46,883 bases of DNA. Origin: Nitrospira sp. (GTDB lineage: Bacteria; Nitrospirota; Nitrospiria; Nitrospirales; Nitrospiraceae). Below the pieces are notes generated by a model, which saw only the letters and a program-made list of their open reading frames with translations, made no database searches and had not been told where the DNA came from. Positions within the stretch are counted from its first letter, which is position 1. The number at the start of each line of letters is the position of its first letter. Shown in pieces: positions 1 through 46,883 of the stretch. Made by a program: the position numbers and the translations under genes. The stretch lies in NCBI GenBank assembly GCA_019636815.1, contig JAHBWT010000025.1:1-46883 (forward strand), given 5' to 3'.

Positions 1-357
1 GAAACCAGTGGGCCAGTTCCCGGCGGCGGGCGGGCCTCAGACTTTTTTTCGGAGCGCCTCCGACAGCATGTGCTTGTCCAGCGAGAGAGCCGCCACCAGC
101 CGTTTCAACCGGCTGTTTTCTTCTTCGAGCTGCCGCAGCCGGCGGAGTTCACTGACGCCCAGATGGGCATACTTCTTCTTCCAGGCATAGAAGGTGGCCT
201 CGGCCACACCGAATTGTCGGCATAGATCGCCGATTGGGGTACCAGACTCAGCTTGACGAAGAGCGTACACAATTTGCTCTTCCAAAAACTTTGACCGCTT
301 CATCGATCCGCTCCTTTCGTCGAGGACCGCCGAAGCTGCCAGTCTACTCCAGTTTTA
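1..357 (-). mobile_element. IS3-family insertion sequence, one end only
   Basis: The window opens inside an insertion sequence read on the minus strand. Its first gene (orfA) is intact at 37-303. The second gene (orfB, the DDE catalytic part) would lie to the left, outside the window. The right limit is uncertain: IS3 elements usually have a few tens of bases between the terminal repeat and orfA, which puts the end near 350-360, where the text changes character. I could not pair the terminal repeats because the other end is missing. Confidence 0.7.
37..303 (-). CDS. IS3-family transposase orfA (helix-turn-helix)
   Basis: An 88-residue protein of the usual size for IS3 OrfA. Residues 5-45 form the helix-turn-helix that binds the element's ends, with the family pattern EEQIVYALRQAESGTP followed by FGVAEATFYAWKKKY. 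Residues 50-85 are a leucine-zipper-like coiled coil (ELRRLRQLEEENSRLKRLVA) used for multimerisation. This composition is typical of the IS407 group. In that group OrfA and OrfB are joined by -1 frameshifting to make the active transposase; the slip site would be near the orfA end, at the left edge of the window. An AGGAG-type ribosome site lies just upstream of the ATG at 303. Confidence 0.88.
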   Translation of the reverse strand: MKRSKFLEEQIVYALRQAESGTPIGDLCRQFGVAEATFYAWKKKYAHLGVSELRRLRQLEEENSRLKRLVAALSLDKHMLSEALRKKV

Positions 358-538
358 GGTTGTCGTCGTTTCCGGGGGAGACGTCAGTGGAAGGAATGTG
401 CTCTGTGAGGATCGTGACGTTTATAGTCGAAGTCAACAGCTCGTTGAGAAATCCCTTGTAGATCGGTGAGTTGATAGATTTCACCTGGTTGATCCGGTAA
501 GATGCCAGACAGGACTTGTACGTGGTATCGAGGGGGGG

Positions 539-3500
539 GTGGTGTCCCATTTTCGACTGAGTTTGTTGATCGTACTCAGCTTGGTAGTATTGGTGGGAGC
601 CTTCCTCGCGTTCTCACGGGAGTTGATAGGGCAAGACTATCTCAAAGATTTTGTTCTTGAACAACTCGAAGAGGGCCTGGGCCGAAAAATCGACGTTCGT
701 CGTGTTCGATTGGTCGTTTTCCCGAGTATACGTGCAGAGCTCCTTGATGTTGCGATTCATGCCCCCCAGTCGGAGCAAGTCGTATTAACTGCCAAACGGG
801 TTGATCTTGTCCTGCGCCTGGGACCTCTCCTTAAAAAACAAGTCGTTGGGAAGCGATTGTTGATCGAAGAACCGGTGCTGGCTCTTAGGCGGAATGAAGA
901 TGGCCGTTGGAATATTTTTGATGGGGAGAGCGCCCAGGCAGATACCGACCTGAGAACGATGAACATGATGGCCGGGACGTTCAGGATCAAAGAAGCCAAG
1001 ATCGCGAACGGTATGATCACCGTCATCGATGCCGCGAGGACTGATGGAATTCGGTCGGCGAAGTTGGACCATGTCGAATTTTCCATGGTGATCAGGCCAG
1101 ACCGCGGACTTGCAGAATTGCATGCATCGGTCAGGCATCAAGGCGCAGGAGGGGTGTCGACTCTCTCGCTCAATGGAGTGGTCAAAGGGGCGGACGCATC
1201 AGTATCTTTGACCGGGGAAGAGGCGGGGGAGCCGCCGTCAGGGTATCAATTTGAAGGGCAGATAGAAGTAGCAGATCTGAGGGTTCGCGAAGCGGCCGAC
1301 TTTCTTGGCCCCAGACCGGTTTCTGAACAGCTCCAGGGTGCTCTGAATCTGCGGAGTTCAGTCCGGGTACTGCCGGGAATTGCCGGATACGATATGGTGT
1401 TGTCCGACATGACCGCGAGGTTGAGCGACATTGCGCTGACAGGTCATGCGAACCTAGCGGGGCTGTTGACTCCTCAACCCACCTTTTCCGTTACATTCTC
1501 CAGCGCTCCCGTCGCTGTTCGCAAGCTGGTGAACACAATTCCTCCGGATTGGATTTCACCGCGACTGCCGGCGTTTCTGGCGGACCACCAGATCGACGGT
1601 AGCGTGCAGGCGGTTCGTGCCACGCTGACTGGGTCTACGATGACCGGTCAACACATGTTGACCACGGGAGAGTTCCGGGTTCGCGACGGACAAGGCGTCA
1701 TCGGTCGTGATCGCACGGCAGTGCAAGACCTGGCCGCGGTGGTCATGGTGGAAACCGGACGTGTTCGTATCACGAAAGTGACCGGAACGTATGGAGCGAT
1801 GCAACTTACCGACGGAAAGGCTGACGTGTCGTTTCTAGAGAAAGGACCAATGCTGGCACTGGAGGTTACGGGAGAAATGGCCGTGGCGCCATTGGTGGAA
1901 TTTCTTGGAAAGACCGTAAAGACGGAGCTTGTCCTAAAGATCCTGGCAGGTATCCATAACCTTGAGGGAATTGCGGAGGGGACGTTTCGTCTCGTCGGTC
2001 CATTGGATCGGGCCGATCAGATTACTTTCGAAGGCGGGGAGATTACAGCTCGCCAGGTAAGTCTCAGCCATGTTGCATTGCCAGAGCGGTTGACCGGGAT
2101 CCAAGGGCGGTTCATCTTGACGGGTGGATCCGCGCAACTTGAGGAAGTGGTTGGGCATCTTGGGGAAACAGCTCTGCAAGTCCAAGGGATGATCACCGGT
2201 GGAACGACGAGTCTCTTTCAAGATTTTGTCATTCACGCACGGGGAGATGCGTCTCAGTTGGAGCGGCTGTTCAGATCCACCGCTATCGAACAGGGGGTGT
2301 TCGAGGGAACACTGAGCTCGACGGTGGTACTGTCAGGCTCGACGTCAAAGCCGCAAATCAAAGGCTCATTCGCATTCGATGAAGCCAAAGTGGTACTTGG
2401 GTCACTGGAGAAACCCATCGGAGCTCGCGCCACGGTGGAGTTTGATGGCATCCTGCCTCCCCGAAGCGGCGTGACATTGGATCGGGTGGAGCTCGTCTTA
2501 CCCAGGATAACCATACCTGCGAAGGGAACCATGCACCTTGGTGATCGCTTCCGGATCAATATGGCGATCATGACAAGAAGCTTGTCGATGTCGAGTTTGC
2601 CGGAATGGGTTTCCAAGGCCGGGCTTGAGGCGGGTAATCTCGATCTTTCGCTTGATATCAAGGGCAAAGGAACAGACTGGAAGGCGTGGAGAGTGACGGG
2701 ATGGATGGGGATGACCAATGGCTTGATGCGTGTGAACGGAGTCAGTGGACAGCTTCAGGATCTCTATGCTCGTGTACGATTTGCGCGCAATGAGGTTGAC
2801 CTCAAGCGGCTCTCATTCAGGCTTCAAGACAGCGATCTTGCCCTTGAAGCTACGGTTCGAAACTGGTTGGTGAAACCTGCCATCACCGGCAAGATCGAAT
2901 CCGACCAGCTCGATTTGAGCCTTGTGATTCCAAAGGGCGAGCGGTCTCCGATGAGGGAATTCCTTGAAACCTTGGCGGCGACCAGTCACGTGACCATGTC
3001 TGCATCTGTTGCAAGGGGACACTATAGACATATGAAGTTGACCGCGCTCTCCGCTCGAATCAATATTCAGGATGGAGTGCTTGACATCGACCGTTTGTCC
3101 GGGGAGTCTAGTCATGGCCACGTAGCCGGACGACTTGTGGCGCACCTTCCTCCCAAGGCACCGGCGGATATTGATCTCTCGTTCAGAGCCACCGGAGTGG
3201 AATTTGATGATCTCTTGCGACTGACCAATGCGCAGATCCATGGCGTGTCGGGCGAAGCTCGCTTGAGCGGAGTGCTTCGTGGACACGGACGCAATCCCCA
3301 TGGAATCTATCCTTCATTGAACGGAAAAATCGAGGTCCTGTTGGAAAATGGGCGTGTCCTCAAATCGAATGAGCGGGCGATATGGAAAATCATCAGCCTC
3401 TTGAACGTCCCTGCGGTGTTGCAAGGGAAGGTTGATCTGGAAAAGGAAGGATTGCCGTACAACAGAATTACCGCGACCGTTGCGATTCAAAACGGCATGT

Positions 3501-3901
3501 TTCAGACGGAAAATCTGATCATCGATAGCCCGATTCTACGGATTACGGCTGCCGGGAATTATGACTTGCCGACCGATCATCTGGATCTGGCTGTCGCGGT
3601 AAGTCCGTTCGGGTCCTATTCGCAATTTCTCAAGACCATCCCGCTCTTTGGTCGTGTGATCGCAGGAGAACGAAAGGGGTTAGCGACTGCGATGTTCACC
3701 ATGCAGGGGGCGATGGAAGATCCGAAGGTGACCTATCTCCCCGTGAAGTCTTTTGCGTCCGGCCTATCGGGATTGGCTCAACTCGCCGTCGATGTCCTCA
3801 CAAACACCCTCACACTTCCGATCGATCTCGTGGCACCCAATGAAGAAACTGAGGTGAAGCCGAGAGACCTGTCTCGCTCACCAGCTCCTGCCATTCCATG
3901 A
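539..3901 (+). CDS. AsmA-family large envelope protein
   Basis: A 1120-residue protein starting at GTG 539 behind a G-rich stretch that can act as ribosome site. Residues 6-27 are a hydrophobic anchor with a short cytoplasmic N terminus. The rest is a long beta-rich repetitive region, as in AsmA/YhdP/TamB-type proteins, which are thought to move phospholipids or assist outer-membrane assembly from the inner membrane. The section after the anchor (DYLKDFVLEQLEEGLGRKIDV, followed by a description of layer after layer of beta strands) is AsmA-like. The last 200 residues (ENGRVLKSNERAIWKIISLL, then YDLPTDHLDLAVAVSPFGSYS) match the AsmA C-terminal region. It stands alone between an IS end and the M24 peptidase. 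The family call is firm; the exact role is not known. Confidence 0.85.
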   Translation: MVSHFRLSLLIVLSLVVLVGAFLAFSRELIGQDYLKDFVLEQLEEGLGRKIDVRRVRLVVFPSIRAELLDVAIHAPQSEQVVLTAKRVDLVLRLGPLLKKQVVGKRLLIEEPVLALRRNEDGRWNIFDGESAQADTDLRTMNMMAGTFRIKEAKIANGMITVIDAARTDGIRSAKLDHVEFSMVIRPDRGLAELHASVRHQGAGGVSTLSLNGVVKGADASVSLTGEEAGEPPSGYQFEGQIEVADLRVREAADFLGPRPVSEQLQGALNLRSSVRVLPGIAGYDMVLSDMTARLSDIALTGHANLAGLLTPQPTFSVTFSSAPVAVRKLVNTIPPDWISPRLPAFLADHQIDGSVQAVRATLTGSTMTGQHMLTTGEFRVRDGQGVIGRDRTAVQDLAAVVMVETGRVRITKVTGTYGAMQLTDGKADVSFLEKGPMLALEVTGEMAVAPLVEFLGKTVKTELVLKILAGIHNLEGIAEGTFRLVGPLDRADQITFEGGEITARQVSLSHVALPERLTGIQGRFILTGGSAQLEEVVGHLGETALQVQGMITGGTTSLFQDFVIHARGDASQLERLFRSTAIEQGVFEGTLSSTVVLSGSTSKPQIKGSFAFDEAKVVLGSLEKPIGARATVEFDGILPPRSGVTLDRVELVLPRITIPAKGTMHLGDRFRINMAIMTRSLSMSSLPEWVSKAGLEAGNLDLSLDIKGKGTDWKAWRVTGWMGMTNGLMRVNGVSGQLQDLYARVRFARNEVDLKRLSFRLQDSDLALEATVRNWLVKPAITGKIESDQLDLSLVIPKGERSPMREFLETLAATSHVTMSASVARGHYRHMKLTALSARINIQDGVLDIDRLSGESSHGHVAGRLVAHLPPKAPADIDLSFRATGVEFDDLLRLTNAQIHGVSGEARLSGVLRGHGRNPHGIYPSLNGKIEVLLENGRVLKSNERAIWKIISLLNVPAVLQGKVDLEKEGLPYNRITATVAIQNGMFQTENLIIDSPILRITAAGNYDLPTDHLDLAVAVSPFGSYSQFLKTIPLFGRVIAGERKGLATAMFTMQGAMEDPKVTYLPVKSFASGLSGLAQLAVDVLTNTLTLPIDLVAPNEETEVKPRDLSRSPAPAIP

Positions 3902-3914
3902 CCGAGCTCGATTC

Positions 3915-3943
3915 TTGACCGACCCCTGCCTCCGTGCTAGCAT
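3915..3943 (+). promoter_or_regulatory. Putative sigma-70 promoter for the M24 peptidase gene
   Basis: TTGACC (3915-3920) and TAGCAT (3938-3943) are separated by exactly 17 bases, just after the asmA-like stop codon. Transcription would begin near 3950 and give a leader of about 165 bases before the ATG at 4116. I saw no convincing riboswitch fold in that leader. The same -10 hexamer appears in the lipoprotein-operon promoter at 36914. Confidence 0.45.
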
Positions 3944-4115
3944 CCTCTTCAGAGCGCTGAGAATGTTGGCCGGTTTTTCCCTCACGTCGGGAAGCCCCTC
4001 ACGCCACTTCAGTGTGTATGTCGAGGACAGTCAATTGCGGTAGGGCATTACCATGCGCCCATCTTGAGTATGGTCTCCATGTCAAGCCGGGTGCCGTGAT
4101 TTCGGTAATCTTTCT

Positions 4116-5264
4116 ATGAAACGCACGACACTCTCTCACGCAGAAGCGGCGACGCTGTTTATCGCTGCCAGCGAGTACGACTCAAATCTCTACTACGCGA
4201 CGCGATTCATCGCCCCGGATCCATTTATCTATCTGGAAATTAAAGGCGAGCGAGTGATGATTATGAGCGATCTTGAGATGGATCGCGCCAAGACCCAGGC
4301 GACAGTGGATCGCGTGCTGTCCTATTCTGAAATCGAGCGGAAGGCCAAACGGCACGGGATCAAACATCCGGTGACGATCGATATTGTACACATGGTCTTA
4401 AAAGAGCGGAATGTCCGTCGGCTGCTGGTGCCCGCTAATTTTCCTTTCATCTACGCCACTCGGTTGCAGGAATTGGGGTATAGCCTCAAGCCGAAACGCG
4501 ATCCGTTTTACGAGCAGCGTGTCATGAAAAGTGCGGAAGAAGTTCGACATATTGAGTTTTCCCAGCGGGCCACTGAAGATGCCGTCGCTTCAGCCCACGA
4601 TCTGCTCCGGCGGGCGACTATCCGGGATGGAGCGCTCTGGAGTGACGGAGTGGTATTGACATCCGAGCGGGTCAAGCAGCTGATCAACGTCAAGCTCATG
4701 GAACGCAACTGTGTGGCCCAGCATACGATCGTGGCGGGAGGCGAACAGGCCTGTGATCCACACGATGAGGGCAGTGGACCGTTGCCGGCCCATCGCAGCA
4801 TCATTTTTGACGTATTCCCCCGATCCGCAACAAGCCGCTATTTTGCCGACATGTCGCGCACTGTGATTCGCGGAACGGTGCGCCCAGAACTAAAACGATT
4901 GTATGGCGTCGTGAAAGACGCCCAGGAGGAAGCGATCGCCAAGATTAAAGACGGCGCTGATGGGATGAAGATCCATCAAGGCATTTGTGCACGTTTTGAA
5001 AAGGCGGGATACAAGACGGGTTTGGTGAATGGGCGGATGCACGGCTATTTTCACGGGACCGGGCATGGAGTGGGGCTCGATATTCATGAAGCGCCGCGCA
5101 TTAGTCGAACCGGCTCACTTCTTCAAGAAGGCCATGTTGTCACGGTCGAACCAGGGCTGTACTACCCCGGACTGGGGGCAGTTCGGATAGAGGACATGGT
5201 CTTGGTCACAAAGGATGGTTGCCGCAATCTCACCAACTTCCCAAAGGTGCTTGAGCTCGACTAG
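4116..5264 (+). CDS. M24-family metallopeptidase (Xaa-Pro aminopeptidase type)
   Basis: A 382-residue cytoplasmic enzyme predicted to remove an N-terminal residue before proline. The N-terminal creatinase-like domain covers residues 1-130. The pita-bread catalytic domain follows, and all five metal ligands can be placed: D232 (IIFDVFPR), D245 (FADMSRT), H317 (HGTGHGVGLDIHE), E345 (VTVEPGLYY) and E359 (RIEDM). The first ligand sits in DVF rather than the commoner DxG, with FPRSATSRYFADMSRT following it. The length fits PepQ/PepP-like proteins. It is a single gene, convergent with the minus-strand sthA gene. The family is firm, but the substrate cannot be read from the sequence. Confidence 0.88.
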   Translation: MKRTTLSHAEAATLFIAASEYDSNLYYATRFIAPDPFIYLEIKGERVMIMSDLEMDRAKTQATVDRVLSYSEIERKAKRHGIKHPVTIDIVHMVLKERNVRRLLVPANFPFIYATRLQELGYSLKPKRDPFYEQRVMKSAEEVRHIEFSQRATEDAVASAHDLLRRATIRDGALWSDGVVLTSERVKQLINVKLMERNCVAQHTIVAGGEQACDPHDEGSGPLPAHRSIIFDVFPRSATSRYFADMSRTVIRGTVRPELKRLYGVVKDAQEEAIAKIKDGADGMKIHQGICARFEKAGYKTGLVNGRMHGYFHGTGHGVGLDIHEAPRISRTGSLLQEGHVVTVEPGLYYPGLGAVRIEDMVLVTKDGCRNLTNFPKVLELD

Positions 5265-5391
5265 ACGCAGGCTATTCAAACTCTCAGCTCGGTCGTTCTC
5301 CCGCCATTTGTCTGCTCCATGTCTGTGTCACGACTTTCAGGTCGCGCGGAGAAAAGTGGTGTAGATCAATAAGTCCAATCGCCCTAAAGTG

Positions 5392-6807
5392 TTACGCCGC
5401 TTTGGCCGCTCGACGTTTTGCCACCTGGCCCAAGACGTCGAGCGCGGCGATCCGGTAGGCTTCCGCATAGGTCGGAAAATTGAAGATGTTATCGATGAAC
5501 GATTCGATTGTAGCGGAGCTTTGGAGGGCCAATTGTCCGATATGAACCAATTCCGTCGCTGAATCCCCGACAATCTGCACTCCCAGGAGGTGCTCTCCTT
5601 CAGGATCAGCCACCATCTTGAGTAACCCGTGGCCTGCCCCTGATATTTGGGCGCGAGCAACTTCTTCAAACTTTGCTCGTCCGATCAACGGATCTCGATA
5701 CCGTTCCCGTGCGCCCTTCTCATCAAGGCCGATGCTGGCCATTTCCGGAATCGTATAGATGCCCATGGGGATTGTTGAGGCGGTGTCGCCGACTGGGAGG
5801 TTCAGGGCGTGGCGGACGGCACGCCGACCTTCTTCCATAGCCTTTGACGCCAAGGCTGGTGCCCCGACCATATCGCCGACAGCGTAGATGTGAGAGACAT
5901 TCGTCTGGCAGTATTGGTTTACCGGGATCACACCTTTATCTGAAACCAGGATCCCAGCTGCGGGAAGATTTAAGCCTTCGACGTTGGCTTGACGTCCTAG
6001 GGCGACCAGCATCTTTTCGCTCGTAATTGTCGTCCCATCGCTCAGCTTCGTGACGACGTGTGCCACCTCGTTCCATCGCACCTCGCTAATGGCCCGCCCA
6101 CCGAGGTAGCGCGCATTCCGTTCCTCGAAGCCTTGCACGAACTGTTGGACGAGTTCTCGATCCATGAATTGCAGCGGGTACTCTCCCCGGTCGATCAGGG
6201 TGACGTCTACTCCCAGCAAGGCAAAGATGGAAGCATACTCGCAGCCGATGACGCCGCCTCCGATCACTGTCAGCGATTGTGGTAAGTACATCATGGAAAG
6301 GAGCGAATCGCTGTCAAGGATGTGTTCGTGATCGACAGAAATCTCTTTGGAGCTGCGAGGGCAAGACCCCGTTGCGACGACGATGATGTCGGCTGTGAAT
6401 TGTTGGCAGACTCCATCCACGGTTTGCATCTCGATGATGTGCTCGTTGAGGAAGCGCGCGCGGCCATGAAACAGGGAGATGCCGTTTCGACGGAGCTGTC
6501 GGCTCATAAAAGAATCATGCGCCTGAACGACGCTCTCAAGGCGGTTCAAGAGGGTTGCGATTTGCGTGTCTGGCTTAAGGTTGAATTGAAATGCTTCGCC
6601 TGCTCGCTTGAGGCGGTCAAGATGGAGTGCGCTTTCACGCAACGTCTTGCTGGGGATCGTCCCGCGATAGACGCAACTGCCGCCGATGCCTCGTTCCCGT
6701 TCGATCAGGGCGACGCGTTTTCCTGCTTTGGCGCCTTGGACTGCCGCTTTTTGGCCGGCGGGACCGGCGCCGATAACGATGATATCGAAGGCAACGGGCG
6801 TACTCAT
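5392..6807 (-). CDS. sthA: Soluble pyridine nucleotide transhydrogenase (Si-specific)
   Basis: A 471-residue flavoprotein of the pyridine nucleotide-disulphide oxidoreductase fold; E. coli SthA is about the same length. It moves hydride between NADPH and NAD+ in the cytoplasm. The FAD-binding glycine motif is at residues 12-17 (IGAGPAG). At the redox-cysteine site the sequence is GGSCVYRGTIPSK: C45 is kept, but the partner position 50 is threonine. This loss of the disulphide separates SthA from lipoamide dehydrogenase and mercuric reductase. The second glycine motif (VIGGGVIGCEYASIFA) binds NAD(P). The dimerisation domain fills the last 120 residues. The start at 6807 overlaps the stop of the upstream HDOD gene by 4 bases, so the two are probably translated in a coupled way. 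Confidence 0.9.
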   Translation of the reverse strand: MSTPVAFDIIVIGAGPAGQKAAVQGAKAGKRVALIERERGIGGSCVYRGTIPSKTLRESALHLDRLKRAGEAFQFNLKPDTQIATLLNRLESVVQAHDSFMSRQLRRNGISLFHGRARFLNEHIIEMQTVDGVCQQFTADIIVVATGSCPRSSKEISVDHEHILDSDSLLSMMYLPQSLTVIGGGVIGCEYASIFALLGVDVTLIDRGEYPLQFMDRELVQQFVQGFEERNARYLGGRAISEVRWNEVAHVVTKLSDGTTITSEKMLVALGRQANVEGLNLPAAGILVSDKGVIPVNQYCQTNVSHIYAVGDMVGAPALASKAMEEGRRAVRHALNLPVGDTASTIPMGIYTIPEMASIGLDEKGARERYRDPLIGRAKFEEVARAQISGAGHGLLKMVADPEGEHLLGVQIVGDSATELVHIGQLALQSSATIESFIDNIFNFPTYAEAYRIAALDVLGQVAKRRAAKAA

Positions 6808-7667
6808 ATATTGAGCGCATTTACAACCGCTAGGACCTGATCCTTCTTGGTCAGTAGTTCGTCGATGTCGTTCGGATAGAGGTTCAACTCCGGGAAGACC
6901 GGTTGAGTGCGAAGCGATTCATCCGACATCTCCTGTGGTGAAAGCATGTGACTGGCAAGCCGATCGGAGGCACAGGTGAGCAGGCATTCCTGCCGGAAGG
7001 AATCGGCATGCTCGTAATCATCATAGTATTGAATGGCTGTGGCCACTTGTTTAGGCAAGCCCCACTTCTCAGCAATCAGGGTGCCGACACGGGAATGATA
7101 GCCGTCGATCCATCCGAGCAGGGTCGATCGCTCAACGGTGCCACACTCCGTCTGTGCGAGCGCCGTTGCTGTTCGCAAAACGACCGGTTTCCCGATTTCG
7201 TGCAACAGACCGCACAGGTACGCACTTTCGACGTTGACACGCCTCATGCGGGCGACTTCCTTCGCAAAAGCCCCGCTCGCTAGAGAGTGACGCCAGAGTC
7301 GCCTCACCTCATCCTCATGTCCTGCTACCTTAAATGCGCCTGATTTTAGCGAAGCCGTAAAGGCAATCTCCGACAGCAAGGTCATGCCCAGCATCGCCAC
7401 CGCATGCTGGAGAGACGCAACGGGGCTACGGGGCATGTAGGCTGGAGAGTTGGCGATCCGCAACACGTGTGCGGCAAGGGCTTGGTCCTGGTGAATCAAA
7501 GCGGAGAGCTTCGCCGCATCGGCGGCTGGATCTGACGCCAGTGCCATCACCTGGCTGGCTGCTTGCGGGAGTAGGGGCAGTTCAATCTCACCGGTCTCGA
7601 TTTTATGAATCAACGATTGTTCCAGCCGTTCAACCGGGGTGGTTGCCGATCTCAGTTCCGATGCCAT
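6804..7667 (-). CDS. HDOD-domain signalling protein
   Basis: An HDOD protein (a degenerate HD-GYP-like domain), often found in regulatory proteins that sense or transmit signals. The domain begins near IELPLLPQAASQVMALASDP and contains LLHEIGKPVVL and the usual helical core. I chose the ATG at 7667 because GAGGAG lies 9 bases upstream. An in-frame ATG at 7778 would add 37 residues but has no ribosome site and would leave only 18 bases before the divergent gene at 7797. With the 7667 start the protein is 287 residues. The gene is followed by sthA with a 4-base overlap. A link between the two activities is not known. Confidence 0.82.
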   Translation of the reverse strand: MASELRSATTPVERLEQSLIHKIETGEIELPLLPQAASQVMALASDPAADAAKLSALIHQDQALAAHVLRIANSPAYMPRSPVASLQHAVAMLGMTLLSEIAFTASLKSGAFKVAGHEDEVRRLWRHSLASGAFAKEVARMRRVNVESAYLCGLLHEIGKPVVLRTATALAQTECGTVERSTLLGWIDGYHSRVGTLIAEKWGLPKQVATAIQYYDDYEHADSFRQECLLTCASDRLASHMLSPQEMSDESLRTQPVFPELNLYPNDIDELLTKKDQVLAVVNALNI

Positions 7668-7796
7668 GGATGTAAGCTCCTCGAACGCGAGTCGTCGGTT
7701 ACGACTACCTTTCTCGGTTGATTTCCGGTAAAAGTTTAGCAGTCGTGACTTTAGGGAAGATGGCGGACTATACTTCATCGTCTTTGTGAGGGGAGT

Positions 7797-8234
7797 ATGA
7801 ATCGAAGTCGGCTGATTGCTGGTGCAGTCGTTGTAATAGGTTCCTGGATAGTCCCCATGTCGAATATGGCGGCTGATTCCGCCGTGAGTGCCGAAAAGGT
7901 GGTAAAGGAAGCTCAGGAAGCGATCGAGGCGACCAGGCAGTATACCGTTCAGCAGAAAGAAGCGTTCCAACGGAAGGCGCAAGAGGAACTAGCAGCCATG
8001 CAGGAGCAAATTCTTGAGCTGCAGACAAAGATCGAGAAAGCCTCGGAATCCACCAGGGCCGACCTTCAGCGGTCGCTCAACGAGTTGGAGCAGAAGAAGG
8101 AAGGGGTGAGAGAGAAGCTGGACGAACTAAAAAACGCGACTGATACCAAGTGGAGCGAGGTGCGGGAACGGATGAACAGTGCCCTGGATGAATTTAAGCG
8201 ATCATACCGAAAGCTGCTCGCTCATTTGCCGTGA
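7797..8234 (+). CDS. Secreted coiled-coil protein
   Basis: A 145-residue protein with an N-terminal signal sequence: basic NRSR, a hydrophobic run at residues 6-20, and a likely cleavage after about residue 26 (NMAADSA). The mature part is almost wholly charged amphipathic helix rich in E, K, A and Q (residues 35-140), like apolipoprotein- or late-embryogenesis-type periplasmic coiled coils. It has no enzyme motif. The start is ATG 7797 behind GAGGGGAG. The downstream cupin gene begins 25 bases after the stop, so the two may be co-transcribed. I do not recognise a specific family. Confidence 0.8.
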   Translation: MNRSRLIAGAVVVIGSWIVPMSNMAADSAVSAEKVVKEAQEAIEATRQYTVQQKEAFQRKAQEELAAMQEQILELQTKIEKASESTRADLQRSLNELEQKKEGVREKLDELKNATDTKWSEVRERMNSALDEFKRSYRKLLAHLP

Positions 8235-8259
8235 TGGCCAGACCTATGGAGTATTTGCA

Positions 8260-8580
8260 ATGAAGGTTGTCACACTTGCCGACTTCCAACAGTTCGGCAG
8301 TGAGAAGATGAAGAAGAACAATGTGTTCCAGACAGAACGATTCTTCTGTGACATGTATTGTTTCGAGCCTGGACAAGACCAAAAAGGTCATGTCCATGGT
8401 CATCAAGACAAGGTGTATATCGTATTGGAGGGGCAAGGAATGTTTCAGGTCGGCACGGAACAGCGAGTCCTTGTTGCAGGGCAGGGCACACTGGCTCCAG
8501 CTGGGGAGGCGCATGGTGTGAAAAACCATACAGATGGGCGACTCAAGGTGCTGGTTTTTGTAGCTCCTAACCCGGGCTGA
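8260..8580 (+). CDS. Single-domain cupin protein
   Basis: A 106-residue protein made of one conserved beta-barrel (cupin 2). The metal site is visible as H44, H46 and H48 in GHVHGHQDK, and H85 in GEAHGVKNH. The middle strand VYIVLEGQGMFQVG is the standard inter-motif region. The start at ATG 8260 is chosen because GGAG lies about 9 bases upstream and the cupin domain needs no more N-terminal sequence; the reading frame stays open further upstream to 8179. Its substrate or effector cannot be predicted. It is followed by a strong terminator. Confidence 0.82.
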   Translation: MKVVTLADFQQFGSEKMKKNNVFQTERFFCDMYCFEPGQDQKGHVHGHQDKVYIVLEGQGMFQVGTEQRVLVAGQGTLAPAGEAHGVKNHTDGRLKVLVFVAPNPG

Positions 8581-8602
8581 CGAAGGAGAGGCATCTCATT
8601 TA

Positions 8603-8649
8603 ACAAGCAAGGGGGAAGAGGGCGTTACGCCTTCTTCCCCCTTGCTTGT
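8603..8649. terminator. Bidirectional intrinsic terminator
   Basis: A 22-base stem (8603-8624 with 8628-8649) around a 3-base loop, with one G:U-type mismatch. It sits between two genes that converge: the cupin gene on the plus strand and the cytochrome gene on the minus strand. The stem itself carries A/G-rich and C/T-rich arms, so it can end transcription from both sides. Confidence 0.85.
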
Positions 8650-8691
8650 AATCAGGTGACGAAAAATCCGTTCAGTCCAAGAACCCTCCAC

Positions 8692-9150
8692 TCAGGGCTT
8701 ATAACAGGAGCGGTCAGCTGGCTTACCGTCGTGCGAGAACTGGTTTTCGTAGGCCATCACTTGCCAGATTTGCTCTTCGGACAGAAGCCCCTTATTGGCC
8801 TTCATCTTGGTCTTTGGGATCCCTTCTGCGATGCGCCAGAACCAGTACGCGTCCGAGTAACGGCAGACGATCTTCGGATCGCGAAGGTCTCGTGCTCCCT
8901 TTTTCGCCGGCTTGCCATCTTTCCCGTGACAACTGCTGCAGTTGACCTCGGTCTTGAATTCGCCGGTATAAATCTTCCCGCCCTCCGCTATGGCTGTTGG
9001 ATCAGTCCACCCGCCTGCTGGCATTTTCTTATCAGCATACTCGGGTGGAACCGGAGCCAATGGGGGCGGATCTCCAGCGAAGACGACTCCTCCGGAAAGC
9101 ATTAGGGCACATCCCATCACCAAAACCGAAGCGCTTAGGGTCCTTCTCAT
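8692..9150 (-). CDS. Periplasmic class I c-type cytochrome
   Basis: A 152-residue protein with a signal peptide (residues 1-26, MRRTLSASVLVMGCALMLSG...VFA). One haem-binding motif CSSCH places the haem on C71, C74 and H75. The likely distal ligand is M116 in IPKTKMKANKGLLSEEQIWQ, followed by the conserved C-terminal helix VMAYENQF. It would carry single electrons in the periplasm. C96 and C149 are outside the haem motif and may form a disulphide. The start at 9150 is behind AGGAGGG. It stands alone, ending at the shared terminator. The redox partner is not evident here. Confidence 0.88.
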   Translation of the reverse strand: MRRTLSASVLVMGCALMLSGGVVFAGDPPPLAPVPPEYADKKMPAGGWTDPTAIAEGGKIYTGEFKTEVNCSSCHGKDGKPAKKGARDLRDPKIVCRYSDAYWFWRIAEGIPKTKMKANKGLLSEEQIWQVMAYENQFSHDGKPADRSCYKP

Positions 9151-9512
9151 TCGTCCCTCCTATTTAGTTGTGATGAACGTCTTGCCTCTTTGTATGCTCG
9201 ACTGAGTCTAATTTTTAACCGTCACTATACCACACTCAATTTCCCGGAAAAATGAAAACGTGGTGGAGGAGCTATGCTTCAATATGGGATTATTTTGTTA
9301 GTATGAAACCACTACTGCGAGGTCTCGCTTATGACTGTTCTGATCTTGAAAATCTGTGGGTGCCCCGCGAATCCCGTTATGGGACATATCTTCATTGTGG
9401 TAAGAGGGGAGTTCTATGAGCTCACCTGAGATGGGTTGGCGGTCTTTTTTTCACAGGAGCCCTGACCGAGAACATTCGATTAAGCGCGCGATCGAACCTC
9501 ATGCGACGCTGG
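9151..9512. other. Intergenic region between cytochrome c and transketolase
   Basis: This holds the 5' leader and promoter of the cytochrome gene (minus strand) at its left part. Possible minus-strand promoter boxes lie around 9210-9240 but match the consensus only weakly. A 38-codon open frame starts at 9303 on the plus strand; it has no good ribosome site or recognisable content and I do not call it. I see no terminator hairpin behind the transketolase gene. Confidence 0.5.
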
Positions 9513-11378
9513 CTATTTGACCAATCGCTTAGTCGCCTCGACAATTGATCGTACTCCAATACCATAATGATCGACGAGTTCTTCCGGTTTTCCGCTGTGG
9601 GGAATTTCACGAACAGCCAGTTTATGGACTTTGATGCCTTCGGTCGCGACGGCACTCAAGACGGCATCACCGAGCCCTCCGTGGGCATAGTGGTCCTCCA
9701 CCGTGAGGATTCGACCCTGCGTCGATCTTCCACTATCTACTAGGGTGTTTCTATCGATAGGGGCAATGCTATAGAGATCAATAACGCGAACGGAGAGACC
9801 GGCTGCCTTCAATTGATCGTAAGCTTTCAAGGCTTCAAATAGAGTCACACCCGCGGCGACGATCGTGAGGACATCAGATGAACTCTGCCGGATGATCTTA
9901 CTGCCTCCGATGTGGAATCGTTCCTCTGGTCCATAGAGAACAGGAGTTTTCGGCCTCCCGGCACGTACATAGACCATCCCCTTGTGGGAAGCGGCTGCTT
10001 CGATCAAGTGATAGGTTGAGTTCCCATCCGATGGGTAGAGCACCGTTACGTTGGGTTGAGCGGCCATCATGGCAATGTCTTCCAGGCCCATTTGGGAAGG
10101 CCCATCTTCGCCAATGCTTACGCCGACGTGTGTGCCGACCAGCTTGATGTTTGACCCGCTGATCGCGGCCATGCGGATGAAGTCGTAGGCGCGGCTCAGG
10201 AAACAGGCAAACGTGGCTGCGAAGGGGATCTTGCCGCATGCCGCCAGGCCGGCGGCTGCGCCCACCATGGTTTGTTCCGCGATAAAGCTTTCGAAAAACC
10301 GATTCGGGAACTTCTTGCCGAATTTGTCACTGTACGTGGAGTTCTTCACATCGGCATCAAGAGCGACGACGAGAGGGTTCACGGAGCCTAGCGCTTCAAG
10401 AGCGAGCCCAAAGGCTTCTCGTGTGGCAACCGATTCGCCGATCTTGTATGGAGCTGGTGGCATGGTGCCGATGGCCGGAGAAGGGATGGAGACGATCGAT
10501 GGTTGTGCAATGCGAGGAACTGTGCCGTTTGGGCTCAATTGCTTGGTGAGCTCGTCGAGGGCCTTCTGAGTCTCTTCCCCTTTTTTGAGGGGCTTGCCAT
10601 GCCAGTCGGGCTTGTTTTCAATGAATGAAATGCCCTTCCCCTTATAGGTTTGGGCTAGCAGCACTGTCGGTTTTCCTTTCGTCTGAGCAGCTTCGTCGAA
10701 AGCCTTGAGGATGGCATCAAAATCATGGCCATCGATGACAATCGCATGCCAGCCAAATCCGCTCCAGCGGGAATGGTAGGCATCCATATCGTGCTGCAGC
10801 ATCGTGGGATCACTTTGCCCGAGCCGATTCACGTCCACAATGGCACACAAATTATCGAGGCCGTGCTGGCGCGCGACTTCGACGGATTCCCAAACCGATC
10901 CCTCGACGGATTCTCCATCTCCCATGAGAACGTAGGTTCGGTAATCCAGTGTATCGACGAATTTTGCGTTCAATGCGATGCCGACGCCTACCGGAAGTCC
11001 TTGTCCCAGAGAACCGGTCGCCATGTCGACAAATGGCAATCGGGGAGTCGGATGTCCTTCCAGATCCGATGCCAGGGTACGTAATTTCAGGAGATCAGTC
11101 GGCGGGAATAGTCCAGCTTCTGCCCATGCTGCGTACAGGAGCGGCGCGGCATGTCCTTTTGACAACACGAAGCGGTCGCTGTTCAGCGCTTTTGGATTCT
11201 GTGGATCGTACCGCATGACGGAGAAGAACAGGGCGGCCACGATATCGGCAGCTGAAGCGCAGCTGGACGGATGACCACTGCCTGCTTCGCTCGTGGCCAG
11301 GACACTGTCGATCCTGAGTTGGGTTGCCTTGTTGCGCAAGGCGATGAGAAGCTCGGATGTAGCAACTGAACCGGCCAT
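9513..11378 (-). CDS. tkt: Transketolase
   Basis: A 621-residue single-chain thiamine-diphosphate enzyme that moves two-carbon units between sugar phosphates in the pentose phosphate and Calvin-type pathways. The PP domain has SGHPSS (H36) and the ThDP motif G153-D-G-E, ending in VDVNRLGQS with N184. The Pyr domain begins near residue 318 and has the catalytic glutamate region FIAEQTMVGAAAGLA. The C-terminal domain follows (SVRVIDLYSIAPIDR). The length and PP-domain text resemble the animal/archaeal-like subgroup, which is shorter than E. coli TktA (about 663 residues). The gene appears monocistronic. I see no close coupling to neighbours. Confidence 0.93.
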   Translation of the reverse strand: MAGSVATSELLIALRNKATQLRIDSVLATSEAGSGHPSSCASAADIVAALFFSVMRYDPQNPKALNSDRFVLSKGHAAPLLYAAWAEAGLFPPTDLLKLRTLASDLEGHPTPRLPFVDMATGSLGQGLPVGVGIALNAKFVDTLDYRTYVLMGDGESVEGSVWESVEVARQHGLDNLCAIVDVNRLGQSDPTMLQHDMDAYHSRWSGFGWHAIVIDGHDFDAILKAFDEAAQTKGKPTVLLAQTYKGKGISFIENKPDWHGKPLKKGEETQKALDELTKQLSPNGTVPRIAQPSIVSIPSPAIGTMPPAPYKIGESVATREAFGLALEALGSVNPLVVALDADVKNSTYSDKFGKKFPNRFFESFIAEQTMVGAAAGLAACGKIPFAATFACFLSRAYDFIRMAAISGSNIKLVGTHVGVSIGEDGPSQMGLEDIAMMAAQPNVTVLYPSDGNSTYHLIEAAASHKGMVYVRAGRPKTPVLYGPEERFHIGGSKIIRQSSSDVLTIVAAGVTLFEALKAYDQLKAAGLSVRVIDLYSIAPIDRNTLVDSGRSTQGRILTVEDHYAHGGLGDAVLSAVATEGIKVHKLAVREIPHSGKPEELVDHYGIGVRSIVEATKRLVK

Positions 11379-11500
11379 AGGAAATCCTTTCAGATATAGA
11401 AATAGGTGTCAAACCGTGTAAGCCGCTGATTGCTTATTTCAGATGCCGTACGAATAACTTGAGGCTAACAAATCACTGGGTGGAGGTCAACGAAGAGATG

Positions 11501-11528
11501 AGCTCCCCTGGATGGAGCCAGGGGAGCT
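11501..11528. terminator. Hairpin terminator for the FN3 lipoprotein gene
   Basis: A perfect 11-base stem (AGCTCCCCTGG with its complement) around a 6-base loop, lying 34 bases after the stop of the minus-strand lipoprotein gene and before the transketolase gene. No clear U-run follows on either strand, so termination strength is uncertain. Confidence 0.55.
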
Positions 11529-11561
11529 TGAAAAACATTGCTGACTCAGCAAACTGTTGGC

Positions 11562-12194
11562 TCAGCCTTGAACGGAGGATGTGACAACGAGTACCTCATT
11601 TGAGCAAGCGGTTTCCGCTTCGCTTTCCGCCTCGCCGAACGCACTGATTGCAACGAAATAGACCGTATTAGGCTCGAGGTCGGTAAGAGTAGCTGGGGGA
11701 GCCCCGACCCGTTGGCTTTGCTCATAGGAACATGAGCCATACTCTCCGGGTGATTGTTTTCCATAGTGGATAAAGTAACCTTGCACATTGGGATCAGTGG
11801 ATGCATCCCAAGTCAATTGCGCGGTGAACCCAGTTGGGGTAGAGGTGACCGAGACTGCGGGATCTTCCTCTCCTTCAGTATCCGGTGCGGGACCGAGAGC
11901 GTCTAAATATTCAGTCTCATCTGGGGCAGTGTCGCTCTCCGTGGATGTCAAATCTGTTGTCGGATTTTCCTCGGCCGGCGAGTCGGTGTCAGCGAAATCA
12001 TCAGAGGTTGATGTACTTCCCTCAGCCGAAGGAGTATCGGTTGGTGTGGAGAGCGAAGAAATGATAGGACCTCCTCCTTCGTGTTCGCCACACCCGGGTA
12101 ATGGCAGTGCGATCACACCCAAGAGGATCAATCCCGCTATCGATCTCGTGAATTGCTGATAAAAGAGGCGGACTGAATTTGGAATTGCCAACAT
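11562..12194 (-). CDS. Lipoprotein with one fibronectin type III domain
   Basis: A 210-residue lipoprotein. The signal peptide ends in the lipobox LPGC, with lipidated C35. Residues 40-105 form a low-complexity acidic Ser/Thr/Asp/Glu linker. The FN3 domain occupies residues 110-205 (SVTSTPTGFTAQLTWDAS ... LTDLEPNTVYFVAISAF), ending near the C terminus. Two cysteines (in YGSCSYEQ and ETACSNEV) could form a disulphide. The ATG at 12194 follows AAGGAG at 9-base spacing. FN3 domains of this kind often bind carbohydrate or protein on the cell surface, but nothing here fixes the ligand. Confidence 0.82.
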   Translation of the reverse strand: MLAIPNSVRLFYQQFTRSIAGLILLGVIALPLPGCGEHEGGGPIISSLSTPTDTPSAEGSTSTSDDFADTDSPAEENPTTDLTSTESDTAPDETEYLDALGPAPDTEGEEDPAVSVTSTPTGFTAQLTWDASTDPNVQGYFIHYGKQSPGEYGSCSYEQSQRVGAPPATLTDLEPNTVYFVAISAFGEAESEAETACSNEVLVVTSSVQG

Positions 12195-12482
12195 AAAGAA
12201 TCGCTCCTTATGGATTCAGATGAATTGTGATGGTTCCTTGCAGGTCAAGTACGCAAGGTCGGACGAGCAGAGGCAAAGCAAATGTGGTGCCAGAATAATT
12301 CTATGAATCACTGCCTATTATTCAATAAGTTATGCGTTCTTTCGAACTATCGATGGTAGTAGGTATGAAGGGTTCAACCTTCAAGTACTACGATGAGCCA
12401 TGACTGCGGGGAATGCGTTTGAAAGGGGGGTGGATTTTTATGGGCCTTACGACTGTGATGCCAGCATCAACGTCGGCCACAG

Positions 12483-13331
12483 TCAAGGGGGAACCTGTTG
12501 GGGCACAGGGCGATCTCTAAAAAATCGCAAGAGCAAAAAGCCATTCACCACGATGACGATTGACAGGATGATGTAGGTGGTAATCGGTGATGCAAGGTCT
12601 AACTCGCCCAAGACCCGAGAGAGACCGAATCCCACGATCAACCCGTCGAATGCCATACAAATACGTCTGAAGGTCTCGGGATCCATCAAGCGGATGAGAA
12701 ACGTCCCCAGTGGAATCCCGAGGATCACGCTGGGAACGATATAGGGGATAATTTCCATACTACCGGCGCTGTAGAACCCGATAAATCCATAGGCGACTGC
12801 CGTCAGAGACGATTCCGCCAGGCGAATGATTCCCAGCGCGGCGCGGAAATCCTGTTTTGGATAACCTTGGTTGTTGAAGAGGAGAGCCAAAGGAGGACCG
12901 GAAATTGTTGTCACGGAATAAAGAGTGCCAAGCCCCAGTCCAAACGGCACGGCGATGACTTTTTCAGCCCGGATCGGTTTCCGAATGCCTGCAGCTTGGA
13001 GAAGGATCAAGGGTAGCAGAAAAAAGTAGGTGACGAACTTGATCCACGCCGGTTGCACGAGGAAAAGAAGATAGCTTCCGATGCCGACGCCGACCGCCAG
13101 ACCACCCAGAATCGGAGCCACACGCCAGAAGACGTTGGGGATGCTCTTTCGGTTGATGAAGAGCACATAGGCGTTGATGACGAGCTCAATGAGCACGAGC
13201 GCCGGGTTCAAGATGCGGTTGGTATAGAACAACAAGGCAACAGGAACCGTAATCGAGGAAAAGCCGTAACCAAGGGCTCCGTTCACCGCGGAAGCCACGA
13301 AGGTTATGAGGACAAGAACGACAACGTCCAC
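12483..13331 (-). CDS. TauE/SafE-family anion exporter
   Basis: A 282-residue integral membrane protein with about eight hydrophobic helices, of the size usual for the TauE/SafE (sulfite/organosulfonate exporter-like) family. Family-like text includes the small N-terminal glycine-rich helix (FVASAVNGALGYGFSS) and a second repeat (LGTLYSVTTISGPPLALLFN), which reflect the duplicated inverted-repeat fold. It starts 7 bases after the stop of the Rrf2 gene, so the pair is one operon. The regulator suggests control by sulfur, iron-sulfur or redox state, and transport of a sulfur oxyanion would fit, but the substrate is an inference. Confidence 0.85.
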   Translation of the reverse strand: MDVVVLVLITFVASAVNGALGYGFSSITVPVALLFYTNRILNPALVLIELVINAYVLFINRKSIPNVFWRVAPILGGLAVGVGIGSYLLFLVQPAWIKFVTYFFLLPLILLQAAGIRKPIRAEKVIAVPFGLGLGTLYSVTTISGPPLALLFNNQGYPKQDFRAALGIIRLAESSLTAVAYGFIGFYSAGSMEIIPYIVPSVILGIPLGTFLIRLMDPETFRRICMAFDGLIVGFGLSRVLGELDLASPITTYIILSIVIVVNGFLLLRFFRDRPVPQQVPP

Positions 13332-13337
13332 GGAGAG

Positions 13338-13772
13338 TTAGCCCTTGTGACGGTCGGACGCAAAGTCGGCAAGCGTGTAGTGGTCGAGGATCCCTGCGAT
13401 GGCATCGCGGACCGTCCCCATCACCTGTTGCACTGGACACCGTGCCTTATCTGAATAGGGGCAATCACGACACTTTTGATAGGCCGTCTTGCTGACGCAT
13501 CCGATCGGGGCAAGCGGACCATCGAGGATACGGATCACCTGTCCCAGCGTGATATCTTTCGGCTGCTTGATAAGGGTATATCCCCCCTTCGCTCCTCGTC
13601 GACTGGAGATCAGTCCGGCTCGTTTGAGCGTGAGGAGGATTTGCTCTAAGAATTCGATCGGGATGTGTTGCCGATCAGAAATTTCATGGCGCTGGAGAGT
13701 CATTCTCCCATGTGCGAGCGTGAGTTCAAGCAAAGCTCTGAGACCATACTCGCTTTTCTTAGACAGCTTCAT
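13338..13772 (-). CDS. Rrf2-family transcriptional regulator with four cysteines
   Basis: A 144-residue winged-helix regulator. The N-terminal wing region MKLSKKSEYGLRALLELTLA and the core IPIEFLEQILLTLKRAGLISSRRGAKGGYTL are diagnostic of Rrf2 proteins. Cysteines at 92, 101, 104 and 112 (GCVSKTAYQKCRDCPYSDKARC) lie where IscR, NsrR and RirA bind an iron-sulfur cluster, though the spacing differs from the three-cysteine IscR pattern. It probably senses iron-sulfur, NO, sulfur or redox status. The downstream TauE gene is 6 bases away. A putative self-binding site lies at 13789-13803. Confidence 0.88.
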   Translation of the reverse strand: MKLSKKSEYGLRALLELTLAHGRMTLQRHEISDRQHIPIEFLEQILLTLKRAGLISSRRGAKGGYTLIKQPKDITLGQVIRILDGPLAPIGCVSKTAYQKCRDCPYSDKARCPVQQVMGTVRDAIAGILDHYTLADFASDRHKG

Positions 13773-13788
13773 GAGATTGCCGAAATTA

Positions 13789-13803
13789 AACTAATTTAGT
13801 CAA
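13789..13803 (-). promoter_or_regulatory. Candidate operator of the Rrf2 regulator
   Basis: Read on the minus strand, TTGACTAAATTAGTT lies just upstream of the Rrf2 start at 13772. Its core is a near-perfect palindrome, ACTAAATTAGT, and it agrees with the central part of the published IscR type 1 consensus (GACT followed by four A/T-rich bases and AGT). A second palindrome, AAATTA-AAC-TAATTT (13783-13797), overlaps it. It includes a TTGACT hexamer, so it could cover a -35 box. Confidence 0.5.
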
Positions 13804-13957
13804 CAATCGCAACATATAGGAAAAAGAATGGCGGCACGTCAAGGTTAAATTTGGATGGGGCAAAGCATCTCGTGTCTTAATCACCTGGGAGACGAGGATC
13901 TTGGGTTCAACTCGGTTTTTCTCACATGCAGCCATCGCGATTGAAGCGAGCTGTTCC

Positions 13958-13987
13958 TTGACACTGGAAAAGCATTCTTGCTAGCCT
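13958..13987 (+). promoter_or_regulatory. Putative promoter of glyQS
   Basis: TTGACA (13958-13963) is a perfect -35 box. TAGCCT follows after 18 bases (13982-13987) and is a weak -10 box. Transcription would begin near 13994 and leave about 48 bases before the glyQ start. I see no T-box-like anticodon-reading structure, which would need a longer leader. Confidence 0.4.
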
Positions 13988-14041
13988 GCGAACGTCTCAT
14001 GTAAGTATCTAGTCATCTCTCCCGACCAGGCTGTAGGTTCA

Positions 14042-14977
14042 GTGACGTTCCAAGAACTGATTCTTACCCTCCATCGTTTCTGGGCCGATCAAGGTTGCGT
14101 CGTTCATCAACCCTACGATATGGAAATGGGCGCAGGGACATTTCATCCGGCCACCTTTTTACGATCACTTGGACCAGAGCCATGGAGGGCTGCCTATGTA
14201 CAGCCGTGCCGTCGACCGACCGATGGCCGGTACGGTGAAAACCCCAACCGTCTTCAGCACTATTACCAATACCAAGTCGTGTTGAAGCCTTCGCCGGACA
14301 ACATTCAAGCGCTCTATTTGGAGAGTTTGGCTCGGCTGGGGATCGATCCAAAGCAGCATGATATCCGTTTCATCCAGGATGATTGGGAGTCACCGACCTT
14401 AGGTGCCTGGGGGCTCGGCTGGGAGGTGCGTTTGGACGGAATGGAGATCACCCAGTTCACGTACTTTCAGGAAATTGGCGGGATTGAACTGAGTCCGATC
14501 ACGGGCGAAATTACGTATGGGACGGAGCGGATCGCCATGTATTTGCAGCAAGTGAACAACGTCTTTGATCTGGCCTGGACGGACTCGATCAAGTATGGCG
14601 ACATTCACCATGAAACAGAGGTCCAGGGGTCGCGGTACAACTTTGAACAAGCGGACATTGCCATGCTTGTGCAAGCTTTCCAGGCGAACGAAGCTGAGTG
14701 CGCTCGGTTGCTCGCCCAAGCCGACCAGCGATTGACTCTGCCAGCCTATGATTACTGCATCAAATCATCCCATGTGTTCAATCTCTTGGATGCCCGCGGT
14801 GCCATCAGTGTGGCGGAGCGGACCGGTTACATCGCCAGAGTACGGGGGTTGGCCAGGCAGTGCGCCGAGCGCTATATCGAAGAGCGAGCTGCGATGGGGC
14901 ATCCGCTGTTGAGTCGCGAAACGAGAGTCATGAAGTCTGGTAGGCCTCGATCGAAGGTCAGAGCAGGCCGAACGTAA
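14042..14977 (+). CDS. glyQ: Glycine--tRNA ligase, alpha subunit
   Basis: A 311-residue class II synthetase subunit that holds the glycine-activation site and works as an alpha2-beta2 complex. The N-terminal signature [19 protein letters not shown] is typical, as are motif 2-like text ([15 protein letters not shown], then [20 protein letters not shown]) and the catalytic region [12 protein letters not shown]. Start is GTG 14042, with only a weak ribosome site. glyS follows 6 bases after the stop, so the subunits are made together. The C terminus carries a short basic tail. Confidence 0.96.
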
Positions 14978-14983
14978 TTAGTC

Positions 14984-17164
14984 ATGGCGACGCAAAAGCA
15001 AGCAGGACGACGGAGCACCGCGCCGAAGAAAGGCAGAGGGACTTCTGCATCCGCCGTGGCCGAGTTGTTGCTGGAAATCGGCGTGGAGGAACTGCCGTCT
15101 CAGTTTATAGTTCCCGCGCTCGTCTCACTCAAAGAATCAGCCGAACGTCTATTCAACGGTCAGCGGCTCACCTTTCAGTCTGTCCGCACCATGGGCACGC
15201 CGTGTCGGCTGACAATCATGGTTGATGGCCTGGCACCAAGACAGGCCTTCATGACGAAAGAGGCGATGGGGCCGTCGAAGGCCGTCGCGTTCGACCAGGC
15301 CGGACAGCCGACCAAAGCGGCCTTAGGATTTGCCGCAGGCCAGGGTGTCCCCGTCCAGGATCTTCAGATTCGTCATACTCCGAAGGGCGAGTACCTGTTT
15401 GCAGTGAAGCGTGAAGAAGGCCGGTCGTCCGCCGCTGTGCTGATCGATACACTACCGCAACTGGTGTCGGGCCTCACGTTTCCCAAAGCGATGAAATGGA
15501 ACGAAACCGGCGTGCGCTTTGCTCGTCCAGTCCGGTGGATAATGGCGCTCTATGGAGGCTTGGTGCTTCCTATTGAAGCGGCTGGCATCAAAGCATCGAA
15601 TGAGACGAAAGGTCATCGGGTCTTGGGCGGAGGGAAGTGGGTATCTGTTCGCGATGCCACCTCCTATATCGGGACATTGGAACGCCAGGGTGTCATCGTC
15701 GATCCACAGCGCCGCCGAAAATTGATTGAAGAACAGATTGCCGACATCTGTCACAAGACCGGCCTGCAGCTGAACGAAGACGAAGTCTTGCTTGAGCAGG
15801 CGATATACTCAACGGAGCAGCCTGTCCCGGTCATCGGGTCGTTCAAAGATGCCTATCTGGATGTGCCGGAAGAGATTCTAATGACCTCAATGAAGGAACA
15901 CCAAGGATTTTTTTCCTTGCGCCGGAAGAACACCGGTCAACTGGCGTCCCATTTCATCGCCGTGGCGAACAACCGTGCCAAGGATATGTCCCTCATTCGC
16001 GAGGGCAATGAGCGGGTGCTGGCGGCACGGCTGGCAGATGCGAAATTTTTCTTCGATGAGGATCAGAAGGTCACGTTGGAAGAGCGGGCGAAGAAGCTCA
16101 GCGGTGTCATCTTCCATCATAGGCTCGGCACGATGGCTCGGAAGCAGGAACGGGTAGAGAAGTTAGTTGGAGCTATTGCGGAGCAGATGAGTCTTGAGTC
16201 AGAGTCGCGGTCAGCTTGCATCGCAGCCGCTCGTCTCTGCAAAGCGGACTTGTTGTCCGGGATTGTGGGGGAATTCCCGGAACTCCAGGGCGTAATGGGT
16301 GGCTACTATGCGCAGCATGATGGGATGCCTCAGAATGTATGCAAAGCCATCCGAGACCAGTATATTCCGCGAGGCATGGATGGAGCGTTGCCAGAAACGG
16401 TTGAAGGAAGAGTATTGGGGGTGGCAGATCGACTCGATACGATTGCGGCCTTTTATCAGGCCGGTATTATTCCCAAGGGGTCAGAGGATCCGTTTGCTCT
16501 GAGACGGCATGCCTTGTCGGTTGTGCGAATTCTCCTCGAAGGTAATCTCAAATTGGACCTCGGTCAGGCTGTCGCGAACGCTGGGCAAATCGTGGAGGCC
16601 GATGTCAAGCCGCCACCTTCGATCGCGCATGACCCGCTCGGTTTCATCATCGAACGGTTTCGGTACTACATGGGAACGACGGAGAATCTGCGGGACGATG
16701 TGATTCAAGCTGTCACAGGATATGATGCAAAGGAATGTGACGTAGTTGATCTGGCCGGGCGGATGCGAGCGCTGCAAGCGACGACATCCCTTCCGGAGTT
16801 TGATCCGTTGATGGTTGGGTTCAATCGAGCCAACAACATCCTGAAAAAAGAAGGTGTGAAGAAAACGGAGCTTCCGCCGGTGAATCCATCGTTGTTCCAC
16901 GATGACGCGGAGCACGCACTCCATGCACAATTGAAATCAATGGAAGAAAACTATGGCGAGCTCATCAGGAAGACTCAATACAAGGAGGCGCTCCATTATC
17001 TGGTTCAGTTGAAGCCGTACATTGATCGTTTTTTTGAATCCGTGATGGTCAACGTGGAAGATCCGACATTGCGAAATAATCGGCTTTCGTTGCTCAGATA
17101 TGTGGTGGATGAGTTTTTCGGGAAGTTCGCGGACTTTTCCCAGATTGTGGTACAAGGGCGATAG
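14984..17164 (+). CDS. glyS: Glycine--tRNA ligase, beta subunit
   Basis: A 726-residue beta subunit that binds tRNA-Gly. The N terminus carries a basic extension of about 25 residues (MATQKQAGRRSTAPKKGRGT) before the usual start (ELLLEIGVEELPSQF). Conserved blocks are RPVRWIMALYGG, the MKEHQGFFSLR region, HHRLGTMARKQERVEKL, and DPFALRRHALSVVRILLEG. The C-terminal DALR-type anticodon-binding helices close the protein. The spacing to glyQ and absence of a promoter show co-transcription. The gene for a membrane protein begins 62 bases after its stop. Confidence 0.96.
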   Translation: MATQKQAGRRSTAPKKGRGTSASAVAELLLEIGVEELPSQFIVPALVSLKESAERLFNGQRLTFQSVRTMGTPCRLTIMVDGLAPRQAFMTKEAMGPSKAVAFDQAGQPTKAALGFAAGQGVPVQDLQIRHTPKGEYLFAVKREEGRSSAAVLIDTLPQLVSGLTFPKAMKWNETGVRFARPVRWIMALYGGLVLPIEAAGIKASNETKGHRVLGGGKWVSVRDATSYIGTLERQGVIVDPQRRRKLIEEQIADICHKTGLQLNEDEVLLEQAIYSTEQPVPVIGSFKDAYLDVPEEILMTSMKEHQGFFSLRRKNTGQLASHFIAVANNRAKDMSLIREGNERVLAARLADAKFFFDEDQKVTLEERAKKLSGVIFHHRLGTMARKQERVEKLVGAIAEQMSLESESRSACIAAARLCKADLLSGIVGEFPELQGVMGGYYAQHDGMPQNVCKAIRDQYIPRGMDGALPETVEGRVLGVADRLDTIAAFYQAGIIPKGSEDPFALRRHALSVVRILLEGNLKLDLGQAVANAGQIVEADVKPPPSIAHDPLGFIIERFRYYMGTTENLRDDVIQAVTGYDAKECDVVDLAGRMRALQATTSLPEFDPLMVGFNRANNILKKEGVKKTELPPVNPSLFHDDAEHALHAQLKSMEENYGELIRKTQYKEALHYLVQLKPYIDRFFESVMVNVEDPTLRNNRLSLLRYVVDEFFGKFADFSQIVVQGR

Positions 17165-17225
17165 GTCGAATCGGACGGAAAACGGACTGTCTCTCGCGAG
17201 GATCGCAACACAGCGGAGAATTATC

Positions 17226-17717
17226 ATGGATCAGCCGATGACGGACGAATCCCGTCGGGCGGACAAGATCCGAAGATTTTCTCTCGCGGTCTCGCTGGTC
17301 CTCATCGTGTGCTGCAATGCCATCCTCTTCGTAGGGCTCAAGCTCAGCGGCATCAATTTGGATGACTTGGTGAAGACGCCCGATCTTTTCAATGCCAAAC
17401 AGGATGTCTGCCTTCGGCTTTCGTGGCAATCATTGCCGGGGGCGAATGAACCTATTCGGCTCTGTTCGGAATGGCTGAACCTTTCCGATCCGAGCGGGAA
17501 GCCACATTACCTCTCGTCCGACACGAAGCTTAAGAAGGGACTTGACGGCCGGTATTATGTCGATCAGGGTGTGCAGGCTGACTATCGATTATTGGTGCTG
17601 ATGCTGTTCGTCGCCGTTATTATTACGGGTGGCGTCAGGGCAAAGTGGTTTCTGGTGAGCCGCTATCGGCTCCGTCTGGAGTCGACCGACGGCCGCGGTG
17701 CTTCGACAGCTCATTGA
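17226..17717 (+). CDS. Two-helix membrane protein, function unknown
   Basis: A 163-residue protein with transmembrane helices at about 18-40 and 121-138 and an 80-residue loop between them, probably in the periplasm. The loop has paired cysteines (C62, C80), which fits oxidising surroundings. ATG 17226 follows GGAG at 9 bases; the reading frame is open further upstream but has no better start. It lies between glyS and ppdK on the same strand, 29 bases before the ppdK start. I do not recognise the family, and nothing in the sequence suggests a link to aminoacylation or PEP metabolism. Confidence 0.75.
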   Translation: MDQPMTDESRRADKIRRFSLAVSLVLIVCCNAILFVGLKLSGINLDDLVKTPDLFNAKQDVCLRLSWQSLPGANEPIRLCSEWLNLSDPSGKPHYLSSDTKLKKGLDGRYYVDQGVQADYRLLVLMLFVAVIITGGVRAKWFLVSRYRLRLESTDGRGASTAH

Positions 17718-17746
17718 TGCGCACTCTTCCTGGAAGGAGAAGTCAC

Positions 17747-20515
17747 GTGGCAAAGAAATACGTCTACTATTTCGGTGACGGCAAAGCCGAAGGGACCTCG
17801 AACATGAAGGAGCTGCTTGGTGGGAAAGGGGCGGGATTGGCTGAGATGACGAATCTCGGTATCTCCGTCCCCCCGGGCTTCACGATCACGACCGAAGCCT
17901 GCATCGAATACGACAAGCACGGGAAGAAATATCCACCCGGGATGTGGGAGGCGACGTTGGCCGCGCTCAAGCGCGTAGAGCGGTCGATGGGCATGGGGTT
18001 CGGTGATCCCGAAAAGCCGTTGCTGGTATCGGTGCGTTCCGGTGCCCGAGCATCGATGCCCGGTATGATGGATACGGTGCTCAACGTGGGGCTCACGCTG
18101 AGGACGGTCGAAGGGCTCGCCGCCAAGACGAAGAACGAACGGTTTGCCCAGGACAGTTACCGCCGTTTTATCACGATGTTCGGCAGTATCGTCATGGGGG
18201 TGCCGCGTGAACATTTTGAGGCCATTCTGAACCATAAGAAAGAAGAAATGGGCGTGACCCATGAGACCCAATTAGATGCTCGAGGTTTGCGGGACCTCGT
18301 CGGACGATTCAAGACGTTGGTGAAAGAAGAAACCGGAAAGGATTTCCCGGACGATCCGAATGAGCAGCTGCGGATGGCGATCAACGCGGTATTCTCGTCA
18401 TGGAACGGCGCGCGCGCCATCACCTATCGGCGGTTGAACGGCATTCCGGACCATTGGGGCACTGCCGTCAACGTGGTTGCGATGGTGTTCGGCAACATGG
18501 GCGACACCAGCGGGACTGGTGTGGCGTTCACCCGCGATCCGAACACCGGCGAACATAAATTCTTCGGCGAATGCCTGATGAATGCGCAGGGCGAAGACGT
18601 CGTGGCCGGTATCAGAACGCCGCTGCCGGTCAGCGCACTCGCGAAGAATGTTCCGGCTGCTTACAAAGATCTCGAACATACCTATAAGAAGCTTGAAAAG
18701 CATTACCGAGACATGCTCGACCTGGAATTTACGATTCAGGAAGGCAAGCTCTACATGCTGCAGACACGTGTCGGGAAGCGGACCGGCATCTCGGCCGTTC
18801 GGATTGCCGTCGAAATGGTGAAAGAAGGATTGATCACGAAGCGTGAAGCGGTGCAGCGGGTCAGCCCCGATCAATTGGCGCAGTATCTCTACCCCATTTT
18901 CGACTCAAAGATCGAGTCCAGTTCGACCCCGTTGGGCAAAGGCTTGCCGGCCGGGCCTGGTGCGGCAGCGGGAAAGATCGCACTGACGCCGGACCGCGCG
19001 GTCGATATGAAAGCCGCCGGCCAACGGGTCGTGCTCGTCCGCGAGGAGACCAGTCCGGACGACATTCACGGGATGAACGCGGCAACCGGATTCTTGACCG
19101 CGCGCGGCGGGATGACCTCGCACGCGGCGGTGGTGGCGCGACAGATGGGCAAAGTCTGCGTAGCCGGCTGCGAAGCGGTACAGGTGATCGACGCCCAATC
19201 GGTGCGAATCGGCGCGAAGGTATTCCGCGAAGGAGACTATATCTCCGTCAACGGTTCGACTGGGAATGTCTACGATGGTGACGTGCCGGTGGTGGAGTCG
19301 GAAATCATTCAAGTCGTGCAAGGGAAGCTGGATCCCAAAAAGTCGCCGAAATATCAGTTGTTCGCCACGTTGCTCTCGTGGGCCGACGACGGACGGAAAC
19401 TGCGTGTTCGAGCCAACGCCGATGTGCCGGACCAGGCGAAGATTGCGAGAGGGTTCGGAGCGGAAGGCATCGGATTGTGCCGGACCGAACACATGTTCTT
19501 CGCAGAGGATCGTATCCTGATCATGCAGAAGATGATCTTGGCGCGTACGAAAGAAGAACGGGAGAAATACCTCGATCAACTCCTGCCGTTGCAGAAGCAA
19601 GATTTTATCGGACTCTACCGGGAGATGCAGGGCTACCCGGTCACGATCCGGCTCCTTGATCCTCCGCTCCATGAATTTTTGCCCAAGCGGGAAGAATTGA
19701 TGGTGGAAATTGCGCAGTTGGAATTGACCGGGAATGACGGGGCCAAGCTTGAGGAGCAACGTCGTTTGCTGGCTCGAGTGGAAGAGCTGCATGAATTCAA
19801 CCCCATGTTGGGTCTCCGTGGATGTCGGCTAGGCATTACCATGCCGGAGATCACCCGCATGCAGGCGCGGGCAATTATGGAAGCGGCCTGCGAACTGGCG
19901 AAGGAAGGCAAGAAGATCGTGCCGGAGATCATGATCCCGCTTGTCGGCATGGTCTCCGAAATGAAGTCGCAAAAAGATCTCGTGAGAGAAGTAGCCCAGG
20001 AGACGATGAAACGGTATGGCGTGAAGTTGAATTACCTAGTCGGCACGATGATCGAGTTGCCGCGCGCGGCCGTCACGGCAGACCGGATTGCGCAGGAAGC
20101 GGAGTTCTTCTCGTTCGGGACGAACGATCTCACGCAGACGACGTTCGGTTTCTCGCGCGATGATGCGGCTAAGTTCATCGATTTCTATAAGAGCGAGAAG
20201 ATCATGGATTCGGATCCCTTCGCCGTGCTGGACCGCGAAGGTGTCGGTTCGCTGATGAACCAGGCCATCGAGGGTGGGCGCAAGACGCGGTCGAATCTCA
20301 AGCTCGGCATCTGCGGTGAGCATGGCGGCGATCCCAGTTCCGTCGCGTTCTGTCATCAACTGAGGTTGGATTACGTCAGCTGTTCACCTTTCCGTGTGGC
20401 GATCGCGCGGTTGGCGGCGGCGCAGGCAGCCATCGTGGAATCGAGTGCGAAGCCGGCAAGGAAGAAGGTCAAGGCGTCGCGCAAGCCGTCGACATCACGC
20501 CGTAAGCGACGGTGA
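17747..20515 (+). CDS. ppdK: Pyruvate, phosphate dikinase
   Basis: A 922-residue enzyme that interconverts pyruvate, ATP and Pi with PEP, AMP and PPi. It has the three expected parts: the ATP-grasp domain (residues 1-340, with SVRSGARASMPGMMDTVLN), the swivelling phosphohistidine domain with H459 (GGMTSHAAVVARQMG), and the PEP/pyruvate barrel with C856 (CGEHGGDPSS). GTG 17747 is chosen because GGAAGGAG lies 8-9 bases upstream; the reading frame is open to 17645. About 30 basic residues follow the barrel as a tail, which the family does not require. In autotrophs with the reverse TCA cycle this enzyme feeds pyruvate into gluconeogenesis; that use is an inference here. Its stop overlaps the ribD start. 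Confidence 0.95.
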   Translation: MAKKYVYYFGDGKAEGTSNMKELLGGKGAGLAEMTNLGISVPPGFTITTEACIEYDKHGKKYPPGMWEATLAALKRVERSMGMGFGDPEKPLLVSVRSGARASMPGMMDTVLNVGLTLRTVEGLAAKTKNERFAQDSYRRFITMFGSIVMGVPREHFEAILNHKKEEMGVTHETQLDARGLRDLVGRFKTLVKEETGKDFPDDPNEQLRMAINAVFSSWNGARAITYRRLNGIPDHWGTAVNVVAMVFGNMGDTSGTGVAFTRDPNTGEHKFFGECLMNAQGEDVVAGIRTPLPVSALAKNVPAAYKDLEHTYKKLEKHYRDMLDLEFTIQEGKLYMLQTRVGKRTGISAVRIAVEMVKEGLITKREAVQRVSPDQLAQYLYPIFDSKIESSSTPLGKGLPAGPGAAAGKIALTPDRAVDMKAAGQRVVLVREETSPDDIHGMNAATGFLTARGGMTSHAAVVARQMGKVCVAGCEAVQVIDAQSVRIGAKVFREGDYISVNGSTGNVYDGDVPVVESEIIQVVQGKLDPKKSPKYQLFATLLSWADDGRKLRVRANADVPDQAKIARGFGAEGIGLCRTEHMFFAEDRILIMQKMILARTKEEREKYLDQLLPLQKQDFIGLYREMQGYPVTIRLLDPPLHEFLPKREELMVEIAQLELTGNDGAKLEEQRRLLARVEELHEFNPMLGLRGCRLGITMPEITRMQARAIMEAACELAKEGKKIVPEIMIPLVGMVSEMKSQKDLVREVAQETMKRYGVKLNYLVGTMIELPRAAVTADRIAQEAEFFSFGTNDLTQTTFGFSRDDAAKFIDFYKSEKIMDSDPFAVLDREGVGSLMNQAIEGGRKTRSNLKLGICGEHGGDPSSVAFCHQLRLDYVSCSPFRVAIARLAAAQAAIVESSAKPARKKVKASRKPSTSRRKRR

Positions 20516-21630
20516 CCAGTACCCAACGAGATCTCCACTTCATGACCCTGGCCCTTCGCCTGGCGGCAAAGGGCCAGGGGACGACAAGTCCGAATCCGAT
20601 GGTCGGAGCCTTGGTGGTTCGTCAAGGCAAGATCATCGGGCGTGGTTTTCACCTCCGACCAGGAACTCCGCACGCCGAAATTCTGGCGCTACAACAAGCA
20701 GGAAAGGGTGCTCGCGGCGCGATTCTGTATGTGACGCTTGAGCCCTGTTGTCACCTGGACAAACGCACTCCCCCTTGTGTTCCGGAAATCCTTCGATCCG
20801 GTATTCGCCGTGTGGTGGCTGCGATGCAAGATCCGAATCCATCTGTAAAGGGTAAGGGAGCCGCCGCGCTTCGACGGGCGGGGCTTTCGGTTACGGTCGG
20901 AGTGGCTCGCTCCGAGGTGGAGGCATTGAACAAGGCGTATTGCCATTGGATGAAGTCCGGTCGCCCCTACGTGACACTCAAGGCCGGTATGACGCTCGAT
21001 GGAAAGCTGGCCACGGCAACAGGGGAATCCCGGTGGATTACGGGCGGGGCGTCGCGTAATGAGGTGCATCAACTTCGGGGTTGTGTCGATGCCGTCTTGA
21101 CCGGAGTCAACACCGTTCTGGCTGATAATCCCGCGCTGACAGCGAGAACAGGACCGCGATTAGATACGGTAGCCCCACGGCAGCCTCTTCGCATTGTGGT
21201 CGATAGCAGCTTGCGCACTCCTTTGAAGGCGCGGATCTTGACGCAACAAAACAAGGCCAAAACGATGATTGCAACAACCGCTGCGGCTTCAGCGGGGCGA
21301 CGATCAAACATGAAGAAGAAAGGCATAGAAATTCTCATATTGCCTGCCATGAAGGGCCGTGTTTCATTGCCGGCTCTCCTGAGGGAGCTCGGGCGGCGCG
21401 GCATCCTGTCCTTGCTCGTGGAAGGAGGGAGCGAGCTCAACGCGGCGATGGTGACGGCCAAGTTGGTCGATCACGTTCGCCTGTACATCGCGCCGCTCTT
21501 GCTTGGAGGTCACAATGCCAAGGGACTCATCGGGGGAGACAGCCCGGTACAACTCGCAAGCGCGATCCCGCTTCACCACATGGTGCTACGGCCTCTTGGT
21601 GACGATGTGGTGGTGGAGGGAGAATTGTGA
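20512..21630 (+). CDS. ribD: Bifunctional riboflavin deaminase/reductase RibD
   Basis: A 372-residue enzyme of the early riboflavin pathway: it deaminates the GTP cyclohydrolase II product and then reduces its ribose. The deaminase domain (1-145) has the zinc motif H54-A-E and the P-C-C...P-P-C pattern with C79 and C89. The reductase domain (146-372) starts at TLKAGMTLDGKLATATGESR and has LLVEGGSELNAAMV. The GTG start at 20512 overlaps the ppdK stop by 4 bases, so translation is coupled. It is separated from ribE by an esterase, an unknown protein, an MFS transporter and a small peptide, which is unusual for this pathway. Confidence 0.94.
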   Translation: MTSTQRDLHFMTLALRLAAKGQGTTSPNPMVGALVVRQGKIIGRGFHLRPGTPHAEILALQQAGKGARGAILYVTLEPCCHLDKRTPPCVPEILRSGIRRVVAAMQDPNPSVKGKGAAALRRAGLSVTVGVARSEVEALNKAYCHWMKSGRPYVTLKAGMTLDGKLATATGESRWITGGASRNEVHQLRGCVDAVLTGVNTVLADNPALTARTGPRLDTVAPRQPLRIVVDSSLRTPLKARILTQQNKAKTMIATTAAASAGRRSNMKKKGIEILILPAMKGRVSLPALLRELGRRGILSLLVEGGSELNAAMVTAKLVDHVRLYIAPLLLGGHNAKGLIGGDSPVQLASAIPLHHMVLRPLGDDVVVEGEL

Positions 21631-22916
21631 TCGTCGTGCGATGGATGATTATCCTGTCGGCGTTCTTGACAGGCAGTGGAGCGTTCAGCTTCGCAGAATC
21701 ATCGGCTCAATCGGCCGGAAGTCTCGCGTCGCTCGTCCATCAATTTCTCGATGCCGGCGACAGCGATGAAGCCGAACGTCTGTTGCAGGGCATTCTGTCT
21801 GACGAACAGGCATCGATCGAAGCGGTTTCTCACATCATCAGAGGAGGAAGAACCTATCAATACCAACCCATTGGGATGCTTCCGAGTGAGCAGATCGTCG
21901 TTCGTGGGCAGATCCACCCTCTGTCGTTGTTCGTTCCGGCGTCATATGAGGCTGCGAAGAGCTATGCCTTAATTGTGTGTTTGCACGGATATGGTTTTAC
22001 CGGTGAAGAATATTTAGAGCGGTGGCGTACTCGATTGGCTGAGGATTATCTATTGGCCTGCCCGACCTATCCGTCCGGCGCGTGGTTTACGAGACGTGCG
22101 GAAGAGGTGGTGCTGGAAACGATCCGTGAAGTCAGACGACGGTATCATCTCGATCCCGATCGGATCTTTCTGACAGGCATGTCGAACGGCGGGATCGGTG
22201 CGTGGCTGATCGGGATGCATCATGCGCCGCTGTTTGCCGGCCTCGCGCCGATGGCAAGTGGATTGGATAATGTGCTCATGCCGTTTTTAGCGAATCTTCG
22301 AAACACACCCATCTATCTCATTCATGGAGCCAAAGATCAGGTGATGCCGGTGGACCTGAGCCGATCAATCGCCAAAGAGCTGGATACGCTTGGCTATCCG
22401 TACGTGTATCGCGAGCATCAACGTGAGCATCCCATAGCAGGCGGACACTATTTCCCTAAAGAGGAGTTACCGGCCCTTGTTGCCTGGTTCAATCGTCAGC
22501 GGCGAGAGCCATTACCGACCAGCGTAACCCTTGTGCGCGATGCCAGCCACTTTCAACCGTTTAACTGGGTCCGCCTCGATTCGACCGACTCGATCGCGGC
22601 GTTTTCAGAAGATTTGGTGGACAAGCGTGACGAACAGATCAAGCGTCGGGTCTATGCCAGGCTTGACGCGTCGATCACCGGAAGCAATCGCATCGAGGTG
22701 AGGGCCGAGCACGTTCGACGGTATAGCCTCTTCCTAAACGAGCAGTTAATCGACTTCTCCAAACCGCTCACCGTGCTGACGAACGGCCGTCTCTCGTTCG
22801 AAGGAACTGTCACACCGTCGGTCGAGACCTTGTTGAGACAGGCCAGACTACGACCAGACCCTGAGCGACTCTTCTCCGTTCATCTGACGATTACCATAGA
22901 CAAGCCGGCGTTATGA
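21627..22916 (+). CDS. Secreted alpha/beta-hydrolase (esterase-like)
   Basis: A 429-residue protein starting at GTG 21627, overlapping ribD by 4 bases. A signal-type N terminus covers residues 1-24. The fold is an alpha/beta hydrolase of the PHB-depolymerase/dienelactone-hydrolase style: oxyanion region LHGYG (119-123), nucleophile S186 in GMSNGG, acid D237 (HGAKDQVMP), and base H274 (AGGHYF). A C-terminal region of about 120 residues is beta-rich and could be a substrate-binding or interaction domain. The substrate is unknown. The tight coupling with ribD is notable, but it does not prove a role in flavin metabolism. Confidence 0.83.
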   Translation: MIVVRWMIILSAFLTGSGAFSFAESSAQSAGSLASLVHQFLDAGDSDEAERLLQGILSDEQASIEAVSHIIRGGRTYQYQPIGMLPSEQIVVRGQIHPLSLFVPASYEAAKSYALIVCLHGYGFTGEEYLERWRTRLAEDYLLACPTYPSGAWFTRRAEEVVLETIREVRRRYHLDPDRIFLTGMSNGGIGAWLIGMHHAPLFAGLAPMASGLDNVLMPFLANLRNTPIYLIHGAKDQVMPVDLSRSIAKELDTLGYPYVYREHQREHPIAGGHYFPKEELPALVAWFNRQRREPLPTSVTLVRDASHFQPFNWVRLDSTDSIAAFSEDLVDKRDEQIKRRVYARLDASITGSNRIEVRAEHVRRYSLFLNEQLIDFSKPLTVLTNGRLSFEGTVTPSVETLLRQARLRPDPERLFSVHLTITIDKPAL

Positions 22917-23728
22917 ACTCCGCATGGCAGTCACAGCCTGTTCCTGCTCCATGCATACTAGGTGTGTGGATCGGCATGATGGTTCTTTTATGTGTCGGGT
23001 ATGGCCGGTCAGAGGCCTGTACGTTGTCTCCCGATCATGCCGGGCTTACCTTTCCCGTTGAACGAGTAGATCCTGTCTGGGCGTGCCGACTGCAATCGAT
23101 CATCCAGAATAATTCGATAGAGAGTAAACTCGGGCCGATTCAAACGGCGTTATCCGGAGCGTTGTATCGGTATCTGTTGGATCACCCTCCCTTCACAGCG
23201 GCCATGATCCGGCGTCTGAATCTTGGTCTGTACCAGTCGGAAGGGCGTGGCCTCGGTCGATTCTGGGGGGATGACGGCGAGGGGTCGAAGGGCATCGTGG
23301 AGCTTGTGTACGAGGATCCCGTATCTCGTATCTATTTCCTTGAGGGGACTCATGAAAGCCGGTGGCTGCCTCACGTGACGGGGAAAGCGGTCGTCTTTCT
23401 TCGGATCGGTGTCACGGGAGATGCGAACAGCCATGAAGCAACGGTCAGTACGTTGGTGGCGTACACGAAATTGGATAATGCCTTTCTTTCAGGGTTGGCG
23501 TCCCTCCTGCATCCGCTCGTGTCCAGAATAGCGACAAGCCGGTTGCAAAAAGGAGTGGAGACGGTCGATCGATTGGGGAAAGTGATGGGGGAGGCCCCCC
23601 GACGGGTGCTATCTGAAGCTGAGAAACAGCCGCCTTTACCGGAGCAGCACGTGGCGTTTCTGAGACAGGTCTTGAGTAGCCGACACAGCCTTGACCAAGA
23701 GAGTTCGGACGGACGATCGATCCCATGA
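22913..23728 (+). CDS. Secreted protein, START-like fold possible, function unknown
   Basis: A 271-residue protein with an N-terminal signal region (about residues 14-36, with C36 near its end but no clear lipobox). The mature part has no motif that I can name. Residues 130-225 (VVFLRIGVTGDANSHEATVSTLVAYTKLDNAF, broken here only for naming) alternate strands and a long C-terminal helix in a way that recalls START/Bet v1-like lipid-binding proteins, but this is an impression. It overlaps both the hydrolase before and the MFS gene after by 4 bases (ATGA). It is therefore translated with them and probably acts with them. Confidence 0.7.
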   Translation: MNSAWQSQPVPAPCILGVWIGMMVLLCVGYGRSEACTLSPDHAGLTFPVERVDPVWACRLQSIIQNNSIESKLGPIQTALSGALYRYLLDHPPFTAAMIRRLNLGLYQSEGRGLGRFWGDDGEGSKGIVELVYEDPVSRIYFLEGTHESRWLPHVTGKAVVFLRIGVTGDANSHEATVSTLVAYTKLDNAFLSGLASLLHPLVSRIATSRLQKGVETVDRLGKVMGEAPRRVLSEAEKQPPLPEQHVAFLRQVLSSRHSLDQESSDGRSIP

Positions 23729-24894
23729 CGACTTCACGCAGTTTCGTGCTGGTCTGCACGGTCGGTATCTTTTGTTTCGTCAGCTACAACATGGTGCGGA
23801 TGCCCGCGCTCTCCTTGTTCGCCGAATCGCTCGGCGCGAGTCCGGAGCGAATCGGTCTGATCGTATCCGTGTCGACCATCACGGGCATCTTGCTGAAATT
23901 GCCCTCCGGTGCCCTCTCCGATATCTATGGACGACGGTTCTTGCTGCGGATCGGCGTGGTGGCGTTCGGCCTGCCTCCCTTTCTCTATCCGTTCATCACG
24001 GACTTGGATGCGCTGACGGCGCTGCGGTTTTTACACGGCATGGCCACCGCCATGTTTGCTCCGAGCGCGCTCGCCACCGTGGCGGAGCTCTATCGGGAGC
24101 GCCGCGGCGCCGCGCTTGGGACGTATACGGCCTGCACCCAATCCGGCTCGCTGTTAGGGCCATTTCTTGGCGGGTATCTCATTCATACGGCGGGATTCGA
24201 CACGGCATTCGTCACGGCCGGTGTGTTCGGCTGTGTGGCCATGGTGCTGTTCTATAGTCTGCATCTCGACGTGGCCGTGCCACATCGGACGGAAGAGGGA
24301 GTCAGGGCAGTGCCGTCCGAGATGTGGAAGGGGTTTGCCGCTGTCGTCAAAAATAAGAAAGTTCTGATTACCAGTACGACGGATGCGGCTAAAATGATCG
24401 CCAATGGAGCCTTGATGGCGTTTCTCCCGCTGTACGGCGTTTCAGTGGGTCTCAACCCTGGTGAGGTGGGGATGCTCTTCACGGTGCAGGCCTTCACCTC
24501 ATTTTTTTCCAAGCCGATCATGGGGCGCATCTCCGATCGAGTCGGACGCCAACCGCTGATTATCCTGGGCCTCTGTATTTGTGCCGGGACGTTTGCCTGT
24601 ATCCCATATGTCGCGATGTTCCCGGTCTTGCTGATACTGTCGGCCGGGTTTGGTTTCGGCGAAGCCGTGGTCTCGTCGTCGTCCTCGGCGCTGGTCGCGG
24701 ACAGTTCTGAGTTTAAGAGGCTGGGGGCCGGCCTGGGCATGCAAGGGACGATCATGGACATCGGGCATGCGAGCGGTCCGTTGTTGGCTGGGCTCCTGAT
24801 CGCCAACCTCAGCTATGCGCAAGCGTTTGCCATTATCGCGGGTATTCAACTGTGGGCTGCAGGAATGTTCTGGGTAATGATGAAGCGAATGTAA
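23725..24894 (+). CDS. MFS transporter, 12 helices
   Basis: A 389-residue integral membrane protein of the major facilitator superfamily. The loop 2-3 signature appears as GALSDIYGRRFLLRIG, and its second-half counterpart as GRISDRVGRQPLIILG, which shows the duplicated six-helix bundles. The size and text match drug/sugar-type exporters of the bacterial DHA1 kind. ATG 23725 overlaps the previous stop. Sitting between ribD and ribE raises the possibility of flavin or flavin-precursor transport, but sequence alone does not support a substrate. Confidence 0.88.
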   Translation: MTTSRSFVLVCTVGIFCFVSYNMVRMPALSLFAESLGASPERIGLIVSVSTITGILLKLPSGALSDIYGRRFLLRIGVVAFGLPPFLYPFITDLDALTALRFLHGMATAMFAPSALATVAELYRERRGAALGTYTACTQSGSLLGPFLGGYLIHTAGFDTAFVTAGVFGCVAMVLFYSLHLDVAVPHRTEEGVRAVPSEMWKGFAAVVKNKKVLITSTTDAAKMIANGALMAFLPLYGVSVGLNPGEVGMLFTVQAFTSFFSKPIMGRISDRVGRQPLIILGLCICAGTFACIPYVAMFPVLLILSAGFGFGEAVVSSSSSALVADSSEFKRLGAGLGMQGTIMDIGHASGPLLAGLLIANLSYAQAFAIIAGIQLWAAGMFWVMMKRM

Positions 24895-24936
24895 GCGCTG
24901 CTATCTTGATAATGGCTGCGATATAATTGGGACGTG

Positions 24937-25053
24937 ATGAAGGAAATTGCGACTGAGAACCTCGTCATCGGCGGATTAGCCGGTCTGGGCGTTGTGGTGC
25001 TGATTGTGCTGTTCATCTATGTCGTGAAACAGATCATCTTGAGGAAAGACTGA
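24937..25053 (+). CDS. 38-residue single-span membrane peptide
   Basis: A short gene below usual ORF cut-offs. ATG 24937 (GTG 24934 is also possible) to TGA 25051-25053 gives MKEIATENLVIGGLAG, then a long hydrophobic run to about residue 33, and a basic tail (KQIILRKD). The stop codon TGATG overlaps the ribE start, the pattern of translational coupling, and there is no other start site for ribE. The hydrophobic run is about 24 residues, right for one membrane helix, with the basic end inside. The low-complexity hydrophobic codons make chance unlikely, but I cannot name a family. Confidence 0.72.
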   Translation: MKEIATENLVIGGLAGLGVVVLIVLFIYVVKQIILRKD

Positions 25054-25706
25054 TGTTCTCTGGCATCGTCGAAGAAATGGGCGCGATTACCGTGCTGAAA
25101 AAGACGCTTGCTGGAGCCAAGCTTACTATTTTGGCCTCGACTGTGATGGGCGATCTCAAAATCGGCGATAGCGTGAGTGTGAATGGAATTTGTCTGACGG
25201 TCGTCTCGAGAACCGAGCGCGACTTTTCTGTAGAGGTCTCGCCGGAAACGCTCTCAGTGACGACGCTTGGCAGCTACCCTGTGGGAATGCCGGTCAATCT
25301 CGAACGGGCGATGAAGCTCAACGAACGCATCGGCGGGCATCTGGTGGCCGGTCACGTGGATGGAGTCGGTGTGATCCGTAGCCGGCGTCAAGATGCCAAT
25401 GCGATCATGTTAACGATCGAGGCGCCGCAACATATCCTCCGGTATTGTGTCGTCAAGGGTTCGGTCACGGTCGATGGGATCAGCTTGACGATCAACGGCG
25501 TGAACGACAATGGATTTTCCGTCACCATCATTCCGCACACGGCGAAGGTGACGACGCTCGGTCTCAAACAGGTGAATGATCCCGTCAACCTTGAATCCGA
25601 CCTCATCGGAAAGTACGTCGAACGATTGCTTCAAGAACGGGGCCAGCTGCCGAAACCGACCATCAGCATCGATACAGACTACCTACAGAAACGCGGGTTG
25701 ATTTGA
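25053..25706 (+). CDS. ribE: Riboflavin synthase, alpha chain
   Basis: A 217-residue enzyme that joins two lumazine molecules into riboflavin. The start MFSGIVEEMGAI is diagnostic. Two similar halves each hold a lumazine-binding barrel: the first includes GDSVSVNGICLTVV, the second GSVTVDGISLTING. The last helix (VNLESDLIGKYVERLL) makes the trimer contact. It is translationally coupled to the preceding 38-residue gene and is the last gene of the plus-strand run; ribAB and ribH are not in the window. Confidence 0.94.
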   Translation: MFSGIVEEMGAITVLKKTLAGAKLTILASTVMGDLKIGDSVSVNGICLTVVSRTERDFSVEVSPETLSVTTLGSYPVGMPVNLERAMKLNERIGGHLVAGHVDGVGVIRSRRQDANAIMLTIEAPQHILRYCVVKGSVTVDGISLTINGVNDNGFSVTIIPHTAKVTTLGLKQVNDPVNLESDLIGKYVERLLQERGQLPKPTISIDTDYLQKRGLI

Positions 25707-25789
25707 AGAAGTATTGGGGGAAGAACGGTGGTTGCAGGCTTCCGACTGCGACCTTGATCTTTCCTGTTTCCCAGGCTACCCTTCACCCT

Positions 25790-26170
25790 ATGGATTGGAA
25801 AAATCGCATTACCCTCGATCCCGAGAAGCGTGGCGGTAAGCCCTGCATCCGTGGCCTCCGCATGATTGTCTATGATGTGTTGGAGTATCTTGCCTCCGGA
25901 ATGAGTGAAGAAGACATTCTCAAAGATTTCCCCGATCTTACACGTGAAGACATCCGTGCTTGTCTCGCCTTTGCGGCTGACCGGGAGCGGAAACTTGTGT
26001 CGATTCCTCCGTCGTGGAGCTGCTCTTCGATCAGAATCTCTCCCATCGTCTCGTTCAATCCCTGCAGAAGGAATATCCTGACTTTCGGCACGTTCGCGAA
26101 ATCGGGTTGCAGGAGTCGGCAGATGCAGTTGTCTGGCAATATGCCGCACAGCAGGGCTTTGCCATCGTGA
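25790..26170 (+). CDS. DUF433 antitoxin-like protein with abnormal C terminus
   Basis: The first 75 residues are a DUF433 domain (ITLDPEKRGGKPCIRGLRM, then VYDVLEYLASGMSEEDIL and DFPDLTREDIRACLAFAADRERK), usually the antitoxin partner of a DUF5615 toxin. Members normally stop about here. This frame instead continues for 51 more residues to 26170, through the beginning of the toxin gene, with a composition (SWSCSSIRISPIVSF...) unlike any domain. The likely cause is a one- or two-base indel near 26005 that removed the original stop. The domain itself looks intact and may still work. Start ATG 25790 is a choice by domain; the frame is open to 25703. Confidence 0.7.
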   Translation: MDWKNRITLDPEKRGGKPCIRGLRMIVYDVLEYLASGMSEEDILKDFPDLTREDIRACLAFAADRERKLVSIPPSWSCSSIRISPIVSFNPCRRNILTFGTFAKSGCRSRQMQLSGNMPHSRALPS

Positions 26171-26346
26171 CGAAGGACGCTGATTTCCATCAGCGCAGTT
26201 TTCTCTTCGGTCACCCGCCCAAAGTAATTTGGGTTCGAGTCGGCAATGCTTCAACAGCCGTCATCGAAGCATTGCTCCGCCGCCGCGCCGGCGACGTCGG
26301 TGCCTTCTTTTCCGATCTCGAGAGTGCGTTTCTGATCCTCGACTAG
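26014..26346 (+). CDS. DUF5615 PIN-like toxin
   Basis: A 110-residue protein of the DUF5615 family (PIN-like nuclease fold). The start MELLFDQNLSHRLVQSL shows the conserved N-terminal strand with its first aspartate; IVTKDADFHQRS carries the later acidic pair, and the end helix is VIEALLRRRAGDV. It starts with GTG 26014 inside the extended DUF433 frame, so the two frames overlap over 157 bases. A ribosome site is not obvious, and translation may depend on re-initiation. It ends just before repeat R1. Activity against RNA is an inference from the family. Confidence 0.78.
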   Translation: MELLFDQNLSHRLVQSLQKEYPDFRHVREIGLQESADAVVWQYAAQQGFAIVTKDADFHQRSFLFGHPPKVIWVRVGNASTAVIEALLRRRAGDVGAFFSDLESAFLILD

Positions 26347-26457
26347 CGAACAAATCAGCATGCGATTAGAATAATGGCCGTGTAAGGACCACCTTCGAGA
26401 CTTGACCAAGCAATCACCTGGAATCAGATCTCAAGACCCCCGCTAAATGAAACTTCA

Positions 26458-26652
26458 TCGTTGTCCAGCAGATCTCCGCAGTCCGTTGGACGGCATCGGA
26501 ACCCTTCACGGGTGACATGCCGATCCACATAAGAACCCGAGACGAATGGGCATACGGCTGCAACTTGCGGAAACAACAAAACAAATGGACGCAAATGGCA
26601 CATGTATATAATGTGTGAACGTGGTCGCATGTTATGCAGGTAACACTGCCGG
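26458..26652 (+). repeat. Dispersed direct repeat R1, copy 1
   Basis: A 195-base sequence that recurs at 31145-31338 in the same direction. I count about 26 differences and one gap, so identity is near 87%. A short frame reading PIHIRTRDEWAYGCNLRK is kept in both copies, as is an opposite-strand frame, so neither strand is clearly coding. The copy lies between the DUF5615 toxin and the broken HNH gene. It has no obvious terminal inverted repeats. The region from 26347 to its start holds nothing that I recognise. Confidence 0.85.
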
Positions 26653-26709
26653 ATGCTGTGCTTATGCGGATCGGCATCAACATAATTAGTCCATTATCCG
26701 GATCCAAAT

Positions 26710-27153
26710 ATGGGACCAAGCACCCTCCCATCTAGCCCGGATGCCTTTGCAGCATTACTCCATGACCTGCGGCTCGTTCGTCGTAATCGAAAGTACGCCG
26801 TCAGGACCAGTAATCGTGCCCGGCAGGCGCTTTCGGCCACCGTCCGCAGCGCGATCTTCGCCAAGACCGGCGGTAGATGTCACGTATGCGGTGGCCTCAT
26901 AGAAGGGGCGTGGCATGCCGATCACGTGTTTCCTTATAGCAGCGGAGGCGGGCATGCTGAGGACAATTATCTTCCTGCTCGTGCACTCTGCAACAACTAC
27001 TGATGGGACTACACAGGAGAAGAGATCCAGCACATACTAAAGCTTGGAGTGTGGCTCCGCATGCAAATTATGCGCAAGACACCGCTTGGTCTGCGAGCGG
27101 CACAGCGCTTCCTCGCATATGAAACCGTCCGTAACGGCAGGCGCAAACGGTGA
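26710..27153 (+). pseudogene. HNH endonuclease with a premature stop codon
   Basis: A 147-codon frame interrupted by TGA at 27001-27003. Before the stop it reads as an HNH nuclease: zinc pair CHVCG, then HADHVFPYSSGG and an asparagine (CNNY). After the stop the same frame continues WDYTGEEIQHILKLGV, an ordinary C-terminal extension, to a proper stop at 27151. The interrupted codon is most easily explained as CGA (arginine) changed to TGA by one C-to-T change. The 97-residue product would keep the zinc and HNH residues, so residual activity is not ruled out. It stands next to MBL/PD-(D/E)XK genes. Confidence 0.82.
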
Positions 27154-27551
27154 ACAAGAACAGTGCCCAGTCGAATCGTCTGGCCTAACGGCACGCTACA
27201 CCGGAGCCATACCCGCGTTATGGTCGGGTTGAGTCTATCGCTTCGTTTGAGGTTCTTGATCGTTCGTGGTTCTGTGGCTGAAATTGTAGTCAGAGGGTTA
27301 TTGTGATTGCAGTGGACCAATTGTTGTGAGCCGCTCTCCCAAAATTGCACTCTGACTCGAATATTCCCCCTTATCAGCAGTACTCCTGTCGTGACTTCTT
27401 CCAAAGAGGGCTAGGTACAAAGCAAGACTGGCACTTCCCTGCGCACTAGAGCGCCAACTTCGCGCAGGCCTATCGATGCTCCAACCGGTTCAGAGTGAAA
27501 GATAGCTAAAGAGTGGCTTTCATTATTGTCAATGGTACCTTAGGTATTGTC
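27154..27551. other. Gene-free stretch between HNH remnant and MBL gene
   Basis: I see no gene. At 27183-27234 GCCTAAC and GTTGAGT match the attC end boxes RYYYAAC and GTTRRRY, but they are only 52 bases apart and pair poorly inside, so I do not call a site. A 7-base inverted repeat (CCTGCGC and GCGCAGG) lies around 27438-27470. The promoter of the MBL gene should be here, but no good boxes stand out. Confidence 0.45.
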
Positions 27552-28796
27552 ATGCGGGCATGCATTCACAGGGGAACTCAGGAGGTAGGTGGCACCTGCA
27601 TTGAGATCGAATCTGCAGGCAAGCGCATTGTCTTGGATGTCGGGCTCCCGTTGGAAGCCGAAGACTCCGAGGTCAGCTTGCCCCATGTGAAAGGATTTCG
27701 TAAACCGGAGCCATCATTATTGGCGGTCGTCATCTCACACCCGCATCAGGATCACTATGGTTTGACGAAATATCTCTTGCCAGACACGCCGATGATCATG
27801 GGGGCTGCTGCCGAACGAATCCTCAAGGCAGCAGGCTTATTTACTCCGGCCGGCGTCGCGTTTCAGCGAGTCCGCCATCTAGAACATCGAATCCCGCTTT
27901 CGGTCGGACCTTTTACGCTGACGCCTTTCCTGAACGATCATTCTGCGTACGACGCCTATTCTCTACTCATTGAAGCGGACGGACAGCGGCTATTTTATTC
28001 GGGAGATCTGCGCGGGCATGGACGGAAGGCAAGGATATTTCAACAATTTCTGAAGAGTCCGCCGACCGATATCGACGTTCTGCTTATGGAAGGGACTACG
28101 ATCGGGCGTCGCACTGCTGCCAAGCGATTCTGTACTGAACAGGAACTTGAGCCTTGCTTCGTTGAACAGATGCGGCAAGCTCCAGGCATGGTCTTGGTCT
28201 GGACCTCGGCTCAGAACATAGATCGGCTTGTCACGATGTTCAAAGCCTGCAAGAAAAGCGGTCGGCAATTGGTGATCGATATGTACACAGCCGAGATCCT
28301 TCGAGCGACTGGAAATCCCAAGCTTCCGCAGGCCACTTGGGAGGGCATCAAGGTCTTTCTTCCGCAGTCGCAGAAACGCCAGATCCTCAAAGGAAAGCTA
28401 TTCACTCTTGCTAATAGATACAAGGCCGCTCGCATCTATCCCGAGCAACTGGCAGAGCAGGCATCCAGGTCGGTCCTGCTGTTTCGCCCGTCGATGAGAC
28501 GGGATTTGGAAAAGGCTGGGTGCCTCAAGGGTGCGCGGCTGATTTACTCGTTATGGCCGGGCTACCTCAAGCGAAAAGAACAGCATCCGTTTCTCGAATG
28601 GCTGGACAGCCATCACATTCCCCTGACTGAGTGCCATACCTCCGGTCATGCCTCCATATCGGATTTGCAAGCCTTCGCTCAAGCGATAAACCCCAAGATG
28701 CTCGTCCCGATCCACTCATTCGAGACCAAGCGATTCACGGAGTTCTTTGATCGCGTCGAACAGAAAGAAGACGGCAAGTGGTGGAAGGTCAGTTAG
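27552..28796 (+). CDS. MBL-fold nuclease-like protein (RNase J/beta-CASP style)
   Basis: A 414-residue metallo-beta-lactamase-fold protein. The metal motif is H63-x-H65-x-D67-H68 (SHPHQDHYG), with H130 (LNDHSAYDAYS), D152 (YSGDLRGHGR) and a late histidine in PIHSFETKRF; this full set means it is probably active. A beta-CASP-like part covers residues 190-340, and the C-terminal HTSGHAS motif is the one seen in RNase J and related nucleases. ATG 27552 is chosen because the family begins RACIHRGTQEVGGTC; the frame is open to 27513. It forms an apparent two-gene unit with the next gene. RNA is the likely substrate; this is inference. Confidence 0.8.
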   Translation: MRACIHRGTQEVGGTCIEIESAGKRIVLDVGLPLEAEDSEVSLPHVKGFRKPEPSLLAVVISHPHQDHYGLTKYLLPDTPMIMGAAAERILKAAGLFTPAGVAFQRVRHLEHRIPLSVGPFTLTPFLNDHSAYDAYSLLIEADGQRLFYSGDLRGHGRKARIFQQFLKSPPTDIDVLLMEGTTIGRRTAAKRFCTEQELEPCFVEQMRQAPGMVLVWTSAQNIDRLVTMFKACKKSGRQLVIDMYTAEILRATGNPKLPQATWEGIKVFLPQSQKRQILKGKLFTLANRYKAARIYPEQLAEQASRSVLLFRPSMRRDLEKAGCLKGARLIYSLWPGYLKRKEQHPFLEWLDSHHIPLTECHTSGHASISDLQAFAQAINPKMLVPIHSFETKRFTEFFDRVEQKEDGKWWKVS

Positions 28797-28824
28797 TTTC
28801 GGAAGGTCAGTTAGTTTCGGAAGG
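28783..28824 (+). repeat. Short tandem repeat across the MBL stop codon
   Basis: An 18-base unit (GGAAGGTCAGTTAGTTTC) is present at 28783-28800 and 28801-28818, with a third partial copy at 28819-28824. The first copy contains the TAG stop of the MBL gene. The partial third copy supplies part of the ribosome site (GGAAGGAGGG) of the next gene. It looks like a simple slippage duplication. Confidence 0.85.
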
Positions 28825-28833
28825 AGGGCAGTC

Positions 28834-29769
28834 ATGCAAGATGAGATTTTGAGAGATGTTGATCAAAAGGGAATTCTGAAAGGTGTGAACAAAATTATCG
28901 ATAAGATGCTCCGAGTCAAGCCAATCGGCAAAGCGCCATGTTATCACCACAAGACAGCCTGTGATCAGCTTCATCGCATTCCCCCTCAAAACTTTGCCGC
29001 CGCCGATCTTCTAGAACAGGTCTACGCCCAGATTGAAAGCAATTGGAAAGCGAGACTGTACAAGAAGCATCCGTCAAAAGAAAATTGGCGCTTCCTGCAG
29101 AACAAAGAAATAGCCAAGCAGAATAAAAGCTTGGAGGTTCAGCTTCAACGCGCGATCGTCAACATCGATCAGGACGTGTGGCCGGATGCCACGAACTGGG
29201 CGAACCATGTGCCGACGGCATCTGGATTATGGGATCACAAATGCGACAAACATCGCGCCATCGACCTCGTTCATGTGTGCCCCGGTCCAAATCGCTGGGA
29301 TACTGTTGAATTCATCGAACTTAAGGTGGATACGAAGAGTGGTCATCCCGTTTATGCGGCGATGGAAGTGCTTCTCTATGGCATGCTGTACATTTTTTCT
29401 CGACGACGCCGCGAAGAATTGGAATACAACGTCACTGAGCAAACAAAGCAGCCTTTGCTTCAAGCAAGCGCGATCCACTTAGTTGTCCTTGCCCCTTATA
29501 AATATTACGATGGCTACCAATTTGACTGGCTTGAGAAGGCGATCACGGCTGGACTGACTCAATTCATCCGAGAGCCTGAAGGCTTTACGATGGACTTCCA
29601 GTTCCAGGCATTTCCATGGGACTGTTCTTTTGAAAAAAGCATTCCTGATGAGACTCTCATAATAAAAGCTCTCAAAGGCCGGGAGAGGGTTAAAGAAATT
29701 TTCCAACAACGGCGAGACCAAGCCAAGAGGCTTGGATATGAGACTGGTGGCATGCACGCTGAACCTTGA
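28834..29769 (+). CDS. PD-(D/E)XK-like nuclease, partner of the MBL gene
   Basis: A 311-residue protein. Its centre reads RAIDLVHVCPGPNRWDTVEF then IELKVD: D144 with E162-x-K164, separated by 17 residues, is the arrangement of the PD-(D/E)XK nuclease core, and an acidic residue on an upstream helix (LEVQLQRAI, about 101) fits as well. The helix after it (PVYAAMEVLLYGML) fits the family. An aromatic, positively charged tail follows. ATG 28834 has a strong GGAGG site at 8 bases. It lies 37 bases after the MBL gene. I do not recognise the exact family; the nuclease call is a motif-based inference. Confidence 0.62.
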   Translation: MQDEILRDVDQKGILKGVNKIIDKMLRVKPIGKAPCYHHKTACDQLHRIPPQNFAAADLLEQVYAQIESNWKARLYKKHPSKENWRFLQNKEIAKQNKSLEVQLQRAIVNIDQDVWPDATNWANHVPTASGLWDHKCDKHRAIDLVHVCPGPNRWDTVEFIELKVDTKSGHPVYAAMEVLLYGMLYIFSRRRREELEYNVTEQTKQPLLQASAIHLVVLAPYKYYDGYQFDWLEKAITAGLTQFIREPEGFTMDFQFQAFPWDCSFEKSIPDETLIIKALKGRERVKEIFQQRRDQAKRLGYETGGMHAEP

Positions 29770-29860
29770 TCATGGGCAGGAAAGCGAAAAACGAGGAGGG
29801 CCTAGGCTTGTAGGGCATCGGCGAAGTCGCCAGGCAAAAAGTGAGCATAAGAACATAGGC

Positions 29861-29928
29861 TGGGGTTGGATCTTGAATCATGCATGGCGCAGGGGAGCAA
29901 AATTGCTCGTGCCACTCAAGACTCCCGC
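29861..29928 (+). repeat. Diverged repeat R2, copy 1
   Basis: A 68-base stretch that aligns without gaps to 32622-32689, about 72% identical by my count. Both copies end in ACTCCCGC. The gene-free region 29770-30124 holds this copy and some weak open frames, none of which I believe in. Confidence 0.45.
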
Positions 29929-30124
29929 ACCGGCCATGGTGGCCATCCACTCTTCTTTTCATGGCGTCGTACGGTGGGGCGATGCTCGACGCGGCGCGTC
30001 AGTCACGGCATACCACAAGGGAGCGTTACGGACATCAGTATTGCTTCTGTCGTTTAACCAGAGGTGGGAGGTAATCACGCGGGGATGGAGAGAGAAGTAT
30101 TGAGCCCTGCCGAGGGTTGTCCGG

Positions 30125-30178
30125 CTATTCGTAGACTTGCTGCCGATGCGCGATCCGCACGATGCGCACCAACTTCAC
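30125..30178 (-). pseudogene. C-terminal relic of a RelE/ParE toxin
   Basis: On the minus strand 17 codons and a TAG stop read VKLVRIVRIAHRQQVYE, which is the usual final strand and tail of RelE-type toxins (compare the family ending VRIAHRSDVYR). Just upstream the frame meets a stop, so the rest of the gene is missing. It lies 40 bases from the VapBC operator. The call rests on a short match and needs a profile search. Confidence 0.5.
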
Positions 30179-30215
30179 GGTTTATTTCCCAGGCGCATTG
30201 CCGCCCCTAATGGAG

Positions 30216-30244
30216 ATGTGTATGATTATATAAATTATACACAT
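30216..30244 (+). promoter_or_regulatory. Palindromic operator of the VapBC operon
   Basis: ATGTGTAT (30216-30223) and ATACACAT (30237-30244) are perfect 8-base complements around an AT-rich centre (GATTATATAAATT). It ends 17 bases before the VapB start, where VapB-VapC complexes usually bind to shut off their own operon. The AT-rich centre can also serve as the -10 region. Confidence 0.7.
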
Positions 30245-30261
30245 ACCGACTCGGAGGTGCC

Positions 30262-30471
30262 ATGCGTACGAATATTGTGATCGATAACGGTCTCATGCGT
30301 CAGGCGATGAAAGCCACTGGACTCTTGACGAAAAAAGCAGTGGTCGAGGAGGGGCTTCGGTTGCTCATCAAGGCGAAGGGACAAGAGGGCATTCGCCGGT
30401 TGCGGGGAAAGGTTGCGTGGGAAGGGGATCTCAGTGCGATGCGTAAGGGCCGCATCAAGGCCGCTTCATGA
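30262..30471 (+). CDS. VapB-type antitoxin
   Basis: A 69-residue protein with an N-terminal ribbon-helix-helix-like DNA-binding part (MRTNIVIDNGLMRQAMKATG, then LTKKAVVEEGLRLLIK) and a basic C-terminal tail that would cover the toxin. It is typical in size and layout of the DUF2191-type VapB family. ATG 30262 has GGAG nearby. Its stop overlaps the VapC start by 4 bases (ATGA), the standard arrangement. A palindromic operator lies directly upstream. Confidence 0.82.
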   Translation: MRTNIVIDNGLMRQAMKATGLLTKKAVVEEGLRLLIKAKGQEGIRRLRGKVAWEGDLSAMRKGRIKAAS

Positions 30472-30863
30472 TCATTGTTGATACGACGGTATGGGTGGAC
30501 TATCTGCGGGGGACCCCTTCTCCCCATGCTGAATGGCTTGAAGCTAATCTTGTGGCCGAACGACTTGGTCTGACCGATCTCATACTGTGCGAGGTGCTGC
30601 AAGGTGTTGTGAGTAACGCTCACTGTGACGCCGTTCAAAAAGAATTGCAGAGATTCGAAGTCTACGAGACAGGAACGATTGAACTGGCGATTGAAGCGGC
30701 TGCGAACTATCGCCGACTTCGTGCGGCCGGCCGGACTGTTCGAAGGACGATCGATTGTCTCATTGCAACATTCTGTCTCGTCGAGGGTCACGCATTGCTG
30801 CACAATGATCGGGACTACGATCCATTTGAAGCGCACCTCGGTTTAAGAGTGGTCCATCCATAA
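30468..30863 (+). CDS. VapC-type PIN-domain toxin
   Basis: A 131-residue PIN-domain ribonuclease, the usual length. The acidic active site is present: D5 (MIIVDTTVWVDYL), E42 (LILCEVLQG), D96 (RTIDCLIA) and D114/D116 (HNDRDYDPF). VapC toxins cut tRNA or rRNA when the antitoxin is lost; which RNA is cut here cannot be read. The gene is intact, unlike the RelE remnant next door, so the pair can be an active addiction module. Confidence 0.87.
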   Translation: MIIVDTTVWVDYLRGTPSPHAEWLEANLVAERLGLTDLILCEVLQGVVSNAHCDAVQKELQRFEVYETGTIELAIEAAANYRRLRAAGRTVRRTIDCLIATFCLVEGHALLHNDRDYDPFEAHLGLRVVHP

Positions 30864-31144
30864 AGAGATTTGGCGGCGTTTGTCCCAATCAGCAAGATCT
30901 CCGCGACGCGAATGCCATTCTCCCAGAGAAGTGGGCCTGAAAATATGCGGTTGAGGGTTGCAATACTGTACTCCTGTTCCTGGCCTTTTGCTCGGTAGAA
31001 AATTACCTTCATTCACGTCCTTCTCTCATACTTGTTTAAGGTCGGCTGGGGTCTGGGAATGCGCTATTCGACGATCAGTCGCATTATGGATCAAGGAAGG
31101 TCAGTAATGCGTAGTACAAGATCTGCCCCCAATTAGTGACCCCC
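30864..31144. other. Gene-free stretch before repeat R1 copy 2
   Basis: I see no gene here. A 65-codon minus-strand frame (30815-31012) has no ribosome site or recognisable domain. The few bases before 31145 (AAGATCTGCCCCCAATTAG) resemble, loosely, the text before R1 copy 1, so the repeat may extend some 20 bases to the left. Confidence 0.4.
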
Positions 31145-31338
31145 TCGTGGTCCAGCAGATCTCTGCAGTCCGTTGGGCCGCATCTGAACCCTTCACGGGT
31201 GACAAGCCGATCCACATAAGAACCCGAGACGAATGGCCATACGGTTGCAACTTGCGGAAACAAGGATACAAATGGACACAAATGACAGATGCATCATTGT
31301 GTGAATGTGGTTGTGTGCTATGCGGGTTACACTGCTGG
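31145..31338 (+). repeat. Dispersed direct repeat R1, copy 2
   Basis: This 194-base copy is in the same orientation as copy 1 at 26458-26652. Together they bracket the HNH remnant, the MBL/PD-(D/E)XK pair, the RelE relic and VapBC, a block of about 4.5 kb. Copy 2 is followed immediately by the first attC-like hairpin. Unlike copy 1 it keeps a longer open plus-strand frame, which runs in frame into the SGNH gene. Confidence 0.85.
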
Positions 31339-31371
31339 CTGTCGCGCGTGGTTCGGAACGCGATGCATGTC

Positions 31372-31451
31372 CCGAACCAGCGGCTGCGCCGGACAGTCGT
31401 TGCACAACCGGCGGTTGCTCCACACTTGCCGGTGAGCCGCGGGCCGTTCGG
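31372..31451. other. attC-like hairpin upstream of the SGNH gene
   Basis: An 80-base imperfect palindrome. The end boxes are CCGAAC (31372-31377) and GTTCGG (31446-31451), fully complementary. Further inside, GCGGCT pairs AGCCGC, CCGG pairs CCGG, and the tip is a perfect CAACCG-G-CGGTTG. Unpaired bases between these stems give the bulged single-strand look of integron attC sites. The essential AAC/GTT triplets are kept, but the commoner GTTRRRY consensus is broken by a C after GTT. The SGNH start lies 10 bases beyond. A second 7-base inverted repeat (GGTTCGG at 31350 with CCGAACC at 31372) overlaps its left box. Confidence 0.5.
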
Positions 31452-31460
31452 CAACACGGC

Positions 31461-32591
31461 ATGAAATTCCCCAAACGAATGCTTGCCATCCTCGCTGTCA
31501 ACTGCCTGCTGCTCGGCATCGGCCTTGTGGCTGTAGAGCTGGTCTTTGGCTGGTGGTTTGACACTAGCAGTCTGAACCGTCTCAACCTCCTCAAAGACTG
31601 TGTTCGGCAGCTCGATGTGTCACATCTGTACAACGATCCGAACCCCATTATTCGGTATTCACGGGATAAGTATGGTTTACGTGGTACTCATGACAGACCA
31701 GGCAGCATCGACATTCTTACAGTTGGCGGGAGTACTACAGACCAGCGTTACATTCGGGATGGAGAAACCTGGCAAGACGTGCTTCAAAACCGTTTTGCAC
31801 GAACAGGAGTGACTGTGGTTGTCGGAAATGCCGGCGTAGATGGACAATCGACCTATGGTCATATCAAGAATTTCGAGTGGTGGTTCCCATACATCCCCGA
31901 CCTCAAACCAGGTTACATTCTATTTTATGTTGGGCTGAACGACTTTTACATGGATGCCGGATACAGTCATGACCAGATTGTGAGTGAAGAACAGAACCTC
32001 AAGCAAAAACTTAAAGATAACAGTGCAGTGTGGCACATGATTAGGACGCTTCGTGGTGCCTACAAAGCGATGGTCGTCAACAAGATTGGACATGTTGCTC
32101 TTGACTTCAGCAATGTTCACTGGACGCGCGATTCAATTCAGAAGGACTATAGTATGATGGACCAAAGACTAAGTGACTACGCGACTCGTCTGCGTGCTCT
32201 TGCAGACATGACCCATAGCTTTGGGGCAAAGCCGATTTTTGTGTCTCAGCCTTCGCGCAAGTATCGCATCACGCCAGAGGGGCCAATGGGGGACAGATCG
32301 GTCAGTTTCTACGATGGTCATCAGTACAACGGTGTTGATTACTATCACATGATGAGAAAACTCGACGGTGTTACGAAAGCTGTAGCTAAGGAGAAAGATG
32401 GTTTGTTTGTGGACCTGGCGATCCATGCTGGGTGGGTTGACTCCGACTTTTATGATTTCGCACACATGACGCCAAAGGGGGCAGAAAAGACAGGAGAACT
32501 CTTGTGGGGTGCATTGAAGAACGTAGTCACCGGTGCCGAACAAGACGCTGTGTTGGACGGGGATTCCGCTGCGCTTCATCCCCGCCAGTGA
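31461..32591 (+). CDS. Membrane-anchored SGNH/GDSL hydrolase
   Basis: A 376-residue protein with an N-terminal signal anchor (residues 6-30) and a periplasmic SGNH domain. Block I is VGGSTTDQR with S91; block II glycine is in GNAGVDGQS; block III is GLNDFY with N160; block V is DFAHMT with D332 and H335. It could be an esterase or acyltransferase, perhaps acting on surface polysaccharides; the substrate is unknown. ATG 31461 is chosen because the hydrophobic anchor starts there; the frame is open upstream. The ribosome site is weak. It lies alone between two attC-like hairpins, so it looks like a transferable cassette. Confidence 0.8.
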   Translation: MKFPKRMLAILAVNCLLLGIGLVAVELVFGWWFDTSSLNRLNLLKDCVRQLDVSHLYNDPNPIIRYSRDKYGLRGTHDRPGSIDILTVGGSTTDQRYIRDGETWQDVLQNRFARTGVTVVVGNAGVDGQSTYGHIKNFEWWFPYIPDLKPGYILFYVGLNDFYMDAGYSHDQIVSEEQNLKQKLKDNSAVWHMIRTLRGAYKAMVVNKIGHVALDFSNVHWTRDSIQKDYSMMDQRLSDYATRLRALADMTHSFGAKPIFVSQPSRKYRITPEGPMGDRSVSFYDGHQYNGVDYYHMMRKLDGVTKAVAKEKDGLFVDLAIHAGWVDSDFYDFAHMTPKGAEKTGELLWGALKNVVTGAEQDAVLDGDSAALHPRQ

Positions 32592-32606
32592 GCTTTGTCG
32601 TTCGGC
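32535..32606. other. attC-like hairpin at the end of the SGNH gene
   Basis: A 72-base imperfect palindrome that overlaps the last codons of the SGNH gene. The end boxes GCCGAAC (32535-32541) and GTTCGGC (32600-32606) are perfect 7-base complements. Inside them GCT pairs AGC, TGG pairs CCA, and CGGGGAT pairs ATCCCCG around a 12-base loop; one extra A is bulged on the left arm. The layout is that of an integron attC site. No U-run follows, so it does not look like an ordinary terminator. The crossover points of this site and the one at 31446 would be 1154 bases apart. Confidence 0.5.
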
Positions 32607-32621
32607 GTCAAATTCTGAGTT

Positions 32622-32689
32622 TGAGGTCGAATCTTGAATTGTGCATAGCGCAGCAGAGCACTTTCAACCTTGTCACTCGATACTCCCGC
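32622..32689 (+). repeat. Diverged repeat R2, copy 2
   Basis: Aligns without gaps to 29861-29928 at about 72% identity. It begins 16 bases after the second attC-like hairpin. The gene-free stretch 32592-32828 has no other recognisable content. Confidence 0.45.
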
Positions 32690-32828
32690 TAAGGCGATGC
32701 TCGTCAATCACGGTTCTCTCCAGTGCATACTCGCTCGCCCATTGCGTCAGGCGCAATCCTGTAGACCGCCGGCTCACCACCAGCATCCTTCTTAGAGCTC
32801 CAACCTATCAGCTCTCCTCAGCCGAGAA

Positions 32829-32909
32829 GACAATCACTTGATCCGAGAGATCTTGCGCGAGATTGAACTGAACCCCGAACAGTTTCAGGCGGCTCTCGAT
32901 AAGCTCTAG
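32829..32909 (+). pseudogene. Possible 3' end of a lost gene
   Basis: A short frame ends LIREILREIELNPEQFQAAL, then DKL and TAG at 32907. The regular helix-like pattern of charged and hydrophobic residues is protein-like, but upstream the frame closes within about 30 codons. I could not identify the family. It may be the tail of a gene cut by rearrangement; the evidence is weak. Confidence 0.3.
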
Positions 32910-33011
32910 ACCACGCACCTCAGCCCATGGTGAACCGGTCGATGACTTCCTGTTAAAGCGGTCCTGCTGTGTTTTTTAGCCAATGAGTCGAGATGGAAAG
33001 CAGAGTTTTTT

Positions 33012-33236
33012 CTATGGCTGGTTTTTGGCTGATGAGCGATAGGCAAGGTGTAGAGCAAGCCCGAGGATGACAGAAAGGAGCAGCCCGACTCCAATCTGAA
33101 AATCGAAGCTCACCGGCCCGATATAAATTTTATAGAGCTGCAAAATGACCAAGGGGAGGATCACGGCGAGGATGAGCGCGATCATGTGTCGTCGCAAATA
33201 GATCGGCTCACCCGGTTTGCGCCCGCTCCTTCTCAC
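33012..33236 (-). CDS. Small membrane protein after acs
   Basis: A 74-residue protein with two predicted membrane helices (about residues 19-38 and 46-64), a basic N terminus (RRSGRKPGEPIYLRRH) and a short basic tail. It starts 5 bases after the acs stop on the same strand, so it is co-transcribed with acs. Small helical proteins beside acs (for example the DUF485 protein next to actP) are common, but this sequence does not resemble DUF485. Its function is unknown. Confidence 0.72.
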   Translation of the reverse strand: MRRSGRKPGEPIYLRRHMIALILAVILPLVILQLYKIYIGPVSFDFQIGVGLLLSVILGLALHLAYRSSAKNQP

Positions 33237-33241
33237 TCCCG

Positions 33242-35131
33242 TTACTCCTCAATCGTCGAGATATCTCCAGGGTCTTGCCCCAGTTCTTTCGCTTTGAGTA
33301 CACGGCGCATGATCTTGCCGGACCGGGTTTTCGGGAGTGACGGGACGATGTCAATTTCAGACGGCACGCCGATCTTGCCCAATTCTTTCAGGACCTGATC
33401 CTTGATCGACTTGATCAGCTCCGGGCTTTCCTGCTCACCCTGCTTCAAGATGATGAAGGCCTTGATGGATTCACCGACCGTCTTGTGTGGCTTGCCGATC
33501 ACGGCGGCCTCCGCGACGGCAGGATGACTGACCAAGGCGCTTTCAACCTCAGCCGTTCCGAGCCGATTGCCGGCAACTTTAATCACGTCGTCGGCTCGGC
33601 CCATGAACCAGAAGTAGCCGTCTGCATCTTTATGACAGACATCGCCGGCCGAATAACAGTTAGGGATGGTGGACCAGTAGCTCTTGTACCGCTCGGGGTC
33701 CTTGTAAATGGTGCGCATCATGGCCGGCCAAGGCTTTTTGATCACGGCAAATCCGCCGGCGTTTGCCGGCAAGCTGTTTCCTTGGCGATCGACCACATCG
33801 GCCTCGATACCAAGGAACGGGCGCGTCGCCGAGCCAGGTTTGAGTGGCACGGTAGGAAGAGGCGTGATCAAGATCGATCCGGTTTCGGTCTGCCACCAGG
33901 TGTCCATGATGGGTTTATCTTCTCCTGTCGCACGATGAAACCATTCCCAGGCTTCCGGGTTGATCGGTTCTCCCACGCTGCCGAGGATGCGGAGTGTCGA
34001 GAGGTCGAATTTCTTGGGCCAGTCTTCGCCGTAACGCATGAGCAATCGGATGGCCGTCGGAGTCGTATAAAAAATCGAGACCCCATACCGTTCGATGAGA
34101 TCCCACCAACGACCAGGGTTCGGGTAGTCGGGTTTGCCCTCTGCGGCCAGAATCGTGGCGCCGTTGAGGAGCGGACCGTACACGATGTAACTGTGGCCTG
34201 TCACCCAGCCTGGGTCGGCCACGCAGAAGTAGACGTCGTCGTCTTTCAAGTCAAAGACATACTTCGTCGTTGTATAGGTGCCGACCATGTATCCGCCATG
34301 GACGTGGACTACACCCTTCGGCCGACCGGTCGTCCCGGAGGTGTAGAGAATGTAGAGCGGTGTCTCGGCATCCAAGTGCTCAGCGTCGCACACAGGCTGC
34401 TCGCTCTCGATCCACTCTCTCCACTCGATTTCTTTTGGAGCGATCAGGGGAGCCTGCTGGGTCTGGCGTCGCACGACAATCACGTGGTTGACGGAAGGAC
34501 AGGTTTTAAGCGCCTCGTCCACGACGGTCTTCACGTGAGTGGGCTTTCCACGGTCGAATCCGACATCGGCGGTGATCACGACCTTGGCTTCCGCATCGTT
34601 GACACGACTGGCGAGCGCTGGGGCGCTGAAGCCTGAATAGACGACGCTGTGAATGAGACCGATCCTGGCGCAAGCCAGCATCGCAATGACCTGTTCAGGA
34701 ATTTTCGGCAGGTAGATGGTGACCCGATCTCCCTTTTGAAGGCCCAGCTTTTTGAGAGCATTGGCACAGCGGTTGACCTGCCGATAGAGTTCGCCATAGG
34801 TGAATATGCGCTCCTGATTGTCTTCGCCTACCCAGATCAGCGCGACTTTGTTTTTGCGCCACGTCTTGACGTGACGATCGAGACAGTTATAGGCGATATT
34901 GCAGCGTGCACCGACAAACCATTTCGCCCAGGGGTAGTCCCATTCCAGAACCTTTTCCCAGGGAGTGAACCAGTGGAGTTCCTTGGCCGCCTGGCTCCAA
35001 AATGCTTCGGGGTCAGCGATGGATTTCTGGTACTCTGTCTCGTAATCCTGAATGTAGGCGGCGGCCGTTGTCTTTGCCGAGGGGTGATAGGTCCGACTTT
35101 CTTTCAGGAGCGTCTCAATCTTGTCACTCAT
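33242..35131 (-). CDS. acs: Acetyl-coenzyme A synthetase
   Basis: A 629-residue AMP-forming enzyme that makes acetyl-CoA from acetate, ATP and CoA. The ATP-phosphate motif is YTSGTTGRPKGV, the adenine-binding region is DTWWQTETGS, and the lysine that is acetylated in enteric bacteria is K606 in PKTRSGKIMRR. ATG 35131 is chosen because homologues start there and GGAG lies 11-13 bases upstream; the frame is open to 35206. The gene runs away from the caspase-like gene at 35324, with a 190-base region between them that must hold promoters for both. It ends just before the small membrane protein. Confidence 0.95.
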   Translation of the reverse strand: MSDKIETLLKESRTYHPSAKTTAAAYIQDYETEYQKSIADPEAFWSQAAKELHWFTPWEKVLEWDYPWAKWFVGARCNIAYNCLDRHVKTWRKNKVALIWVGEDNQERIFTYGELYRQVNRCANALKKLGLQKGDRVTIYLPKIPEQVIAMLACARIGLIHSVVYSGFSAPALASRVNDAEAKVVITADVGFDRGKPTHVKTVVDEALKTCPSVNHVIVVRRQTQQAPLIAPKEIEWREWIESEQPVCDAEHLDAETPLYILYTSGTTGRPKGVVHVHGGYMVGTYTTTKYVFDLKDDDVYFCVADPGWVTGHSYIVYGPLLNGATILAAEGKPDYPNPGRWWDLIERYGVSIFYTTPTAIRLLMRYGEDWPKKFDLSTLRILGSVGEPINPEAWEWFHRATGEDKPIMDTWWQTETGSILITPLPTVPLKPGSATRPFLGIEADVVDRQGNSLPANAGGFAVIKKPWPAMMRTIYKDPERYKSYWSTIPNCYSAGDVCHKDADGYFWFMGRADDVIKVAGNRLGTAEVESALVSHPAVAEAAVIGKPHKTVGESIKAFIILKQGEQESPELIKSIKDQVLKELGKIGVPSEIDIVPSLPKTRSGKIMRRVLKAKELGQDPGDISTIEE

Positions 35132-35323
35132 AGCGCGAGGATCTCCTTCAACAGAGCGGTCCATTGTGTGGGCCATGATTATGGAGAAAGCCGAAAGGAG
35201 CTGCAACCATCCATTTCCTCCTGAGCGTTATTGCCACGGTGATCGTGCCTGCCCTCTACTTGGTTTCTTGACACTGGCTTGGGTGGAAGATAGGCTGGCA
35301 GCATCAACGATGCCAAGCAAGTT

Positions 35324-36697
35324 ATGAAAAGGCCGTGGATTATTGTGCTGGCTCCTGTTCTGCTGGCTGCGCATGTGCTTGGTGCATTCCAATCTTCTTC
35401 CGTTTCCACCGTACATGCTCAATTAGGGAAGCCCGAAGGGCTCTATTACAAATCTTGGGCGATCGTGATCGGGATTGAAAACTATCTGGTGGCCCCGCCA
35501 ATTCCTGGAGCGATCACTGATGCGAGGAAAGTCGCCGAAGCATTCCGGCAATTGGGGTTTGATGAGGTCATTGAGTTCTACGACAAGGATGCCAGCTCAC
35601 GGCGCCTGCACCAGGTTTTCAACGACCTGTTGCCGAGAAAAGTCGGGCGCATGGATCGATTGGTGATGTTCTATGCGGGTCATACCGGTTCGAGGCAAGA
35701 TGCCGATGGGCAAGATCGAGGATATCTCGTGCCGTTTGATGCACCAGTTAACAACGCCACTAAGTCGGTCACGGTTGAACAGCTCAAGGAGTTTACCAGG
35801 CGGTCCGCCTCAAAGCACATCCTGTTGATCCTGGATGTCCCGATCTTTGGATGGGAAATGACCAAGCCGCAAGGGCTTACCCTGGAAGGGCGGTTGAGTC
35901 CAGAATCGGAGGCAGAGCGCCGCGCGGTTCAAGTGATTAGCGCGGCCAGTCAGGGCGAAGTGTCCGAGCGACCCGATAACAGGAGCCGCTTCGTTCACAC
36001 GCTCTTAACAGGACTGTCGGGAGCAGCGGATCTCGATAAGAATGGCTGGCTTATGGCTTCCGAACTCGGCACCTATCTCGCGCAACAAGTCGGAGCGGTT
36101 TCCAGCGGCAAGCAAATTCCGATGAGTCTACGCATAGAGGGAGATGGCGATACGGTGCTCATCGAAGGACGCCAATCGGCCTTGACGTTCGGCGCGGAGC
36201 CTCAGACGCCTGCCGAACGACAGCAACAGGCGAAGGTCCAATACGAACGCGCCTTTGCATTGCTCCAGGAAGGGAAGGCGATCGAAGAGGCGGTCGAACG
36301 GCTGGATCGCGCGATCGAGTACGATCCCACCTATGGCGACGCGTATGTCCTCAAGAGTTATGTTCGATTGGAAGTTCTTCCAAATCTTGATGAGGCCCTG
36401 CGTGCCGGTCTGCTTGCTGCGCAGTACGCGCCGGACAACCCCGATTCCTTTTACATGCTGGGTGTGATCTATGAAAAGCGCGGGAAGTTTCGGGATGCCG
36501 AGGCCACGTTCCAACAGGCGCTGCGCGTGAACAACGCCTACCAGGACGCCTACTTCGCGTTGGGGACGTTATACGCCGATCGACTCAACGAGCCGCAAAA
36601 GTCGGTCGAGGCGTTTCGCCGGTACGTCGAGCTGGGTGGCACCCATGATCGAGCTCGTGCAGCTGTGGATCAAGCCGATCGCACACCAAAGCCTTAG
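35324..36697 (+). CDS. Caspase-fold (C14) protein with TPR repeats, catalytic Cys lost
   Basis: A 457-residue secreted or periplasmic protein. After a signal-type N terminus (residues 1-33) comes a peptidase C14 domain: strand SWAIVIGIENY, the histidine motif FYAGHTG (H120), and at the cysteine strand ILLILDVPIFG where active members have LLLDACYSG. The cysteine position is P173, so the site cannot act as a cysteine protease. Three or more TPR repeats follow (about residues 285-450: AKVQYERAFALLQEGKAIEE, NLDEALRAGLLAAQYAPDNP, RDAEATFQQALRVNNAYQDA). It probably works as a binding scaffold. It precedes a lipoprotein operon on the same strand. Confidence 0.82.
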   Translation: MKRPWIIVLAPVLLAAHVLGAFQSSSVSTVHAQLGKPEGLYYKSWAIVIGIENYLVAPPIPGAITDARKVAEAFRQLGFDEVIEFYDKDASSRRLHQVFNDLLPRKVGRMDRLVMFYAGHTGSRQDADGQDRGYLVPFDAPVNNATKSVTVEQLKEFTRRSASKHILLILDVPIFGWEMTKPQGLTLEGRLSPESEAERRAVQVISAASQGEVSERPDNRSRFVHTLLTGLSGAADLDKNGWLMASELGTYLAQQVGAVSSGKQIPMSLRIEGDGDTVLIEGRQSALTFGAEPQTPAERQQQAKVQYERAFALLQEGKAIEEAVERLDRAIEYDPTYGDAYVLKSYVRLEVLPNLDEALRAGLLAAQYAPDNPDSFYMLGVIYEKRGKFRDAEATFQQALRVNNAYQDAYFALGTLYADRLNEPQKSVEAFRRYVELGGTHDRARAAVDQADRTPKP

Positions 36698-36864
36698 TCA
36701 GTTTCTCCCCCTTTGAGATATCCCAGCCCGATCTTCACTGCGCGACGTGTAATTTCCGCCCAGCGTGTTTGGGGGTAGGCCGACAATATGGCGGCAGCGG
36801 TGGGGTCCTGGATATCAAGGTGACGAATGCGAAGCATGCCGTCTTCAATTTGAATGTCTGCCAC
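36694..36864 (-). CDS. Small protein, 56 residues, function unknown
   Basis: Start GTG 36864 has an excellent AAGGAGG ribosome site 4-5 bases upstream. It reads MADIQIEDGMLRIRHLDIQ, then DPTAAAILSAYPQTRWAEIT, and ends RRAVKIGLGYLKGGETD. The mix of charged and hydrophobic residues is protein-like. Its stop codon overlaps the stop of the caspase-like gene by 4 bases in tail-to-tail orientation. I do not recognise the family; a role near the neighbouring operon is not shown. Confidence 0.62.
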   Translation of the reverse strand: MADIQIEDGMLRIRHLDIQDPTAAAILSAYPQTRWAEITRRAVKIGLGYLKGGETD

Positions 36865-36913
36865 TGTTCCTCCTTGTTCATCATCCGCGATGACGCTCGA
36901 AGCGGGCGTTGCG

Positions 36914-36942
36914 TTGACTGATTAAAAGTCACATGGTAGCAT
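36914..36942 (+). promoter_or_regulatory. Promoter of the lipoprotein operon
   Basis: TTGACT (36914-36919) and TAGCAT (36937-36942) are separated by exactly 17 bases. Transcription would start near 36949, about 63 bases before the ATG at 37012. The match is as good as any in the window and the same -10 hexamer occurs at 3938. Confidence 0.6.
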
Positions 36943-37011
36943 AGTTTCACCGTTTTTACCGGTATTCTGTACGCGCGGAACCCTTCGTATTCACCGAGAG
37001 GAGGATTGTTT

Positions 37012-37578
37012 ATGATCAGGTCGCAACTGGTTCACTCAAGGCTGGTCGGCCTCTGTCTTACGGTCCTGCTGATGGTGACGCTTGTGGCTTGCGGTGGTCC
37101 TCCCAAATGGGTCCAGCATGGATCCGGAGCGTTCAATGAAAAAGACCGCAAAGCCTTTTATGGAGTGGGTGCCGTAAGCGGAGTGCGCAATGCCCCGCTG
37201 GCATGGGACACGGCGGAGAATCGCGGCAGGGCAGAGATCGCCAAGACCTTCGAAACCTATACCGGATATCTGATGAGAGATTATGCGGCCTCGACGACGG
37301 CAGGAGATTTCACTCGGAATACGGAAGAGCAAAATGTCGAGCGAGCGATCAAGACCATCACGACCACCACACTCAGCGGAGTGCGGAAAGTCGATCAGTA
37401 TCTGGATCCCAAGACCAATACGTATTATGTCTTGACCAAGTTAAGTTTGGAGGATATGAAGAATAACTTGGAACAGGCCAAAGAGCTCAATGCCCAGGTT
37501 CGCGACTTTGTGCGAAAGAACGCCGATCGTCTTTTTGAGCGTTTGGAGCAGGAAGAGGAAAAGCGAGGCGTTCGTTAA
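37012..37578 (+). CDS. LPP20-family lipoprotein
   Basis: A 188-residue lipoprotein. The signal peptide ends LVAC with lipidated C27. The mature part opens GGPPKWVQHGSGAFN and holds the LPP20 core, with a glycine-rich turn (FYGVGAVSG) and an alanine-rich helix (AENRGRAEIAKTFETYTGYL), then a coiled-coil end (LEDMKNNLEQAKELNAQVRD). ATG 37012 follows GAGGAGG at 8 bases; TTG at 37006 is too close to that site. It is the first gene of a four-gene operon of lipoproteins. LPP20 proteins are outer-membrane-linked, but their biochemical role is not settled. Confidence 0.85.
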   Translation: MIRSQLVHSRLVGLCLTVLLMVTLVACGGPPKWVQHGSGAFNEKDRKAFYGVGAVSGVRNAPLAWDTAENRGRAEIAKTFETYTGYLMRDYAASTTAGDFTRNTEEQNVERAIKTITTTTLSGVRKVDQYLDPKTNTYYVLTKLSLEDMKNNLEQAKELNAQVRDFVRKNADRLFERLEQEEEKRGVR

Positions 37579-37625
37579 ACGTTGCTGACAGTCATGAGAT
37601 GGAAACTTCTTCGCGGAGGCGTTCT

Positions 37626-38237
37626 GTGATTCAGAAGTGTAGTCGTTCGCTTATTGCCGCGGCGAGTGTCGCCTTTACCTTGTCCGGCTGCGGTCACGAA
37701 ACGAAGGTCACGCGAGTCGATACAGGGGTGGTCACTGACTTGAGTGGTCGGTGGAACGATACGGATTCCCGGATGGTGGCGGAAGCGATGGTCAAGGATG
37801 CCTTGCAATATCCGTGGCTCGGCAATTTTGAAAAGGCGAAACAGCGTCAGCCCGTCGTCGTCGTCGGCACCGTGTTGAATAGCAGTCATGAACACATCAG
37901 CGTGCAAACCTTCATCACGGATTTGCAGCGCGAACTCACCAATTCTCAAAAGGTCACGTTCGTAGCCGGCAAAGGTGAGCGTGACGAGGTTCGGGCTGAA
38001 CGGAAAGAGCAAGCGATCTACGCGCTTGAAGATACTCAGAAGTCTCCTGGGAAAGAGACTGGAGCCGATTTCATGATGAAGGGCACGATTGCCACCATTC
38101 TCGACGAAGCCGGCGGGACCAAAGCCGTCTTCTATCAGGTTGATCTTCAGATGATCGATCTGGAGAGTAATGCCAAGGTTTGGTATGGGCAAAAGAAGAT
38201 CAAGAAGGTGGTCGAAAAGAAACGGACAGTCTTTTAA
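37626..38237 (+). CDS. LpoB-like lipoprotein (PBP activator family)
   Basis: A 203-residue lipoprotein whose lipobox is LSGC with C22. The mature domain (VVTDLSGRWNDTDSRMVAEAMVKDALQ, split here: VVTDLSGRWNDTDSRMVAE) carries the family arrangement of a strand, then the long helix, and a VVVGTVLNSSHEHI strand followed by DLQRELTNSQKV. In E. coli LpoB reaches through the wall to activate the synthase PBP1B; whether this homologue does so is unknown. GTG 37626 has a GGAGG site 6-7 bases upstream and gives a proper signal peptide, so I prefer it over ATG 37599, which lacks one. Confidence 0.83.
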   Translation: MIQKCSRSLIAAASVAFTLSGCGHETKVTRVDTGVVTDLSGRWNDTDSRMVAEAMVKDALQYPWLGNFEKAKQRQPVVVVGTVLNSSHEHISVQTFITDLQRELTNSQKVTFVAGKGERDEVRAERKEQAIYALEDTQKSPGKETGADFMMKGTIATILDEAGGTKAVFYQVDLQMIDLESNAKVWYGQKKIKKVVEKKRTVF

Positions 38238-38252
38238 GTTCCGCGGACTCTG

Positions 38253-39737
38253 TTGAGACCATTCCTCCCACGGTTTGCCCCCAGGGGTTCTGTGCGGCTG
38301 GGCGTTGCCATTCCCATCTCATCGATCCTGTCCATTTGCGCACTCTTTCTCTTGACCAGTTGTGGTCCCTCGGTCAATCGCTACCTCCTCATCGAGCAAA
38401 GCTTGCATGCCGGTGATCCGCACCGGGCTGCAACGATCGTTGAGCAGACCGAACGAGAGTATGGCGCGAGAGGTCGGCTTCTGTATGCGATGGATCGGGG
38501 TATGGTGCTGCAGTTGGCCGGCCAGTACGAGCAAAGTAACGCGGCGCTGGATCGAGCGGAAGAAGACATTGAACGGCTCTATACCAGGAGCATCCGCACC
38601 GAAACAGCCGCCTTTCTGACCAATGACAACGCCTTACCCTACGAAGGGGACGCATACGAACACGTGATGGTCAATGTCGTCAAGGCGCTGAACTATGCAG
38701 TACAGGGTCGAGTCAACGAAGCGTTGGTGGAGGTGCGTCGTGTCGACCACCGGCTGAATGTGCTTGGTGATCGGGTCAAGGATAAGGACAAGTACCGAAA
38801 TGACGGATTCGCTCGATACTTGAGCGGGATCTTGTACGAAGCAGCCGGAGATCTCAATAATGCGTTCATCGCCTATCGTAATGCATATGAGGCCTATGGT
38901 GCCATGGGAGGATGGTCGAAGATGTCGTTTCCTCCCTCCCTCCGCGCCGATCTCCTACGTACGACCGAGGCCCTCGGGCTGACGACGGAATTCGAGTCAT
39001 ACCGACAAACTTTCCCGGATGTGGTCTGGGAGCCTTCGGGTTCCGGTGAGCAATCCGCTCAAGTCGTCATGATCAGCTATAATGGGCGGGCTCCACGAAA
39101 AGAGGATCTGTTGCTCGATTTGCCGATCAGTCTTGATGCCGTACAGTTAGTTTTGCTAAATAGAGGAGTTTTCCATCAGCCCTATGGGAGGGATCGCGTT
39201 GTCGACAGCGTACTCTATGGGCTCAACGGGCGGGTGGTTCGAGTGGCGCTTCCGCAATTGGTTCGACAAAAAACGCGAGTCGCGTCCGAAGACCTGACGT
39301 TGACGGATTCGCGCGGTCGCTCCGTGACCGTACGATCGGAGCTGACTCAAAACGTGACGGCGCTGGCAGAGAAGAGTCTTTCAGAGCGTTTGCCGGCGAT
39401 GACGGTGAAGGCCCTCGCTCGAGCCGCGACCAAATTCGCAATGGCGGAAGGCATTACGCGAGGAGCTCAGCATGCGGCGGGCAGAGATGCCGCTCCGTGG
39501 GTAGGACTTCTTGTGGAATTGCTCACCAAGGGAATCGCGGTGGCCTCGGAAGAAGCCGACAAGCGAAGCTGGCAGACCTTACCTGACGAAATTCACGTCG
39601 CCAGGGCATGGGTCTCACCCGGTCAGTATCACGTGTCTATTCAACCGTCAGGACACCGATTGATGGGGAAGGACGGGCAAGCGATATCGTTGGTTGCCGG
39701 TCAGACCATGTTCATCATCCGGCGTGTGGTGCAATGA
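38253..39737 (+). CDS. COG3014-like lipoprotein
   Basis: A 494-residue lipoprotein starting at TTG 38253; GTG 38292 with AGGGG just upstream is an alternative and gives a shorter signal peptide ending LTSC. The mature part has a helical, TPR-like region (residues 50-260, DPHRAATIVEQTEREYGARG, then YEQSNAALDRAEEDIERL), a beta-rich C-terminal part, and a conserved motif VSPGQYHVSIQPSG near the end. Proteins of this type occur beside LpoB- and LPP20-like genes in other genomes, which matches the neighbours here. Its function is unknown. The ATG of the next gene overlaps its stop by 4 bases. Confidence 0.78.
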   Translation: MRPFLPRFAPRGSVRLGVAIPISSILSICALFLLTSCGPSVNRYLLIEQSLHAGDPHRAATIVEQTEREYGARGRLLYAMDRGMVLQLAGQYEQSNAALDRAEEDIERLYTRSIRTETAAFLTNDNALPYEGDAYEHVMVNVVKALNYAVQGRVNEALVEVRRVDHRLNVLGDRVKDKDKYRNDGFARYLSGILYEAAGDLNNAFIAYRNAYEAYGAMGGWSKMSFPPSLRADLLRTTEALGLTTEFESYRQTFPDVVWEPSGSGEQSAQVVMISYNGRAPRKEDLLLDLPISLDAVQLVLLNRGVFHQPYGRDRVVDSVLYGLNGRVVRVALPQLVRQKTRVASEDLTLTDSRGRSVTVRSELTQNVTALAEKSLSERLPAMTVKALARAATKFAMAEGITRGAQHAAGRDAAPWVGLLVELLTKGIAVASEEADKRSWQTLPDEIHVARAWVSPGQYHVSIQPSGHRLMGKDGQAISLVAGQTMFIIRRVVQ

Positions 39738-40873
39738 TCAACTGGCGTGGATCGATTTTGAGGCAGGGGGTGGTGATCGGTCTTTGTCTGTGCGGTGTCG
39801 TGCCTGTCGCCGGTGGTTGCACCTGGGTGCTGGGAAAGGGGAAACCCACATGGGTCGATGGTCGAACCTTGGACTATCCCTCCGCGCACTATCTGACCGG
39901 GGTCGGGCAAGCCGACAATCGGAGCCGCGCGGAGGACCGGGCCTATGCGGCGGTGGCGCGCATTTTTACAACGGCGGTGACTTCGCAGGCGAAAGACCGG
40001 GAGTTCTATTCGATCGTTGAGAATCGCGGCATTGCAAACGTCGAACGGCGGTTGACGATCGACAGCGTGACGAAAGTCTCGACCGAGAAGGTGCTCGAGA
40101 ATGTCAGGGTCATGGACAATTGGTACGATTCAGACAACGAGTTGCACTATGCCCTGGCCGTGATGAATCGGTCTCAAGCTGAAGCGTCGTTGATGAACAA
40201 ACTCCAGGAATTGGATCGGGCGATCACCGCGGAGATCGCGAAAGCTCGGCAGGCGGACGACAAGCTTGTCAAGGTTCGTGCGCTCCTCAAGGCCGGTCGA
40301 AACACGATTCTGCGAGAGGCGTATAACACGGATTTGCGCGTGATTCGCCACAGCGGGCAGGGAATCCCCTCTGCATATCGACCGAACGAATTGTTCAGCG
40401 AGTTGGAGCAGTTTCTTGCTGTGAATCTGGCGCTCGCCGCACACGTGTCCGGCGATCAAGCGGAGCTGGCTCAGCATGCGCTGGTCGAAGGGCTTCTTCG
40501 AGAGGGGCTGCATGTGAGGACACAGGCGAGTGAGGCTGACACTGGCTCTCCGGAGTTACTTGTTCGAGGCACGGTGCGGCTCTTTCCCGTCAAGATGGGC
40601 GATCCGCATTTCAAATACGTCCGATGGTGCAGCGATTTTGAAGTTCTGAATGTCGTCACGGGGCAAGTCATTGGGGCGGTTGCCCGAGGAGGAAAGGAGG
40701 GCCATTTGACAGAAAGTGAAGCGGTGGCGAAGACGCTTCGCGTCATGCAGCAAGAAGTTTCGTCCGAAGTGGCGAAGGCGATCGCCGCACAGATCCTCGA
40801 CGACGATGCGTTACCCGTCATGACTGCGATGCCGGTCGGTTGTCCACGAGAAGAGTCAACGGTGAGTCCGTGA
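39734..40873 (+). CDS. Lipoprotein with LPP20-like N-terminal domain
   Basis: A 379-residue lipoprotein; the lipobox is AGGC with C29. Residues 35-150 resemble LPP20 (PSAHYLTGVGQADNRSRAED, then an alanine-rich helix and NWYDSDNELHYALAVMNRSQ). The second half (about residues 230-370) has a beta-alpha pattern with VRGTVRLFPVKMGDPHFKY and a last helix before a Cys-containing tail. It is the last gene of the lipoprotein operon, in ATGA overlap with the previous gene. The TA pair follows 31 bases later under its own palindrome. Function is unknown; like the first gene it probably faces the periplasm from the outer membrane. Confidence 0.77.
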   Translation: MINWRGSILRQGVVIGLCLCGVVPVAGGCTWVLGKGKPTWVDGRTLDYPSAHYLTGVGQADNRSRAEDRAYAAVARIFTTAVTSQAKDREFYSIVENRGIANVERRLTIDSVTKVSTEKVLENVRVMDNWYDSDNELHYALAVMNRSQAEASLMNKLQELDRAITAEIAKARQADDKLVKVRALLKAGRNTILREAYNTDLRVIRHSGQGIPSAYRPNELFSELEQFLAVNLALAAHVSGDQAELAQHALVEGLLREGLHVRTQASEADTGSPELLVRGTVRLFPVKMGDPHFKYVRWCSDFEVLNVVTGQVIGAVARGGKEGHLTESEAVAKTLRVMQQEVSSEVAKAIAAQILDDDALPVMTAMPVGCPREESTVSP

Positions 40874-40885
40874 GTGAACGTTCAC
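40874..40885 (+). promoter_or_regulatory. 12-base palindrome upstream of the second TA pair
   Basis: GTGAACGTTCAC is a perfect palindrome between the stop of the lipoprotein operon and the ribosome site of the antitoxin at 40905. Such a site is where an antitoxin can bind to repress its operon. No promoter boxes are visible in the remaining 20 bases, so the pair may be read from the lipoprotein operon as well. Confidence 0.45.
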
Positions 40886-40904
40886 ATCTGAGGAGGTCAT
40901 AATC

Positions 40905-41174
40905 GTGAAAAGATCGGATGAAGTGTCTGTCAGTCGTGCTCCACGCAGCAGAGGCAGAGGCTTGACCAAGTCGGGGCAAAAAATTTCCAGCCGGCTGGCT
41001 AAGCGACGCTTGCATGACCGCCTGAAGGAAGACACCCTGTTGTTCAATCACGGCAACTTGGCCGACACCTTTCGGAAGGAAGGGTATGAAGAGGTTCCGC
41101 TCGATGAGTTACAAGACCGGCTCTCCAAGCTCCAAGGGCCGCTGGCCGAAATCATTTTGAAGGGGAGGGTGTAA
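40905..41174 (+). CDS. Antitoxin-like protein preceding a PIN gene
   Basis: An 89-residue, strongly basic N-terminal half (residues 1-45, rich in R, K and S) followed by an acidic helical tail (EEVPLDELQDRLSKLQGPLAE). Start GTG 40905 is behind GAGGAGG. It ends 4 bases before the PIN gene, as VapB-type antitoxins do. I do not recognise a DNA-binding fold with confidence; the role comes from its position and size. Confidence 0.6.
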   Translation: MKRSDEVSVSRAPRSRGRGLTKSGQKISSRLAKRRLHDRLKEDTLLFNHGNLADTFRKEGYEEVPLDELQDRLSKLQGPLAEIILKGRV

Positions 41175-41178
41175 GGAG

Positions 41179-41622
41179 ATGCCGTACTACTATTTTGACT
41201 CAACCGCGCTGGTGAAGCGTTACAGTATGGAGCGAGGCACACGGATTGTGAATAAATTGATGGTGAAACGCGGGAAGGTGGCCATCGTTCCGACGTGGTC
41301 CGTCACGGATTTCTACACGACCCTGTGCGCGCGTGCCCAGGAAGGACAGATCACGCGGGACGATTGTTATTCTGTTCTGTATAAATTCGAGATCGAGTCT
41401 AAACAGGGGCTCTATCAGTTTATTGCGCCAAGGATGGAGACGTATCTGGCGACCAAGGAGTTGGCCTTGGAGTATCCGTTTCTTCGATCGTCTCAGGCGA
41501 TGCACTTAGCCCTGGCGTTGGAGCTGAAGCCGTTGCGGTTGACCGTCGTCAGTGCGGATCCTCAGCTCCTCGCGGCGTCGAAAACCGCAGGACTCCATAT
41601 CATCAATCCGGCGGAAGACTAG
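41179..41622 (+). CDS. PIN-domain protein with an altered active site
   Basis: A 147-residue PIN protein. The first acidic residue is D7 (YYYFDSTALVKRY), the second may be D44 (WSVTDFYTTL), and the last D127 (VVSADPQLLAAS). At the third acidic position, where related proteins read LRxxDAxHLA, this one has LRSSQAMHLALAL with Q106. The change may weaken or abolish metal-dependent cleavage. The arrangement after the small basic protein is that of a VapBC-like pair. It could be a silenced toxin or an RNA-binding derivative. Confidence 0.75.
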   Translation: MPYYYFDSTALVKRYSMERGTRIVNKLMVKRGKVAIVPTWSVTDFYTTLCARAQEGQITRDDCYSVLYKFEIESKQGLYQFIAPRMETYLATKELALEYPFLRSSQAMHLALALELKPLRLTVVSADPQLLAASKTAGLHIINPAED

Positions 41623-41628
41623 CGGCTT

Positions 41629-42516
41629 CTAAGCCTGTCGGAATGGGCGACGATCAATATCCACTGGGTGCCCATGAGGGACCTCTTCCGAGGCCTGTTG
41701 AAGCATGTCCAGAACGGCATGGTTCCATCCGGCGGGTCCGACGCCTGGGGCTCGAATGAGGTTGGGGAGGTTGATGTCCGGATCATAGGACCCGTCTGGT
41801 TTTTGCACTAATATCGGATGATCGACCGTGAGTAAGAGGGGAAGGTCGTTGAGGCTATCACCGATCCCGATGGTTTCGAGGTCCGGCAGGTCAGTCTCTC
41901 GTCCTTGTCGCTTGTAGCATCGAAGAAGAATCTCAGCGGCCCGTCCTTTGTCATTGTTTCCCATCAAGTGAAAGAAACGCCCTCCTCTGGTCCAATTGAG
42001 GCCTCGTGTCACGATCTGGCGACAGATTTCCTCGATCAGCTTGGGAGGTCCGTTGACCAAAAACGGTTCATCAAACTCGCGAAGCATAGCCCGTAGCGCA
42101 TCCTCACGCGAAAGATTCGTCGTCGCCATGACCTCATCGACCGATAAGTCGCCGAACCCTCGCAGTGGCGTCCCCACCGCATCCTCGATTTGCCGGAGGA
42201 CATCGCGGAGGAGGGCATAGGGCGTGCCTAATTCAATGACATGATACGAAGAACGGCGGCGAGATCGTTCCGGAGTGAAGTCAAAGGTCTCGAACGGGAC
42301 ATACACCGCCGCTCCATTCTCGACAATAAAGGGCGCCTGGTGATTCAATCGTTCGCGAAGCGGTTCGATCTCGGCGCGAGTCTTTCCTGAGACCAAAATG
42401 ACTGGAACGGCATGCGAGCGGAGAATATCGAGCGCCGGCTGCGCTTCGTCGAACGAGTAGGTGTCGCTGTCTAAAAGCGAACCGTCCAGATCTGTGAACA
42501 GCAGATAGCGTGGCAT
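41629..42516 (-). CDS. Mannosyl-3-phosphoglycerate phosphatase-like HAD enzyme
   Basis: A 295-residue HAD phosphatase. Motif I is FTDLDGSLLD with nucleophile D9 and acid D11; motif II is ILVSGKTRAEIE; motif IV is GIGDSLNDLPLL. The cap domain (residues 85-190) and the MpgP-type text FIVENGAAVYVP fit this family, which removes phosphate from mannosyl- or glucosyl-3-phosphoglycerate. The ATG at 42516 is chosen because it begins the Rossmann fold; no ribosome site is visible, but the previous stop is 5 bases away. With the upstream synthase it would make an osmolyte. The sugar (glucose or mannose) is not certain. Confidence 0.83.
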   Translation of the reverse strand: MPRYLLFTDLDGSLLDSDTYSFDEAQPALDILRSHAVPVILVSGKTRAEIEPLRERLNHQAPFIVENGAAVYVPFETFDFTPERSRRRSSYHVIELGTPYALLRDVLRQIEDAVGTPLRGFGDLSVDEVMATTNLSREDALRAMLREFDEPFLVNGPPKLIEEICRQIVTRGLNWTRGGRFFHLMGNNDKGRAAEILLRCYKRQGRETDLPDLETIGIGDSLNDLPLLLTVDHPILVQKPDGSYDPDINLPNLIRAPGVGPAGWNHAVLDMLQQASEEVPHGHPVDIDRRPFRQA

Positions 42517-42521
42517 AGAGT

Positions 42522-42704
42522 TCAAAGACGTCGTAAATCTTGGTGGATTTGGGTCCGGGAATGCCCGCACAGACGCCGCTTCACGGCCTCTCCCACGCTC
42601 TTTGCATTTTTTGAGTTGGGACTGCTGATGGGTATGTCGGCGCTGCGCAGAGCGTTCACGAGGGATTGGATTTCCGTCGGGAGTGTGATCAGACTGTCAT
42701 TCAT
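42522..42704 (-). CDS. Small protein between GpgS and MpgP genes
   Basis: A 60-residue frame starting at ATG 42704 in a 4-base overlap (ATGA) with the glycosyltransferase stop and ending 5 bases before the phosphatase start. It reads MNDSLITLPTEIQSLVNALR, then a lysine/serine-rich part, then VKRRLCGHSRTQIHQDLRRL. The coupling to both neighbours argues for a real gene. No domain is recognised. Without it the phosphatase would lack a normal start signal. Confidence 0.55.
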   Translation of the reverse strand: MNDSLITLPTEIQSLVNALRSADIPISSPNSKNAKSVGEAVKRRLCGHSRTQIHQDLRRL

Positions 42705-43945
42705 GAGACAAGTTGCTGTGTTTCGGCTGCGGGATTCCATGCATGGTCGAGTTCAACCGCATCGATGAGCCGATGAAACATATCCGGGACGGCATGGGTC
42801 ACGCGGCTCCAATTCGAGATCATGGGAACGCCAAGCGGGTCTTCGATGAAGCTGTTCGTGGCCAAGGTCATTCCCCGAAGGAAGACCTCGACGGCCTGCC
42901 GTTCCTCATGGCGGTCAAAGCGGAGACTGTTGATGGCGGCATCATTCTCATAGCGGCTGATGGCTTCTTGAGCGGCTTGAAGGTACGTGGCCCGCAAGGT
43001 CTTGAGCGCGCTTTCCGAGAAGACCAATCCTTCGCCGGCCAAGTTGCGAAAGAGGGATTTGGTGATATCGGTGCACATTTTCAATAAGCCCGCCTCCGGA
43101 TTGTGCGTGGACAACGTTTGGTGTTTGTGCTCGTACGCATCGGCGATGTCCACCTGGCAAATGCGCCGGAGTGCACAATTGCGGTACACCTCAGCCAGGA
43201 TACCGATCTCCAATCCCCAGTCGCCCGGAATGCGGTTGATCCACGCCAAGTCTCGCACCATTGCGAATTCACCTGCAAGCGGGTACCGGAAACTGTCTAA
43301 AAATGAGAGGAGGGCATGCGGGCCGACCAGCAGTTGGAGGCTGCGGATCAAAGGGGTGATGAAGAGACGCGTGACACGGCCATGCATGCGGTCCGTCACG
43401 CGACTGTAAAATCCTTTGCAGAATTCGTAGGCGAGGTTGGGGTTCGCGACGGGATAGCAGAGGCGAGCAAGGTACTGGCGGTCATAGCTCACAATGTCGC
43501 AGTCATGCAGGGCGATGATTTGGCTCTGTTCCCTGGCAAGTACGTAACCATAGGCGGTCCAACACCCGCGTCCCTTGCCTTGGTGGCCGATGTCGATCTC
43601 GTTCGAGACCAGCATGTTCAGGAGCGCTTGGATCCTCGAACCGTCGTTCCAGATGACGCGGACCCGTTGAGGGAGCTGTGAAAAGAATTGCTTGGCCAGC
43701 CTGAACTCCAGCGCTGAAGCCTGGTCGAGAGAGATGACGATTTCATTGATATAGCGAACCTCGCTCAGCGTCTTGACGATTCCCTTCAGGGCCGGACGTT
43801 CCAGTTCCGAATAGAGTGAAGGGAGAACCAAAGCGATCGGAGTTGTCTTCGCATATCGCTCCAGCTCCAGCTCCAGCTGTGCAGTGTTGGACCGCCCGAG
43901 ACGGTGGAGAACGGTCACCACACCATTTTGATGAAAGTCAGACAC
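42701..43945 (-). CDS. Glucosyl-3-phosphoglycerate synthase-like glycosyltransferase
   Basis: A 414-residue GT-A glycosyltransferase of the GpgS/GT81 kind. It begins SDFHQNGVVTVLHRLG, has LVLPSLYSEL in the nucleotide fold, GKGRGCW in the donor site, and the metal motif HDCDI with D148 and D150. It would join a nucleotide sugar to 3-phosphoglycerate. GTG 43945 is chosen because homologues start at this residue; the frame is open to 44086. The partner phosphatase is the next-but-one gene, so the pair would make glucosylglycerate or mannosylglycerate, a compatible solute. The glucose donor is an inference. Confidence 0.8.
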   Translation of the reverse strand: MSDFHQNGVVTVLHRLGRSNTAQLELELERYAKTTPIALVLPSLYSELERPALKGIVKTLSEVRYINEIVISLDQASALEFRLAKQFFSQLPQRVRVIWNDGSRIQALLNMLVSNEIDIGHQGKGRGCWTAYGYVLAREQSQIIALHDCDIVSYDRQYLARLCYPVANPNLAYEFCKGFYSRVTDRMHGRVTRLFITPLIRSLQLLVGPHALLSFLDSFRYPLAGEFAMVRDLAWINRIPGDWGLEIGILAEVYRNCALRRICQVDIADAYEHKHQTLSTHNPEAGLLKMCTDITKSLFRNLAGEGLVFSESALKTLRATYLQAAQEAISRYENDAAINSLRFDRHEERQAVEVFLRGMTLATNSFIEDPLGVPMISNWSRVTHAVPDMFHRLIDAVELDHAWNPAAETQQLVS

Positions 43946-44185
43946 GGTATTCTCTCTTCGGGTTCCGATTATTGCTGAAAACCGATCGCACGTAAAGTGA
44001 AGGTAGACTCGATGAAGCAGCACCCTGTCCATTCTAATCCAATCCGGTTGAAGGTGCAGGGGATATGCCATCGACGGCCGGACCACAGCTTGAAACTTCG
44101 TCGGTTTTACTGAAGGATTCGGAGAGCTCTCTCAAGATCAGAGCAGTGGGTGTAGGGAAAAGAAGGCGGAGACGGAGGATTTTCC

Positions 44186-45847
44186 CTATGGTTTGTCTGT
44201 CGACAGTTTCTTTCCGAGGCGACGGGCCAATCGCACCATGCCAGGGGAACGATCACTCGGGCTCAAGAGAACGTTGAGAAAGTGAAGCTGGGTACCGTCT
44301 GCAAAGGCTGCGGCAAGACTTTGTTCGAATTCTCTCTGGGTGTTTACCCGTGAGCCTCTTCCACCGCCGATCAATTCGCACACGCGTTCGTACTGCCACT
44401 CATGCACATCGTTGAAGGGACCCTCCAAAATCTCGCGCTCCGTCGAATATCCCCTGTTATTCAATAGAATCACGATCGGGGCTTGTCCGTAGCGGACACA
44501 GCTGGCCAACTCGGTCCCGGTCATCTGAAATGCTCCGTCTCCGACCAGGACGATCGGCCGCAGGCTGGGGTCGGCGAACGACGCGCCTAAGGCGGCGGGA
44601 ACGGCGAAACCCATCGAGGTGTAATAGGCCGGAGACAAGAACTCAAACCGATGGCGCACGTGCAGATCGGCCGCCGCAAAGAGCGATTCACCGACGTCGG
44701 CAATCACAACGGTCTTTTCGGTGAGCACCGTATCCAGATGACGGAACAGCCCTTCTAGTGTGACTGGCGCATCTAAGTTAGGAACTGACGAGGGTGTGAC
44801 GGCACGAGTCGGAAGCGAGCGCGGAGCATGAGAAAACGAGGGAAGCGGAGATTGCACGAGGCCTTGGACAAAATCCTGGAACTTGATGGATTCATATCGA
44901 TGATGCTTGATGGCGACACGATCGGCCGTGGCATGGATGGTTCGGCCTTCCGACAGCAAGGGCGATCGGGCATCCAGGTCTTCCACGTCGGATAAGATGG
45001 ATCCCAAGATCAGCAGACAGTCAGAGTCATTGATGAACTGTTGCACTTCTTCACGGCCGATCAGTCCGCCGTATACGCCCACATAGAGCGGATGATCTTC
45101 CCGAATGATCGATTTACCGAGCAAGGTTGAGGCGATGGGAATGTTGAGGCGCTCGACCAGGCGAGCCAGGTCGTCCTGCAGTCCAAAGCGACCGACCTCG
45201 GCACCGACGAGCATGGCCGGTCGTTTCGCCGAGGCCAGCATGATGCGCACTTCGCTGATCGCTTCCTCCAGAGCGGCCGGATCGCTCGGCGTGTCTTCGA
45301 TGCAAATCGGTTTACTACCGCCTGTCAACGGACAGTGGACCATGTCTCTTGGGATTTCAATATAAATAGGGCGGCGGTAGCGCAGGAGAGCGGCAAAGGC
45401 GCGATCCATCTCCCGCTCCGCGGTCAAGGGATCGTCCAGTGTCACTGCCGCCACCGTCATCCGCTCGAAGACCTCCCGTTGGGTGGCGAAATCTCGGACC
45501 ATATGGTGTAAGTAAGGCGTGCGAGTTCGTTCCGAAAGGCCCGGTGAACCGGTCAGCAGGACGACCGGCGACCGTTCGGCATAGGCGCAGGCGATGGCGT
45601 TGACGGTATTGAGCCCACCCACGCAATAGGTGACACAGACAGCTCCGATGCCGTTGATCCTGGCATAGGCGTCTGCGGCAAACCCGGCGCAGTCTTCTCT
45701 CGTGGTTCCGATGTGTTTGATCGGCGACGCCTCAATCAGCTGATACAGAGAAAGGACGTAGTCGCCTGGGATGCCGAAAATGTGTCGAACGCCGAGACGG
45801 TGCAAGCGATCTAACACGGCTGATCCGATCGTATCGTTATCACTCAT
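44186..45847 (-). CDS. 2-keto acid decarboxylase (pyruvate/indolepyruvate type)
   Basis: A 553-residue thiamine-diphosphate enzyme. The catalytic glutamate E51 (TTREDCAGFAADAYAR) and the paired histidines H114-H115 (YLHHMV) match the positions in pyruvate and indolepyruvate decarboxylases and are not found in acetolactate synthases. The ThDP motif is LVGDGAFQMTGTELAS ending in ILLNNRGYSTE, with E in the usual place of the last catalytic acid. The substrate could be pyruvate, phenylpyruvate or indolepyruvate. A 240-base gap separates it from the glycosyltransferase gene, and it lies divergently from the methyltransferase at 46002. Confidence 0.87.
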   Translation of the reverse strand: MSDNDTIGSAVLDRLHRLGVRHIFGIPGDYVLSLYQLIEASPIKHIGTTREDCAGFAADAYARINGIGAVCVTYCVGGLNTVNAIACAYAERSPVVLLTGSPGLSERTRTPYLHHMVRDFATQREVFERMTVAAVTLDDPLTAEREMDRAFAALLRYRRPIYIEIPRDMVHCPLTGGSKPICIEDTPSDPAALEEAISEVRIMLASAKRPAMLVGAEVGRFGLQDDLARLVERLNIPIASTLLGKSIIREDHPLYVGVYGGLIGREEVQQFINDSDCLLILGSILSDVEDLDARSPLLSEGRTIHATADRVAIKHHRYESIKFQDFVQGLVQSPLPSFSHAPRSLPTRAVTPSSVPNLDAPVTLEGLFRHLDTVLTEKTVVIADVGESLFAAADLHVRHRFEFLSPAYYTSMGFAVPAALGASFADPSLRPIVLVGDGAFQMTGTELASCVRYGQAPIVILLNNRGYSTEREILEGPFNDVHEWQYERVCELIGGGRGSRVNTQREFEQSLAAAFADGTQLHFLNVLLSPSDRSPGMVRLARRLGKKLSTDKP

Positions 45848-46001
45848 GGGTCTACTTTAAATAATCGGTTGAAGGAATTAGAGATCAGGAAAACATACTG
45901 ACAGCAGTTCGTCAAGAACAACCGGACGGTGCATGGTTTTCTTCATCAGGCACTTGACCGCTCACTCATAGAGTCATGTACAACATGGCATGGGAACAGC
46001 T

Positions 46002-46883
46002 ATGACGCCTACCGCGAAGGTTCGCCTCACCGCATCACGGAGTCCGTTGAGTCGGCACCTCTGGCTCTATGCCGGGCATCTAGAGCCGGTGGTTGGTCCG
46101 GCAGAGGCCGGCGATGTGATCGATGTTCTCACCCGCGATGGCCGATTCTATGGTCGCGGGCTCTATAGCCCTGCCTCGAAAATCAGAGTCCGCCTGCTGA
46201 CGTTCCAGGACGAACCGATCGATGAGACTTTCTGGCAGGGGAGAATTCAGCAGGCCGTCCGCTTGCGGCAGCGAGTCGTCGCTCAGTCCAATGCGTATCG
46301 CCTGGTCTTTGGAGAAGGCGATCGATTGCCAGGGTTGATCATCGATCGGTACGATCAGTTGCTGGCTATGCAGACCCTGTCCGTTGGGATGGATCGAAGA
46401 AAAGAGCTCTTGGCCGACCTACTGATAAAAGAGTTGAACGTCAGGGGCATCTATCTTCGGAATGATGCCAAAATCAGACAGCTCGAAGACCTGCCGCTCG
46501 AACGAGGATTTCTCCGTGGCAGTGGGGCGACGCAAGTGGAGATTCAGGAAGGACCCGCGAAATTTATTGTCGACGTGGAGAAGGGCCAGAAAACCGGCTG
46601 GTTCTGCGATCAACGGGAGAATCGTCTGGCTGCGGCCAGGCTGGCGGCGGGAGCTGAGGTCCTGGAGGTGTTTTGTCATACCGGCGCGTTTGGGATTCAC
46701 GCGGCCTTGGCTGGAGCGGTATCAGTGGAAGGCGTGGATGTCAGCCAGGACACATTGACGCTTGCGCAGAAGCACGCTGCCATGAACAAAGTGGAGAGCC
46801 GCTGTACCTATCGCCAAGCCGATGCATTTGAAGAAATGCGAAAACTGGTGAAGGCCGGGCGACGCTATGACCTCGTGATCCTT
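46002..46883 (+). CDS. RlmI-like 23S rRNA (cytosine-C5) methyltransferase, 3' end cut off
   Basis: The frame is open from ATG 46002 to the last base of the window (294 codons), so the stop and the C terminus lie outside. A PUA domain covers about residues 1-75 (VRLTASRSPLSRHLWLYAGH, then GDVIDVLTRDGRFYGRGLYS). The methyltransferase domain has the signature VEKGQKTGWFCDQRENR, followed by the SAM-binding LEVFCHTGAFGIHAALAGA and GVDVSQDTLTLAQKHAAMN. The family acts on C1962 of E. coli 23S rRNA. A 150-base region before the start is shared with the divergent decarboxylase gene. Confidence 0.88.
   Translation, partial: MTPTAKVRLTASRSPLSRHLWLYAGHLEPVVGPAEAGDVIDVLTRDGRFYGRGLYSPASKIRVRLLTFQDEPIDETFWQGRIQQAVRLRQRVVAQSNAYRLVFGEGDRLPGLIIDRYDQLLAMQTLSVGMDRRKELLADLLIKELNVRGIYLRNDAKIRQLEDLPLERGFLRGSGATQVEIQEGPAKFIVDVEKGQKTGWFCDQRENRLAAARLAAGAEVLEVFCHTGAFGIHAALAGAVSVEGVDVSQDTLTLAQKHAAMNKVESRCTYRQADAFEEMRKLVKAGRRYDLVIL

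Follow-up and report, generated by a model that had tools for sequence, protein, structure and literature searches.

Positions 31447 to 32600 of a Nitrospira contig hold an integron gene cassette in a CALIN of two attC sites, very probably the remnant of a sedentary integron beside acs that is now without its integrase. The window, which is the whole stretch of DNA that was analysed, corresponds to an entire contig (C62, 46,883 bp) of a draft genome of 4.01 Mb, assembled into 143 contigs and 95% complete. A single gene lies between two G^TT crossover points (31446/31447 and 32600/32601), with its stop inside an attC site and with gene and attC on the same strand, as in integron cassettes (Table 1). 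The gene starts 9 nt 3' of attC1 and reaches into attC2 with its last 18 sense codons. The R'' and R' boxes, which carry AAC and GTT, form six of seven pairs in attC1, where the outermost pair is a C-C mismatch (CCCGAAC/GTTCGGC), and all seven in attC2. An earlier sequence-only reading of this DNA had placed both hairpins and the gene as described here, with coordinates right within one base, and its count of 1154 bases between the crossover points was correct, as was its statement that the gene ends inside the second hairpin. The gene also begins just past the first hairpin, as claimed. The integron-type cassette proposed on these grounds is now supported by a covariance model, the register of the extrahelical bases, the anatomy of the cassette and the way in which similarity among attC1 relatives breaks off at the crossover point.

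Table 1. Positions of the cassette, its flanking sites and associated features (window coordinates unless a locus is given).
Feature	Position	Strand	Remarks
attC1, left attC site	31371..31452	+	82 nt; R'' CCCGAAC 31371-31377, extrahelical A 31393, R' GTTCGGC 31446-31452
attC2, right site, the cassette's own attC	32535..32606	+	72 nt; R'' GCCGAAC 32535-32541, extrahelical A 32557, R' GTTCGGC 32600-32606
Integron gene cassette, crossover to crossover (G^TT)	31447..32600	+	1154 bp; from box positions and similarity among attC1 relatives ending at GTT
SGNH/GDSL hydrolase cassette gene	31461..32591	+	376 aa
29-nt palindrome overlapping the attC1 R'' box	31350..31378	.	from fold and alignments
Fragment of small gene just 5' of attC1	31145..31341	+	second copy of 26454-26688; 86% identical
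acs (acetate-CoA ligase), conserved locus anchor outside the cassette	33242..35206	-	TIGR02188, 876 bits; conserved in genus
Three decayed integron integrase genes, own genome	L012:9530-9736, L014:18178-19003, L015:10727-10968		

Box complementarity and hairpin stability alone could not prove that the hairpins are attC sites. The pair of R boxes, searched genome-wide as GCCGAACN{45,75}GTTCGGC, was found 3 times compared with 5 times for the backward control, that is, not above chance. With respect to shuffled sequences, the DNA fold energy of attC1 was unremarkable (z of -0.6 and -1.2) and that of attC2 modest (z of -1.5 and -1.9), and an Rfam scan of the window gave no family match. Since box pairs and fold energy alone would not decide the matter, an attC covariance model (R1) was built from independent data. 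The integron integrase (TIGR02249 over cut-off) was present in 8 of the 79 genomes of the genus and in 63 of 296 genomes of the phylum, and the DNA flanking it, together with a few loci with long integrase relics, served as source. Palindromes with attC boxes were gathered from these loci, oriented by the extrahelical A and then aligned, and R1 was derived from 24 aligned sites, with the window left out of training. The training set is supported by one of its sites, which shares 91-95% identity with attCs from class 1 resistance cassettes.

When R1 was run without filters on the window, attC2 scored 37.8 bits (E 3.9e-8) and attC1 26.0 bits (E 6.2e-5), both on the + strand and with E-values that are rough owing to a short calibration. 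The reverse strand of attC2 reached just 10.3 bits, and the next unrelated place in the 46.9 kb 8.7 bits. At genome scale, attC1 on its own is weak (E 0.005). The model is specific and not very sensitive: no match at E <= 5 was obtained in 87 kb of loci from ten unrelated bacteria, and in a Klebsiella resistance array it recovered two attCs, although more cassettes than that are present, and the strands again differed to a similar degree (51 versus 16 bits). The sequence-only reading had named a covariance model as the means to check its proposal, and both sites came out well above background. The joint match of the two sites to real attCs in sequence and structure is far above chance, and both hairpins are genuine attC sites.

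Nearly all training sites have an unpaired A, as part of GAC, at base 23 of the left arm, and both window sites have GAC at 22-24. Read from the sequence, A23 and G16 on the top strand correspond in both sites to an extrahelical T and C on the bottom strand with a six-base spacing (T-N6-C), which is the spacing preferred by tested integrases (PMC3053210). The L box pairing of attC2, read in the same way on the bottom strand, contains three A-C oppositions, an imperfection that may reflect partial decay. Strict GTTRRRY does not describe the boxes, GTTCGGC having C at the first R. The sequence-only reading had seen this deviation correctly and had taken it as a possible variant, a view that did not hold, as GTTCGGC is used in an array next to an intact IntI in a congener (G041:C25). 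Strict GTTRRRY is therefore no valid ground for exclusion here; GTTCGGC core boxes are normal in this setting, and strict GTTRRRY filters would lose such sites.

Relatives of attC1 occur in 21 of 79 genomes, where they sit at many different places and beside different sequences. Places in G017 and G064 match 31337-31453 with 85-87% identity, a level at which attC1 also matches sites near IntI in congeners. In an alignment of the window with 19 related places, the attC part was present in 18 of the 19, and similarity ended at or close to GCCGTT, with mostly different sequence thereafter. Such a loss of similarity at GTT is the expected behaviour of crossover at G^TT, and the comparison confirms the left boundary of the cassette. 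The leading hexamer of the cassette, TTCGGC, plus G, complements the attC2 R'' perfectly, and the attC1 R'' mismatches at its outer base; as judged from these letters, a mismatch between R'' and R' of attC1 would be expected if the two stem from different cassettes. The strong palindrome overlapping the R'' box (GTTCGGG…CCCGAAC) is common to most of the closest attC1 relatives, and in the copies from G017 and G064 it is preceded by another palindrome like it (L053:12244-12420, L055:17054-17230).

The hairpins might instead be copies of a dispersed REP or MITE-like palindromic repeat, or terminators mimicking attC, and the gene an ordinary chromosomal one. The number of loci with attC1 relatives would suit this explanation, and so would box pairs and hairpin stability that alone are not above chance. 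However, the copies of a repeat should agree at both ends, and here the right limit is GTT, followed by differing sequence. Moreover, the match to attCs is asymmetric, favouring the + strand, with the extrahelical base in register; five copies of the attC1 family have an intact IntI or an IntI relic within about 1.5 kb, one of them on contig C73 of the same genome; no relatives of attC2 were found in the genus, where only a repeat downstream of it gave matches; and no T-run follows either site, neither of which was called terminator-like. We regard this explanation as very improbable. The repeat downstream of attC2 is dispersed in the genus and present in the window at 29862-29966 and 32616-32726, the latter copy starting about 10 nt after attC2.

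The 376-aa product of the cassette gene has a hydrophobic N-terminus and matches GDSL/SGNH lipases (PF13472 above cut-off). The catalytic residues S91, G125, N160, D332 and H335 are invariant among six homologues, so that the S, G, N and D-x-x-H blocks of the family are in place. The start codon is consistent with the closest homologues, and the final 18 residues, encoded by attC2, are without counterpart in them. Homologues with 48-63% identity occur in bins named Smithella, Nitrosovibrio, Verrucomicrobia, Parabeggiatoa and Caldithrix, and the GC content of the gene, 0.50, is lower than that of the window (0.55) or of acs (0.56). No close homologue was found in 39 congeners (best identity 22-23%). 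Hairpins and gene fixed together in many relatives, a pattern that the sequence-only reading had set against its own proposal, were thus looked for and not seen. The patchy distribution of the gene points to a putative horizontal gain. The same reading had suggested looking for the gene bounded by the same hairpins at other sites, and this was not the case: around the homologues from Smithella, Nitrosovibrio, Verrucomicrobia and others, neither R1 nor a relaxed scan gave convincing attCs. A search on plasmids yielded no match for the gene, and a scan for promoters around the cassette gave no signal above that of shuffled sequences. Being scattered over unrelated phyla with no attC detectable there, the gene may have stood alone before its capture into a cassette.

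The acs region is conserved in the genus from about 33000, downstream of the cassette. In G017, an intact intI lies about 6.6 kb from acs, with attCs that include an attC1 relative in between. IntI relics are found next to acs in G064 and G015, attCs at the locus in G011, G030 and G046, and weak attCs with damaged boxes in G012 and G009. In several congeners, the DNA covered around acs contains no attC and no IntI. IntI, its relics and attCs at acs in congeners share the orientation of the window, and in the loci of the genus that were examined, intI and the attCs occupy the same strand and the array follows downstream of intI. Both attC1 and attC2 are unlike the terminal attC common to G011, G030 and G009. 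Weak IntI-like matches (8-14 bits) in G012, G030, G041 and G011 were not counted as relics, and the one in G012 overlaps the small gene of which the window has two copies. A search for intI in related genomes and on other contigs, as had been proposed earlier, therefore brought to light intact IntI, relics or attCs at acs in congeners as well as three relics in the genome under study. The position of the cassette probably represents what is left of a chromosomal integron locus adjoining acs, and not a random insertion. In the genus as a whole, at least one attC-like site (E <= 0.001) is present in 64 of 79 congeners, and a full IntI in just 8.

Several neighbouring features were also recorded. 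The small-gene copies at 26454-26688 and 31145-31341 (…SEPFTGDKPIHIRTRDEWPYGCNLRKQGYKWTQ…) are 86% identical, and similar sequence occurs beside acs in eight congeners; the fragment at 31145-31341 is a probable remnant of the preceding cassette. Upstream of the cassette lies a VapC toxin gene (30468-30863, NF047959), and since the stretch 30216-30964 around it matches unrelated places in congeners, it is likely a mobile toxin-antitoxin module. Next to acs, 35324-36697 codes for a caspase-like (Peptidase_C14) protein with TPR repeats, in a region conserved in the genus.

No trace of IntI was detected on the window contig even at E <= 5, which bears out the absence noted from the sequence. The contig thus carries two attCs with no nearby integron integrase, the state of a two-site CALIN and not of a complete integron. 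The description of the cassette as 'lone' proved wrong, as about 15 attC-like sites and three IntI relics are present in the genome. These relics lie on C122, C56 and C73. An attC follows each of them downstream, on the same strand, at about 0.5-1 kb, and 1.3 kb past the relic on C73 there is a relative of attC1. Further attC clusters are located on C97 (six), C72 and C103; those on C97 form an array of six sites at 2960-8456 (L120-L122, L125, L127, L128), and no IntI match is listed for that contig.

We propose that a sedentary chromosomal integron once stood beside acs and that its integrase was later lost in this genome. While that integron was active, each attC would have been recognised by IntI through its folded bottom strand, and strand exchange at G^TT would have inserted the circular cassette in the present orientation. 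Because no trace of IntI is left at the window locus, its former presence there is something that we infer: the acs locus itself would have held IntI in this lineage, and the cassette would now be static, or mobile in trans only. Alternatively, an integrase encoded at another locus (one of the now decayed ones on C122, C56 or C73, for example) could have inserted the cassette off-site and in trans, the acs locus never having held intI in this lineage. The lack of an IntI relic in the window would fit such an event, as would the three relics elsewhere in the genome and the attC1 relative beyond the one on C73. However, an off-target event leaves a cassette with one attC and not with two flanking ones, unless it is repeated, and IntI, relics or attCs are found at the same acs locus, in the same orientation, in congeners; we therefore consider this origin unlikely. 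It is also highly improbable that the organism has a complete integron and that the cassette belongs to a working array split by the assembly. The genome is indeed a draft of 143 contigs with 95% completeness, and CALIN counts are inflated by draft assemblies (PMC9024848), but the cassette does not lie at an end of its 46.9 kb contig, on which IntI was not detectable, and the IntI-like matches in the assembly all fall below the family cut-off, three being broken relics and the others resembling different tyrosine recombinases.

With the acs-side integron as the preferred origin, the cassette has been caught after integron death, and relatives at the same locus range from an intact IntI to an isolated attC, so that integron decay can be traced in one lineage. 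We consider this decay series across the genus the most interesting aspect of the locus. A broader view, put forward tentatively, is that the genus is both a graveyard and a reservoir of integrons: attCs would persist in most species while few keep a full IntI, the attC1 family would have spread to many loci, and stranded cassettes might still be mobilised in trans by co-resident or incoming integrons.

The cassette belongs to a known and well-understood class of element, the CALIN as defined by IntegronFinder (PMC9024848), with which it shares two attCs in one orientation and no IntI on the contig. CALINs are regarded as degraded integrons, and two have been reported in Candidatus Nitrospira inopinata (PMC9024848). 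The present case differs in consisting of just two attCs and one intact cassette, and in having further CALIN-like clusters, as well as IntI relics, in other parts of the genome. The integron remnants of Treponema phagedenis (PMC3607928) are similar in that attCs and cassettes are left without intI, and its relatives keep an integron with genes oriented as intI (PMC3607928); that lineage is unrelated, however, and here many congeners are at intermediate stages of decay. In the atypical treponeme integrons (PMC3607928), as in the loci of this genus, the array lies downstream of intI on one strand. Finally, the combination of a gene with an attC and crossover at G^TT is shared with class 1 integron resistance cassettes such as aadB, from which the cassette described here differs by its chromosomal location, the absence of IntI, a non-resistance SGNH gene and GTTCGGC core boxes.

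Follow-up and report, generated by a model that had tools for sequence, protein, structure and literature searches.

A family-wide putative pseudo-orthocaspase of Nitrospira with a retained catalytic histidine and a lost catalytic cysteine

The window, the whole stretch of 46,883 nucleotides from Nitrospira sp. analysed here, encodes a protein which, judged from its sequence, is a pseudo-caspase and not a cysteine protease. It represents a new, family-wide and putative pseudo-orthocaspase with an unusual pattern, in which the catalytic histidine is frozen and the cysteine position wanders among non-thiol residues. The protein probably serves as an exported, periplasmic binding module that holds a partner without cutting it. 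The open reading frame is intact, occupies exactly positions 35324–36697 of the plus strand and gives a product of 457 amino acids with the following features:

35324..36697, plus strand: pseudo-caspase (pseudo-orthocaspase)/TPR gene (ORF call, Pfam, orthologue alignment)
35324..35419, plus strand: signal peptide-like N-terminus, residues 1–32 (sequence features; cleavage inferred from sequence)
35453..36124, plus strand: caspase domain, Pfam Peptidase_C14, residues 44–267 (Pfam and fold comparison)
35681..35683, plus strand: H120, equivalent of the catalytic histidine (orthologue alignment)
35840..35842, plus strand: P173, position of the catalytic cysteine (orthologue alignment)
35852..35923, plus strand: post-active-site linker, residues 177–200 (invariant W177, E188-G189-R190, E194 and R200; largely of low model confidence)
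36029..36064, plus strand: loop DLDKNGWLMASE, residues 236–247, which we liken to an EF-hand (D236, G241 and E247 also common in sequences with a His-Cys dyad; W242 lineage-specific)
36209..36682, plus strand: TPR region, residues 296–453 (Pfam, model; variably present among orthologues)

The Pfam search placed Peptidase_C14 (PF00656) over residues 44–267 (E = 4.4e-16), together with several TPR models extending up to residue 438. The AlphaFold2 model (mean pLDDT 78.4, pTM 0.52) was built from the 34-row alignment A1, which leaves out the partial copy of G033 (a run of X in its translation) that is included in the 35-row alignment. At VIA Z 20–23, residues ~37–286 of this model match the solved structures of caspases, paracaspases and metacaspases, so a caspase fold is predicted for the protein. 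The best structural match is MALT1 (3uo8; Z 23.3, 204 residues, 2.4 Å), followed by metacaspases (6w8s, Z 21.2), caspases and Geobacter GSU0716 (3bij, Z 20.5), with only ~17–19% identity to MALT1 and 6w8s. MALT1 paracaspase and the metacaspases are active proteases with a catalytic cysteine. The Pfam match spans most of C14, and the alignment of the model with MALT1 reaches residue 281. No caspase was found among the best 60 rows of a PDB sequence search, nor among those of a PDB profile search with the alignment, all of these rows being TPR, other helical-repeat or designed proteins; the relation to solved caspase structures thus comes from the fold comparison and not from the PDB searches.

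H120 lies within YAGHTG (codon CAT) and P173 within ILDVPIFGWE (codon CCG), and the two residues align with the catalytic histidine and cysteine of all 17 sequences compared that possess the His-Cys (H-C) dyad, in agreement with the original prediction that H120 is kept and P173 replaces the nucleophile. Active C14 members have the cysteine after the LDxC strand, where P173 is found here, while the catalytic histidine is present as H120. The homology to C14 p20 combined with a substituted dyad, the histidine kept and the cysteine lost, is typical of pseudo-orthocaspases. An intact cysteine elsewhere in the active site was considered and rejected, the whole 457-residue protein being devoid of cysteine. 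From 150 matches, 111 distinct sequences were obtained, of which 109 were left once contained ones had been removed. In this set of orthologues, drawn from Nitrospira and the rest of its family, the catalytic histidine position is H in 109/109, and the cysteine position is occupied by P (50), A (40), N (13), G (4) or S (2) and never by cysteine; all 109 caspase cores together hold one cysteine, at residue 268 of one sequence. A maximum-likelihood tree from which that column was omitted requires at least seven changes between these five residues, and position 173 ranks as the 50th most variable of 244 core positions. Absence from 109 of 109 distinct orthologues places the cysteine loss beyond chance, and supports the earlier view of a non-proteolytic pseudo-caspase. 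The question raised at that time, whether the Cys-to-Pro change is lineage-wide, receives a divided answer: the loss of cysteine is, but proline is one state only, since the position varies freely among non-thiol residues.

The loss of the cysteine is thus assigned, on the aligned sequences, as real, lineage-wide and fixed across the Nitrospira family. A contig scan returned 80 loci, all from Nitrospira, Nitrospiraceae, Nitrospirae or Nitrospirota, with identities of 70% to the orthologue of N. moscoviensis and 58% to that of Ca. N. defluvii. Of 35 same-genus genomes, 34 encode the orthologue, the single miss being G028 (80% complete), as do 46 of the 47 family genomes listed in the phylum sample. 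None of the 24 same-order genomes outside the family encodes it, only weaker caspase or TPR matches being found there. In the phylum sample, 5 of 151 genomes outside the family yielded a match at E ≤ 1e-15 (best 4.2e-34), and the matches from these five align as H-C. One locus (L057; G034:C69:52611–56093) carries a tandem duplication of the pseudo-caspase, and the small convergent gene described below is matched there twice.

The N-terminus resembles a signal peptide, with a hydrophobic segment at residues 6–20 (Kyte-Doolittle 2.47) followed by a strongly conserved, signal peptidase-like A-x-A/Q junction. Residue 32 (-1) is alanine in 105/108 rows, position -3 is A or V in 100/108, and residue 33 is glutamine in 107/108. 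A signal peptidase I site before Q33 is therefore probable, and the pseudo-caspase is apparently exported.

Strong purifying constraint acts on both parts of the gene: among pairs with a caspase-part dS between 0.1 and 1.2, the median pairwise dN/dS is 0.098 over 672 pairs for the caspase part and 0.099 over 437 pairs for the TPR part. Of the 244 core positions, 40 show no variation among the 109 orthologues. The H-C C14 proteins of the family and phylum share the fold, and S44, W45, G119, H120, P137, D139, H165, D236, G241 and E247 are found in at least half of the 17 compared. These proteins have cysteine at position 173 and as a rule lack the W177, the EGR linker and the W242 of the Nitrospira lineage. 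The frozen residues specific to this lineage, relative to the same 17 sequences, are E84, P104-R105, V107-G108-R109, W177, E188-G189-R190, E194, R200 and W242, with a further set at G273/G275/D276/E281/G282. Several of them sit directly after the dead strand, in the linker, where residues 179–199 fall below pLDDT 50 in the model. With lineage-specific residues frozen just behind the dead position, the old active-site rim looks reused rather than decayed, consistent with an abandoned nucleophile whose surroundings were put to new use. Residues 66 and 171, mapped by motif, are taken by us as the acidic pocket (equivalents of Asp95/Asp211 of TbMC2). Both are aspartate in the source protein (D66 and D171); by this motif-based mapping, both are acidic in 65/108 rows, and each of the 108 rows has an acid in one or both places.

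The TPR part is present in 92 of the 109 copies and missing in 17, with at least six changes on the tree, and proline occupies position 173 in every TPR-less copy. Seven of these 17 loci retain, at or beyond the stop, DNA that matches the beginning of the TPR-side region, which argues for TPR loss and not gain. The TPR-less loci are L027–L037, L039–L042, L118 and L120. Because of these 17 copies, the caspase fold is the constant part of the protein, the TPRs are ruled out as an essential part, and scaffolding by TPRs cannot be the core conserved function. The well-preserved TPR array described in the original prediction accordingly holds for the source copy and not for the whole lineage.

Binding rather than cutting is probable because none of the relatives examined has kept the cysteine, yet selection on the gene is strong. 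In the proposed mechanism, the signal peptide would be removed and the mature protein would fold in the periplasm, where the former cleft (H120, at least one acidic pocket residue and the linker residues W177, EGR188-190, E194 and R200) may bind a peptide or protein partner that stays uncut; the C-terminal TPR array would provide a second, dispensable binding surface in most lineages. Binding through the old cleft and a scaffold role are accordingly put forward as candidate functions. The signalling role considered in the original prediction is likewise hypothetical. Against such a binding module stand the partial erosion of the pocket, whose two acids are not kept together in all rows, and the low model confidence of the linker. 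Conservation of this strength is compatible, too, with a role that is structural only or with a non-canonical activity. LPP20 and LpoB are candidate partners, by position only, and the neighbouring genes are as follows:

33242..35206, minus strand: acetyl-CoA synthetase, divergent upstream neighbour (Pfam, locus comparison)
36694..36864, minus strand: small convergent gene of no known family, 56 aa (conserved, 75/80 loci)
37006..37578, plus strand: LPP20-like lipoprotein, conserved downstream neighbour (just under the Pfam cut-off; locus comparison)
37599..38237, plus strand: LpoB-like lipoprotein (Pfam/NCBIfam search, locus comparison)
38253..39737, plus strand: predicted lipoprotein, 494 aa, presumably COG3014-like, with no Pfam or NCBIfam family (family searches, locus comparison)
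39608..40873, plus strand: second LPP20 lipoprotein, the start of which may be 39734 (ORF, Pfam, locus comparison)

A rather unlikely alternative is that the protein is an envelope assembly factor for the LPP20-LpoB lipoproteins, with the TPRs and the dead cleft holding the lipoproteins or a cell-wall synthase; a shared assembly role of this kind is conjectural. It would account for the gene order, as among loci with enough flank LPP20 lies downstream in 66/72, LpoB in 64/71, the 494-aa lipoprotein in 61/65 and the second LPP20 in 59/63, and it would agree with the apparent export of the pseudo-caspase, which it shares with the LPP20-LpoB lipoproteins. Against it, a small opposite-strand gene is located between the pseudo-caspase, whose end its own end overlaps by 4 bases, and LPP20. 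This gene gave a tblastn match in 75/80 loci and lies within reach downstream in 69/75, and such a conserved opposite-strand gene makes one operon, or a transcript shared by the pseudo-caspase and the LPP20-LpoB genes, unlikely. The lipoprotein operon was thus correctly placed next to the gene by the original prediction, the LPP20-LpoB genes nearly always adjoining it, but the arrangement at 69/75 loci speaks against a common transcript. Neither promoter-like sites (3 found against 2.7 expected by chance, one of them at 36914–36942 before LPP20) nor terminator-like sites (3 against 5.0) gave evidence in the scanned stretch. At L050, L055, L056 and L089 the gene is intact, but the 8 kb after it lack the lipoprotein cluster, which is further off at L052 and L078. 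The TPRs on which the assembly role would partly depend are dispensable, and the acetyl-CoA synthetase, found upstream in 74/75 loci with enough flank, is an equally conserved neighbour, so that the co-location may reflect stable gene order only. Published work on an LPP20-LpoB-type lipoprotein cluster was searched for, and only an H. pylori lipoprotein paper surfaced. The small convergent gene is itself divergent from the LPP20-LpoB genes, and its 56-aa product is predicted to form a beta-hairpin and two helices (pLDDT 82.6), with no fold match at E ≤ 0.001 and no Pfam or NCBIfam family.

A more doubtful possibility is that R190 of the EGR motif, kept in 109/109, docks in the protein's own former specificity pocket. 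Such a self-occupied pseudo-active site would lock the caspase fold, as it is before processing, in a closed form that cannot be cleaved; if true, nitrite-oxidising bacteria would have in their envelope a binding module that is either structural or switchable.

It is improbable that the protein acts in trans on active orthocaspases of its own cell, as their regulator or decoy. Caspase-fold pseudo-enzymes such as c-FLIP, which regulates caspase-8, are capable of this. c-FLIP-L has a caspase fold with a dead site and is a cytosolic metazoan regulator, and chain B of the caspase-8:c-FLIP-L complex (3h11) aligns with the model at Z 20.7; unlike c-FLIP-L, the Nitrospira protein is apparently exported and is present where no active C14 protein was detected. 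PF00656 was searched at E ≤ 1e-4 in 23 same-genus genomes, 21 of them at least 80% complete, and the dyads were read on the fetched matches. H-C C14 proteins are encoded in 11 of these 21 genomes, and several H-C sequences have hydrophobic N-termini. At the same threshold, 7 of the 21 (G000, G004, G006, G007, G008, G012 and G020) have no detected H-C C14 protein and the pseudo-caspase gene is intact in them, and the dyad reading leaves 3 (G002, G015 and G021) undecidable. A pure caspase decoy is thus disfavoured, as a decoy left with no target would not be maintained. Genomes with the pseudo-caspase and no detectable active caspase offer clean settings for the study of dead-caspase function. 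The source genome encodes three caspase-fold proteins, all without the dyad, namely the pseudo-caspase (H-P), L004 (R-S) and L007 (Q-N), the genome being 95% complete so that a missed gene is possible. L004 (G000:C67, 716 aa) and L007 (G000:C122, 628 aa) carry a C-terminal caspase-fold domain. Both score just below the Pfam C14 cut-off, which renders their dyad columns less certain, and both are among the rows that built the model used for the dyad reading. Their genus relatives read R-S, Q-S, Q-M or H-K.

Distinctly improbable is a non-canonical activity in which a metal, a substrate group or a second residue works together with H120. The invariance of the histidine despite the missing cysteine would suit it, as would the R, Q or H found at the histidine position of the other dead caspase-fold proteins of the genus and the invariant H165, W177 and E194. 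H165, though, is common to the H-C sequences too and is therefore not a new catalytic residue, and position 173 may hold any of P, A, N, G or S, with serine in 2/109 only.

That the gene is a decaying pseudogene, as the 17 TPR-less copies and the TPR remnants interrupted by stops at seven of their loci might suggest, is extremely improbable, decay being strongly disfavoured by a dN/dS of ~0.1, the 40/244 invariant positions and near-universal retention. The chance that the missing cysteine is a sequencing or assembly error is negligible, for although the source is a draft assembly of 143 contigs, the copies on two complete chromosomes, NZ_CP011801 of N. moscoviensis and FP929003 of Ca. N. defluvii, lack the cysteine as well, and the alignment with homologues called for by the original prediction leaves no room for such an error.

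Among 9,994 orthocaspases, 858 were classified as pseudo-orthocaspases, 90% of them from Alphaproteobacteria or Cyanobacteria, with YS, YA, FS (with TPR), QC, HA, YN and YG among the types named (PMC6426788); the main text of that paper contains no occurrence of 'nitrospir'. Dyad conservation in Nitrospirae is given as 57% in the bulk statistics of PMC3501461, the accessible part of which does not describe the pseudo-caspase, and a search of the literature on Nitrospira and caspases found no paper on it. According to PMC6426788 and PMC7889975, bacterial pseudo-orthocaspases likewise possess a C14 domain, a substituted dyad and clade conservation, and some have TPRs. Some cyanobacteria are reported to have a single, probably inactive orthocaspase (PMC5756287), and Synechocystis and Synechococcus carry single dead orthocaspases without an active partner (PMC6426788, PMC7889975). 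Deletion of the dead SyOC of Synechocystis is reported to alter oxidative-stress tolerance (PMC7889975), which indicates that a dead orthocaspase can have a function. The Nitrospira protein suggests that such a role is not tied to photosynthesis, and that a caspase-fold role without thiol catalysis is stable over a family of chemolithotrophic nitrite oxidisers. Compared with the pseudo-orthocaspases covered by these sources, it always keeps the histidine and replaces the cysteine by P, A, N, G or S. The alphaproteobacterial FS type has Phe/Ser at the dyad and a TPR part, whereas the Nitrospira protein has His/Pro and a TPR part that some copies have lost.
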